Virus record (IMG/VR): IMGVR_UViG_3300025652_000227
Span: 1-35,682 of that record
Direction: 5' to 3' (one strand)
Length of the DNA stretch: 35,682 bases
Source of the DNA: a virus
Both the position numbers and the translations under genes were made by a program. Positions within the stretch are counted from its first letter, which is position 1, and every line of letters begins with the position of its first letter. Shown here in pieces: positions 1 through 35,682 of the stretch. The notes under the pieces were generated by a model that searched no databases, was not told the origin of the DNA, and saw only the letters and a program-made list of their open reading frames with translations.

Positions 1-101
1 TTTGCGTCAGCAGGGCTGACTGTTGTTGTGGCTTCGATAGTTTTGGCTATCTCGTCCGGTAAAATTGTGGCTTTCATAACCACTGTTGCTGCATCTGCCA
101 T
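1..101 (-). CDS. Small structural-region protein, C-terminus missing (cut by window edge)
   Basis: The reading frame begins with ATG at 101-99, after a strong GAGGAG ribosome binding site, and runs off the left edge after 33 codons. It starts MADAATVVMKATILPDEIAK and continues with a Thr-rich stretch. It lies 19 bp downstream of the lysine-rich 81-residue gene, in the same leftward head-gene operon. I do not recognise the family. The position just after the portal suggests a small virion or assembly protein, but this rests on context only. Confidence 0.6.
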   Translation of the reverse strand, partial: MADAATVVMKATILPDEIAKTIEATTTVSPADA

Positions 102-120
102 GATTATTCTCCTCTATCAG

Positions 121-366
121 CTATTTTGCAGATTTCTTGGCGGGAGCCTTTTTCTTGGCTGCAGCCTTCTTTGCGGGTTTCTTCTCCTCTACAGGAACTT
201 CTACCCACGCTTCGTTCACAACCGTATCAGGGTCATCTTTTACATAATGCCCCCTTTCATCACGAGCGCGAACAAATTTAGTTTTTATTGCATTTTCGGT
301 CTCGCGTATCGCACGTTTTGCAGCGCGAATTTGCTCAACCATTTTTTCTCTAACAGATGATGCCAT
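121..366 (-). CDS. Small protein with lysine/alanine-rich histone-like tail
   Basis: 81 residues. The first 55 or so are charged and mostly helical (MASSVREKMVEQIRAAKRAI...). The last 22 are a run of Lys-Ala-Pro (EEKKPAKKAAAKKKAPAKK...) like the tails of histone H1 or bacterial Hc-type DNA-binding proteins. The start codon overlaps the portal stop as TAATG, so translation is coupled to the portal. The likely role is nucleic-acid or capsid binding in packaging or inside the head. That is inference from composition, since no catalytic motif is visible and the family is not recognised. Confidence 0.75.
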   Translation of the reverse strand: MASSVREKMVEQIRAAKRAIRETENAIKTKFVRARDERGHYVKDDPDTVVNEAWVEVPVEEKKPAKKAAAKKKAPAKKSAK

Positions 367-2798
367 TATCCTGTTCCTTTCATACGGGCACTCAGGGCGG
401 CAATATCTCTTTGAGTTTGTATTCTATCTTCCGCCACTCTAGTTTTGTCAGCAAGAGCCTCTTCTTGAAGCTCTATACGGCGATTAGCCAATTGAGCATC
501 CATCGCTTCACGGTCATATTCAAGCTCTTGCTTTGTCTCAAATTCTTGAGACTTTCGCTCCATATCTGCCGCTTTTAGCTGTAATTCCTGCTGTCGAATT
601 GCAACTAATGGATCTTGTTGATCTTGAGGCTCTAGCGTCTGTGCATATTGCTCTGTTAGATCTGCAATCAACATAGCTGCTTGACGCTCTATAGCAGGCT
701 GTAACATCTGCATAGCCTCTGGATTTTCTTGCACTTCTGCACCTGCTTGTTCCATTACGATCTGTTGCGCCTGTTGTTCCGCTAACAAACCAATATGTTC
801 TTGAATGTGACCTTGCAATGATAAAGTTGCCTGTGGGTTCATTTGTACAGATGGTGTGGACATAATAGCCAAGTGTGTTTCCATATGAGCTTTGTGATCC
901 TGTTGTGGAAACGCTTGAAGCATACCACCAGTCAAAGCCATCTTGTTTTCCATAGCAGCGTTCATCGGCTGTGGCTGCGGTGGGGCAGGTAATATTGAAT
1001 CAATATTATTAATACCTAACGCCTCGTACATCTTTCGATATGCCTGATACAATCCCTGTGGACCGCCATGAATTTGTGGATTTGATTGCACTAACTGTAA
1101 TTGTGTCTGCGCAAGCGCAATACGTTGAGCCATTGAGAATATGTTAGGATCACTGACTGGAAGAACATCCACTCGCGCATCAAAATCCTGTGCAAAAACT
1201 TCAGGTCCAAATTCTACTGATGGCATATAAGGATATAACTGCATAGTATCTGAAAATACTTTAGATAACAGCTTAAACTCTATCTTTTGAGAGTAATGCA
1301 TACGTTTATGAATCGCGGACATAACCTTCGTGCCACGCTCCATAATTGCCATTGTGGTGCCAACAGGTGTTTCACCACTCATCTCACCCACCTTCATGTC
1401 AGCCATAGTCGCAAATCGGCGTCCAGCGTCCACAAGAGTGCCTAAAAGGTTATACAGAGTACCTGAAGGCTCTTTAAACGGTAAAGGCATCAGGGAGGTG
1501 CGTATATCGGTTCCTGCAACGTCTATATCACGAAACTCGCCGGGCTGTATTGGATTGTCTTCATCTCTAATCCTTGCGCCACGGGCTTTAAATCCTGCAG
1601 GTAAGTTAGAAAGCGTACCCGCATCAATTAACTGACGTAAAATAGAAGTAGACGCTTGAGCCAAGCCACCAATCATATGTGTTAAGCCAAGACCGTAAAA
1701 ACCAAGACCGGGTAAGAATTTATAATGCACAAAGTATTTATTGCGCTTTTTCATCATGTCTGCTTCTTCGTAATTCCTACGAATACCAAGAACTTCTCCA
1801 GTATCTTCTATAATCGTAACAACATACGGTAATTTTAAACCGCTTTCAGAACCTGTTTCGTCAAGATCCTCAAAGCCGGGCAAATCTAAATCAGTGTGTA
1901 TCTCATATAAAGTAAGCTCATATGAAGAACCGCTAGGATAAACGCCCTGCACTTCATTAATAGCTTCCTGTACCTCTGACATCTTTTCTGTAGATGAACC
2001 ATCTTGAGGCAAGTCTACATCACGGTAAAAACCAGCTATCTGTAGCTTTTTAACCTCATTCGAGGCCATTTTAATAATGTGCGTAATTCTAGGTGAAGAC
2101 GCCAAATCAGTTGCGCCATAAGGAACTACAAGATCCTCTGCATGTACAAACTGACTAACAGCACGACCCTTTAAAGGATCGAAATATACCTTTTTAAACG
2201 TAGAACCTACAACAGGAAGATAAAATAACATCTGATCCATCTCAGGATCATACTCTTCCATCTCGTAAGTAATCATATAATTCATATAATCCTTGACACG
2301 CTCTGCCTGCTTAATAAGCTGTTCTGATTGCGCACCAACGACTTGTGTTCTTACAGGTCCACTTGCAGGTAACATTTCACGATATGCTTGCGCTTGAAAC
2401 TGCGTAACACTTTCTGCCAATAACGGATGTATAACGCCAGAAGAACCCTCAAATGGCTCTGCACGGTCCTCATACTGCATCCCAAGAAACTCTAAACCGC
2501 GCTTATATGTATCCTGCCAGTCCTGTCGAGAAGATATATCGTCATCAATCTCACCAGTTAAATCAGAAGAAATTTTGCCTAAATCACTCGAATCCATAAA
2601 TTCAGCTAGGTTTGAATCGTGAGATATTTGCGGTATCTCCTCCTCCTCTGCATACTCCCCAATAATTGCAGATCCATCATCAAACTCAAAAACACCGGGA
2701 TCTTGGGGTAATCCCTCAACCAAAACCTCATCTGGTTGTACCTCTGGAAGTTGTGGGCCTATAATACCGCCCGGACCTGCATCTCTTTCAATAGCCAT
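366..2798 (-). CDS. Portal protein (head-tail connector)
   Basis: 810 residues. The N-terminal 60 or so are acidic, followed by a portal core: the stretch around residues 90-135 (QDWQDTYKRGLEFLGMQYED, then a Gly-rich segment and HPLLAESV), then FDPLKGRAVSQFVHAEDLVV and RITHIIKMASNEV. This resembles the P22/BcepC6B-like portals of podovirus-type phages. The C-terminal 250 or so residues are rich in Gln, Ala and Met and end in a long charged coiled coil, as expected for a portal crown or barrel. The dodecameric portal forms the DNA channel and docks the terminase at the capsid vertex. The ATG lies 2 bp after the stop of the 58-residue gene and is preceded by AAAAGG. The family call is from pattern recognition, and the context with the large terminase supports it. 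Confidence 0.9.
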   Translation of the reverse strand: MAIERDAGPGGIIGPQLPEVQPDEVLVEGLPQDPGVFEFDDGSAIIGEYAEEEEIPQISHDSNLAEFMDSSDLGKISSDLTGEIDDDISSRQDWQDTYKRGLEFLGMQYEDRAEPFEGSSGVIHPLLAESVTQFQAQAYREMLPASGPVRTQVVGAQSEQLIKQAERVKDYMNYMITYEMEEYDPEMDQMLFYLPVVGSTFKKVYFDPLKGRAVSQFVHAEDLVVPYGATDLASSPRITHIIKMASNEVKKLQIAGFYRDVDLPQDGSSTEKMSEVQEAINEVQGVYPSGSSYELTLYEIHTDLDLPGFEDLDETGSESGLKLPYVVTIIEDTGEVLGIRRNYEEADMMKKRNKYFVHYKFLPGLGFYGLGLTHMIGGLAQASTSILRQLIDAGTLSNLPAGFKARGARIRDEDNPIQPGEFRDIDVAGTDIRTSLMPLPFKEPSGTLYNLLGTLVDAGRRFATMADMKVGEMSGETPVGTTMAIMERGTKVMSAIHKRMHYSQKIEFKLLSKVFSDTMQLYPYMPSVEFGPEVFAQDFDARVDVLPVSDPNIFSMAQRIALAQTQLQLVQSNPQIHGGPQGLYQAYRKMYEALGINNIDSILPAPPQPQPMNAAMENKMALTGGMLQAFPQQDHKAHMETHLAIMSTPSVQMNPQATLSLQGHIQEHIGLLAEQQAQQIVMEQAGAEVQENPEAMQMLQPAIERQAAMLIADLTEQYAQTLEPQDQQDPLVAIRQQELQLKAADMERKSQEFETKQELEYDREAMDAQLANRRIELQEEALADKTRVAEDRIQTQRDIAALSARMKGTG

Positions 2799-2800
2799 AC

Positions 2801-2977
2801 CTATTTACCTTTTTGTGTTGGAGCAAAGTCCACTCGACCTTGAGTCGCCGCAAGGGAGCGACTAAAATGGACTGGGAGGTTTCCATCATCCTTCGCTCCA
2901 ACCTCTTCAAGCTCATTAACAGATTGATTAATACCTGAACTAAGAACTTTTAAATCTATTTTGACAATAGCTGTCAT
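2801..2977 (-). CDS. Small hypothetical protein between portal and Gly-rich gene
   Basis: 58 codons, starting MTAIVKIDLKVLSSGINQSV and ending FAPTQKGK with TAG at 2803-2801. The ATG overlaps the stop of the upstream gene (TAATG), and the stop is 2 bp before the portal ATG, so it fills the gap exactly and looks translationally coupled on both sides. Composition is ordinary soluble protein with an amphipathic N-terminal half. The function is unknown. The tight packing is the main evidence that it is real. Confidence 0.7.
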   Translation of the reverse strand: MTAIVKIDLKVLSSGINQSVNELEEVGAKDDGNLPVHFSRSLAATQGRVDFAPTQKGK

Positions 2978-3171
2978 TATTTAACCCCTGAGAACCCCGT
3001 CCCTGATATAGCAGCTCCAGCACCACGACAAACAGCGCCTCCCGGTTTCATTTTTTTAATTACACCGCCATTTTTCTTTTTTACAATTCTTTTTTGCTTT
3101 GCAGCAGTTTTCATTGGCTCGGTTGTGTTTCCGTCACCATCTATGTCAATATAGTCAGGTTTAGATGCCAT
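2977..3171 (-). CDS. Small basic Gly-rich phage protein
   Basis: 64 residues. The N-terminus is acidic (MASKPDYIDIDGDGNTTEPM), the middle is strongly basic (KQKRIVKKKNGGVIKKMKPGG) and the C-terminal RGAGAAISGTGFSGVK segment resembles the tails of many tiny proteins in marine phage genomes. A consensus AAGGAG site sits just upstream of the ATG. It lies 11 bp downstream of the large terminase and is coupled to the next gene by a TAATG overlap. The function is unknown. The charge pattern is compatible with DNA or capsid binding. Confidence 0.75.
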   Translation of the reverse strand: MASKPDYIDIDGDGNTTEPMKTAAKQKRIVKKKNGGVIKKMKPGGAVCRGAGAAISGTGFSGVK

Positions 3172-3182
3172 TTTTTATCTCC

Positions 3183-4658
3183 TTAATAATATTCTCTTTT
3201 TGCACGAAATTTAAATTCATCGTCTTCATAATCACTCGGAGTCGTAATAAAACCACCCTGTCTAAAACGTAGTATAGCCTGTGTCATCGAATCCGCCAAG
3301 TCATCATGTTCACCATTTGGAAAAGAAGCGCATTCTTCTATCACTTCTTCAGCAAAATTCATGTCTGGTGCCCACACCATACCACTCTCAAATACAGGCG
3401 CACATGAGTGCATTCGGGTAAACTTGTCAGCCCCCTTACCCGGAGTAAAAGGGGTTACAGGTATTCCCATACGCCTTAATTCCTGTGTTAATGGCATACC
3501 AGATCCTTTTTGTTCTATAAGTACCATATCAGGATCGAACTCTTCCCACAACTCATGTGCAGCAGTTTTTAATTCTGGGAACTCCCAACGCCCCCTAACA
3601 GCGTCAAGTAAAACAATGTGATCTTCCCCAGTTTCCTCCCTGTGAAACACGCCCCAAGTCGTAATAGCACTGTAATCAGCCCTGTCAGACTTGCTAAATG
3701 CCGTGTCATAGCTCTGTATAACGTAACTACAGTTGGGTGGCTCGTCTTTTTCCCACAAATTCCACCATTCACGCTTAATTATCGCACCCTCTTCAGCCGT
3801 AGGGTTCTGCATATACTGCGCATTCCACTTAGATACAGGAATAGAGGCTTTTACCCCCTCTAATTCATCTAAAGTCCAAAATTCAGGCCATAAAGACTTG
3901 CCAGACGGCATAATTGCAGGAAATTCCACAATTTCCCACTTATCAGCTCCCTTTTCGCTCTGCTTTTGCAAAACTTTCGCCGTCAAATCACGAATAGACC
4001 ACCTTGTCATCACAATTATGATCGCACCGCCGGGCTGTAAACGCTGTCGAGGGCCAGATGTGTACCATTCGTAGATATTATCCAACGCTGTAGAACTCAA
4101 AGCGTCTTGCTCAGACACAGGGTCATCAATAATAGCTAAATCAGCACCACGACCCGCAAGCGCACCGCCCACACCAACAGCGTAATACTCACCACCCTTG
4201 TTTGTACTCCACCTACCAGACGCTTTCGCGTCCCCCGCAAGACTTACTTCAGGAAAAACATCCCTAAAATCCTCGCTATCAATTAAATTCTTAACTTTTC
4301 GACCAAAACCAACAGCTAACTCAGCCGTGTGAGTCGCCTGAATGATTTTTTTCGTAGGATCACGCCCCATTAACCAAGTGGGAAATAAATAAGACGCAAA
4401 CTCAGACTTCGTATGTCGAGGAGGCATGTTAATAATCAAACGCTTTAACTTACCATCCGCTACAGCTTGCAGTTTTTCAGCGTAAATCTTGTGATGCCTG
4501 CCCTCAATAAACTGAGGCCAAACATGCTTTACAAACGTCATAAAGCTTTCTTGCTTGGTAGTCCTGTCATCTAAAGTTTTAAGCCGCTCCAACATAGGAG
4601 CGACTTTCGCTAACTCTTCATCCGTTAAATACTGGGTAAAGTCACTCAGGTCGTTCAA
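3183..4658 (-). CDS. terL: Terminase large subunit (packaging ATPase and nuclease)
   Basis: 491 residues. The ATPase half has an atypical Walker A at about 79-86 (PPRHTKSE) and a Walker B at 173-180 (DLAIIDDP), followed by the MTRWS coupling-type motif at 217-221. The RNase H-like nuclease half carries the expected acidic residues at D318 (SYDTAF), E382 (LIEQKGSG) and D452/D453/D456 (HDDLADS). The length and motif order fit the large terminases that translocate DNA through the portal and cut concatemers. It starts at ATG 4658 with a GGGAG-type site. The small subunit is not adjacent; it lies about 8 kb away at 13001-13531. Confidence 0.95.
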   Translation of the reverse strand: MNDLSDFTQYLTDEELAKVAPMLERLKTLDDRTTKQESFMTFVKHVWPQFIEGRHHKIYAEKLQAVADGKLKRLIINMPPRHTKSEFASYLFPTWLMGRDPTKKIIQATHTAELAVGFGRKVKNLIDSEDFRDVFPEVSLAGDAKASGRWSTNKGGEYYAVGVGGALAGRGADLAIIDDPVSEQDALSSTALDNIYEWYTSGPRQRLQPGGAIIIVMTRWSIRDLTAKVLQKQSEKGADKWEIVEFPAIMPSGKSLWPEFWTLDELEGVKASIPVSKWNAQYMQNPTAEEGAIIKREWWNLWEKDEPPNCSYVIQSYDTAFSKSDRADYSAITTWGVFHREETGEDHIVLLDAVRGRWEFPELKTAAHELWEEFDPDMVLIEQKGSGMPLTQELRRMGIPVTPFTPGKGADKFTRMHSCAPVFESGMVWAPDMNFAEEVIEECASFPNGEHDDLADSMTQAILRFRQGGFITTPSDYEDDEFKFRAKREYY

Positions 4659-4669
4659 TTCCCAACTCC

Positions 4670-7195
4670 CTAATAGTCTTCAAAAACAAAATCAAGTGCT
4701 TCTCGATAAACTTCATCGTCTGGTTTAAGTGCATAAGGAACCATTTGCTCATAAGAAACTGGAACTTCTCTTTGTCCATAAGGTTTTCTTCCAAGGATAT
4801 ATGGAAGAGAAGATATTCCCTTTTTTAACCCTCCATATTTAGTAAGAACCCTTAAATCATCATAAGCTTTGCCAAGACCCTCAAATACATCTGTTTTTTT
4901 ATCTCCCTTAACTAAAGGATTCATTATACCAAAAAGATTTAAATCAGTTCTAGTTGTTGTTAAAGGGTCACCCGGAACTGCACCTCTTGCAAAAACCTCA
5001 ACGGGAGATAATTGATAAAAATCATAATCAGAAAGAGGCCCAGCAATAACTGCACGTTCTTTTTTTAATCCTTTTTCATAAGTATCTAATTTTTTTAAAT
5101 CAAGATCAGCAGAATCAACTCTAACAGATTTTATTTTACCATCCCCTGCTTTAATAATTAACTCTCCCTCATCAGGATTGCCTACAAACAAAACATCATC
5201 TTTATCTATTTCAAAAAGTGTTTTTGTCTTTTGAGCAAAGGGATCAGAATAACCCTCTATTCTTGACACAGCAATTTTACTATCACCAAAAGCATCGTCT
5301 AAGTTTTGTTTTAAAACGTTTTTATATGAAGGATAATTATCACTTTTTAAAGCTTGAGAAATAGAATTAAAATTTATGTTATCTACATAATCATTTACAG
5401 AGTTACCTATATCTGGAAACTCCTCTAAAGCACCCTTTTCACCCATATTTGTAAAAAGCCTGTCAGTTTTTAATTTATTGTTCTTAAACATTTCAGTATT
5501 GCCTAAAATATGGTCAATGTCTTTTTTTCTTTTTTCTCTATATGGCCCTACTTGTTGTGGACCACCACCAACGCTCTCATCAAAAATACTTTTTTCTCCC
5601 CTACCTTTTACAAGATGGTCAAACTCATGTGGGAAAACTTCTCCTATCATACGCGGTACGCCTGCGTATGTGCCTTTTAAACCACTAGAGCCATCTCTTG
5701 CGTATAACGGATTATAGTCAATTAATGCAGGATTTATATCATCGCCTCTAAAAGCTGAACCCATAGCATTTTCAAATTTACCATCTAAATCAGGTGTCAT
5801 AGGCATCACAAGAGTTTGACGTAAATTCTGATCATATGGAGTATCTAAAAGATTGTAGTCATCCATATTTTCAACAATTCTACCTAAACGCCTAGTACCT
5901 CCTCCGCCAATTCCTGTTCCCATACTGTATCTAGTTGTTACGCCATCTCCAGTTGAAACAACCTCCTCAAATATATCATCTCCCGCTTCTCGCATCATAT
6001 CTATAGTTTTATCGACATCGAATTTAGGAGCCTGTAAAAGCATAAAGTCTCTAGTAATTTCTCTACCATCAGGAGTTTTGTAAGTAACTCTTTGTATACC
6101 TGCATCTCTTCTAACTTCAGCATCAGTAGCACCCTTTGCATACATAGCTTTTGCTATTTTCTGCCTTGCTCTATACTCAGCTATGGTTTCACCAGAATTT
6201 CTTTTTGCATCAGGAATAAATGAAGGAACCTCAACACCTGCATATTGAGGATTTTTATCTGTTCCTACATTTCTAAAACCAGCAGATTCTAACTGATCTT
6301 GAGCCTCTATAGCAATTTTATTTAATCTTTCAGCATTGCTAATAAAAGGCTTTTTAACCTGACCAAGACCATAACTTAATCCAGCTTTTGCGCCAGTACC
6401 AGCAATTCTAGCAGCCTGTGCAGCAGGAATTATACTCCCTACTTGAAAAATATCACCAAGTTTAGCTTCTCTAGCCGCTGTAAGTTGTTCTGGAGTTGCA
6501 TTTGCCTCTGTAACTCCTTCAGGTAAATAACCAGCCAAACCTCCAGAAGTTCCAAGATTTATACCAGATTCAACAACATTTTTTCCATAGTCATAAGTAG
6601 TGCTTACAGGATTAGATAAAAAATCTTTACCTCCCTCATATAATCCAGAGGCTATACTTTTACCAACTCCAAGAGGGTCTTCATACACAGCTTGACCAAA
6701 ATCATCAATTCCTTGAGAAACTATATTAGCGTAACTTTTCCCCACAATTGGAGTTTGATCCCTAATATAACTAGGCGTGTAATCTTCTCCATCACCAAGA
6801 ATATAAGGATCGTCTGTGACGGCTCCTTGACCCGTATTATAGGGAGAAGTAACAAACGGATTAATATTTCGCGCATCAACAGTTTGCGGATTAACAACTG
6901 TTTGTTGAGGCGGAACAGGTACACCCAAGTTATAGGGTATTGGATCTAATCCATGTGAAAACTGATTGCTATCATTTCTCTGCGTTTCAGCGGTTTGATT
7001 GGCAATAATACTTGCTAAGTAATCATTACGCTCATTAGGTCTTTCAACAATATTACCCCTGCCACCACGAACAGGCTCTGGATCAGGATCTCTAGTAAAA
7101 TAAGATGACATAACGTCAGGAACAGAAGTCTCCTGAGTGGTGTCCTTGTTAGCATCTAAATCATAAATGCTACCTCGACCACGCTCGTAAATCAT
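4670..7195 (-). CDS. Large structural-region protein with HExxH metalloprotease-like motif
   Basis: 841 residues, Asn/Gly/Pro-rich and probably partly disordered at the N-terminus (repeated TRDPDPEP, NPFVTSPYN-type stretches). A hydrophobic, Gly-rich stretch lies around residues 245-280. At residues 523-527 the sequence reads HEFDH (context GEVFPHEFDHLVKG), a match to the HExxH zinc-binding motif of zincin metallopeptidases. The third ligand is not obvious. The remainder (DDVLFVGNPDEGELII and onward) resembles polyvalent or ejected-protein modules in style only. It sits between the large terminase and a Met/Pro-rich protein in the head operon, so a virion protein or one delivered with the DNA is plausible. 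Function is not established. Confidence 0.8.
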   Translation of the reverse strand: MIYERGRGSIYDLDANKDTTQETSVPDVMSSYFTRDPDPEPVRGGRGNIVERPNERNDYLASIIANQTAETQRNDSNQFSHGLDPIPYNLGVPVPPQQTVVNPQTVDARNINPFVTSPYNTGQGAVTDDPYILGDGEDYTPSYIRDQTPIVGKSYANIVSQGIDDFGQAVYEDPLGVGKSIASGLYEGGKDFLSNPVSTTYDYGKNVVESGINLGTSGGLAGYLPEGVTEANATPEQLTAAREAKLGDIFQVGSIIPAAQAARIAGTGAKAGLSYGLGQVKKPFISNAERLNKIAIEAQDQLESAGFRNVGTDKNPQYAGVEVPSFIPDAKRNSGETIAEYRARQKIAKAMYAKGATDAEVRRDAGIQRVTYKTPDGREITRDFMLLQAPKFDVDKTIDMMREAGDDIFEEVVSTGDGVTTRYSMGTGIGGGGTRRLGRIVENMDDYNLLDTPYDQNLRQTLVMPMTPDLDGKFENAMGSAFRGDDINPALIDYNPLYARDGSSGLKGTYAGVPRMIGEVFPHEFDHLVKGRGEKSIFDESVGGGPQQVGPYREKRKKDIDHILGNTEMFKNNKLKTDRLFTNMGEKGALEEFPDIGNSVNDYVDNINFNSISQALKSDNYPSYKNVLKQNLDDAFGDSKIAVSRIEGYSDPFAQKTKTLFEIDKDDVLFVGNPDEGELIIKAGDGKIKSVRVDSADLDLKKLDTYEKGLKKERAVIAGPLSDYDFYQLSPVEVFARGAVPGDPLTTTRTDLNLFGIMNPLVKGDKKTDVFEGLGKAYDDLRVLTKYGGLKKGISSLPYILGRKPYGQREVPVSYEQMVPYALKPDDEVYREALDFVFEDY

Positions 7196-7196
7196 T

Positions 7197-8954
7197 TTAT
7201 CCGCCCATAGCAGCTAAGAAATTATCAGCTACACGATTTAACCCAACAGAACCGCCAGCTTGCATGGTTCTTACCTCATCAGATTCACCAATCGGCTTAA
7301 CGATCTTCTTCATAATATCGTCTAACTCGTTAAACTCATCGTCCCTAGTACGATTTAAATCAAGAGATGGACCCTCATCCTCGCCTTCGCCTTCCTCAAT
7401 CGGAACACAAATACCCGCAACAGGATCAAGCCTCATACCCTCTGGACATGGATCTACAACGCCAACTCCACCGACAGTGCCATCTTCAGTCGTGCTTGGA
7501 TAGTTACCTGCCATCTTCTTAGCAGTTTCTTCGCTTTTGTCTAACCAAGCTTTCGCTATATCTTCAGGAACACCATTTTTTTTCATGTTTGCTAATCTAG
7601 TTTCGTAACTACCAAAAAAACCTGCATAACCAAGCATTTTCATATCATATGCTATATTGCCGGGAATAGCCTTAAAGTCTCTCGCTAATTTCTGTAAAAA
7701 TGTTAATCCTTCATCGTCCTCATCATCACCGCCAGAGCCAGTACCAGTGTCAGTGCCAGTGCCACCTTGACCACCGCCAGCACCTTTTTGTGTCGCGTTA
7801 GGATCGCCTAAACCTAGATTACTTAAAGCATTTGCAACATCTTCAGGTAAATTAATATTAGCCGCTGATAAAGGTGCTTCAAGTGGCAAATAAGCTGGAC
7901 CAGCAGTCATGCCTGTGTTCGGCATGTCACTAGGAGAATAGGCAGGTCCAGCAGTCATACCCGTATTAGGCATACCACTAGGAGAATAAGCAGGACCGGG
8001 CTGCATACCCGTATCAGGAGATTCAGGAAACGTTATCATGTTCTGAGCTAACGTGCTAGATGTGCCAGACGGAATAGAAATAGATGGAGTATTATTAAAC
8101 GGTGTTTGAAGACTCAACTCATCAGGAAATGGCTGACGAGAACGTATCGCAGCTATACCACCAGTGCCGGGGACCATCTCTACATCACTAAAACCACCAG
8201 CAGCCCTTCTGTTCGCAGCCGCAATACCTGTGTTAATAGCATTTAACGTAGAGGTTTGGTCATCTCTCTCATCAAGATTACCCATACCACCATAAATCTT
8301 ATCAACGCCACCCGGAACAACATCAAAACGCTTGTCAGGCGCACCTATGTCAAGTAACTCCTGATTCAACTCAGCAGATGTCGGCGTGTAATCATCATCA
8401 TCTCCAAAATCCATAGGAACAACTGGAGCCGTAACCACAGGCGCAGGTCTGTCATCATTCGGACTACTACCACCCCTAATAGAAGACATAAGCTGATCAT
8501 GCGTCATGCTTGGACCAGAACGTGTAGGAGGCTTTATATCTCTATTTTTCGTAACACCTGCATAATCAGCAAAAGAAGAACCACCCCTGCGCATATTCCT
8601 AACAATACCACCATTGCGCATCTGAGCAACAGGAGGTCTAGCCGTGTTCATCATCTGACCCGTAAAAACATTCATGCCACCCATCTGATCAGACGCTACA
8701 GGTGCAGCAGGCCGAATATTACCCGCAAGCATAGTCTCTAAACTATCACCAAAACGCTTGCGCCTGTTCGCATTCGGGGGAATAGGCGCTGAACCCTGCT
8801 GCATCGGCATAGCCTGACCCATAGGCGGTACAGGCTGTAAAGGCATCTGAGGTGGCATCATATTCATAGGTTGTGGCGCTCCACCCATAGGCATACCACC
8901 CATAGGCGAACCGCCCATCGGAACCATCGGTGCGCCAGTTTTTACTGCTACCAT
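7197..8954 (-). CDS. Low-complexity structural-region protein with 16-residue repeats
   Basis: 585 residues. The first 60 are Met/Pro/Gly-rich (PMGGSPMGGMPMGG...), followed by a short basic Gly segment (MRNGGIVRNMRRGGSSFADY) of a kind common in marine phage structural genes. Three tandem 16-residue repeats of the form P(D/N)TGM--GPAYSPS-M lie in the middle, then a Gly/Thr-rich linker and an acidic stretch (GGDDEDDEG). The region after this (FLQKLARDFKAIPGNIAYDM) is the most globular-looking. The start is ATG 8954, after GAGGAGG. The family is not recognised. Head-operon position suggests a scaffold-, tail- or internal-protein role, by inference. Confidence 0.8.
   Translation of the reverse strand: MVAVKTGAPMVPMGGSPMGGMPMGGAPQPMNMMPPQMPLQPVPPMGQAMPMQQGSAPIPPNANRRKRFGDSLETMLAGNIRPAAPVASDQMGGMNVFTGQMMNTARPPVAQMRNGGIVRNMRRGGSSFADYAGVTKNRDIKPPTRSGPSMTHDQLMSSIRGGSSPNDDRPAPVVTAPVVPMDFGDDDDYTPTSAELNQELLDIGAPDKRFDVVPGGVDKIYGGMGNLDERDDQTSTLNAINTGIAAANRRAAGGFSDVEMVPGTGGIAAIRSRQPFPDELSLQTPFNNTPSISIPSGTSSTLAQNMITFPESPDTGMQPGPAYSPSGMPNTGMTAGPAYSPSDMPNTGMTAGPAYLPLEAPLSAANINLPEDVANALSNLGLGDPNATQKGAGGGQGGTGTDTGTGSGGDDEDDEGLTFLQKLARDFKAIPGNIAYDMKMLGYAGFFGSYETRLANMKKNGVPEDIAKAWLDKSEETAKKMAGNYPSTTEDGTVGGVGVVDPCPEGMRLDPVAGICVPIEEGEGEDEGPSLDLNRTRDDEFNELDDIMKKIVKPIGESDEVRTMQAGGSVGLNRVADNFLAAMGG
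7875..8018 (-). repeat. Three tandem 48-bp in-frame repeats
   Basis: Three 48-bp units (8018-7971, 7970-7923, 7922-7875) encode 16-residue repeats within the 585-residue protein. Units 1 and 2 differ at three positions in the protein and unit 3 diverges at its end, so the array has expanded by duplication and then drifted at synonymous and non-synonymous sites. Confidence 0.85.
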
Positions 8955-9006
8955 AAATCAAGCCTCCTCAATAAACTTAATTCACATCCTAACAGCAACT
9001 TTTAAT

Positions 9007-9243
9007 TTAATCAACACACTCTAGCAAACCTTCTTTCATCATGCTCTGCGCAAGCCTGTCCCTATTCGTGTAACAGTAAGTTCCCCTGTTCCAATCAGAA
9101 AACTCCATAGCAAGCCTGCGCATAAAACGACTCTCACCCTCACTACCCGCAAAATGCTTTTCTGCAATAAAAGGAACAACCTCGCCCGGACCCTGTGCGT
9201 CAAACTCCCTAGTCGCTCCGTAATTTAATCTATACCTTGGCAT
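9007..9243 (-). CDS. Small hypothetical protein
   Basis: 78 residues starting MPRYRLNYGATREFDAQGPG and ending KEGLLECVD. A short site (GGGGG) lies upstream of the ATG, and a separate promoter with tandem CCCATA boxes lies just before it (9269-9299). It heads the long leftward head operon, so its promoter may also serve the 585- and 841-residue genes. I do not recognise the family. The composition is that of a small soluble protein with aromatic and charged residues and no membrane segment. Confidence 0.7.
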   Translation of the reverse strand: MPRYRLNYGATREFDAQGPGEVVPFIAEKHFAGSEGESRFMRRLAMEFSDWNRGTYCYTNRDRLAQSMMKEGLLECVD

Positions 9244-9268
9244 TAATTCCCCCTTTTCTAGGTAAAGG

Positions 9269-9299
9269 ATAATATGGGATATTATGGGGTTTATGTCAA
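9269..9299 (-). promoter_or_regulatory. Promoter with tandem CCCATA boxes, before the 78-residue gene
   Basis: On the - strand the -35 is TTGACA (9299-9294). A -10-like CATATT lies 17 bp on (9276-9271), or TATTAT at 19 bp. Two boxes lie on the + strand, TATGGGA at 9273-9279 and TATGGGG at 9283-9289, exactly 10 bp apart and covering the spacer and -10. This arrangement fits repression by a small DNA-binding protein. Confidence 0.7.
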
Positions 9300-9754
9300 G
9301 GCGTAGAATCCATTCCAGTAATTATATCTTTTACACAACCATCAGAATTAGGAAGATAAGAACCAATTTTTATAAAAATTTTTTCTTCGGGCCTAAATTT
9401 CTCACGCCACAAACCTTCAACTTTTATACCGTATGTTTGATCAGCATAAACCTTAAGAGATCTTTTGTAATTTTTAAAAAAATTTTCTGTGGGCTTTAAA
9501 CCAGCAGCCCCATAAGCCGCAATAAAAGCATCAAAAAGATCACCCATGTCAACCCAATCTTTAGTAGTCGCTAAATGAGAAAACCAAGAATCATGAAAAG
9601 TATCAGAATCATTATCAGTTAAACGATCAAACCCAATATCATAAAAACCTTTAGGGCCAATATCTAAAGTCCTATTCTTCAAATCAAGCTTCCAGTACAT
9701 TTTTTTAGGCCGCTCGAATGTTTTAATTTTAGAAAAAATTTCTTCATTAGTCAT
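9296..9754 (-). CDS. Hypothetical accessory protein
   Basis: 152 residues starting MTNEEIFSKIKTFERPKKMY. Aromatic-rich, with no membrane segment or recognised catalytic motif; the middle (FHDSWFSHLATTKDWVDMGD) is the most distinctive part. It has its own strong promoter flanked by TAGGGTACCT sites and a GGGAG ribosome binding site 8 bp before ATG 9754. The stop overlaps the -35 of the following promoter, so the next gene is controlled separately. The function is unknown. The operator arrangement suggests it is switched on or off at a particular stage. Confidence 0.75.
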   Translation of the reverse strand: MTNEEIFSKIKTFERPKKMYWKLDLKNRTLDIGPKGFYDIGFDRLTDNDSDTFHDSWFSHLATTKDWVDMGDLFDAFIAAYGAAGLKPTENFFKNYKRSLKVYADQTYGIKVEGLWREKFRPEEKIFIKIGSYLPNSDGCVKDIITGMDSTP

Positions 9755-9785
9755 CTGTATTACTCCCTATAATATCATGCAGAAC

Positions 9786-9829
9786 ATTATGAAAACAGCT
9801 AGGGTACCTGTCAAGAGGATAGGGTACCT
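9786..9829 (-). promoter_or_regulatory. Promoter flanked by two TAGGGTACCT operators
   Basis: On the - strand the -35 is TTGACA (9814-9809), with a 17-bp spacer and -10 CATAAT (9791-9786). Identical 10-mers TAGGGTACCT lie at 9800-9809 and 9820-9829, exactly 20 bp (two helical turns) apart on either side of the -35. A third copy is at 9966-9975. The GGTACC core is palindromic, which suits a dimeric regulator. Confidence 0.75.
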
Positions 9830-9839
9830 TGAATTTTTT

Positions 9840-9984
9840 AAAAAATTTTTTTTGGGGTGAATGTTCGTGTAAAGCTTAGTATAGAGTTCTGCCCGAAACC
9901 GCGCATATATCAGGGGGGTCATAGCCCGTATGTACCCCGATTTAAATACAATTGTTCGGTTTGGCTAGGGTACCTTGGAAAAGT
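9840..9984. other. Non-coding stretch with hairpin and a third TAGGGTACCT copy
   Basis: No credible gene lies between 9755 and 10038. Besides the promoter and terminator it holds an A/T tract, a G-run hairpin with a single-base bulge (about 9915-9938, GGGGT...ACCCC), an ACAATTGTTCGG half-palindrome at about 9948-9959 and the third TAGGGTACCT at 9966-9975. This may be an additional regulatory site or a processed leader. Nothing more can be supported. Confidence 0.5.
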
Positions 9985-10008
9985 AAAAAGCCCGCTCTAG
10001 GCGGGCTT
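9978..10008 (-). terminator. Rho-independent terminator after the amidoligase gene
   Basis: An 8-bp perfect stem AAGCCCGC / GCGGGCTT (9988-9995 with 10001-10008) with a 5-base loop. On the - strand it is followed by TTTTTACTTTT. It lies 31 bp beyond the amidoligase stop and so ends that transcript. Confidence 0.85.
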
Positions 10009-10038
10009 CTTTGGCGGCTTAGAATTGATGCCCGTTTA

Positions 10039-11223
10039 TTATGGGGCGAAATTCGCTATTCTTGCCTGCCACCATTCGAAATCACTATCAGATAAGCTTG
10101 CAAAAATGCTATCAATACCGCGTCTGTTTTCGGGCAATAATTCTGCACCGCTAACTTGCGCTTCAATAGTCTGTAAAACTTGGTAGCCGTTCAAGTCAGT
10201 ACCGTCACCGTAGCGATGGCCGTTAGCGATTTGATCATGCGTAACGAGTGCAGAACGATCAAAACCTAATTGCTCTAATCTATCTCTAATCTCAGAAATA
10301 CCGCGTCTTACACTTTGCTCAGAACGCCCAGTAACATCCATAATATCGCGTGTAGTCGCACCGCTATTTGATCGGATCAAATGGTATTGAACGTTATTTC
10401 TAGATCCGCGTCTGAAAATATCGTTAGTCGGTGTTTCCTGAACACTTGTTTGGTTATTCTCAAACCCAATACGCTCGTTATGAGTGTGCGTAAAAAGATT
10501 GCAGATAAACTCTAACCATTTCCAAGACTTTTCAAAATCGCTTGTTCCATGGTGTTGACGAAATTCGATAGTACCAACGCGATTTTGTTCACGATTAGGA
10601 TATGATCTAGGATCATGAGCTAGTGTGATTGCACTAAACTTACCACCGCTCGGTGTTCCACCTAATGCTCTGTTTAATTCTTGAATATCCCTAGATCCTA
10701 AAATCTCATTTATTAAATTAGATAAGCCCCAACACATTGTGTTTTCTGTGCGACTAGGTGCAAGCATAGTATTTATTATGCTTTGCATTCTCGCATAACG
10801 ATAAGTGACATCGCGTATTATTTCGAAATCAAAAGGCATTGCATGGTCCGTATGTATTCTAGGCCATGCTTCTATTGATGCCCTGCAAAATTCATCGGGA
10901 TCAACGTTTGAGTTTATAGGTGCATTACCTATATGAACGTGAACACCGCAACCAGTGTTAACAATATCGTCAACACTAGAGCATTCTTGACGTGCAATTG
11001 CATTTATATGCGATAATAAATTTTGCATAAATTCGCGTGATGTTTGGCAAGGGACTAATGGGCAGGTTTTGATTTCCGCCGTTACACCTGAGCTTGCATC
11101 GGTATCAACTGTGAAACCTTTTGTGAAATTGCGTTCTGCAAAATATCTTTCAAATCTTGATTTTGATATTTGCCCAAATTCCCATTCAAAACCAAATGTC
11201 ATATTTCTGTTTTCTAAAGTCAT
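10039..11223 (-). CDS. Amidoligase (glutamine synthetase-fold COOH-NH2 ligase) with C-terminal winged-helix-like domain
   Basis: 394 residues. The order of motifs matches the Amidoligase_2 family: FGFEWEF (10-16) as the metal-binding E-x-E strand, VDTDAS (39-44) followed by E50 and a CPL turn, NTGCGVHVHIGN (89-100), and GTIEFRQHHGT (217-227). Such enzymes use ATP to join a carboxylate to an amine, forming amide or isopeptide bonds. Residues 288-322 (SGATTRDIMDVTGRSEQSVR, then a predicted recognition helix) look like a winged helix-turn-helix, an unusual fusion that would tie the ligase to DNA or to its own regulation. It starts 2 bp after the stop of the 58-residue gene, with a weak ribosome binding site, so it is probably coupled. 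A cyclotransferase-like gene at 15138 is the likely functional partner. The substrate is unknown. Confidence 0.85.
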   Translation of the reverse strand: MTLENRNMTFGFEWEFGQISKSRFERYFAERNFTKGFTVDTDASSGVTAEIKTCPLVPCQTSREFMQNLLSHINAIARQECSSVDDIVNTGCGVHVHIGNAPINSNVDPDEFCRASIEAWPRIHTDHAMPFDFEIIRDVTYRYARMQSIINTMLAPSRTENTMCWGLSNLINEILGSRDIQELNRALGGTPSGGKFSAITLAHDPRSYPNREQNRVGTIEFRQHHGTSDFEKSWKWLEFICNLFTHTHNERIGFENNQTSVQETPTNDIFRRGSRNNVQYHLIRSNSGATTRDIMDVTGRSEQSVRRGISEIRDRLEQLGFDRSALVTHDQIANGHRYGDGTDLNGYQVLQTIEAQVSGAELLPENRRGIDSIFASLSDSDFEWWQARIANFAP

Positions 11224-11225
11224 AG

Positions 11226-11402
11226 TTATATCGCTTTCTCAATTGCTAGTGTTACATTTCTGATTTCATCGTTTTCAGGATATACAAAATCACCATTGTC
11301 TAATTTGATTTCTTGCAATCCAAAAACATCAAAGTGATTAAATAATTCTTCAACTTCAAAGTTTTTAAGAGTGATTTTAAATTCGCTTGTTTTGTAAGTC
11401 AT
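11226..11402 (-). CDS. Small acidic protein upstream of the amidoligase
   Basis: 58 residues starting MTYKTSEFKITLKNFEVEEL. The ATG at 11402 follows AAAAGGTAATAAAAACA, a fair ribosome binding site. A longer frame to 11597 exists, but it reads through AT-rich promoter-like sequence and has no such site. The gene is 2 bp before the amidoligase and is co-transcribed with it. It could be a substrate, an adaptor or an unrelated small protein. Its C-terminal end (TLAIEKAI) has no obvious tagging residue. The function is unknown. Confidence 0.7.
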   Translation of the reverse strand: MTYKTSEFKITLKNFEVEELFNHFDVFGLQEIKLDNGDFVYPENDEIRNVTLAIEKAI

Positions 11403-11682
11403 TGTTTTTATTACCTTTTTTTTGTTTATCAGGGCAAAGCTGTCGCCCTTACCCATATTCCTAAATGATTTTTTCCCATAAATAAAGCGTTTTTTCCCAT
11501 AAAATGTAATTTTTTTTATATATATGTATAAACCACCATTTTTAAAGCAGGAATAAAGCAGGAAAAAATGTTCTTGCTGGCAAAATAAAGCGAACAAGTG
11601 TGAAGGTTATTTTCGAAATTTTAAAATTTTTGAAATTTTTTGAATTTAAAAAAAAATAAAAACTATAGTATATATAAGAAAA
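11403..11682 (-). promoter_or_regulatory. AT-rich upstream region of the amidoligase operon with repeats
   Basis: A 280-bp gene-free stretch. It holds two TTTTTTCCCATAAA repeats (11469-11482 and 11490-11503, 21 bp apart), a further CCCATA at 11452-11457, and two TAAAGCAGGA repeats 11 bp apart (11543-11552 and 11554-11563), with related TAAAGC words at 11484 and 11586. The repeats suggest several operator sites for the leftward amidoligase operon. No -35 as good as those elsewhere in the window could be assigned, so the promoter itself is unplaced. Confidence 0.55.
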
Positions 11683-11706
11683 GGGATACTAAACTAATAG
11701 TATCCC
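11683..11706 (-). terminator. Rho-independent terminator after the 119-residue gene
   Basis: A 9-bp perfect stem GGGATACTA / TAGTATCCC (11683-11691 with 11698-11706), loop of 6. On the - strand it is followed by TTTTCTTATATA. It lies between the 119-residue gene and the amidoligase operon, so the two are separate transcripts. Confidence 0.8.
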
Positions 11707-11734
11707 CGATCCCGATCCCGATCCCGATCCCGAT
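11705..11734. repeat. Tandem CCCGAT hexamer array
   Basis: Five perfect CCCGAT copies in tandem (11705-11734), followed by degenerate copies (CCGATG, CCCCGATG) and another CCCGAT at 11754-11759 that abuts the stop of the 119-residue gene. The same hexamer recurs many times in 12740-12935. The array is too short and lacks spacers for a CRISPR. It could be a protein-binding cluster or a replication-slippage product. Confidence 0.85.
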
Positions 11735-11759
11735 CCGATGCCCCGATGTTTAGTCCCGA

Positions 11760-12119
11760 TTAAACAGCTTCTTTTAAATCATATTCAATCAAGTCAAGCG
11801 CATCTTCTACAAGAGCAACGTTCAGCTTCTCCAGTGTATCGCGATCAATCGTGTCAACAATAACCTTTTGCGCGTAACCATAAGAGCAATAAGCATCGGT
11901 TGCAGTAAACTGCGTAAACTGGTTAATGACCCACGAACGCAACTTTTTTGGCTCGGTGTGGTGTGCCATCAAAAACGCTTTGTTTGCGTAGTAACTTTTT
12001 TCCCCGTTATATGATCCATCCAAGAACATTCTAAAATGTCTGCGGGTTACATGGTTGCAATCCAACAAGTCGCCTTGAAGGTCGCGTATGATACGGGTTT
12101 TTGTTGTTGTGTCTGTCAT
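11760..12119 (-). CDS. Hypothetical accessory protein
   Basis: 119 residues starting MTDTTTKTRIIRDLQGDLLD. It has a basic, aromatic middle (HVTRRHFRMFLDGSYNGEKS) and an acidic C-terminus (VEDALDLIEYDLKEAV). A GAGGAGG site precedes the ATG, a canonical promoter with tandem TATGGGA boxes lies upstream and a clean terminator follows, so it is a single-gene unit. I do not recognise the family. No catalytic motif or membrane segment is visible. Confidence 0.75.
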   Translation of the reverse strand: MTDTTTKTRIIRDLQGDLLDCNHVTRRHFRMFLDGSYNGEKSYYANKAFLMAHHTEPKKLRSWVINQFTQFTATDAYCSYGYAQKVIVDTIDRDTLEKLNVALVEDALDLIEYDLKEAV

Positions 12120-12147
12120 GGCTTATGCCTCCTCTTTACTAGACTAA

Positions 12148-12180
12148 TCCCATAATATCCCACAATAAGAACGGTGTCAA
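12148..12180 (-). promoter_or_regulatory. Promoter with tandem TATGGGA boxes, before the 119-residue gene
   Basis: On the - strand: TTGACA (12180-12175), a 17-bp spacer and TATTAT (12157-12152). Boxes on the + strand read TCCCATA at 12148-12154 and TCCCACA at 12158-12164, exactly 10 bp apart and covering the -10, where a bound repressor would block polymerase. Confidence 0.8.
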
Positions 12181-12270
12181 CACAAAAAGATAATTTTTTT
12201 TATCTTTCTCACCAGCGGGTGCTGGAACTGCTGCAGCTCAAATAAGCCGAACAATTGTTCGCGCCTTCGG

Positions 12271-12300
12271 CAAAAAAAATGCTGGGCAAATTGCCCAGCA
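12271..12300 (-). terminator. Rho-independent terminator after the 64-residue gene
   Basis: Stem TGCTGGGC / GCCCAGCA (12280-12287 with 12293-12300), loop AAATT. On the - strand it is followed by a run of T (the complement of AAAAAAAA, 12272-12279). It lies 8 bp after the stop of the 64-residue gene. Confidence 0.85.
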
Positions 12301-12307
12301 GAAGAAA

Positions 12308-12502
12308 TTATTGAAACAACGTGTTGTATTCATGATCCCGCAGAAACTCCCCGAAGCTTGATCCGTAGTCTTTGGCTTTTGTCCACTCTTCCCTGAAATG
12401 ATCCGCGTCATCTCCTTGAAGAAGGAAACTCCACCCTGCTTCATACTCCTCAACTTCGATTGCGAACCCCCGATCAGTCATTCTATATCCACCGATAGTC
12501 AT
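12308..12502 (-). CDS. Small acidic hypothetical protein
   Basis: 64 residues starting MTIGGYRMTDRGFAIEVEEY, acidic and aromatic (GWSFLLQGDDADHFREEW). GAGGAG lies 9 bp before the ATG. It has its own TTGACA/TACTAT promoter with tandem TATGGGA boxes and its own terminator, a tidy single-gene unit like its neighbour. The acidic, small, separately repressed character is typical of phage anti-host or anti-defence proteins, but nothing in the sequence proves this. The family is not recognised. Confidence 0.7.
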   Translation of the reverse strand: MTIGGYRMTDRGFAIEVEEYEAGWSFLLQGDDADHFREEWTKAKDYGSSFGEFLRDHEYNTLFQ

Positions 12503-12531
12503 TATATATACTCCTCATTACTAAACTATAC

Positions 12532-12564
12532 TCCCATAGTATCCCATATAATAGAGAGTGTCAA
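12532..12564 (-). promoter_or_regulatory. Promoter with tandem TATGGGA boxes, before the 64-residue gene
   Basis: On the - strand: TTGACA (12564-12559), a 17-bp spacer and TACTAT (12541-12536). Perfect TCCCATA boxes on the + strand lie at 12532-12538 and 12542-12548, exactly 10 bp apart and overlapping the -10. A short inverted repeat (GATAAATTTTTTTATC) lies upstream at about 12573-12588. Confidence 0.8.
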
Positions 12565-13000
12565 CCCCTAAGATAAATTTTTTTATCCAGGCGGGATGCC
12601 GGGCTGAACACCGGGCGGAAGCCACCGGGCTGCCGGGGGTTTTACGAACAATTGTTCGGGTTAGCTCACCGGGCACAGTTCCGCCGGGCGGGAGGAGATG
12701 CTGCCGGGGAAGATCCGGGGAGCAGGTAATGAATTACCGGGGGTGTCCCGATCCCAGCGCCCCGATCCCGAACAATTGTTCCCGATCCCCGATCCCGAAG
12801 ACCCCGATCTTCAAAAGGAGGAGCTGCTGCTCCGAGTTCGAGTTGCACACCCAGCAGCCCGATGGTATAATATCCCGAACAATTTTTCGGCTTAACCCCG
12901 ATCCCGATGCTGGTGATGACAAAGCCCGATCCCGACCCCCGACACATCCCGAACATTTTCCCGCTGGGGAACGCCCGACCGCCCCCTCTAGGCAATCCAG
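12565..13000. other. GC-rich non-coding island with CCCGAT, CCGGG and CCGAACA words
   Basis: About 435 bp without a supportable gene, much richer in G+C than its surroundings. It is built of recurring words: CCGGG (mostly 12590-12760), CCCGAT or CCCGATCC (12746-12935) and CCGAACA palindromes. A possible rightward promoter lies inside it (TTGCAC 12843-12848, 17 bp, TATAAT 12866-12871). The island lies between the small terminase gene and the accessory genes, so it could be a packaging (pac/cos) site, an origin element or a recently inserted repeat element. Open frames across it are artefacts of the repeats. Confidence 0.6.
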
Positions 13001-13531
13001 CTATTCCGCTGGGTTCTCGCTATCTGCTGCTACTGGGATTTGTTCGGCTTCTATGGGATTTTCTGCTGGTGTAACGTCAATCATACGATTTTTAGCACGA
13101 TCCATAAATTCTTCCAGTTGTTCTACGATTTGGTCACGGGTTAGGCTATCTATGTTTTCGTGTGTTACATGGCTACGAGCGACCATTAATCCCGTTACCT
13201 TGAGCCTGAGTTCTTCTGCTTTAATTGCTGCTGAAAAGTTTCCTGCCTGCCATGCTTCATCTCTGAGCAGTTGCATATCCCGAACAGATTTAGTCACAGA
13301 GACACCGTACTTGCTTTCTAGCTCCTGTCTCATTTCTTCGAGGCGTTCTTTTACCGTGGGATTATTAAGAAGCTGCACAGCTCTGACGTTGGCGTTCGAA
13401 TACCCTGCTTCTCGTGCTGCTGCGGTTTGTGTCATATCTCCGTGAAGATAGTTTTTGAGAAACTGTTGCTGTTTTGGATTGAGCCTTCTGTTCCCGTGTA
13501 TCTTATCTTCTTTTATTCCTACCTTCGGCAT
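13001..13531 (-). CDS. terS: Terminase small subunit
   Basis: 176 residues. Residues 16-60 (LNPKQQQFLKNYLHGDMTQT, then AAAREAGYS and NNPTVKERL) match the Terminase_2 / DNA-packaging small-subunit signature: an N-terminal helix-turn-helix that recognises the packaging site. The middle is a coiled, charged oligomerisation region and the C-terminus is acidic and flexible. The start is ATG 13531, preceded by GTAGGAGC; an upstream frame to 13603 lacks a ribosome binding site. It is separated from the large subunit by the accessory cluster, and lies directly beside the GC-rich island and the iteron cluster, both possible recognition targets. Confidence 0.88.
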   Translation of the reverse strand: MPKVGIKEDKIHGNRRLNPKQQQFLKNYLHGDMTQTAAAREAGYSNANVRAVQLLNNPTVKERLEEMRQELESKYGVSVTKSVRDMQLLRDEAWQAGNFSAAIKAEELRLKVTGLMVARSHVTHENIDSLTRDQIVEQLEEFMDRAKNRMIDVTPAENPIEAEQIPVAADSENPAE

Positions 13532-13656
13532 ACCAGCTCCTACCCGAACAATTTTACGACTTATGACCCGCAGCCATTCTACTAAAAACGCTACGATGGT
13601 CAAGTGCTATAGTTGTCATAATTTCCCAGAACATCAGGAAGCGGCTGACGCTCCAT

Positions 13657-13859
13657 TACGTCAAGGGGGGATGATGTATATCCCCCCCTATAAGGGGGGT
13701 GACGCAGTTGACGTAAATTAACCCATTGATTTTATTGATTTATTTACGTCAACTCGACTTTCTGACGTAGTTGACGCGATTGGTCTAAGTAATTGATTTT
13801 ATTGAATAAGTTACGGCAACGTCAACCGCGTCAACTTTGACGTAGAAAATGTTGACGTA
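13657..13859. repeat. Iteron-like TTGACGTA cluster, candidate replication origin
   Basis: In about 200 bp, TTGACGTA or close variants (TTGACGCG, ACGTCAA, GCGTCAA) occur at 13657, 13708, 13745, 13763, 13771, 13819, 13828, 13837 and 13852, in both orientations. Two copies of ATTGATTTTATTGA (13725-13738 and 13792-13805) form AT-rich stretches between them, and alternating G6 / C7 / G6 runs (13665-13699) can form competing hairpins. The cluster lies between divergent blocks (small terminase leftward, early genes rightward). The whole gap 13532-13946 holds no gene. Repeated protein sites plus AT-rich DNA are the hallmark of an origin or a dense operator. Confidence 0.7.
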
Positions 13860-13889
13860 AAATAAAGATAAAATAATTTATTTTTTCTC

Positions 13890-13918
13890 TTGACATATGG
13901 AAAAACTTCATATACTAT
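13890..13918 (+). promoter_or_regulatory. Early rightward promoter
   Basis: TTGACA (13890-13895), then TATACT at 13911-13916 (15 bp) or TACTAT at 13913-13918 (17 bp). It is followed by an AGAGGAG ribosome binding site (13933-13939) and ATG 13947. It lies directly downstream of the TTGACGTA cluster, which probably controls it. Confidence 0.75.
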
Positions 13919-13946
13919 AGTGATAGTATTTTAGAGGAGTAAACAA

Positions 13947-14234
13947 ATGCAAGTAAAGTTAGAAAAAAGCACAGCGCATACAGTTTATTATACAGCTAGG
14001 AATGGTAAAACATTATTTCATTTAATGGCGTATGATGCAGAAGGCAGAGAGTATTCTCATTATTATAATTTTCATGATCGTGATCGTGCAGACGTTTTAG
14101 CTAAGAAAGTTAATGATCTTGGTTATATTAATCATGATCATTGGGGTTGTAGAGTTCCTTATGGATCTAATGCTTGGCTTTCTGACGGTATGGAAGATCG
14201 TTTAATTGAAGATGAAAAAAATGGTTATTTATAG
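13947..14234 (+). CDS. Hypothetical early protein
   Basis: 95 residues, first gene after the early promoter, with a strong AGAGGAG site. It starts MQVKLEKSTAHTVYYTARNG; two beta-like strands are followed by an aromatic, His/Asp-rich segment (EYSHYYNFHDRDRADVLAKK) that suggests an alpha/beta fold. No known motif is recognised. As the first early gene it is a candidate for host takeover or a regulatory role, by position only. Confidence 0.75.
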   Translation: MQVKLEKSTAHTVYYTARNGKTLFHLMAYDAEGREYSHYYNFHDRDRADVLAKKVNDLGYINHDHWGCRVPYGSNAWLSDGMEDRLIEDEKNGYL

Positions 14235-14243
14235 GAGGTAATA

Positions 14244-14510
14244 ATGGTTATTAAATTAAATTCTTTCAGCAACAAAGATTGCACTTTAGAGGACGCTCAG
14301 ACTTGCGTTAATCAACTTGCCGATGTGGTAAATGTTATTCTGGAAGCGGCTAAAAAAATGTCTGACGCAGAACAAAATGATGCGGTTTGCAAAGAAGTTT
14401 TCGAGAACACATATTGGAAGCTATACAATAGATTAAGTTATCTAGAAACTGACAAGCACAGGCATCCGCACAACGAACAACTAGAATATGTAATGAATAG
14501 GAATGGGTAA
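14244..14510 (+). CDS. Hypothetical early protein, helical
   Basis: 88 residues starting MVIKLNSFSNKDCTLEDAQT, largely helical and charged (CVNQLADVVNVILEAAKKMS). It follows the first early gene by 9 bp with AGGAGG before the ATG, so it is co-transcribed. Four Cys or His residues are scattered without a zinc-site pattern. The family is not recognised. Confidence 0.75.
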   Translation: MVIKLNSFSNKDCTLEDAQTCVNQLADVVNVILEAAKKMSDAEQNDAVCKEVFENTYWKLYNRLSYLETDKHRHPHNEQLEYVMNRNG

Positions 14511-14515
14511 TAAAA

Positions 14516-14926
14516 ATGAAAAACGATACTGATATGTTTGGCACTTGGATTTTAAACTTTTACTTTAAGGAGTTCATGAAGCACATGAAGAGTGATCCTA
14601 AGTATACTGAGGAGTTGAAAGCTGTGGCTGATGCTCACACGATTTACGCAGAGGGTGATCTTGCTTTAGAGGAGTACGTCAAGAAAGAGTATTTAAAATA
14701 CATGACCAATACTCTTGATGTTACTGAGGAGAAGGTTTTGGACATCATTAAGAAATGTCTTAAAGATATGCCGCAACCAGATTGGAACCCAAAGTACGAT
14801 TATTTTCTTGATTACTTTTCTACTATTACAAACGAAGTTTGTTCTGAGTTGATTGACATTCATTTAAATGAAAACCTAAAAAAGTGGGTTGCTAGTTTAG
14901 AGGCTAAACACGCGACTATTAATTAA
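14516..14926 (+). CDS. Hypothetical early protein
   Basis: 136 residues starting MKNDTDMFGTWILNFYFKEF, helical and acidic, with many Lys/Glu/Tyr residues (TEELKAVADAHTIYAEGDLA). The ATG is 5 bp after the previous stop; the ribosome binding site is weak (AGGAATGGG at a distance), which suggests coupling. No motif is recognised. It is the last gene before a gap that ends in a terminator. Confidence 0.7.
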   Translation: MKNDTDMFGTWILNFYFKEFMKHMKSDPKYTEELKAVADAHTIYAEGDLALEEYVKKEYLKYMTNTLDVTEEKVLDIIKKCLKDMPQPDWNPKYDYFLDYFSTITNEVCSELIDIHLNENLKKWVASLEAKHATIN

Positions 14927-14941
14927 TAAGCATAGTAAGCC

Positions 14942-15010
14942 ATGAGTGCTGAGATCGCCAAAAGTGTTATCATTAAGAGTCTCAAACCGTGGCAGTGCAA
15001 GCGGTTTTAA
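14942..15010 (+). CDS. Possible 22-residue micropeptide
   Basis: An ATG at 14942 opens 22 codons (MSAEIAKSVIIKSLKPWQC, ending KRF) before TAA at 15010. No clear ribosome binding site precedes it. The peptide would be basic with an amphipathic middle. A 6-bp hairpin (AAACCG 14984-14989 / CGGTTT 15002-15007) spans its end, so the segment could instead be a structured RNA 3' end. Listed because it is the only content of this gap. Confidence 0.25.
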   Translation: MSAEIAKSVIIKSLKPWQCKRF

Positions 15011-15044
15011 TATTGGCGTAATTCCTTGGCTGTGATTGCATATT

Positions 15045-15075
15045 GAGGGGGATTTGTTTCCCCCTCTTTTATTTT
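15045..15075 (+). terminator. Rho-independent terminator of the first early operon
   Basis: Stem GAGGGGGA / TCCCCCTC (15045-15052 with 15059-15066), a 6-base loop and a following T-rich tract (TTTTATTTTTT). It closes the 13947-14926 transcript just before the next promoter. Confidence 0.88.
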
Positions 15076-15079
15076 TTAC

Positions 15080-15108
15080 TTGACAAACTTTCCCATAAAT
15101 GATAAGAT
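15080..15108 (+). promoter_or_regulatory. Promoter with one TCCCATA box, before the cyclotransferase gene
   Basis: TTGACA (15080-15085), a 17-bp spacer and TAAGAT (15103-15108). One TCCCATA box lies at 15091-15097 in the spacer. The cyclotransferase ATG follows at 15138, after AAGGAAA. Confidence 0.78.
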
Positions 15109-15137
15109 AATTTATCTAGTAAAAAAGGAAACAATAA

Positions 15138-15560
15138 ATGTATTATTTAGCATATGGAATGAACACTAACAGGGAGGCGATGTCGCATCGTTGCCCCAAG
15201 GCCAAACCAATGGGTGGGTTTTACTTACCTAATTACCGTTTGATCTTTCGTGGCGTGGCTGACTTTCGTGCTGATGCTGATGCTATCTTGCCAGTTGTAT
15301 TGTGGGAAATCACAGAGGACTGTCTTGGTGCGTTGGATATGTTGGAAGGCTATCCAGATTTTTATGATCGCAGGAAGATCAATAAAGAGTGGATCATTTA
15401 CGACATGAATGGCAACAAGAACTATTTGCATGTACCGTCTGGTGGTTACTACAACATGATCGAAGAGGGTTATAAATACTTCGGCCTTGATGATTATTAC
15501 CTACGTTCTGCAAAGCGTGACGCTGATCTTGTTGATGTAGGAGTTACGGCAAATGGATGA
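15138..15560 (+). CDS. Gamma-glutamylcyclotransferase-like (GGCT/AIG2 family) protein
   Basis: 140 residues. The N-terminal YLAYGMNTNREAM matches the family's Y-x-x-Y-G-S-N strand-loop (here YGMN instead of YGSN), followed by R18-C-P-x-A, GFYLPNYRLIFRGVADF and the catalytic-glutamate region DMLEGYPDFYDRR with E70 in the expected place. These enzymes cleave gamma-glutamyl or similar amide bonds by internal cyclisation, releasing 5-oxoproline. Phage versions were linked computationally with amidoligases (Iyer, Aravind and co-workers), and an amidoligase is encoded here at 10039-11223. The start is ATG 15138 with AAGGAAA. The substrate is unknown. Confidence 0.85.
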   Translation: MYYLAYGMNTNREAMSHRCPKAKPMGGFYLPNYRLIFRGVADFRADADAILPVVLWEITEDCLGALDMLEGYPDFYDRRKINKEWIIYDMNGNKNYLHVPSGGYYNMIEEGYKYFGLDDYYLRSAKRDADLVDVGVTANG

Positions 15561-15687
15561 AGATGAATTTATTGATTTGTTAAAGGAGTTCGTAAAGGAC
15601 AAGCCTGTTGAGTTTTATCAACACGCTGACTTAATGGATGATGGTCAAATTTGGATTAGCTTTGAATTGGAGAGTAAAGATGGATAA
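15553..15687 (+). CDS. Small acidic protein overlapping the cyclotransferase gene
   Basis: 44 residues starting MDEDEFIDLLKEFVKDKPVE and ending in a Glu/Ser-rich tail. The ATG lies 8 bp inside the end of the cyclotransferase gene and its end overlaps the next gene by 8 bp, so the three are translationally coupled. GTAGGAG lies about 10 bp upstream of the ATG. Strongly acidic; function unknown. Confidence 0.7.
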   Translation: MDEDEFIDLLKEFVKDKPVEFYQHADLMDDGQIWISFELESKDG

Positions 15688-15847
15688 ACTTATTGATGAG
15701 GTTTTGGATCAAATTAAAAAAGATGTTAAAAGTGGAGATATGACCGCAATTAAGGAATTAATTAAAAAACTTATTATCAATTCCCCTACACCGAGGTCTA
15801 GAAAATTTTCACAAGAACAAATGAAATCATTTTTATCGGAGGTATAA
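15680..15847 (+). CDS. Small helical hypothetical protein
   Basis: 55 residues starting MDKLIDEVLDQIKKDVKSGD. It is made of amphipathic helices with a central Lys-rich stretch. GGAGAG precedes the ATG at 15680. A longer frame from 15638 exists, but its first part overlaps the previous gene and lacks a ribosome binding site. The helical, basic pattern could be that of an antitoxin-like or host-binding peptide; no family is recognised. Confidence 0.7.
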   Translation: MDKLIDEVLDQIKKDVKSGDMTAIKELIKKLIINSPTPRSRKFSQEQMKSFLSEV

Positions 15848-15848
15848 A

Positions 15849-15971
15849 ATGAATAAACTTATTCGGCTTTTGGAGCAGATGGATGCTGACTTTGAAGATC
15901 GTTGGATTGCTGTAATTGCTATCTTAATGGTTATTGTTTGGATTTTAGGAGTTCACTTCGAATGGTTTTAG
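15849..15971 (+). CDS. Single-pass membrane micropeptide
   Basis: 40 residues starting MNKLIRLLEQMDADFEDRWI, then one clear transmembrane helix (about residues 20-36, IAVIAILMVIVWILGVH) and a short tail. A perfect GGAGG site lies 8 bp before the ATG, 1 bp after the previous stop. Small membrane proteins of this kind in phages include superinfection-exclusion and lysis-related peptides. The role is not determined here. Confidence 0.75.
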   Translation: MNKLIRLLEQMDADFEDRWIAVIAILMVIVWILGVHFEWF

Positions 15972-15997
15972 ATCCTGACATAACCCGAATAACTTGA

Positions 15998-16023
15998 CCC
16001 TCGCATTCGTGCGGGGGTTTTTT
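15998..16023 (+). terminator. Rho-independent terminator with UUCG loop
   Basis: 8-bp stem CCCTCGCA / TGCGGGGG (15998-16005 with 16010-16017, one T-G pair), TTCG tetraloop and TTTTTT after it. It ends the cyclotransferase operon 26 bp after the membrane micropeptide. Confidence 0.92.
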
Positions 16024-16159
16024 ATTTCCTACTGCTGTGTTGTAAGTTTCAGTTGTATTTTATAAGCCGAACAATTCATCGGGTTATTACTTACTGCTGT
16101 GTTATGTTTACCAGTGGTATAACCTACAGCAATATTTTGTGTGCTAGTGGTTTTTTTAC
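16024..16159. other. Non-coding gap with repeated TACTGCTGTGTT words
   Basis: The span 15972-16369 is gene-free. Besides the terminators and promoters, this part holds two copies of TACTGCTGTGTT (16030-16041 and 16092-16103, 62 bp apart) and one CCGAACAATT copy at 16067. No reading frame with a ribosome binding site is present. The repeats may be binding sites for control of the following promoter. Confidence 0.5.
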
Positions 16160-16189
16160 TTGACATCCCATATGTTCCCATGTTATAAT
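16160..16189 (+). promoter_or_regulatory. Strong promoter with tandem TCCCAT boxes, before a candidate small RNA
   Basis: TTGACA (16160-16165), an 18-bp spacer and a perfect TATAAT (16184-16189). Boxes TCCCATA (16166-16172) and TCCCATG (16176-16182) lie exactly 10 bp apart and fill the spacer. The closest downstream element is a terminator, not a gene. Confidence 0.85.
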
Positions 16190-16195
16190 TTAAAT

Positions 16196-16287
16196 ATAGT
16201 AAGTTAATCGCTTGTTACTTACTACCTCAAAATACTAGACTATACCCTCGATGCTTTTATTTCTGTTTTTGCATCGGGGGTTTTTTT
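16196..16287 (+). ncRNA. Candidate small RNA of about 90 nt between promoter and terminator
   Basis: A near-consensus promoter would start transcription about 7 bp after the TATAAT, at roughly 16196. A long terminator hairpin with a T7 tail ends at 16287. The segment between has no reading frame with a start and ribosome binding site. The span is therefore a discrete transcription unit of about 90 nt. It may be a regulatory small RNA or an attenuated leader of the following gene, which has its own promoter at 16310. Confidence 0.5.
16245..16287 (+). terminator. Rho-independent terminator of the candidate small RNA
   Basis: 10-bp stem CCCTCGATGC / GCATCGGGGG (16245-16254 with 16271-16280, one T-G pair), a 16-base loop rich in T, then TTTTTTT (16281-16287). 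Confidence 0.9.
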
Positions 16288-16309
16288 ATAAAAAAATTTA
16301 TATTTCCTC

Positions 16310-16338
16310 TTGACCTTTTAGATAAAATACTTTATACT
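16310..16338 (+). promoter_or_regulatory. Promoter of the second early operon
   Basis: TTGACC (16310-16315), a 17-bp spacer and TATACT (16333-16338). No CCCATA box is visible here. It is followed by AAGGAGGA and ATG 16370. Confidence 0.78.
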
Positions 16339-16369
16339 TTATAATATATCTAGTATAAGGAGGATTATC

Positions 16370-16807
16370 ATGGGATTAGATATGTATCTACGCGGTGAAA
16401 AGTTCGTTAGTAAATACGATCATTCGCAGCAAGCACCAGAAGGTGGTTCATTAGAGGTAAAGCGACCTGTTATTGATGGCTTTGAGGTTTCTGAGTACAT
16501 TCTTGACATGGGTTACTGGCGCAAGTTTACACCGTTGCACAAGTATATTGTGAAGGTGTTCGCAGGTGATGTTGATGATTGTCAACCTATTCATTTAACT
16601 AATTTGGATTGTAATCGTATTGCTCAAGCTTTGCGTGATGGTGGCTTACCTGACAATGAAGATTGTAACGGCTGTTTCTTCGGACATCCTGAGTGGTGGG
16701 ATGAAGACCGATTGAATGGTGAAGAACACGCAAAGGTTTTTGACAAAGCCGCTGAGTGGGTGGAATCCAATTCTTGGAACACTGTAACCTATCAGGCGAG
16801 TTGGTAA
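16370..16807 (+). CDS. Conserved phage protein of the MGLDMYL type
   Basis: 145 residues beginning MGLDMYLRGEKFVSKYDHSQ. Proteins with this MGLDMYL start are widespread in phages and annotated only as hypothetical. Other visible parts are a Trp/Lys region (LDMGYWRKFTPLHKYIVKVF) and a Cys/His/Trp cluster near the end (EDCNGCFFGHPEWWDEDR). AAGGAGGA precedes the ATG. It is the first gene of the second early operon. No enzymatic role is assigned. Confidence 0.8.
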   Translation: MGLDMYLRGEKFVSKYDHSQQAPEGGSLEVKRPVIDGFEVSEYILDMGYWRKFTPLHKYIVKVFAGDVDDCQPIHLTNLDCNRIAQALRDGGLPDNEDCNGCFFGHPEWWDEDRLNGEEHAKVFDKAAEWVESNSWNTVTYQASW

Positions 16808-16808
16808 T

Positions 16809-16973
16809 ATGAGATATGAAGTGCGAGTAGTGCTATCTGAAACGGTTGATGCTGACAGCCCAAAAGAAGCGCAACAGAAGTTTATGGATAACTTCGAGTA
16901 TGCTGACGTTAAACATGGAACGTGGCACGTTGAGCCTGACGATGTTGAATCAATGGAGGAACCATATGCCTAA
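16809..16973 (+). CDS. Small beta-alpha protein (paralogue of the next gene)
   Basis: 54 residues starting MRYEVRVVLSETVDADSPKE. A beta hairpin is followed by a V-x-A-x-S-x-x-E-A turn and a helix. The same layout occurs in the next gene and in the one at 19004, suggesting a small duplicated family. The ATG is directly after the previous stop (TAATATG), so translation is coupled. It overlaps the next gene by 8 bp. Confidence 0.65.
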   Translation: MRYEVRVVLSETVDADSPKEAQQKFMDNFEYADVKHGTWHVEPDDVESMEEPYA

Positions 16974-17151
16974 GTTTAAAGTAACTGCCACAATGGATGT
17001 GGGATATACCGCTATTATTGAAGCCGATAGCCAAGATGAAGCGTGGGAGATTGCAAAGGGTGACTGTGAAGCAGATTGGGAGCAAACTGATAACGGTCAC
17101 GATTGGACATTGGAAAACATTAGGGAGTTTAAAGATGTGGATTTGCAATAA
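16966..17151 (+). CDS. Small beta-alpha protein (paralogue of the previous gene)
   Basis: 61 residues starting MPKFKVTATMDVGYTAIIEA. Two strands are followed by EADSQDEAWEIAKG, the same strand-strand-helix pattern as the preceding gene, then an acidic Trp-rich tail. GGAGG lies 7 bp before ATG 16966. Small one-domain proteins of this kind are common in phage early regions and remain without function. Confidence 0.72.
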   Translation: MPKFKVTATMDVGYTAIIEADSQDEAWEIAKGDCEADWEQTDNGHDWTLENIREFKDVDLQ

Positions 17152-17299
17152 GTGTAACAAAGAGTGGGGGGTGGATGATTTTGCCCCCGACCTTTGCGAG
17201 TGTGGTGGAGAGGTCAAGTTCATTGAGCCTCAAGCCATGATTGAGATCAACCAAGTTCTGGACGAAGCGTTTCAGAAAGTATTTGGGGAGAAATGGTAA
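17135..17299 (+). CDS. Small zinc-ribbon protein
   Basis: 54 residues. The N-terminal MWICNKCNKEWGVDDF and LCECGGE form a zinc ribbon of the C4-x2-C7 and C21-x-C23 type. The remainder is helical and charged. It overlaps the previous gene by 17 bp, with GGGAG before the ATG. Small zinc ribbons bind nucleic acid or act as adaptors for polymerase. The spacing of the second pair (CxC) is unusual. Confidence 0.75.
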   Translation: MWICNKCNKEWGVDDFAPDLCECGGEVKFIEPQAMIEINQVLDEAFQKVFGEKW

Positions 17300-17577
17300 T
17301 GAAAGTTGCACCTAAAACCTTAAATAAATTCGCTTGGAGTATCTCTGGTCTTACTGAAGTAATTGGTCAATCTTTTGAAACGTCCAGTGATGAAGGTAGA
17401 ATTTTAAGTTGGGCAGATGAAGATGGCTATTGGCTTACTTTAATTTGCGATGATGACGGTAAAGTTCACGCGATGTTTTACGATAGTATGTGTGAAAAAA
17501 TGTATGTGGCTATTGGTTACTGCCGTTATCACAACATTAACTTTGAATTAAATTGGGAGGGTAACAATGAGCAATAA
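17299..17577 (+). CDS. Hypothetical protein
   Basis: 92 residues starting MKVAPKTLNKFAWSISGLTE. Mixed alpha/beta with several acidic turns (DEDGYWLTLICDDDGKVHAM). The ATG at 17299 was chosen over 17293 because GGGGAG (17285-17290) is 8 bp away and the start overlaps the previous stop as TAATG. It overlaps the next gene by 11 bp. No family is recognised. Confidence 0.72.
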   Translation: MKVAPKTLNKFAWSISGLTEVIGQSFETSSDEGRILSWADEDGYWLTLICDDDGKVHAMFYDSMCEKMYVAIGYCRYHNINFELNWEGNNEQ

Positions 17578-18454
17578 ATTCGTTGAGATCGTTACTGATG
17601 TAATGGACAATTTCAGAAGTACAATAGAGAGTCCCGAAGATTTAAACTTCGGGGTTCTTCAAAACTACCGTTATGCCTTAGAGGACATGAAGGAAGCGGA
17701 TATGTACTTTATTTCCGAAGACTTCAAAGAAGCTTTGGCAGCTTATCATAATGAGTTGGTTGAGGAAGAAGAGAATAGCAGGGAGGTTGTATTCTCTGAA
17801 GATTGCAGGCTACCGTCAAAGCTTTGCTTTATCTCTTTAGACACATTCGACACAAAGGATTTGGACACTGGAGAAGTTGTCAGGGCATTTGGCAGCGGTC
17901 ATATTGATGGCTTTCTTTGCCGACAGTCTGAGGATGGTTCAGTTGCTATTCGTTTGGTAGCCCGAAATTCAACTCCTACTCATATTGGCAGCTACGAATT
18001 AAAGCGTGGTGGGATTAGGTTCCCGACAGAGCTGCACGAAAGATTAGAGAACGATGAAAGCTTTCATGCGATGTATCTTGAAATGATTACTACAATTTCT
18101 GGTGCGTTTTCTTTGATCAATCAGCCCCGATTTGTGGACGTTTTGAAGTCGGGTAGTAGGCAGCAGCGCAAAAGAGCGCAGAAGCAACATGGCGTTGACG
18201 TAGAGCAATGGCATGAAATCAGTTGGAACATCAATGAGCCTATTGAGGGTGAAGTTGATGAACGTGGCAGATCTTTCCATATGCCACTGCACTACACCAG
18301 AGGCCACTGGCGCAAGGCAAAGCCCCATTGGGATGACGTTGTGTACCGAGAGGATGGCTTACCATACATCTGGATTGATGGTTTCTGGTCTGGGCATCCT
18401 GCGTATGGAATTAAAAAGGGCTATCATGCCCCAAAGCTAGGAAAGGCAGCATAA
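17567..18454 (+). CDS. Conserved hypothetical phage protein
   Basis: 295 residues starting MSNKFVEIVTDVMDNFRSTI. The N-terminal two thirds are alpha/beta with acidic helices. The region at about 195-210 is basic (SGSRQQRKRAQKQHG), and the C-terminus has a conserved-looking His/Trp/Gly pattern (PLHYTRGHWRKAKPHW, WIDGFWSGHPAYGIKKGYHA). I have the impression that C-terminal patterns like RGHWR...W...G...KG.H recur in phage genomes, but no function is known to me. GGGAGG precedes the ATG at 17567. Confidence 0.75.
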   Translation: MSNKFVEIVTDVMDNFRSTIESPEDLNFGVLQNYRYALEDMKEADMYFISEDFKEALAAYHNELVEEEENSREVVFSEDCRLPSKLCFISLDTFDTKDLDTGEVVRAFGSGHIDGFLCRQSEDGSVAIRLVARNSTPTHIGSYELKRGGIRFPTELHERLENDESFHAMYLEMITTISGAFSLINQPRFVDVLKSGSRQQRKRAQKQHGVDVEQWHEISWNINEPIEGEVDERGRSFHMPLHYTRGHWRKAKPHWDDVVYREDGLPYIWIDGFWSGHPAYGIKKGYHAPKLGKAA

Positions 18455-18802
18455 ATGGCTATTGAAGACGATACTATGTGTATGCACTACACACTCGAAA
18501 GGCTTAGTGACATCAAGACTGAGACTGATTTGAATAAGTTTAAGGACGAGATTAAGCACAATCTTGGTGTCAATGAGCAATGGCGCAGGGATAACCCTGC
18601 GTACCTTGATCTATTAGCTCAAGATGACTTTGATGTTCTGAGGGCTGTTAGAACGACTAAGGACAAATACATTCGTAGAGCCTTAGAGAAGTCAAAGAAC
18701 GTGAGTTCTGCTTCTAAATTATTAGGGTTGAAAAATTATCAAACCCTGCAAAACTGGATGAGAGAGTTAGGTATTGAAGATGATAATAACATTCGAAAAT
18801 AA
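18455..18802 (+). CDS. Fis-type helix-turn-helix protein
   Basis: 115 residues. The C-terminal 73-107 (YIRRALEKSKNVSSASKLLG and LKNYQTLQNWMRELGI) match the HTH_8 / Fis DNA-binding signature: two helices, then a recognition helix after LLGL. The N-terminal part is helical and acidic and may form the dimer. It starts immediately after the previous stop. As a DNA-binding protein in the early block it is one candidate regulator or origin-binding factor, since Fis-like proteins bend DNA at origins and promoters. Confidence 0.82.
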   Translation: MAIEDDTMCMHYTLERLSDIKTETDLNKFKDEIKHNLGVNEQWRRDNPAYLDLLAQDDFDVLRAVRTTKDKYIRRALEKSKNVSSASKLLGLKNYQTLQNWMRELGIEDDNNIRK

Positions 18803-19013
18803 GAAAGACAGGCCGAGCTTAAAAAAAGCTCAAGAGCTTGTCGGTGGTTTAGTCGAAATGGTTCACTTGCCACATAGACCAGAATTGCAAGTTCTTGTTA
18901 ACGAAGAGGGGCTTTTAAAAGATTTGCCCCTTAATGTGGCGGCATCAAAGCTATGTATGCAGCCTATCGTTGGGGACGTTGTGGTTTTAAAAGGAGAAGC
19001 CCAATGGGACTAA
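18780..19013 (+). CDS. DUF3846-like small phage protein
   Basis: 77 residues from ATG 18780 (a TTG start at 18774 is possible). The pattern AQELVGGLVEMVHLPHRPEL followed by VNEEGLLKDLPLNVAAS resembles DUF3846, a phage family typified by LVGG-x-(I/V)E, a conserved N-x-x-A turn and a short VGD-x-V-V strand. It overlaps the Fis-type gene by 23 bp. The function of the family is unknown. Confidence 0.75.
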   Translation: MIITFENKKDRPSLKKAQELVGGLVEMVHLPHRPELQVLVNEEGLLKDLPLNVAASKLCMQPIVGDVVVLKGEAQWD

Positions 19014-19237
19014 CAGATGATGAAGATTTTCACACGGTTCATGTGTACCCAAAGCCTGATCACTATCCTGAGAAGCGAGAGTTCTTTGTTGAGATAGAGG
19101 GCGTTGTTAGAAAGACTTATCCGATTAAAGCTGAGAGTTCTGCTAAAGCCAGTCAAATGGCTAAGAGCGAGTTTATTATTGAGTTCGGTGGAGATAAGGA
19201 CAAGATTTTGATTAACGATGTTTGGAAAAATAAATGA
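19004..19237 (+). CDS. Small beta-alpha protein
   Basis: 77 residues starting MGLTDDEDFHTVHVYPKPDH. The strands FFVEIEGVVRKTYPIKAESS followed by an Ala/Lys helix (AKASQMAKSEF) resemble the 16809 and 16966 genes. GGAG is 9 bp before ATG 19004, which overlaps the previous gene by 10 bp. The function is unknown. Confidence 0.7.
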   Translation: MGLTDDEDFHTVHVYPKPDHYPEKREFFVEIEGVVRKTYPIKAESSAKASQMAKSEFIIEFGGDKDKILINDVWKNK

Positions 19238-19464
19238 TTGAATACTTTACAGCGTTGGTTCTTTCTTACACATTGCATAACCATGAGATCGACACGATTG
19301 TTTGGTTCGAGAGTGAACAGCATTGCATGAAGGCCATGAGCAGCCGAACGTTTGATCATATGTATGATCATATGTACGAATTATATGGCAACGATATTTC
19401 TATGTGGTGCTTGCCTTCAGATGTTCAATCAAAATTAGTTAGGCCGCGAGTTCGGCCTAATTAA
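19234..19464 (+). CDS. Hypothetical protein, last gene of the early block
   Basis: 76 residues starting MIEYFTALVLSYTLHNHEID, with a hydrophobic N-terminus that could be a weak membrane or export segment, then a charged body with repeated DHMYDHMY. The start overlaps the previous stop (ATGA). It ends within a terminator hairpin that separates it from the convergent 102-residue gene. No family is recognised. Confidence 0.7.
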   Translation: MIEYFTALVLSYTLHNHEIDTIVWFESEQHCMKAMSSRTFDHMYDHMYELYGNDISMWCLPSDVQSKLVRPRVRPN

Positions 19465-19470
19465 TTATTT
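19434..19470. terminator. Probable bidirectional terminator between convergent genes
   Basis: Stem of about 13 bp (19434-19446 with 19453-19465; core TTAGGCCG / CGGCCTAA, one G-T pair), 6-base loop. T-rich sequence lies on both sides (ATTATTTT rightward, AATTTTGA leftward). It spans the stops of the genes at 19234 (+) and 19465 (-). Confidence 0.75.
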
Positions 19471-19773
19471 TGGCAGGTTGTATTTTTTTATAATATTCCG
19501 AACAAAAGTTTCGGTTGAAAACATTACTTCTGCAATTTTTGGTATTTTCATATTTCTGTTTAGAAAACTATTAACCATCTTTGCATTTTTAGATAGATTT
19601 TTAATCTCATCTTGTTTTTCGGCAAAAGTTTTTATTTTTACTTGCCCCCGAAGATTTGGTCTTTCTGATACGTCCAATCTATTTTGAACGCACCAGTTTT
19701 TGCTGTAGAGATCTTCATATCTTATTCTAGCCGCTTCGCTTTGGTATATCTTACCTTTTACTTGAGCCTTCAT
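19465..19773 (-). CDS. HTH-like protein downstream of the primase-helicase
   Basis: 102 residues. The C-terminal segment (NMKIPKIAEVMFSTETFVRN, then IIKKYNL) looks like a helix-turn-helix of the resolvase/MarR-like, sequence-specific kind; the N-terminal half is basic. It is coupled to the primase-helicase by a TAATG overlap and is the last gene of the replication operon. It may be an origin- or operator-binding protein. This is a motif-level call only. Confidence 0.65.
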   Translation of the reverse strand: MKAQVKGKIYQSEAARIRYEDLYSKNWCVQNRLDVSERPNLRGQVKIKTFAEKQDEIKNLSKNAKMVNSFLNRNMKIPKIAEVMFSTETFVRNIIKKYNLPK

Positions 19774-21965
19774 TACTCACCTCCATTTATGATTGCTTGT
19801 TCTGCTTGATATAGATCACCGCCCACAACACCGAGAAACCTTCTCGATCCTTGATTTGTTCTTTTATATTTACCAATTCTACCTGCTTGCAACAAAGCTG
19901 TAACAGCTTTTTTAATTGTAGTTCTGCCATCATCCCTCAAGTTTGCAGCGTTTATATTTGTATCTGGAGTTGAGGAAATAGTGTCAAAGATACTATCTTG
20001 TCCATCATGCGTCATATAAATACCCGCCTGCTCTTGCAGATCTATAAAATTAAACACATATTCTAATCTATTCCGAACAATTTCAGAACCAATGATGCTT
20101 CTAATATCCTCACTTCGATCTTCTAGCAGTCCATTGTTCGGGTTACGAATAAAATGTCTGATGTCCCGATTAGCAACACCGTTTGATTTTACGACTGCGC
20201 CATCAAAGACAGTGTTTCTTGTGTAACTAATTCCAAGATTTGTGCATCTTGTTCTAGCTACGCCCTCATCCACTTGCCAAACAGCAAATGCTGATCTAAC
20301 CCCATCGACAATAGCTGACGTACCCCGAATAAGATTACGAGCCTGTTCTGGCGTTGTAACAGGATCTTTATCCCTGATTTTAGCCATGTGGTGATTAACC
20401 ATAACTGTAGCGCCTGTTTCTGTAGCCATTTGAGCTAACAATCCCATAAAAGCAGCGCCTGCTGCAGGATCTGCATTTACATCTGCGTGTACAAATGATG
20501 CCATAGGATCAATAACAATCAATGCCAGATCCTCGATCTCCAACATTTCCTCGTAAATCTTTTCAAACTCTGGAGATGTGACGTAGGTATTGTCGGCCTT
20601 CATCATAATTGGAAACACTCCGCCTTCGTTTGGAAGGGGCACAACCAGCAAATCATGTCTATAACCCGAACGAGTGTTCATCTTATCCAGTCTGCTGACC
20701 CTGCGATGAAGCTCATCTCTGTCATCTTCTGCTGATAATATAATGGCTGACCCGTGATGAGAGACTAAACCCCCGAAAGAATTTTGCATAGCTTCGCCCG
20801 ATGCCACCTTCATAGCCAGATCTAATGTCATCATACCTTTACCGCTATCTCCAGCAGCCGCGAAAACACATGGAACTCCCAGCGGTATGGTATCTCCAAT
20901 TAGAAATTTTTGTTCGGGTGCAGCGCCAACGAATTGATTTTCAATAAGAAGGTTTCTATTTTTGAGAGATAATGTTCTCTTTACTTTATGATTTGGTGCG
21001 TTGAGAAACTTCGATATATCAAAAGCTTCTTCAATCGCATCAGCAGCGTCCCACTTTTTTGGCTTACCCTGTGGTGGCGTAAGCATCGTAACGGCTTTTG
21101 CCCCTGCGTTAACACCAAGCTCTTGCACTATTTTGGCTAATTTCTGACCCGCTTCATCGTTATCAGGCCATATAATAAGCTCTTTGCCGTGCAATGGAGA
21201 GAAATCAAACTTATCTTTTGTGCGCTGAGATAGCATCCCTGCGCCCCCGATAGTACAAGTTGCTGTATGCCCAAGCTTAATTAGTTCATCAGCACACTTT
21301 TCGCCCTCTACCCATATGACCCGATCTGCTTCTTTGATCTGCGGTAGGTTATATAACGGCCTAGTTTCTGGTAAACGTGGGAACTGACGAAACTCTTTTT
21401 TTGCGCTGCCGTCATTATCCCGAACAATTTCACCAGTTTGATCTCGTTCGATGTATTTCCTGACCGCAACGATAATTTCACCGTCTTCTGACAGGTATAA
21501 ATACTCTCCATCGTATGGCGTTGAGTAGTCGATAACCCGCTTTTGTTTAACTTGTTCGGGTTGTTGTTCCTGCTGCGGCTGGGCAAGTGCAGGATTTATT
21601 GGATTCATGGGTGGTTCTGTCTTTTGTTTTTCCAACCATGTGCCAAAATGTTCGGCTACATCTTTAATTTTCCAACCATATGCCGCCATCAGGATTTTAG
21701 TTATGCCCCCGATGCCATCACCTGTGTTAAAGTCCATGCCTCGCATGAACTCTGAGCTAGATGGATCTATATTTATCTTGAGAGATTGACCCGCTTCGCC
21801 ATTCAAAGACCCCAGATAAAACTCATTCCGAACAACTCTTCCGTTTGGATAAGCATTTTTTAAAGCCTCTATTTGCACATAAGACGGAACTTTATCCGTT
21901 ATCTCTGCGACTAAATCTCTCGGTTCACTACCATATCTTGTGTTGCCAATTACCCTTAATGACAT
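19773..21965 (-). CDS. Primase-helicase (TOPRIM plus RecA-like RepA/AAA_25 ATPase)
   Basis: 730 residues. The N-terminal 100 residues resemble the primase-associated domain preceding TOPRIM (a GSLNGEAGQSLKI-type strand-turn). The TOPRIM follows at about 210-310, with the conserved Glu in VEGEKCAD (219-226) and the acidic WPDNDEAG. A RecA-like ATPase follows: Walker A GDSGKG (372-377), Walker B around D486 (LIVIDP) and a VNHHMAK sensor-like motif. It makes primers and unwinds DNA at the fork. It is encoded in the leftward replication operon, downstream of the nuclease and helicase. The N-terminus has no cysteine pair, so a zinc-binding domain seems absent. Confidence 0.88.
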   Translation of the reverse strand: MSLRVIGNTRYGSEPRDLVAEITDKVPSYVQIEALKNAYPNGRVVRNEFYLGSLNGEAGQSLKINIDPSSSEFMRGMDFNTGDGIGGITKILMAAYGWKIKDVAEHFGTWLEKQKTEPPMNPINPALAQPQQEQQPEQVKQKRVIDYSTPYDGEYLYLSEDGEIIVAVRKYIERDQTGEIVRDNDGSAKKEFRQFPRLPETRPLYNLPQIKEADRVIWVEGEKCADELIKLGHTATCTIGGAGMLSQRTKDKFDFSPLHGKELIIWPDNDEAGQKLAKIVQELGVNAGAKAVTMLTPPQGKPKKWDAADAIEEAFDISKFLNAPNHKVKRTLSLKNRNLLIENQFVGAAPEQKFLIGDTIPLGVPCVFAAAGDSGKGMMTLDLAMKVASGEAMQNSFGGLVSHHGSAIILSAEDDRDELHRRVSRLDKMNTRSGYRHDLLVVPLPNEGGVFPIMMKADNTYVTSPEFEKIYEEMLEIEDLALIVIDPMASFVHADVNADPAAGAAFMGLLAQMATETGATVMVNHHMAKIRDKDPVTTPEQARNLIRGTSAIVDGVRSAFAVWQVDEGVARTRCTNLGISYTRNTVFDGAVVKSNGVANRDIRHFIRNPNNGLLEDRSEDIRSIIGSEIVRNRLEYVFNFIDLQEQAGIYMTHDGQDSIFDTISSTPDTNINAANLRDDGRTTIKKAVTALLQAGRIGKYKRTNQGSRRFLGVVGGDLYQAEQAIINGGE

Positions 21966-21996
21966 TATATTGTCCTTATATACATATTTACCTCTT

Positions 21997-22040
21997 CGGG
22001 GGGTAGATCATAGTCCTTTTGCCTATCCCCCGCTTTTTTT
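21997..22040 (+). terminator. Terminator-like hairpin antisense to the replication operon
   Basis: 10-bp stem CGGGGGGTAG / CTATCCCCCG (21997-22006 with 22023-22032, one G-T pair), a 16-base loop, then CTTTTTTT. As a terminator it works rightward, although genes here run leftward. It lies between the nuclease stop and the primase-helicase start, so on the sense RNA it forms a hairpin that could tune expression of the primase-helicase. Confidence 0.7.
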
Positions 22041-22821
22041 AATTATTCCAACAAGTCTCCCTAAACTCGCAAAACTTACAAAGAAAAAAATCTTTTGTTT
22101 GAGCTATGCGAGGTAGAATGTCACCTGCTTTAGCCGCAGTCAAGATATTTACAGCCTTGTCACTTGACGTCTGTGCTAACTCCCGATTGAACGGCACTAA
22201 TTCGTAGTAAATCTCAGATGTGTTCTTATTTACCACTGTAAAGAGCGCAGGGTGTTCTGTAAGATCCATGTAGGCTTGATATAAAGCGATCTGAGTAGCG
22301 TAAACAGGATTTGCCTTGGCTACCCCCATGCGCTGAAAGCCTTTCCACTTTTGATCGTTCGCTGACTTGTTTTCCCACAGACATGGATAGCCCATATCCA
22401 CGTCACCGTCACAGACCACACCATCAATGTGCCCTTTAATTTCATCATCGGCTATAGAAAAGCCAAACTGTTTTCCCATCTTATCCTCTGTTCTCAGATC
22501 GAACCCTGCATCGCGTAGCCACATTGCAGCGTAGTCTTCGATGTAATGACCGAACTCGAATATCCTGAGTGTTCTTGCACTGAAGCCCGAACCCTCGTCT
22601 TGTGGATAGTTTAAGTACCGATACTGTATCTTTCGACTGCATTCGTCACCTATGCTTGAAGCTCCCAAATATTTTCTTCGTTCGCGTTTGCTATTCTTTT
22701 CTACGATAGCTTTGTCTACTGCTTGCGATATTGCCTCTGCTTGTGGATCAGAAGGGGATACTTGTAGTAGGCCAAGCGCCTGTTGACTTATAGTATTTGT
22801 CTTCGAGTTTCCCAATTTCAA
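22039..22821 (-). CDS. Cas4/RecB-like PD-(D/E)XK nuclease with Fe-S cysteines
   Basis: 260 residues. The motifs are in order: C61 (GASSIGDECSRK), H92 (FEFGHYIED), D133 (GHIDGV), E150-x-K152 (WENKSA) and Q177-x3-Y181, then C248-x2-C251-x5-C257 near the end. The four cysteines would hold a 4Fe-4S cluster, as in Cas4 and AddB. Such nucleases resect DNA in recombination. Between primase-helicase and SF2 helicase, it fits phage single-strand annealing repair. The only good start is TTG at 22821 (or 22815), inside the upstream 72-residue gene by 74 bp, an unusually long overlap. Confidence 0.88.
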   Translation of the reverse strand: MKLGNSKTNTISQQALGLLQVSPSDPQAEAISQAVDKAIVEKNSKRERRKYLGASSIGDECSRKIQYRYLNYPQDEGSGFSARTLRIFEFGHYIEDYAAMWLRDAGFDLRTEDKMGKQFGFSIADDEIKGHIDGVVCDGDVDMGYPCLWENKSANDQKWKGFQRMGVAKANPVYATQIALYQAYMDLTEHPALFTVVNKNTSEIYYELVPFNRELAQTSSDKAVNILTAAKAGDILPRIAQTKDFFLCKFCEFRETCWNN

Positions 22822-22966
22822 CTTCCTCTGTTAGTTTTGCTGCTTCCTGTAAAGCAAATATTAATACATGAACCTGATCTTCTGAAAGATCAGAGAATTT
22901 GGTGTCCCAACCAAATGTTCCTAATATAAATGCCAACTCTTTTATTGGCTTTGGTTCGTTACTCAT
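22748..22966 (-). CDS. Small acidic protein overlapping the nuclease gene
   Basis: 72 residues starting MSNEPKPIKELAFILGTFGW and ending GAWPTTSIPF. A perfect GAGGAGG site precedes the ATG. It overlaps the start of the nuclease gene by 74 bp, and its GAGGAAG codons may double as the nuclease ribosome binding site. Helical and acidic; the function is unknown, possibly a small partner of the nuclease. Confidence 0.65.
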   Translation of the reverse strand: MSNEPKPIKELAFILGTFGWDTKFSDLSEDQVHVLIFALQEAAKLTEEVEIGKLEDKYYKSTGAWPTTSIPF

Positions 22967-22975
22967 ACGCCCTCC

Positions 22976-23287
22976 TCAGTGCATTATTTCTTCTTTGTCT
23001 TCTAAAATTAAATCTAATAGATGATCTATCTCTTCAGGATCACAATCTTTGTTCTTAAAGCTGATTGCAGATACAACTTTATCTCTGATAATAATATTGG
23101 CTGAACCAAACAAAACCTCATCCTCTGAATCATCTATCTCGCCTTGAATGACATTACTTGTTTTTTTACTCATGGCATCTTGATTGTAAGACCCTTCACA
23201 GAAACAAACATATTCTAAATTATCTGTGTAAATCTCATCATCATCTTTTCTTTTCGCAAGAATTAAAAAAATTTCAAACCTAGCCAT
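22976..23287 (-). CDS. Hypothetical acidic protein
   Basis: 103 residues from ATG 23287, the first M of MARFEIFLILAKRKDDDEIY. Two beta-like strands are followed by acidic loops and a C-terminal acidic helix (EEIDHLLDLILEDKEEIMH). The start lies 8 bp inside the previous gene. No known motif is recognised, and a role in replication or repair is suggested only by the operon. Confidence 0.7.
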   Translation of the reverse strand: MARFEIFLILAKRKDDDEIYTDNLEYVCFCEGSYNQDAMSKKTSNVIQGEIDDSEDEVLFGSANIIIRDKVVSAISFKNKDCDPEEIDHLLDLILEDKEEIMH

Positions 23288-23444
23288 CAACCTTATCCTC
23301 TGCATCATTGTGCTTTAACCATAACGCAAGATCTGAAACCATGTGCTTAAATTCACTTGTATCAATTTTGGCAACCAATTCACCATTGAACCAAATTTTA
23401 AGCCCATCATCATATACTGCCCATCGCGTTTTTACGTCTTTCAT
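23280..23444 (-). CDS. Small hypothetical protein
   Basis: 54 residues starting MKDVKTRWAVYDDGLKIWFN. Start ATG 23444 overlaps the helicase stop (ATGA) and has GGAGAGG upstream; a longer frame reaching to 23486 lies inside the helicase gene and is rejected. Two short strands and an amphipathic helix are the only visible features. Translationally coupled to the SF2 helicase. Confidence 0.7.
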   Translation of the reverse strand: MKDVKTRWAVYDDGLKIWFNGELVAKIDTSEFKHMVSDLALWLKHNDAEDKVDG

Positions 23445-25099
23445 AGATACCTCTCCACTGTTGCCTCGATTACATCCTTGTTCCACAAGAAACTAAGCAT
23501 ACAAGCCGCTTTGTACTTCGTCCAAGAGAAGTCAAATAGCCCAACATCTACCCCTTGATCAGCAAGGTGTACTCTCTGTTTATCCGTTAATCGTTGATCT
23601 AGCCATCTTTTTGTTTTTACAGCCGCATTGCCATCTTCGATCTCTCGTAAGAAATCATCTGCTGCTGCTGTGGCTTGCACAGCATCGCCAACCGAAAGAA
23701 CTTTTAATTTTCCTCTAGATTTTTTACCAAATGCAATTGATAGATTTGAGGTATTTGCGACTCCAACAAAACCCTCAAATCCCATAGCCATACGCAGGCT
23801 TTGATCCCCAAACATATTAATCCATCTAAATGGAGACATCTTCATAAGATCGAACTCTGTCATTTCAAATACGTCAAGTTCTTCTTTTTCTTCTTTCTCG
23901 CCATCAAATACATGACCACAGACAGGACATATTTTAGCGTTCAAAGGAATAACAGCTTCGCACTCTGGGCATTGCTTGAGCGGTTGCTCACCTTTTTCTT
24001 TATCGTCTAGATTTACTTGATCTTCTAAAGATCCATGCGTTAGTACGCTTGTCCCGAAGTCCAGAACAATGCAGTCTCTTTTGACTAAATCAGGAAACTC
24101 TTCTGGATTTATTGTGCGTAAGCCACGCCCAATCATTTGAACCATTGTGGCTTTTTGAGAACATGGTCTGGTTAGAATGATGCACGACACTGGTGGCGCA
24201 TCAAAGCCCTCTGTAAGCACAGCCACATTAACCACAACCTGAAGATCGTTATGAACTAAATCGTGTAGCGTTTGCGCCCTCTCTGCCTTTGGCGTTTCTC
24301 CTGTGACTATATCTGCATTAACGCCTTGGTCTAAAAACTCTTCTAACAGATCCTCTGCGTGTCTAATTGTGCTACAGAACACAACGGTTTTTCTGCCCTC
24401 TGCATGATTAAGATACTCTTCAACTACTTTTTGATTAATAACCTTGCGGTTCATAATGGACTCGACTTGCTCCATGTTGAAGTCGTTACCGCTAATAGCC
24501 ACATCATTCAGTTTGTCTTTTACACCGCAATCAATCACATATGACTTTGGCGGTACGAGAAATCCTTCTCTGATAAGTGTTGTAATATCTATCTGGTGCG
24601 AACAGTTATTGAATACTTTTCGCAAACCTTTTCCATCGCCTCTGTTAGGTGTAGCAGTAAAGCCTACAATCTCTGCATCTGGATTGTCTTGTTTTACTGC
24701 TTTAATGACTTTTAAATATGTATCGGCTGCTGCATGGTGGCTTTCGTCAATAACAATCATATCAAAAGCAGGGCGATCCATAAGATTTCTGTTTCTGGAA
24801 ATTGTTTGCACCATAGAGAATACAGTGTCGCCTTTCCAATTTTTGACAGTTCCGTTTACAATACTTGTTGTGATGTATGGATTTATTCTTTCAAACTTGG
24901 ATTTGTTTTGATCAACAAGTTCATCTCTATGCTGCATTACAAGGATTTTTTTACCGTCCTCGTATCTTTTGCCTACAAGCGCAGACAGCATAATTGTTTT
25001 ACCCGCCCCTGTGGGCGCAACAACGATTGTGTTTTTGTGCTTATCTAATGCTTTACAAGCATCATTGATAGCGGCCTCTTGGTAAGGGCGCAGTAACAT
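23441..25099 (-). CDS. SF2 DEAD/DEAH-type DNA helicase with zinc ribbon
   Basis: 552 residues from ATG 25099 (GTG 25111 is an alternative start). Walker A PTGAGKT (29-35), DESHH motif II (118-122), GFTATP motif III and motif VI QMIGRGLR (321-328) are intact. After the second RecA lobe comes a four-cysteine zinc ribbon (CPECEAVIPL and CPVCGH; C377, C380, C391, C394), then a C-terminal extension of about 155 residues. It is the phage analogue of UvsW/RecG-like or RadA-like SF2 helicases working with the recombination genes. The order helicase, nuclease, primase-helicase is a replication-recombination operon. Confidence 0.9.
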   Translation of the reverse strand: MLLRPYQEAAINDACKALDKHKNTIVVAPTGAGKTIMLSALVGKRYEDGKKILVMQHRDELVDQNKSKFERINPYITTSIVNGTVKNWKGDTVFSMVQTISRNRNLMDRPAFDMIVIDESHHAAADTYLKVIKAVKQDNPDAEIVGFTATPNRGDGKGLRKVFNNCSHQIDITTLIREGFLVPPKSYVIDCGVKDKLNDVAISGNDFNMEQVESIMNRKVINQKVVEEYLNHAEGRKTVVFCSTIRHAEDLLEEFLDQGVNADIVTGETPKAERAQTLHDLVHNDLQVVVNVAVLTEGFDAPPVSCIILTRPCSQKATMVQMIGRGLRTINPEEFPDLVKRDCIVLDFGTSVLTHGSLEDQVNLDDKEKGEQPLKQCPECEAVIPLNAKICPVCGHVFDGEKEEKEELDVFEMTEFDLMKMSPFRWINMFGDQSLRMAMGFEGFVGVANTSNLSIAFGKKSRGKLKVLSVGDAVQATAAADDFLREIEDGNAAVKTKRWLDQRLTDKQRVHLADQGVDVGLFDFSWTKYKAACMLSFLWNKDVIEATVERYL

Positions 25100-25111
25100 A
25101 TCCGAATCCAC

Positions 25112-25197
25112 TTCTTAGTCTAGATGGAGGGGGGTTTTGGACCCTCGCCCCCCCTGTGCGAGGTCTAGCAGGTGTGGAAAAAACCTGTGCCGCTAGA
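25112..25197 (-). other. Structured non-coding spacer in the replication operon
   Basis: 86 bp between the ssDNA-binding-like gene and the helicase. On the leftward RNA it can fold two hairpins: CAGGT / ACCTG and CCTCGC / GCGAGG (25143-25148 with 25158-25163), with C-runs and G-runs around. TCTAG occurs at both ends. There is no clear T tail in either direction, so it may be an RNA processing site, an attenuator or a protein binding site. Confidence 0.5.
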
Positions 25198-25803
25198 TTA
25201 CTTATTAGCCCAACTAGGAACTGCACCAGATGTTGGCTGCGCTGCCTGTTGCGGTTGAACCGCAGGGGCTTGCGCCATCGGTGCTTGTCCAGAAGGGATA
25301 AAATCTTTCTGGTTCGGTGTCACTGCTGCCATGAGTTTATTCTTGTCCTCATAACCGTTTGTGCCTTTTTCAATTCCGACTTTAGCGCAAATTTCCATTC
25401 CACTCAAGTCATTAACGCCACCAATGTTTCGCCTTTGAACCGCAGTCTCTGACATATCAGATGGATTAATGTTATTAGCGCTTTCAATAATTTGCCGTAA
25501 TGTAGACAAACCAATCTCTTTGGCTACTGGAATACCGCTAGAACCTTTTTTGTCTCCATCGACAAAAAGACGATGCCAGAACTTACGTTTATCATGCTCA
25601 CCGCCAACAACTGTAAACTCTAGTTCCATCCATTTAGCACTTGAGGTGGCTGACTTTTTAAACCACATACCGTTGCCAAACTCTGGGATCTCTGTGTCAC
25701 CCATTTTGACCACAATAATTGCACGACACAGCGTACCGTTTGGAATAAGTGTGCGTGTTTGTGTTGGTGCTTCTGACACCGCTGCGTTATTTAGATTCAA
25801 CAT
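25198..25803 (-). CDS. ssDNA-binding / DUF669-like protein
   Basis: 201 residues. The first 140 residues (TRTLIPNGTLCRAIIVVKMG, then WMELEFTVVGGEHDKRKFWHR and AKVGIEKG) are of the DUF669-like, OB-fold-type kind that binds single-stranded DNA next to Sak4-type recombinases. The last 40 are Pro/Gln/Ala-rich and flexible, ending in SWANK. The start overlaps the previous gene by 17 bp. This partner relationship is the main support for the call. Confidence 0.75.
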   Translation of the reverse strand: MLNLNNAAVSEAPTQTRTLIPNGTLCRAIIVVKMGDTEIPEFGNGMWFKKSATSSAKWMELEFTVVGGEHDKRKFWHRLFVDGDKKGSSGIPVAKEIGLSTLRQIIESANNINPSDMSETAVQRRNIGGVNDLSGMEICAKVGIEKGTNGYEDKNKLMAAVTPNQKDFIPSGQAPMAQAPAVQPQQAAQPTSGAVPSWANK

Positions 25804-26662
25804 TTTCTGTCCCTTCTGTTAAAATCTGTTCATTAGGGTTCACAAAGTTTAACTTTCTCTCTGTGTTTCCCCCACTACCCATTTTTTCAATAAGTTTACC
25901 AAGATGTGGCTCTTCAAGTGTATCGAGCCTACCAGAACGATCCTTTGCAGGATAGCCCCACTCATTTAGAGCATCGCAAACGAAGGCACGAAAAGAGCCG
26001 TTCTCGCCTCCCAAGACTGCCATCGTAAGAACTTCGTCTACGATGCCCGGTAATTCTTTGCCAGTTTTTGAACCTTCGATCTGAAGCGCATATTGTTTGC
26101 GCCCATAATCATCAGTATATTCGTCTAGAATACCAACAAAGATTACGTTCTTATCACGAATGTGTTGAAGATGTGTAAGCCACGACATCATTTCGCGTCC
26201 ATGCATACCATAAGCTGCACGAGTATCTAACTTGCCAGTTCTGTCTGATCTAGACTCTGGCTGTTGCTGACACCATTGAAAACACAAACGCCCTGCGACT
26301 GTGATTGAGTCGATAAATAGCGTTTGATAGTTTTTTAAGTTAACTTCTGGATCACCATATGTCTGGCAAACACCTTCATAGTGCGCCTGACTATAGCACT
26401 GATCCTCGTGCAAAGATGGATTGCCGCCACCAAGATAACAAGCAAAGTCACGACATTCTGCCCACGTTTGTGGACGAATGACATCAATTGGATGTCCCTC
26501 GATAGCGGCATCCCCTGCCTCAAGATCCATAAACAGTGTTGTCTTTGGATCTAATGTTTTTGCTAATGTTGTTTTACCAACACCACTAGCACCACAGACT
26601 ACGATCTTATGACCGCGCTTTTCTGCAAGCCGTTGTTCGGCTGTTATAATTTGTAAACCCAT
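25787..26662 (-). CDS. Sak4-like RecA-type ATPase (AAA_24)
   Basis: 291 residues. Walker A GASGVGKT (24-31) and Walker B FID (116-118, YQTLFIDSI) are intact, followed by a Q-loop-type region and ending in a basic tail. Phage Sak4/AAA_24 proteins load and drive single-strand annealing on ssDNA with an SSB partner. It is upstream of the DUF669-like gene and overlaps it, a standard arrangement. It follows the 131-residue coiled-coil gene by 0 bp. Confidence 0.85.
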   Translation of the reverse strand: MGLQIITAEQRLAEKRGHKIVVCGASGVGKTTLAKTLDPKTTLFMDLEAGDAAIEGHPIDVIRPQTWAECRDFACYLGGGNPSLHEDQCYSQAHYEGVCQTYGDPEVNLKNYQTLFIDSITVAGRLCFQWCQQQPESRSDRTGKLDTRAAYGMHGREMMSWLTHLQHIRDKNVIFVGILDEYTDDYGRKQYALQIEGSKTGKELPGIVDEVLTMAVLGGENGSFRAFVCDALNEWGYPAKDRSGRLDTLEEPHLGKLIEKMGSGGNTERKLNFVNPNEQILTEGTENVESK

Positions 26663-27058
26663 TTATTTATCCTCTTCGAATGAGAAAGCACCAAGATCTA
26701 CCGTTCTGCAGTCTTCAAGCTGCTGTTTGATTTCTGGTGGTGCGGCTGTGTATTTGCGTTCCTCTACAGAAAAAACAATCTTTCCATAGTGTTGCGCATT
26801 TTCTGGTGACATATTATTTAAGCGATCACGAAGCATATCCTGATCCCAAGTCACCTTCTTACGAACCGTAGCCTTAAACTTTTTATTATCAGCTATGATT
26901 GTAGTTGTACCAAAATCCTTACCATCGGCTCGTAAAGCATCACGAACCTGTTGTAGCCAAGTATCTTGGATTTGTTCATTTAGATCAGAAAGCTCTTCTT
27001 TAAGCCCTGCGATCACAACGCGCAGCTCTTCCCTGCGCTCAAGTAATTGATTGCTCAT
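26663..27058 (-). CDS. Coiled-coil protein, first gene of the recombination operon
   Basis: 131 residues starting MSNQLLERREELRVVIAGLK. The N-terminal 35 residues are a coiled coil; then a beta-rich middle (NKKFKATVRKKVTWDQDMLR) and an acidic tail. ATG 27058 is chosen because GGAGG lies 6 bp upstream; a GTG 12 bp earlier would include it. A promoter follows directly (27092-27120). Such genes often precede Sak4; the function is not known. Confidence 0.75.
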   Translation of the reverse strand: MSNQLLERREELRVVIAGLKEELSDLNEQIQDTWLQQVRDALRADGKDFGTTTIIADNKKFKATVRKKVTWDQDMLRDRLNNMSPENAQHYGKIVFSVEERKYTAAPPEIKQQLEDCRTVDLGAFSFEEDK

Positions 27059-27091
27059 GGCAACCTCCACGTTTAATTTTCTAGAAACTTA

Positions 27092-27120
27092 ATTATGACA
27101 AAGTATGGGATGAAAGTCAA
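27092..27120 (-). promoter_or_regulatory. Promoter of the replication-recombination operon, with TATGGGA box
   Basis: On the - strand: TTGACT (27120-27115), a 17-bp spacer and CATAAT (27097-27092). TATGGGA lies at 27104-27110 in the spacer; TATGACA, a partial match, lies 10 bp away. It drives the genes from 27058 to 19465. The -35 overlaps the end of the DUF1064 gene. Confidence 0.82.
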
Positions 27121-27491
27121 GGAATTTTTTTAGATAAATATATATCTATATCAAAAACAGCTTTCATCAGCTTCTTTTTTAGTTTAAATTCAGGGGTTTC
27201 TACACCTTTGGCATCTTCGACAATATGCTCCCATATGCCATCTGCGTTCTCTTTATTATATTTAAAGTCGGCTATATATGCACAGATCTTTTGATCGTTT
27301 ACCATGATATTGTAACGAGGCTGTAGCTCTAAATCTTTGATTCGTTCTGCCTTTTCAAGAGACTTCAAATAGAGGTAACGTTCTGATTCCCATTTAGAGT
27401 CAAATGTAATTCCATGTACGGTGGTTTTCTTATTACCATACTTTGGTCTTGACCTTTTTAACTTGGGATTATATCTTGGTTTCAAGTACAT
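27117..27491 (-). CDS. DUF1064 nuclease-like protein
   Basis: 124 residues from ATG 27491. The KYGNKKTTVHGITFDSKWES start is typical of DUF1064, followed by ERYLYLKSLEKAERIKDLEL, IADFKY and HIVEDAKGVETPEFKLK, a PD-(D/E)XK-like pattern (D, then E-x-K). Proteins of this kind are regarded as endonucleases or resolvase-like enzymes of phage DNA processing. The stop lies at 27117, inside the -35 of the following promoter. Upstream, a repressor-like gene diverges 16 bp away. Confidence 0.82.
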   Translation of the reverse strand: MYLKPRYNPKLKRSRPKYGNKKTTVHGITFDSKWESERYLYLKSLEKAERIKDLELQPRYNIMVNDQKICAYIADFKYNKENADGIWEHIVEDAKGVETPEFKLKKKLMKAVFDIDIYLSKKIP

Positions 27492-27507
27492 TATGGGAGT
27501 TATGCTA

Positions 27508-27714
27508 GTGCCTGCAACTACTAAATACAAGTCTATAAGCGTTTCTGTGGAAACTTATAAGAAAATAGTTCAGATGTCGCAAAAAAAACGTAGGAATATT
27601 TCGCAACAACTTTCTTTGATTGTTGACGATGCTTACGACAAACAGGGCTTTATACCGCCTCACGAACCGATACGATCTGTTTCTGGCGGACTAAGCGCCG
27701 TCATAGAAGACTAA
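27508..27714 (+). CDS. Ribbon-helix-helix repressor-like protein
   Basis: 68 residues from GTG 27508 (GGGAG 8 bp upstream; ATG 27502 is only 2 bp from it). The strand-helix-helix pattern KYKSISVSVETYKKIVQMSQ followed by RRNISQQLSLIVDDAYDK is that of CopG/Arc-type repressors, which bind short direct or inverted DNA boxes. A TATGGGA box (27492-27498) lies 9 bp before the start, a possible autoregulatory site, and the same box occurs at other phage promoters. It is divergent from DUF1064 and overlaps the end of the 955-residue gene convergently by 4 bp, with no terminator. Confidence 0.78.
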   Translation: MPATTKYKSISVSVETYKKIVQMSQKKRRNISQQLSLIVDDAYDKQGFIPPHEPIRSVSGGLSAVIED

Positions 27715-30578
27715 AGCAACCCTGCACTTCCTAGACCACCAAGCAATGTGGCGGCTACTGCAGGGTTTTCTTTTGCCCTTTGTCTAACAGTTGGTAGCCT
27801 GCTTTCTGCTGGTTTTGGTTGTGAAGTAACCACTGGCGGTAAAACTTGAGGGACTGGTGTTGCTTTTGGTTTTGGCTTTAATTCTGATTGTATCAGTGAT
27901 CTTGCTTGATCTGATGCGCTGCTTAAAGCCTCGTTTGTTGATTGAGCAGTAGTTTGTGCCATAGTAGACTTTATAGCGTCTGATATAATTTCTCCTGCAA
28001 TTTGTCCTCTTGTTTTAGCATCTGCACCTCTAGCTGAAGTTTTGTATTTTTTTAAAAACATTTTGTAAAAAGGTCCGCTAGAAAACAATGAACCAACAAC
28101 ACTAAGCCGAGCAATTACACCTAAATTTTCTAACGGACTTGCTGCAATGTTTGCTGCAACAAGATCACCGCCGGGAGCAGACTCACCAAGGAGCTTCATA
28201 ATACGACCAAATTCAAGCATATCCTTGCCCATTTCATCGCCAAATATTTCTTTTATTTTAGCTTCATCTTTTGCAAACTTACTACCAAGTTTTGTAAATT
28301 GAGTTTTATCAGTTAAAAATGTTTTTTCAAAATCACCCACTAAACTATCCATGTAATAGCTTTGAATAGTACTCATATCTTCTGCACTGTTAGCAAAGTA
28401 TGATTTTAAAGCTTTTACATCTTCAGCACGAACTGAACCACTTGCTAAATATTCTGCAGCTTCAGTAGGCGTTAATGTGCCTTTATTTAATTTTCTCATA
28501 ACTTGATTTTGTGTAAAGACTGACAGCTCGTCTAATTCTTTAGACAATTTTCTAAGCAAACCAACTGCAGCATCATCAGCACCAGTTTCTATAAAGTTTT
28601 TTATTAAATCCTCATCAACGTTTCTTAAACTTAAAACGTTCATTTGTTCGGCTAATTTTTTTATTTCTGCTGCATTTTGCCCAAAAAGCTCATTTGCAGT
28701 AGAGCCAAGCCCATCAATCTTATCTTTAAATTTAGCTCCAGACCATTTGCCATTTTTAACATCTAAAGACTTGCTCATGGCATTGCGTAGCCACTCAGAC
28801 GCTATTCTTTCTTTTATAGGACTAAAAGCACCCTCTCCTTTAAACTTATTAACAGCTTTTTCTGCATCAGATAAAAGTTTGGGATTATTAGCTTTAATTA
28901 AATTTTTTGCTAAATTAGATTCATTTATTGGAGCATTATTTTTTATTTTATTTATAAGATCTCTTTTGCTTATAGCTTCACTTACTGCTTCAAACTTTTG
29001 ATTGCCCTCTTTATACATTTTACGAGCATCATTTAAATCTTTTGAAGCTTGTCTAAGTGTCGTTCTTTGTTCTTTTGTAAATTGTCTGCCTGCTCTTGTA
29101 ACCCCTCTTTTACCAAGTATGGCATCAATGCTTTTTGAGCCTAACAAATTATCAACTTGCGGCATAAATTTATCAGAAACACTTTCAACTGTATCTGAAG
29201 TCATACGCCTAAATTCTGCATCCCTAAGACTTTTACGAGCTATATATAATTGTGAAAATGATGCCTCATCACCAAGATCAATAATTTTTTGCAAAGCATC
29301 TTTAGCTGCTGCTGAATTAGTTCCCGGCTGTGCCGCCACATACTTTTCTATTTCTAGTTTTGCATCATCCGCCATGCCTTTTGTATTGAAAATTTTAGCA
29401 TTTCCTATGGTATCGTCCATAGCTCTGCTTATATTCTCAAAAGCATCATCAACTTGACCATCAAAAGCTCTGTAAGAATCTTCAAATATTTTAAACAAAT
29501 CTTCGTCAATAGCTAAGTCTTGATCAGACGCTTTTCCTAACTGAACTGCTATATCGTCCATATGTTTTATTAAAGCTTTTTCAGTTTTTCTAACTTCACC
29601 TTTGAGTTTTGTAGTTCCTGTTTTAGCAGCTTTTCCTAATACAGATGCGGTTCCTTCAACGCTAGGTTCTGTCAATCCTTCACGATAACGAGCCAAATCA
29701 CTCATTATATTTTCATGATTATCTCTTAACCTTTTAGATGTACCTATAGCTTTTTCTGACAATGCTTGTTGACGAGATACTAATGAGGGAACACCTAAAG
29801 CACTAGCTGATGGCTTATAGCCCCTCTTATCAGCCGCTAAAATATCCGCTACTCTTTCTTCTGGAACGCCTTTCCCTACGCGGTCTGTTCCTCGAATAAT
29901 TCTGTAAGTCTTACCAAGTAAACCAAATATACCTTCACCCGCGCCAGCTATTGCAGCCTCTTTTAGAATATCTTTTCCTACTTCAGATCCTTCTTGAGCT
30001 TGAACTCCCTGAAAGCTTTCAATACCCTCTTCTATGGCTTTACCGCCACCACCACCGAGTGCTGCACCAATTGTAGCTCCAACGATAGGAATAGGTATTG
30101 CTGCCTGACCAGCAATAGCGCCTGTAACAGCGCCACCAATAGTTGTTCCTAGACCAGAAAGATCAGAGAGATCTCTCATGGTTAATCCACTTTCGTCAAT
30201 CATTACTGGAACGCTTGATTCTATTCCGAACTTTTGTGCGGCTTCTGGCATTAAGGCAAGATTACCTAGTTTATCACGAGTAAATTGGTCTCGTGTTAAG
30301 CCGAATCCATCCATAAGAACTTTTTCTTGATCTTCTTGTGTATCCGCTCGACCCAACATACGGCGCAGTTTTTTGTCTTGAATACCTGTTTTGTAATCAA
30401 ATCCTGCATTTTTACCTTTTTTTGTTTTATTGTAAGCGTTTATTGTTTCTTTTGAAAAGTAAGATTCTTTATCAGTTAAAACATCTTGTATTCTTAGCTG
30501 TTCTGCTGCAGATGGCTTTTCTCCTTTTATAGAAAAATTAAGAGGTCCATATTTTGTTTCTACAGAAATTACACCCAT
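27711..30578 (-). CDS. Large internal virion / ejection-like protein with glycine-zipper segment
   Basis: 955 residues. The N-terminal region (MGVISVETKYGPLNFSIKGE) and residues 142-180 (GLGTTIGGAVTGAIAG, VGATIGAALGGGGG) form a hydrophobic glycine-zipper segment able to insert into membranes. Most of the rest is long charged helices, ending in a Pro-rich tail. Podoviruses eject such proteins to form a channel for the genome. It lies downstream of the 575-residue gene in the late operon. No enzymatic motif is seen. Confidence 0.8.
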   Translation of the reverse strand: MGVISVETKYGPLNFSIKGEKPSAAEQLRIQDVLTDKESYFSKETINAYNKTKKGKNAGFDYKTGIQDKKLRRMLGRADTQEDQEKVLMDGFGLTRDQFTRDKLGNLALMPEAAQKFGIESSVPVMIDESGLTMRDLSDLSGLGTTIGGAVTGAIAGQAAIPIPIVGATIGAALGGGGGKAIEEGIESFQGVQAQEGSEVGKDILKEAAIAGAGEGIFGLLGKTYRIIRGTDRVGKGVPEERVADILAADKRGYKPSASALGVPSLVSRQQALSEKAIGTSKRLRDNHENIMSDLARYREGLTEPSVEGTASVLGKAAKTGTTKLKGEVRKTEKALIKHMDDIAVQLGKASDQDLAIDEDLFKIFEDSYRAFDGQVDDAFENISRAMDDTIGNAKIFNTKGMADDAKLEIEKYVAAQPGTNSAAAKDALQKIIDLGDEASFSQLYIARKSLRDAEFRRMTSDTVESVSDKFMPQVDNLLGSKSIDAILGKRGVTRAGRQFTKEQRTTLRQASKDLNDARKMYKEGNQKFEAVSEAISKRDLINKIKNNAPINESNLAKNLIKANNPKLLSDAEKAVNKFKGEGAFSPIKERIASEWLRNAMSKSLDVKNGKWSGAKFKDKIDGLGSTANELFGQNAAEIKKLAEQMNVLSLRNVDEDLIKNFIETGADDAAVGLLRKLSKELDELSVFTQNQVMRKLNKGTLTPTEAAEYLASGSVRAEDVKALKSYFANSAEDMSTIQSYYMDSLVGDFEKTFLTDKTQFTKLGSKFAKDEAKIKEIFGDEMGKDMLEFGRIMKLLGESAPGGDLVAANIAASPLENLGVIARLSVVGSLFSSGPFYKMFLKKYKTSARGADAKTRGQIAGEIISDAIKSTMAQTTAQSTNEALSSASDQARSLIQSELKPKPKATPVPQVLPPVVTSQPKPAESRLPTVRQRAKENPAVAATLLGGLGSAGLL

Positions 30579-30579
30579 T

Positions 30580-32307
30580 TTATTTGTCTTTCACATCAAT
30601 TAAAGATGCGCCCTTATTGTCAAGAACAGAATATTCTAAACTATTTTCTACCAAAGATGGGAAAAGCTCCATATTTTTTTCATATTCGCCAGTTGTAGGA
30701 TAAGAGTCAGGATCTTGAAGCTCATCAAGAACACCTCTTACAGCTTTTCTTTTTCCTTTAAATAAAGTTGCAATTTCATTTAATCTCATAATAGATTCTT
30801 GAGGGTTTCCTAACAAATCAACTTTTCCTAATAATTTTTCTACTCTCAAAACATCATCTTTAGAAATTCCATTTCCAGTTTCTTGAGTTAACATTCTTTT
30901 AAATTGAGTAATTATAGAATCTTGAAGAACTTTTACTTGTTCTCTTTTACCCATTTTGGAATCACCAAATACAACTTCAGCGTCTACAAGTCCTGCACCT
31001 ACTAATGCAGAATTAACGGTGTCCGATATTAATGTAAAAGTTGGACTTTCTTCGCTGTCTATTTGTTCAAGCAACTCGTTCATTTGGTTAACTGTTGTTA
31101 AGGCTCCATTTATAGATCTCAAAGCCCCTGCAGAATCTCTTAGAGCATCTTGAGGAAAAGCAAAAATAGCGCCAGTCACTCCTCTTCCTCTTTGAACTTC
31201 TAGACCGTTTATGACTTTATCAACTTTTACATTTTTTATTTCACCGACTTTTGCACCAGCTTTAATTTCTTCTTTTTTAAGATCAGCATCTATATCAAGT
31301 AATTTAAAATATCTTTCTCTTTGAAATGCTTTTTCTTCTGCTGCAATAGCTGCTGAAGCATCTTCATCAGATTTTATTTGTTGTAAAGCGTACTTTCCTG
31401 CAGCTATTCTAGCCTGTTTTGCCTCACTTTTAGCTTTTTCTAATGCAGGCAACGCTTTTTCTCCAGCCTCTCCTACTGAACTAAGCAAACGCCCTACATT
31501 AAAACCTTTGCCTGCTCTGTTTTGCATGAGAGATAAACCCATAGCCATTAAAGCTGAACTTTTGTCTACTTTACCGCTAATATCTATACCCGTAGCATTA
31601 GCAAATTCTTGTTTATATTTTTCAAGAGCTTCTTCTTTGCTCATGTTCGGTGTGGTGGGTATGTTAATTCCTGCATCGTTCGCATACTGCTGAACGCCAC
31701 CAGCAAAAGCATCTTCCGCGGCTTCTGCTGCTTTTTGTAAAGCTTCGCCTCCTAATTCTGGCTTGCCTTGTGCAGCCGCTATCTCAGCTTCCTTTTCTCT
31801 GAACTCTTCAGTTCTTTGAGTTGCATCTTTTCTTTCTTCTTCATCCATAGCTAGGCGATCAAGCTTTGGACCACTTGGAGTTAAATCTCTTATTTGTTCG
31901 GTTAAATCTACAGGGTCAAAACGCATACCTTGATCTTCAGCTATTTTTTGTTCTTTATCTCTAAAGCTATCTGAAGAATAAAATAATTCATCTAAGGGAA
32001 GGCTTTTAGTTGTAGAATTATTTTTTTCTTGAGCTTTTTGTTTGGCAATTTCAGATGGACTCATTAGATATTCATAAGCTGGAACAACTACATTATCTGT
32101 TATTTTTTTGGGAAGGCCAACTTTTGGACTTGTAAGAAATTCAGTAAAATTACCGATTTTTTCTATACCACTTAAAATACCTTGCCCTATCTCACCTATT
32201 TTTCTTTTAGGAGGTGTAGTTATTCCATATGGACCTATGTAATCAGCGTCACCTAAACCTCTTCTTATCAGCTCTGACGTATAAAGTTTGTTTAATTCAT
32301 CACTCAT
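30580..32307 (-). CDS. Long helical virion-region protein
   Basis: 575 residues starting MSDELNKLYTSELIRRGLGD. The body has Ala/Glu/Lys-rich helices (repeated EAEIAAAQG- and KYALQQIKSDED-type stretches), no membrane segment and no known catalytic motif. It sits 1 bp before the 955-residue glycine-zipper gene, so it may be a second internal or ejection protein. Position and helical composition are the only support. Confidence 0.75.
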   Translation of the reverse strand: MSDELNKLYTSELIRRGLGDADYIGPYGITTPPKRKIGEIGQGILSGIEKIGNFTEFLTSPKVGLPKKITDNVVVPAYEYLMSPSEIAKQKAQEKNNSTTKSLPLDELFYSSDSFRDKEQKIAEDQGMRFDPVDLTEQIRDLTPSGPKLDRLAMDEEERKDATQRTEEFREKEAEIAAAQGKPELGGEALQKAAEAAEDAFAGGVQQYANDAGINIPTTPNMSKEEALEKYKQEFANATGIDISGKVDKSSALMAMGLSLMQNRAGKGFNVGRLLSSVGEAGEKALPALEKAKSEAKQARIAAGKYALQQIKSDEDASAAIAAEEKAFQRERYFKLLDIDADLKKEEIKAGAKVGEIKNVKVDKVINGLEVQRGRGVTGAIFAFPQDALRDSAGALRSINGALTTVNQMNELLEQIDSEESPTFTLISDTVNSALVGAGLVDAEVVFGDSKMGKREQVKVLQDSIITQFKRMLTQETGNGISKDDVLRVEKLLGKVDLLGNPQESIMRLNEIATLFKGKRKAVRGVLDELQDPDSYPTTGEYEKNMELFPSLVENSLEYSVLDNKGASLIDVKDK

Positions 32308-32318
32308 AATTGTTCGCC

Positions 32319-33293
32319 TTACTGCTGCTGTCCAATACCTTGAAGGGCGGTATATGCTCCTATTCCAGCCAACATTGGGTTTGTGCCATACATTGGTTGT
32401 TGTGTTTGGCTATAGAGACCCGCAGAAGGTGTTCCAGATATTGCACCATATGCGTAATTATAAGGCAATAAAGCCTGTTCAGTTGGTCTTTGATACTCTT
32501 GTCTAGCTGTATCAATTGTTTGCTGACGGTAGGCTCTTTCAGCCTCTCCTGTGCCTTGCATAAAGGCTAGATCCGCAGGTGCCATAGCACCGTACACACG
32601 ACCAGTATCAGCAGCCTGAGTGCCCAAAGTTCCAAAAGATTGCCCTATACCACCAACAAGTCTACCTGATTCTTGTGCAGCTTTTTGAGCCTGTGCATAG
32701 TTTTTCATTCTAAGATCTGTTGTGGCTTTGCGCTTCGCATCCATGATGTTGCGCTCGACCTCTGCGGCCTGTATGCCCTGCCTCGATCCACCAAATGCCC
32801 CTGCTTTAATAGCTTGGTCTGAAGCTCTATTCAAAGCAACCTGACCTTGACGATCAATGTCTCTCTCTGTTTCTTCTATAACAGCTTGTTGAAATGGATT
32901 CATATAGTTTTGAACAGACATTGGGTCTGAAATAATATCTCTAGCTTGTCCTAACGCACCTAATCCCTGACCCAAACCTGATTGCGCTTGATTGAAGTAT
33001 GGATCTGTACGCTGCATAAAATCAGGTGTTCCATCTCCATCTTGATCTTGAGATAATCTTTGAGATGCAAATGTCTCAAGTCCAAAGTCTGTAATTTCGC
33101 CTGTGGAGGGATCTCTACCCATTTGTTGTGCTAGTCTAAATGGTGCAATCTTAAACATATTAGGGTCTTGCATAAGACCCCCGCTAAAACCTGTGGCTTC
33201 ATCATATTCGCCAAATATCGCATCTAAGAGTGCTTTCTCTCGTAACTCAAGATACTCTGGGCGGCGATTTACTGTTACATATGGATCAGCCAT
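32319..33293 (-). CDS. Conserved virion protein of the GGSRQ type
   Basis: 324 residues. The N-terminal half is Gln/Ala/Gly-rich, with a stretch of the YMNPFQQAVIEETERDIDRQ type followed by GAFGGSRQGIQAAEVERN, which I associate with a protein common in marine podoviruses, in the structural region of the genome. The C-terminal half is low-complexity (Gly/Gln/Tyr). The upstream stop is 3 bp before the ATG (33293). Likely a tail- or ejection-associated virion protein. Function not proven. Confidence 0.75.
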   Translation of the reverse strand: MADPYVTVNRRPEYLELREKALLDAIFGEYDEATGFSGGLMQDPNMFKIAPFRLAQQMGRDPSTGEITDFGLETFASQRLSQDQDGDGTPDFMQRTDPYFNQAQSGLGQGLGALGQARDIISDPMSVQNYMNPFQQAVIEETERDIDRQGQVALNRASDQAIKAGAFGGSRQGIQAAEVERNIMDAKRKATTDLRMKNYAQAQKAAQESGRLVGGIGQSFGTLGTQAADTGRVYGAMAPADLAFMQGTGEAERAYRQQTIDTARQEYQRPTEQALLPYNYAYGAISGTPSAGLYSQTQQPMYGTNPMLAGIGAYTALQGIGQQQ

Positions 33294-33295
33294 TC

Positions 33296-34054
33296 TTACG
33301 CTCCTTGTGATGCAAGTCGGTTCTGCATGGCATAAGCTCTCTCAATACCCTTATTGAGATCACCATTGCCTAAACCCTTGACAGCATTTTTATTCAATAC
33401 AAATTCACCTGCCATAAGCATAGCAGGCACATCATCCTTTTGACCAGAACCTTCAGATGGCATAATGCCACCGTTTCTTCTAGGAAAGTATTCTCCCTCA
33501 ATATATCCACCTGCAGCGGCCTGCCTAATTCTTGGCACATTTAATTTTGTAAAACCTTCAACACCACCAAAGGGAGTTTCTTTGTAATCACCATCATCAG
33601 AACCTAAAAGCCTGTCTAATAACGCTGAACCGCCACCAAACAATAACATTTCTCCAATAGGTGAATTTAAAAGATCGGCGGTTTTGCCTTCAGCATCAAG
33701 TATTCCTGACTTAACAAGAAAAGGGGAAACACCTAATGTACCTTTTGCAGGTTCTATACTTGCTATGCCTTGTTTAGCTATATCTGATGTTGCTTTACTT
33801 ATTGGTACGTTTTTATTTTTTATTGCCGGGGCTATGCCTTTTATATCAGACATTTGTTCGGTTTGTCCGCCAAAAAGACCGGGTGTTCCCAGTCCGCCTG
33901 AAAGAAGACTACCTAATCCAGCGTATTTTATAGCATCTTTTGTATCGGCTCCAAGAGCCTTACTAAGAAGAAAATTAGTGGCTAAACTTGTAATTGGATT
34001 GCCGCCACCACCTAAGATTGAAGCGCCAATTTTAATTATATCTGATAAAGCCAT
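33296..34054 (-). CDS. Tail-region protein with GEFVLNKNAV C-terminal motif
   Basis: 252 residues. The N-terminal part is hydrophobic/Gly-rich (IIKIGASILGGGGNPITSLA). The C-terminus (PAMLMAGEFVLNKNAVKGLG and NKGIERAYAMQNRL) is a motif seen at the end of many phage tail proteins. GGAGAG precedes the ATG. Neighbours are the GGSRQ protein and the endolysin, so a small tail or tail-assembly protein is likely, by homology of the C-terminal motif only. Confidence 0.75.
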   Translation of the reverse strand: MALSDIIKIGASILGGGGNPITSLATNFLLSKALGADTKDAIKYAGLGSLLSGGLGTPGLFGGQTEQMSDIKGIAPAIKNKNVPISKATSDIAKQGIASIEPAKGTLGVSPFLVKSGILDAEGKTADLLNSPIGEMLLFGGGSALLDRLLGSDDGDYKETPFGGVEGFTKLNVPRIRQAAAGGYIEGEYFPRRNGGIMPSEGSGQKDDVPAMLMAGEFVLNKNAVKGLGNGDLNKGIERAYAMQNRLASQGA

Positions 34055-34096
34055 TTATCTCTCCAACAAAATATATCTTATTTTAGCACCAATGTA

Positions 34097-34714
34097 CTAA
34101 GATATCCACTCGTAAATCTTTTTTGTTTCTTTTACACGATGATCTAACCCAGTGTAACCACCGTTTATCCGTTTAGTTAGCCTTTTAATAGTGTCATCAT
34201 TAACACCTTCGTCACATATTTTCCATAGATTGTTCTTTTTAAAAAACCACAAAGCCGTGTCCATTGCATAGTCTTCTTCTAACAAATGAGGGTTTTCTAA
34301 AACCTCTGGTACACGCATATCTGATGCAAAAGATCTGACGTTGTTATATCCGGTCAATTGCAAAAATCCTCGGCCTATGTAGGCGCTAGATTTTTCTTTC
34401 GTATCGTTCCCCATCCTGCCAAAGTACACGTTTTCAGCCAGTGCTTTTGGGTTTCTAGCAAACGGCTCGGCGCTTTCTTCTGTGGGAAAACGGCTAGGCC
34501 AAACTTTCATCATAGCATCTACAGAATAGTTTAAATTCTCTCTTGTGTATTTAAATGTTCCACTTTCATGTACTACTTGGCCTAGCAAGTGTGCCCCTCT
34601 TTCTGGAGACAACTCATGGTGAGCCACTATAGCCTTTGCGGTATTGGGGCCAAACGCCCCGTCTGGAGTTACACCGCACTTTTCCTGTAACATTTTTAAT
34701 GCTTCAAACGCCAT
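34097..34714 (-). CDS. Endolysin (GH19 type with peptidoglycan-binding N-terminus)
   Basis: 205 residues from ATG 34714. The N-terminal 30 residues (ALKMLQEKCGVTPDGAFG and AKAI) are a short peptidoglycan-binding domain. E50 in GQVVHESGTF is the catalytic glutamate of the GH19 chitinase/lysozyme fold, followed by ENLNYS and GRGFLQLTGYNN. It cleaves cell wall for release. AAGGA lies 9 bp upstream; ATG 34723 or the longer frame to 34774 are less likely. It overlaps the SNase-like gene by 11 bp. No signal peptide, so it depends on the holin. Confidence 0.88.
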   Translation of the reverse strand: MAFEALKMLQEKCGVTPDGAFGPNTAKAIVAHHELSPERGAHLLGQVVHESGTFKYTRENLNYSVDAMMKVWPSRFPTEESAEPFARNPKALAENVYFGRMGNDTKEKSSAYIGRGFLQLTGYNNVRSFASDMRVPEVLENPHLLEEDYAMDTALWFFKKNNLWKICDEGVNDDTIKRLTKRINGGYTGLDHRVKETKKIYEWIS

Positions 34715-35111
34715 CAGATTCATTCCTTTTTGCCATAAGATCTTCAAGGTTCTTTTCTTTAGTGCCACCGTCATATGACCAAGCGTAACCTTTATCTATC
34801 ATAATTTGGTTAATAGACTTTGTGTCTTCGTCTGATTTGTACAACCAACCAAGCATACGACCAAATTTACCGTCTTTTTCAGTCTTTACAGTAAGCTTTG
34901 TTGCTTCCAAAAGATGCATTTCTAAAAACTCTGTGGCTTGATAGCCCATCTTTTTTTCTGCTAGATCTTTAGTTCTTTTTTCTGGGGTATCTATACCAGC
35001 AAGCCTAACACGTTCTTTCTTGGTAAGATCGAAACCAAGATCTATGCTGATGTCTATTGTGTCACCATCAACAACTCTGTCTACAGACTTAACAAAATAA
35101 GTATACATCAT
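34704..35111 (-). CDS. Staphylococcal nuclease-like (SNase/thermonuclease) protein
   Basis: 135 residues. The catalytic positions are present: R36 (RVRLAG), D41-T42-P43-E44 and R85 (GKFGRML), with VVDGDTI (13-19) for calcium. SNases degrade DNA and RNA; in phages they may act on host DNA or travel with the virion. There is no signal peptide, so it probably acts in the cytoplasm. It overlaps holin and endolysin, so it belongs to the lysis cassette, an unusual place for this enzyme. Confidence 0.85.
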   Translation of the reverse strand: MMYTYFVKSVDRVVDGDTIDISIDLGFDLTKKERVRLAGIDTPEKRTKDLAEKKMGYQATEFLEMHLLEATKLTVKTEKDGKFGRMLGWLYKSDEDTKSINQIMIDKGYAWSYDGGTKEKNLEDLMAKRNESDGV

Positions 35112-35488
35112 TTTTTCCTAACGAATTGTTTGTAGCCCTTCACACCAAAAGAAGCTGAAATTGCAATGCCCAAGCTGTAAAAATACCAGTCCGGTGCCTT
35201 ATGAAGCTGTTCAAAGCCTCTATCTACAATGCCTTCTGCACCCGGAACGAAGGCTAAAATTAATGGAATACTTAGGACAATTACAAAAAATTCGTCCTTC
35301 CATGACGATCCGCTGTTCTCTGCCATGACCCGCTCCCAATCGGCAACGCTTGTCTTTTCAGACAGTAGTATCTTTGCTTTCGCTTCGGCTTCTGTAAGTT
35401 TTAACTTGGCTTCAGCAGCTTGCTTTGTAGTCTTGGCATCAATCCATGACCCTGCCAGACTTGCTAGTGGTGTTAAAAACTGTAACAT
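35108..35488 (-). CDS. Holin-like membrane protein (GTA_holin_3TM type)
   Basis: 126 residues. A hydrophobic N-terminal helix (about 1-14), a long charged helix with Lys/Glu/Ala, then two transmembrane segments (about 66-84, EFFVIVLSIPLILAFVPG; and 99-117, WYFYSLGIAISASFGVKGY) and a basic end. The layout resembles GTA_holin_3TM holins, which open the inner membrane at the end of infection. It overlaps SNase (ATGATG) and the partial gene upstream (TAATG), forming one lysis cassette. Confidence 0.78.
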   Translation of the reverse strand: MLQFLTPLASLAGSWIDAKTTKQAAEAKLKLTEAEAKAKILLSEKTSVADWERVMAENSGSSWKDEFFVIVLSIPLILAFVPGAEGIVDRGFEQLHKAPDWYFYSLGIAISASFGVKGYKQFVRKK

Positions 35489-35682
35489 TATTTGTTATTC
35501 CCCATATTTGTAAAACCAAAATATGCTGCGGTTACACCCGACACGGCAACTACATACACAGCAGCTATATCTGCCAGTAGTTTAGACGCTTGTTCTAAGC
35601 CTAGCCAAGAGGAAACAACGATAGCGAAAGGATATAAAACCATTCCACTTAGAGCAAACCAAGTCATTCGTAACTGTGCATC
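35488..35682 (-). CDS. Membrane protein, N-terminus missing (cut by window edge)
   Basis: The last 64 codons of a gene running in from the right edge, ending at TAA 35490-35488, which overlaps the holin ATG. Visible residues include two hydrophobic segments (WFALSGMVLYPFAIVVSSWL and IAAVYVVAVSGVTAAYFGF) and an Asn-rich end. It looks like a two-segment small membrane protein, possibly a second holin or antiholin. The family is not recognised. Confidence 0.7.
   Translation of the reverse strand, partial: DAQLRMTWFALSGMVLYPFAIVVSSWLGLEQASKLLADIAAVYVVAVSGVTAAYFGFTNMGNNK

Follow-up and report, generated by a model that had tools for sequence, protein, structure and literature searches.

The sequence analysed (hereafter the window) was a viral record from IMG/VR of 35,682 bp, probably a fragment of a larger genome. 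As the initial annotation had described, it contained a cluster of short repeats (iterons) located between the leftward terminase small subunit gene (terS) and the rightward early genes. The start of terS was most likely the ATG ending at 13534. The features of the locus were as follows.

13001-13534, minus strand: terminase small subunit gene (terS), divergent neighbour
13657-13664, minus strand: iteron s0, TTGACGTA, abutting the hairpin
13665-13699, no strand: hairpin block G6-N11-C7-TATAA-G6
13700-13704, plus strand: half-site TGACG, found in most relatives with the GACG word
13708-13715, plus strand: iteron s1, TTGACGTA
13719-13731, plus strand: IHF-consensus element 1, TAACCCATTGATT (consensus in 95 of 109 unique arrays)
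13745-13752, minus strand: iteron s2
13762-13769, plus strand: iteron s3, CTGACGTA
13771-13776, plus strand: iteron s4, TTGACG
13786-13798, plus strand: IHF-consensus element 2, TAAGTAATTGATT (consensus in 88 of 109 unique arrays)
13812-13819, minus strand: degenerate iteron s5, TTGCCGTA
13820-13825, minus strand: iteron s6, CGTCAA
13829-13834, minus strand: iteron s7, CGTCAA
13837-13844, plus strand: iteron s8, TTGACGTA
13852-13859, plus strand: iteron s9, TTGACGTA
13890-13918, plus strand: sigma-70-like early promoter, TTGACA-17-TACTAT (TTGACA at 13890, TACTAT at 13913)

The repeat cluster was real. Eight exact copies of TTGACG/CGTCAA were located within about 210 bp of the region 13640-13870, while dinucleotide shuffles of this region gave 0.2 copies on average and two at most, and no 210-bp stretch of the shuffled windows had more than three. 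With at most one mismatch allowed, TTGACGTA occurred 40 times in the window against 23.6 expected, a count reached by none of 100 shuffles, and eight of the 40 copies lay within 13657-13859. The sites spanned only this interval and not the 13532-13946 to which the cluster had initially been assigned. Similarly, the early promoter was indeed present downstream, but the distance from the last iteron to its -35 box was 30 bp rather than the proposed 40 bp. The two AT-rich repeats were located at 13725 and 13792, and the G/C runs were found at 13665-13670 (G6), 13682-13688 (C7) and 13694-13699 (G6). The GC content over 13708-13889 was 31% compared to 41% for the whole window. The array had no exact DnaA box (TTWTNCACA), which was not decisive since this box is frequent but not universal in iteron origins. 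The sign of the GC skew, which had been suggested as a check, did flip at the cluster, but the skew mirrored the gene strand and reverted near 19.5 kb. Because it tracked the gene strand, GC skew was uninformative with respect to replication.

Relatives were gathered via TerS, and 109 distinct arrays were taken from IMG/VR contigs, most of which were partial (L-numbers below are labels of related loci or contigs). The initial annotation had proposed conservation in relatives as another check, and by this measure the array was strongly conserved. The conserved element was about 200 bp long and consisted of the hairpin, two clusters of sites and the two IHF-consensus elements, with a site spacing that was near-exact across dozens of contigs. 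In nearly all marine contigs it lay between divergent terS and early genes. When the first four sites were combined into a spaced pattern, 96 stretches in IMG/VR matched it; its strict GACG version had no match in bacterial genomes because the word itself changes, as described below. The AT-rich repeats were exact matches to the IHF consensus WATCAANNNNTTR and were spaced by 66-68 bp. This pair was kept across most words, and none of 1200 shuffled arrays had two matches. Going by the consensus, the putative bending protein would be IHF or a similar bender.

The hairpin block was unremarkable by single-strand folding energy alone (z -1.5). However, of the two pairs inside the G/C stem, the one adjoining it was T-A in 29 of 54 distinct sequences and A-T in 15. 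Both this pair and the next were compensated, being paired in 45 and 37 of the 54 sequences against shuffled means of 27 and 24. These compensatory changes indicated that the hairpin was kept as a structure, possibly as a single-strand initiation or extrusion element. A word-agnostic hairpin scan gave few further arrays among the matches listed.

The surroundings of the array had several peculiarities of their own. In L074 (about 220 bp from 1293 on), L075 and L079-L081, an insertion separated the array from terS. In L074-type loci, the G/C-run hairpin was replaced by GGCGGT-ATTATA-ACCGCC, a different sequence with the stem retained. On the other side, the first genes right of the array (13947-14926) differed among the otherwise near-identical phages L003, L007, L009 and L014; the array therefore adjoined a hot spot of gene exchange. 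The stretches 11705-11730 and 12747-12935, adjoining terS, were GC-rich and noncoding with at least 10 CCCGATCCC repeats, and their composition was strongly anomalous for the locality. Comparable repeats were present in L007. A perfect palindrome, GAACAATTGTTC (mostly CGAACAATTGTTC), was found at 12249, 12646 and 12770, that is, three times within 535 bp, with related words at 12877 and 13546. It occurred in 1-4 copies in many related loci and resembled an SOS box of the CGAACN4GTTCG type.

Relatives that seemingly had no array were found to carry one with a different word. The word had the general form (T/C)T-NNNN-TAA, and ten NNNN types were present within the marine phage group: GACG, AACG, GAAG, GGAG, GGAC, ACCG, CCGG, CATG, TGCC (with TGCG) and TGGG. 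Within an array, most sites shared the change of word, and the layout was retained; in several other phages a site equivalent to s0 also had the local word. Mixed arrays combined neighbouring words, namely GACG/AACG, GGAG/GGAC and ACCG/AACG. This diversity allowed candidate reader proteins to be compared with the words. The L006/L008 phages had the word TGCC, yet their TerS was 99-100% identical to that of the window, so TerS does not read the word. The Fis-type and HTH-like proteins, put forward initially as possible binders, were unsupported in this role, since both were more than 90% identical between L008 and the window despite the different words. Additionally, the HTH-like protein was only 66-73% identical between phages sharing one word. 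All three proteins were rejected as word readers because they did not track the word.

RepA was the sole protein found to track the word among the proteins compared, and the tracking was confined to its C-terminal winged helix. The corresponding features were as follows.

19773-21965, minus strand: RepA-type initiator, 730 aa (AAA_25, E 7.7e-32; phrog_239, DNA primase/helicase)
19776-20129, minus strand: RepA C-terminal winged helix, residues 613-730, proposed word reader
19887-19925, minus strand: predicted recognition helix, residues 681-693, RTTIKKAVTALLQ

RepA had an N-terminal domain, a weak match to a Toprim primase, an AAA_25 helicase domain (Pfam) and the C-terminal winged helix. The latter was predicted for the tail (the last ~118 residues) with a mean pLDDT of 81.5, K685 being placed in the third helix and R702 in the wing. 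Its structural neighbours were only generic winged-helix proteins (Z 7-8), and Foldseek gave no match to the tail at E 0.001 or better. The tail had nothing significant among Pfam and PDB sequences, nor did the full RepA profile against PDB at E 0.001.

RepA and the words were compared in contigs that had both repA and an array. Between phages with different words, the RepA core was 90-98% identical and the tail only 34-67%: core and tail identities were 90% and 34% for the window and L008, 98% and 67% for L227/L197, 95% and 50% for L388/L222, and 95% and 47% for L210/L197. In same-word pairs with a core identity of at least 95%, the tail was mostly 79-99% identical. The same-word pair L114/L247 was a counter-case (core 94%, tail 57%). 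L181-L183, whose own arrays were off the contigs, carried the L008-type recognition helix; relative to the window, their RepA core was 94%, the Cas4-like nuclease 98-99% and the HTH-like protein 92% identical, but the tail only 34%. On a tree of the RepA core, 14 of the 15 columns changing most on word-change branches were located in residues 613-705, and the top-changing columns included K685, K699 and R702. For the tail as a whole, the branch test was not significant (41% versus 32% of changes; p 0.14 against random branches), since the tail is fast-evolving throughout.

Residue 685 suggested how the word might be read. Among 48 non-redundant RepA/word pairs counted without regard to kinship, it was Lys in 36 of the 38 sequences whose word had a third-base C. 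None of the seven sequences with A at this place had Lys, and three of them had Asn. Lys contacting the guanine that pairs with C is a classical mode of base recognition, as is Asn contacting A. Moreover, Lys685 changed to Asn together with GACG to GAAG independently in two distant RepA clades (L197 and L271). As far as sequence comparison can indicate specificity, these two convergent cases were the strongest part of the evidence on this residue. An exception was L133, where the GACG word was accompanied by Ser.

We also found arrays next to repA-family genes outside the marine group. An array directly followed a RepA-family gene (35% identical) of RHph_Y3_1, a cultured Rhizobium phage; it was made up of TTGGGAAC/GTTCCCAA words and had two IHF-like TAANNNNTTGAAA elements 66 bp apart. 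In bacterial genomes, defining an array as a single 7-mer occurring five or more times no more than 300 bp past the repA stop codon, we identified one at 25 of 70 usable repA-family loci (including Shinella, Pseudaminobacter, Blastochloris, Novosphingobium and others) and detected none at the remaining 45. The 300 bp before the gene, used as a control, had an array in 0 of 68 cases, and background windows in 10 of 1251 (odds ratio 69). In total, 21 different words followed these genes. At L519, L523 and L515 (Krumholzibacteriia and Binatia MAGs), with arrays of ACCCCGC and TACCGCA, the best match was in the primase region only; the linkage may therefore exceed the AAA_25 family.

The pelagiphage HTVC027P and phage 023Pt_psg01 had a replication module with DNA polymerase A instead of RepA, and an array with the RepA-type layout was absent from both. 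The GCTTG/GCGAGC repeats near the pelagiphage terS were different in kind and were rejected as a counterpart of the array. The TerL of the window (3183-4658) was 60-61% identical to the TerL of these two phages. The replication module, RepA or DNA polymerase A, was thus exchanged within one packaging lineage that shared TerL.

The proposal that the cluster was an origin or an operator was supported, and its conservation together with the co-variation of word and RepA tail favoured an origin, this tail being the proposed DNA-binding part of a primase-helicase. We consider it likely, judging from sequence on which all our conclusions rest, that the element 13657-13889 is the RepA-driven replication origin of this phage. 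The support consisted of the conserved architecture, the change of the word across whole arrays, its tracking by the RepA tail, the convergent Lys685 to Asn changes, the linkage of other arrays to repA and the absence of the array from related pelagiphages with a different replication module. A point against this reading was that in the marine group repA lay 6 kb away from the array, which adjoined terS. Under the proposed mechanism, RepA would act as a one-protein initiator combining a primase-like region, an AAA_25 hexameric-type helicase and the winged helix, the last of which would bind the (T/C)T-NNNN-TAA iterons. The two YAANNNNTTGATW elements would be the places where IHF or a similar protein bends the DNA and so brings the iteron clusters together. 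The AT-rich DNA (31% GC) would then open, the helicase would be loaded, and replication would start at the array, with the G/C hairpin possibly acting as a priming or extrusion site.

It was unlikely that the array is instead an operator or enhancer at which a regulator (possibly RepA) and IHF control the early promoter, and perhaps terS, with replication starting elsewhere. Its position between divergent genes, with a good early promoter 30 bp beyond its end, was consistent with such a role. However, the word tracked a primase-helicase and not a regulator, the arrays of RHph_Y3_1 and of the bacterial genomes were downstream of repA and never upstream, and relatives differed in how far beyond the last site the next promoter-like sequence lay. 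It is possible that the array is also an operator for the adjacent early promoter.

Repeats combined with IHF-like elements resemble lambda cosB, and the array adjoined terS in nearly all marine contigs, as would suit a packaging site where TerS binds repeats beside its own gene with IHF bends. This reading was largely refuted and highly improbable, since TerS was nearly invariant across entirely different words, contrary to what a lambda cosB-type site calls for, and in RHph_Y3_1 the array adjoined repA and was some 2.5 kb away from terS. A recombination site with attP-like arm sites or a partition site hardly deserved consideration: in attP, too, short sites in both direct and inverted orientation are combined with IHF elements, but none of the window proteins examined was recognisable as the product of a recombinase or partition gene, and the word tracked RepA.

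We found no published description of the array element in the literature. It would work like the PICI rep-ori and the PLE RepA/ori, a likeness known here from sequence that does not imply membership. In the pri-rep-ori of PICI/SaPI, a primase/initiator gene is immediately followed by an origin where two iteron sets flank an AT-rich region (PMC6092414). The prophage relatives found here also had repA and then the array. This position directly 3' of the initiator was observed in RHph_Y3_1 and in the 25 of 70 genome loci but not in the window, where 6 kb lay between them. The conserved G/C hairpin and the IHF-like pair were further differences, as was the initiator, here a helicase of the AAA_25 type that ends in a winged helix; PICI initiators belong to another helicase class.

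The Vibrio cholerae PLE has iterons that vary in step with the RepA domain that binds DNA, the remainder being conserved; experiments there demonstrated cognate pairing, and Odn, an origin-directed nuclease, is known to exert selection (PMC8263062). The joint change of reader domain and iteron word within an otherwise conserved background was similar here. However, the PLE protein has an N-terminal RepA_N domain and its origin three ~30-bp semi-palindromic iterons (PMC8263062). Moreover, there are two types in PLE compared to ten words here in one phage group.

The oriV system of plasmid RSF1010 (RepA/RepC/RepB') has an AAA_25 helicase, iterons, an AT-rich region and hairpin priming sites. The RepA-family AAA_25 helicase (by Pfam match), iterons, AT-rich region and hairpin were all found here, but in RSF1010 a separate RepC binds the iterons, whereas here the proposed iteron-binding domain and the helicase form one protein. 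Such a one-protein layout is known from the alpha protein of phage P4, which combines primase, helicase and a C-terminal iteron-binding domain (putative in our case); its helicase belongs to superfamily 3 and not to AAA_25. Fast change of the word with its reader domain also has a parallel in geminiviruses, whose iterons of five to six bases diversify quickly among close relatives with the reading domain of Rep, although these are rolling-circle ssDNA viruses with unrelated proteins (PMC12548392). The nearest annotated RepA homologue was that of the Wolbachia phage WO (37% over residues 34-716); the part of WO that was scanned showed no conspicuous array of this kind.

The origin/initiator pairs of these relatives are probably mutually incompatible, as the word and tail comparisons suggest. 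More tentatively, and with somewhat less than even confidence, we propose a replicon class, widespread among phages and prophages, that consists of an AAA_25 primase-helicase with a winged helix and a lineage-specific array. Strong diversifying selection would repeatedly switch the word through few code-following contacts (Lys at 685 with C, Asn with A), giving many orthogonal origins. If this is true, the switching is perhaps an escape from origin-directed nucleases, satellites or co-infecting relatives. By analogy with PLE/ICP1, we hypothesize that escape from such nucleases or relatives drives the word changes, which would suggest a similar arms race at the origins. The ten marine words and the 21 words from bacterial genomes would represent a natural experiment on the joint change of initiator and origin specificity, with residue 685 as a named residue for specificity, and may provide candidate orthogonal replicon parts. 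Moreover, the proposed assignment would give an origin and an initiator to a common group of uncultured phages, and a sequence signature by which origins may be located in many prophages.
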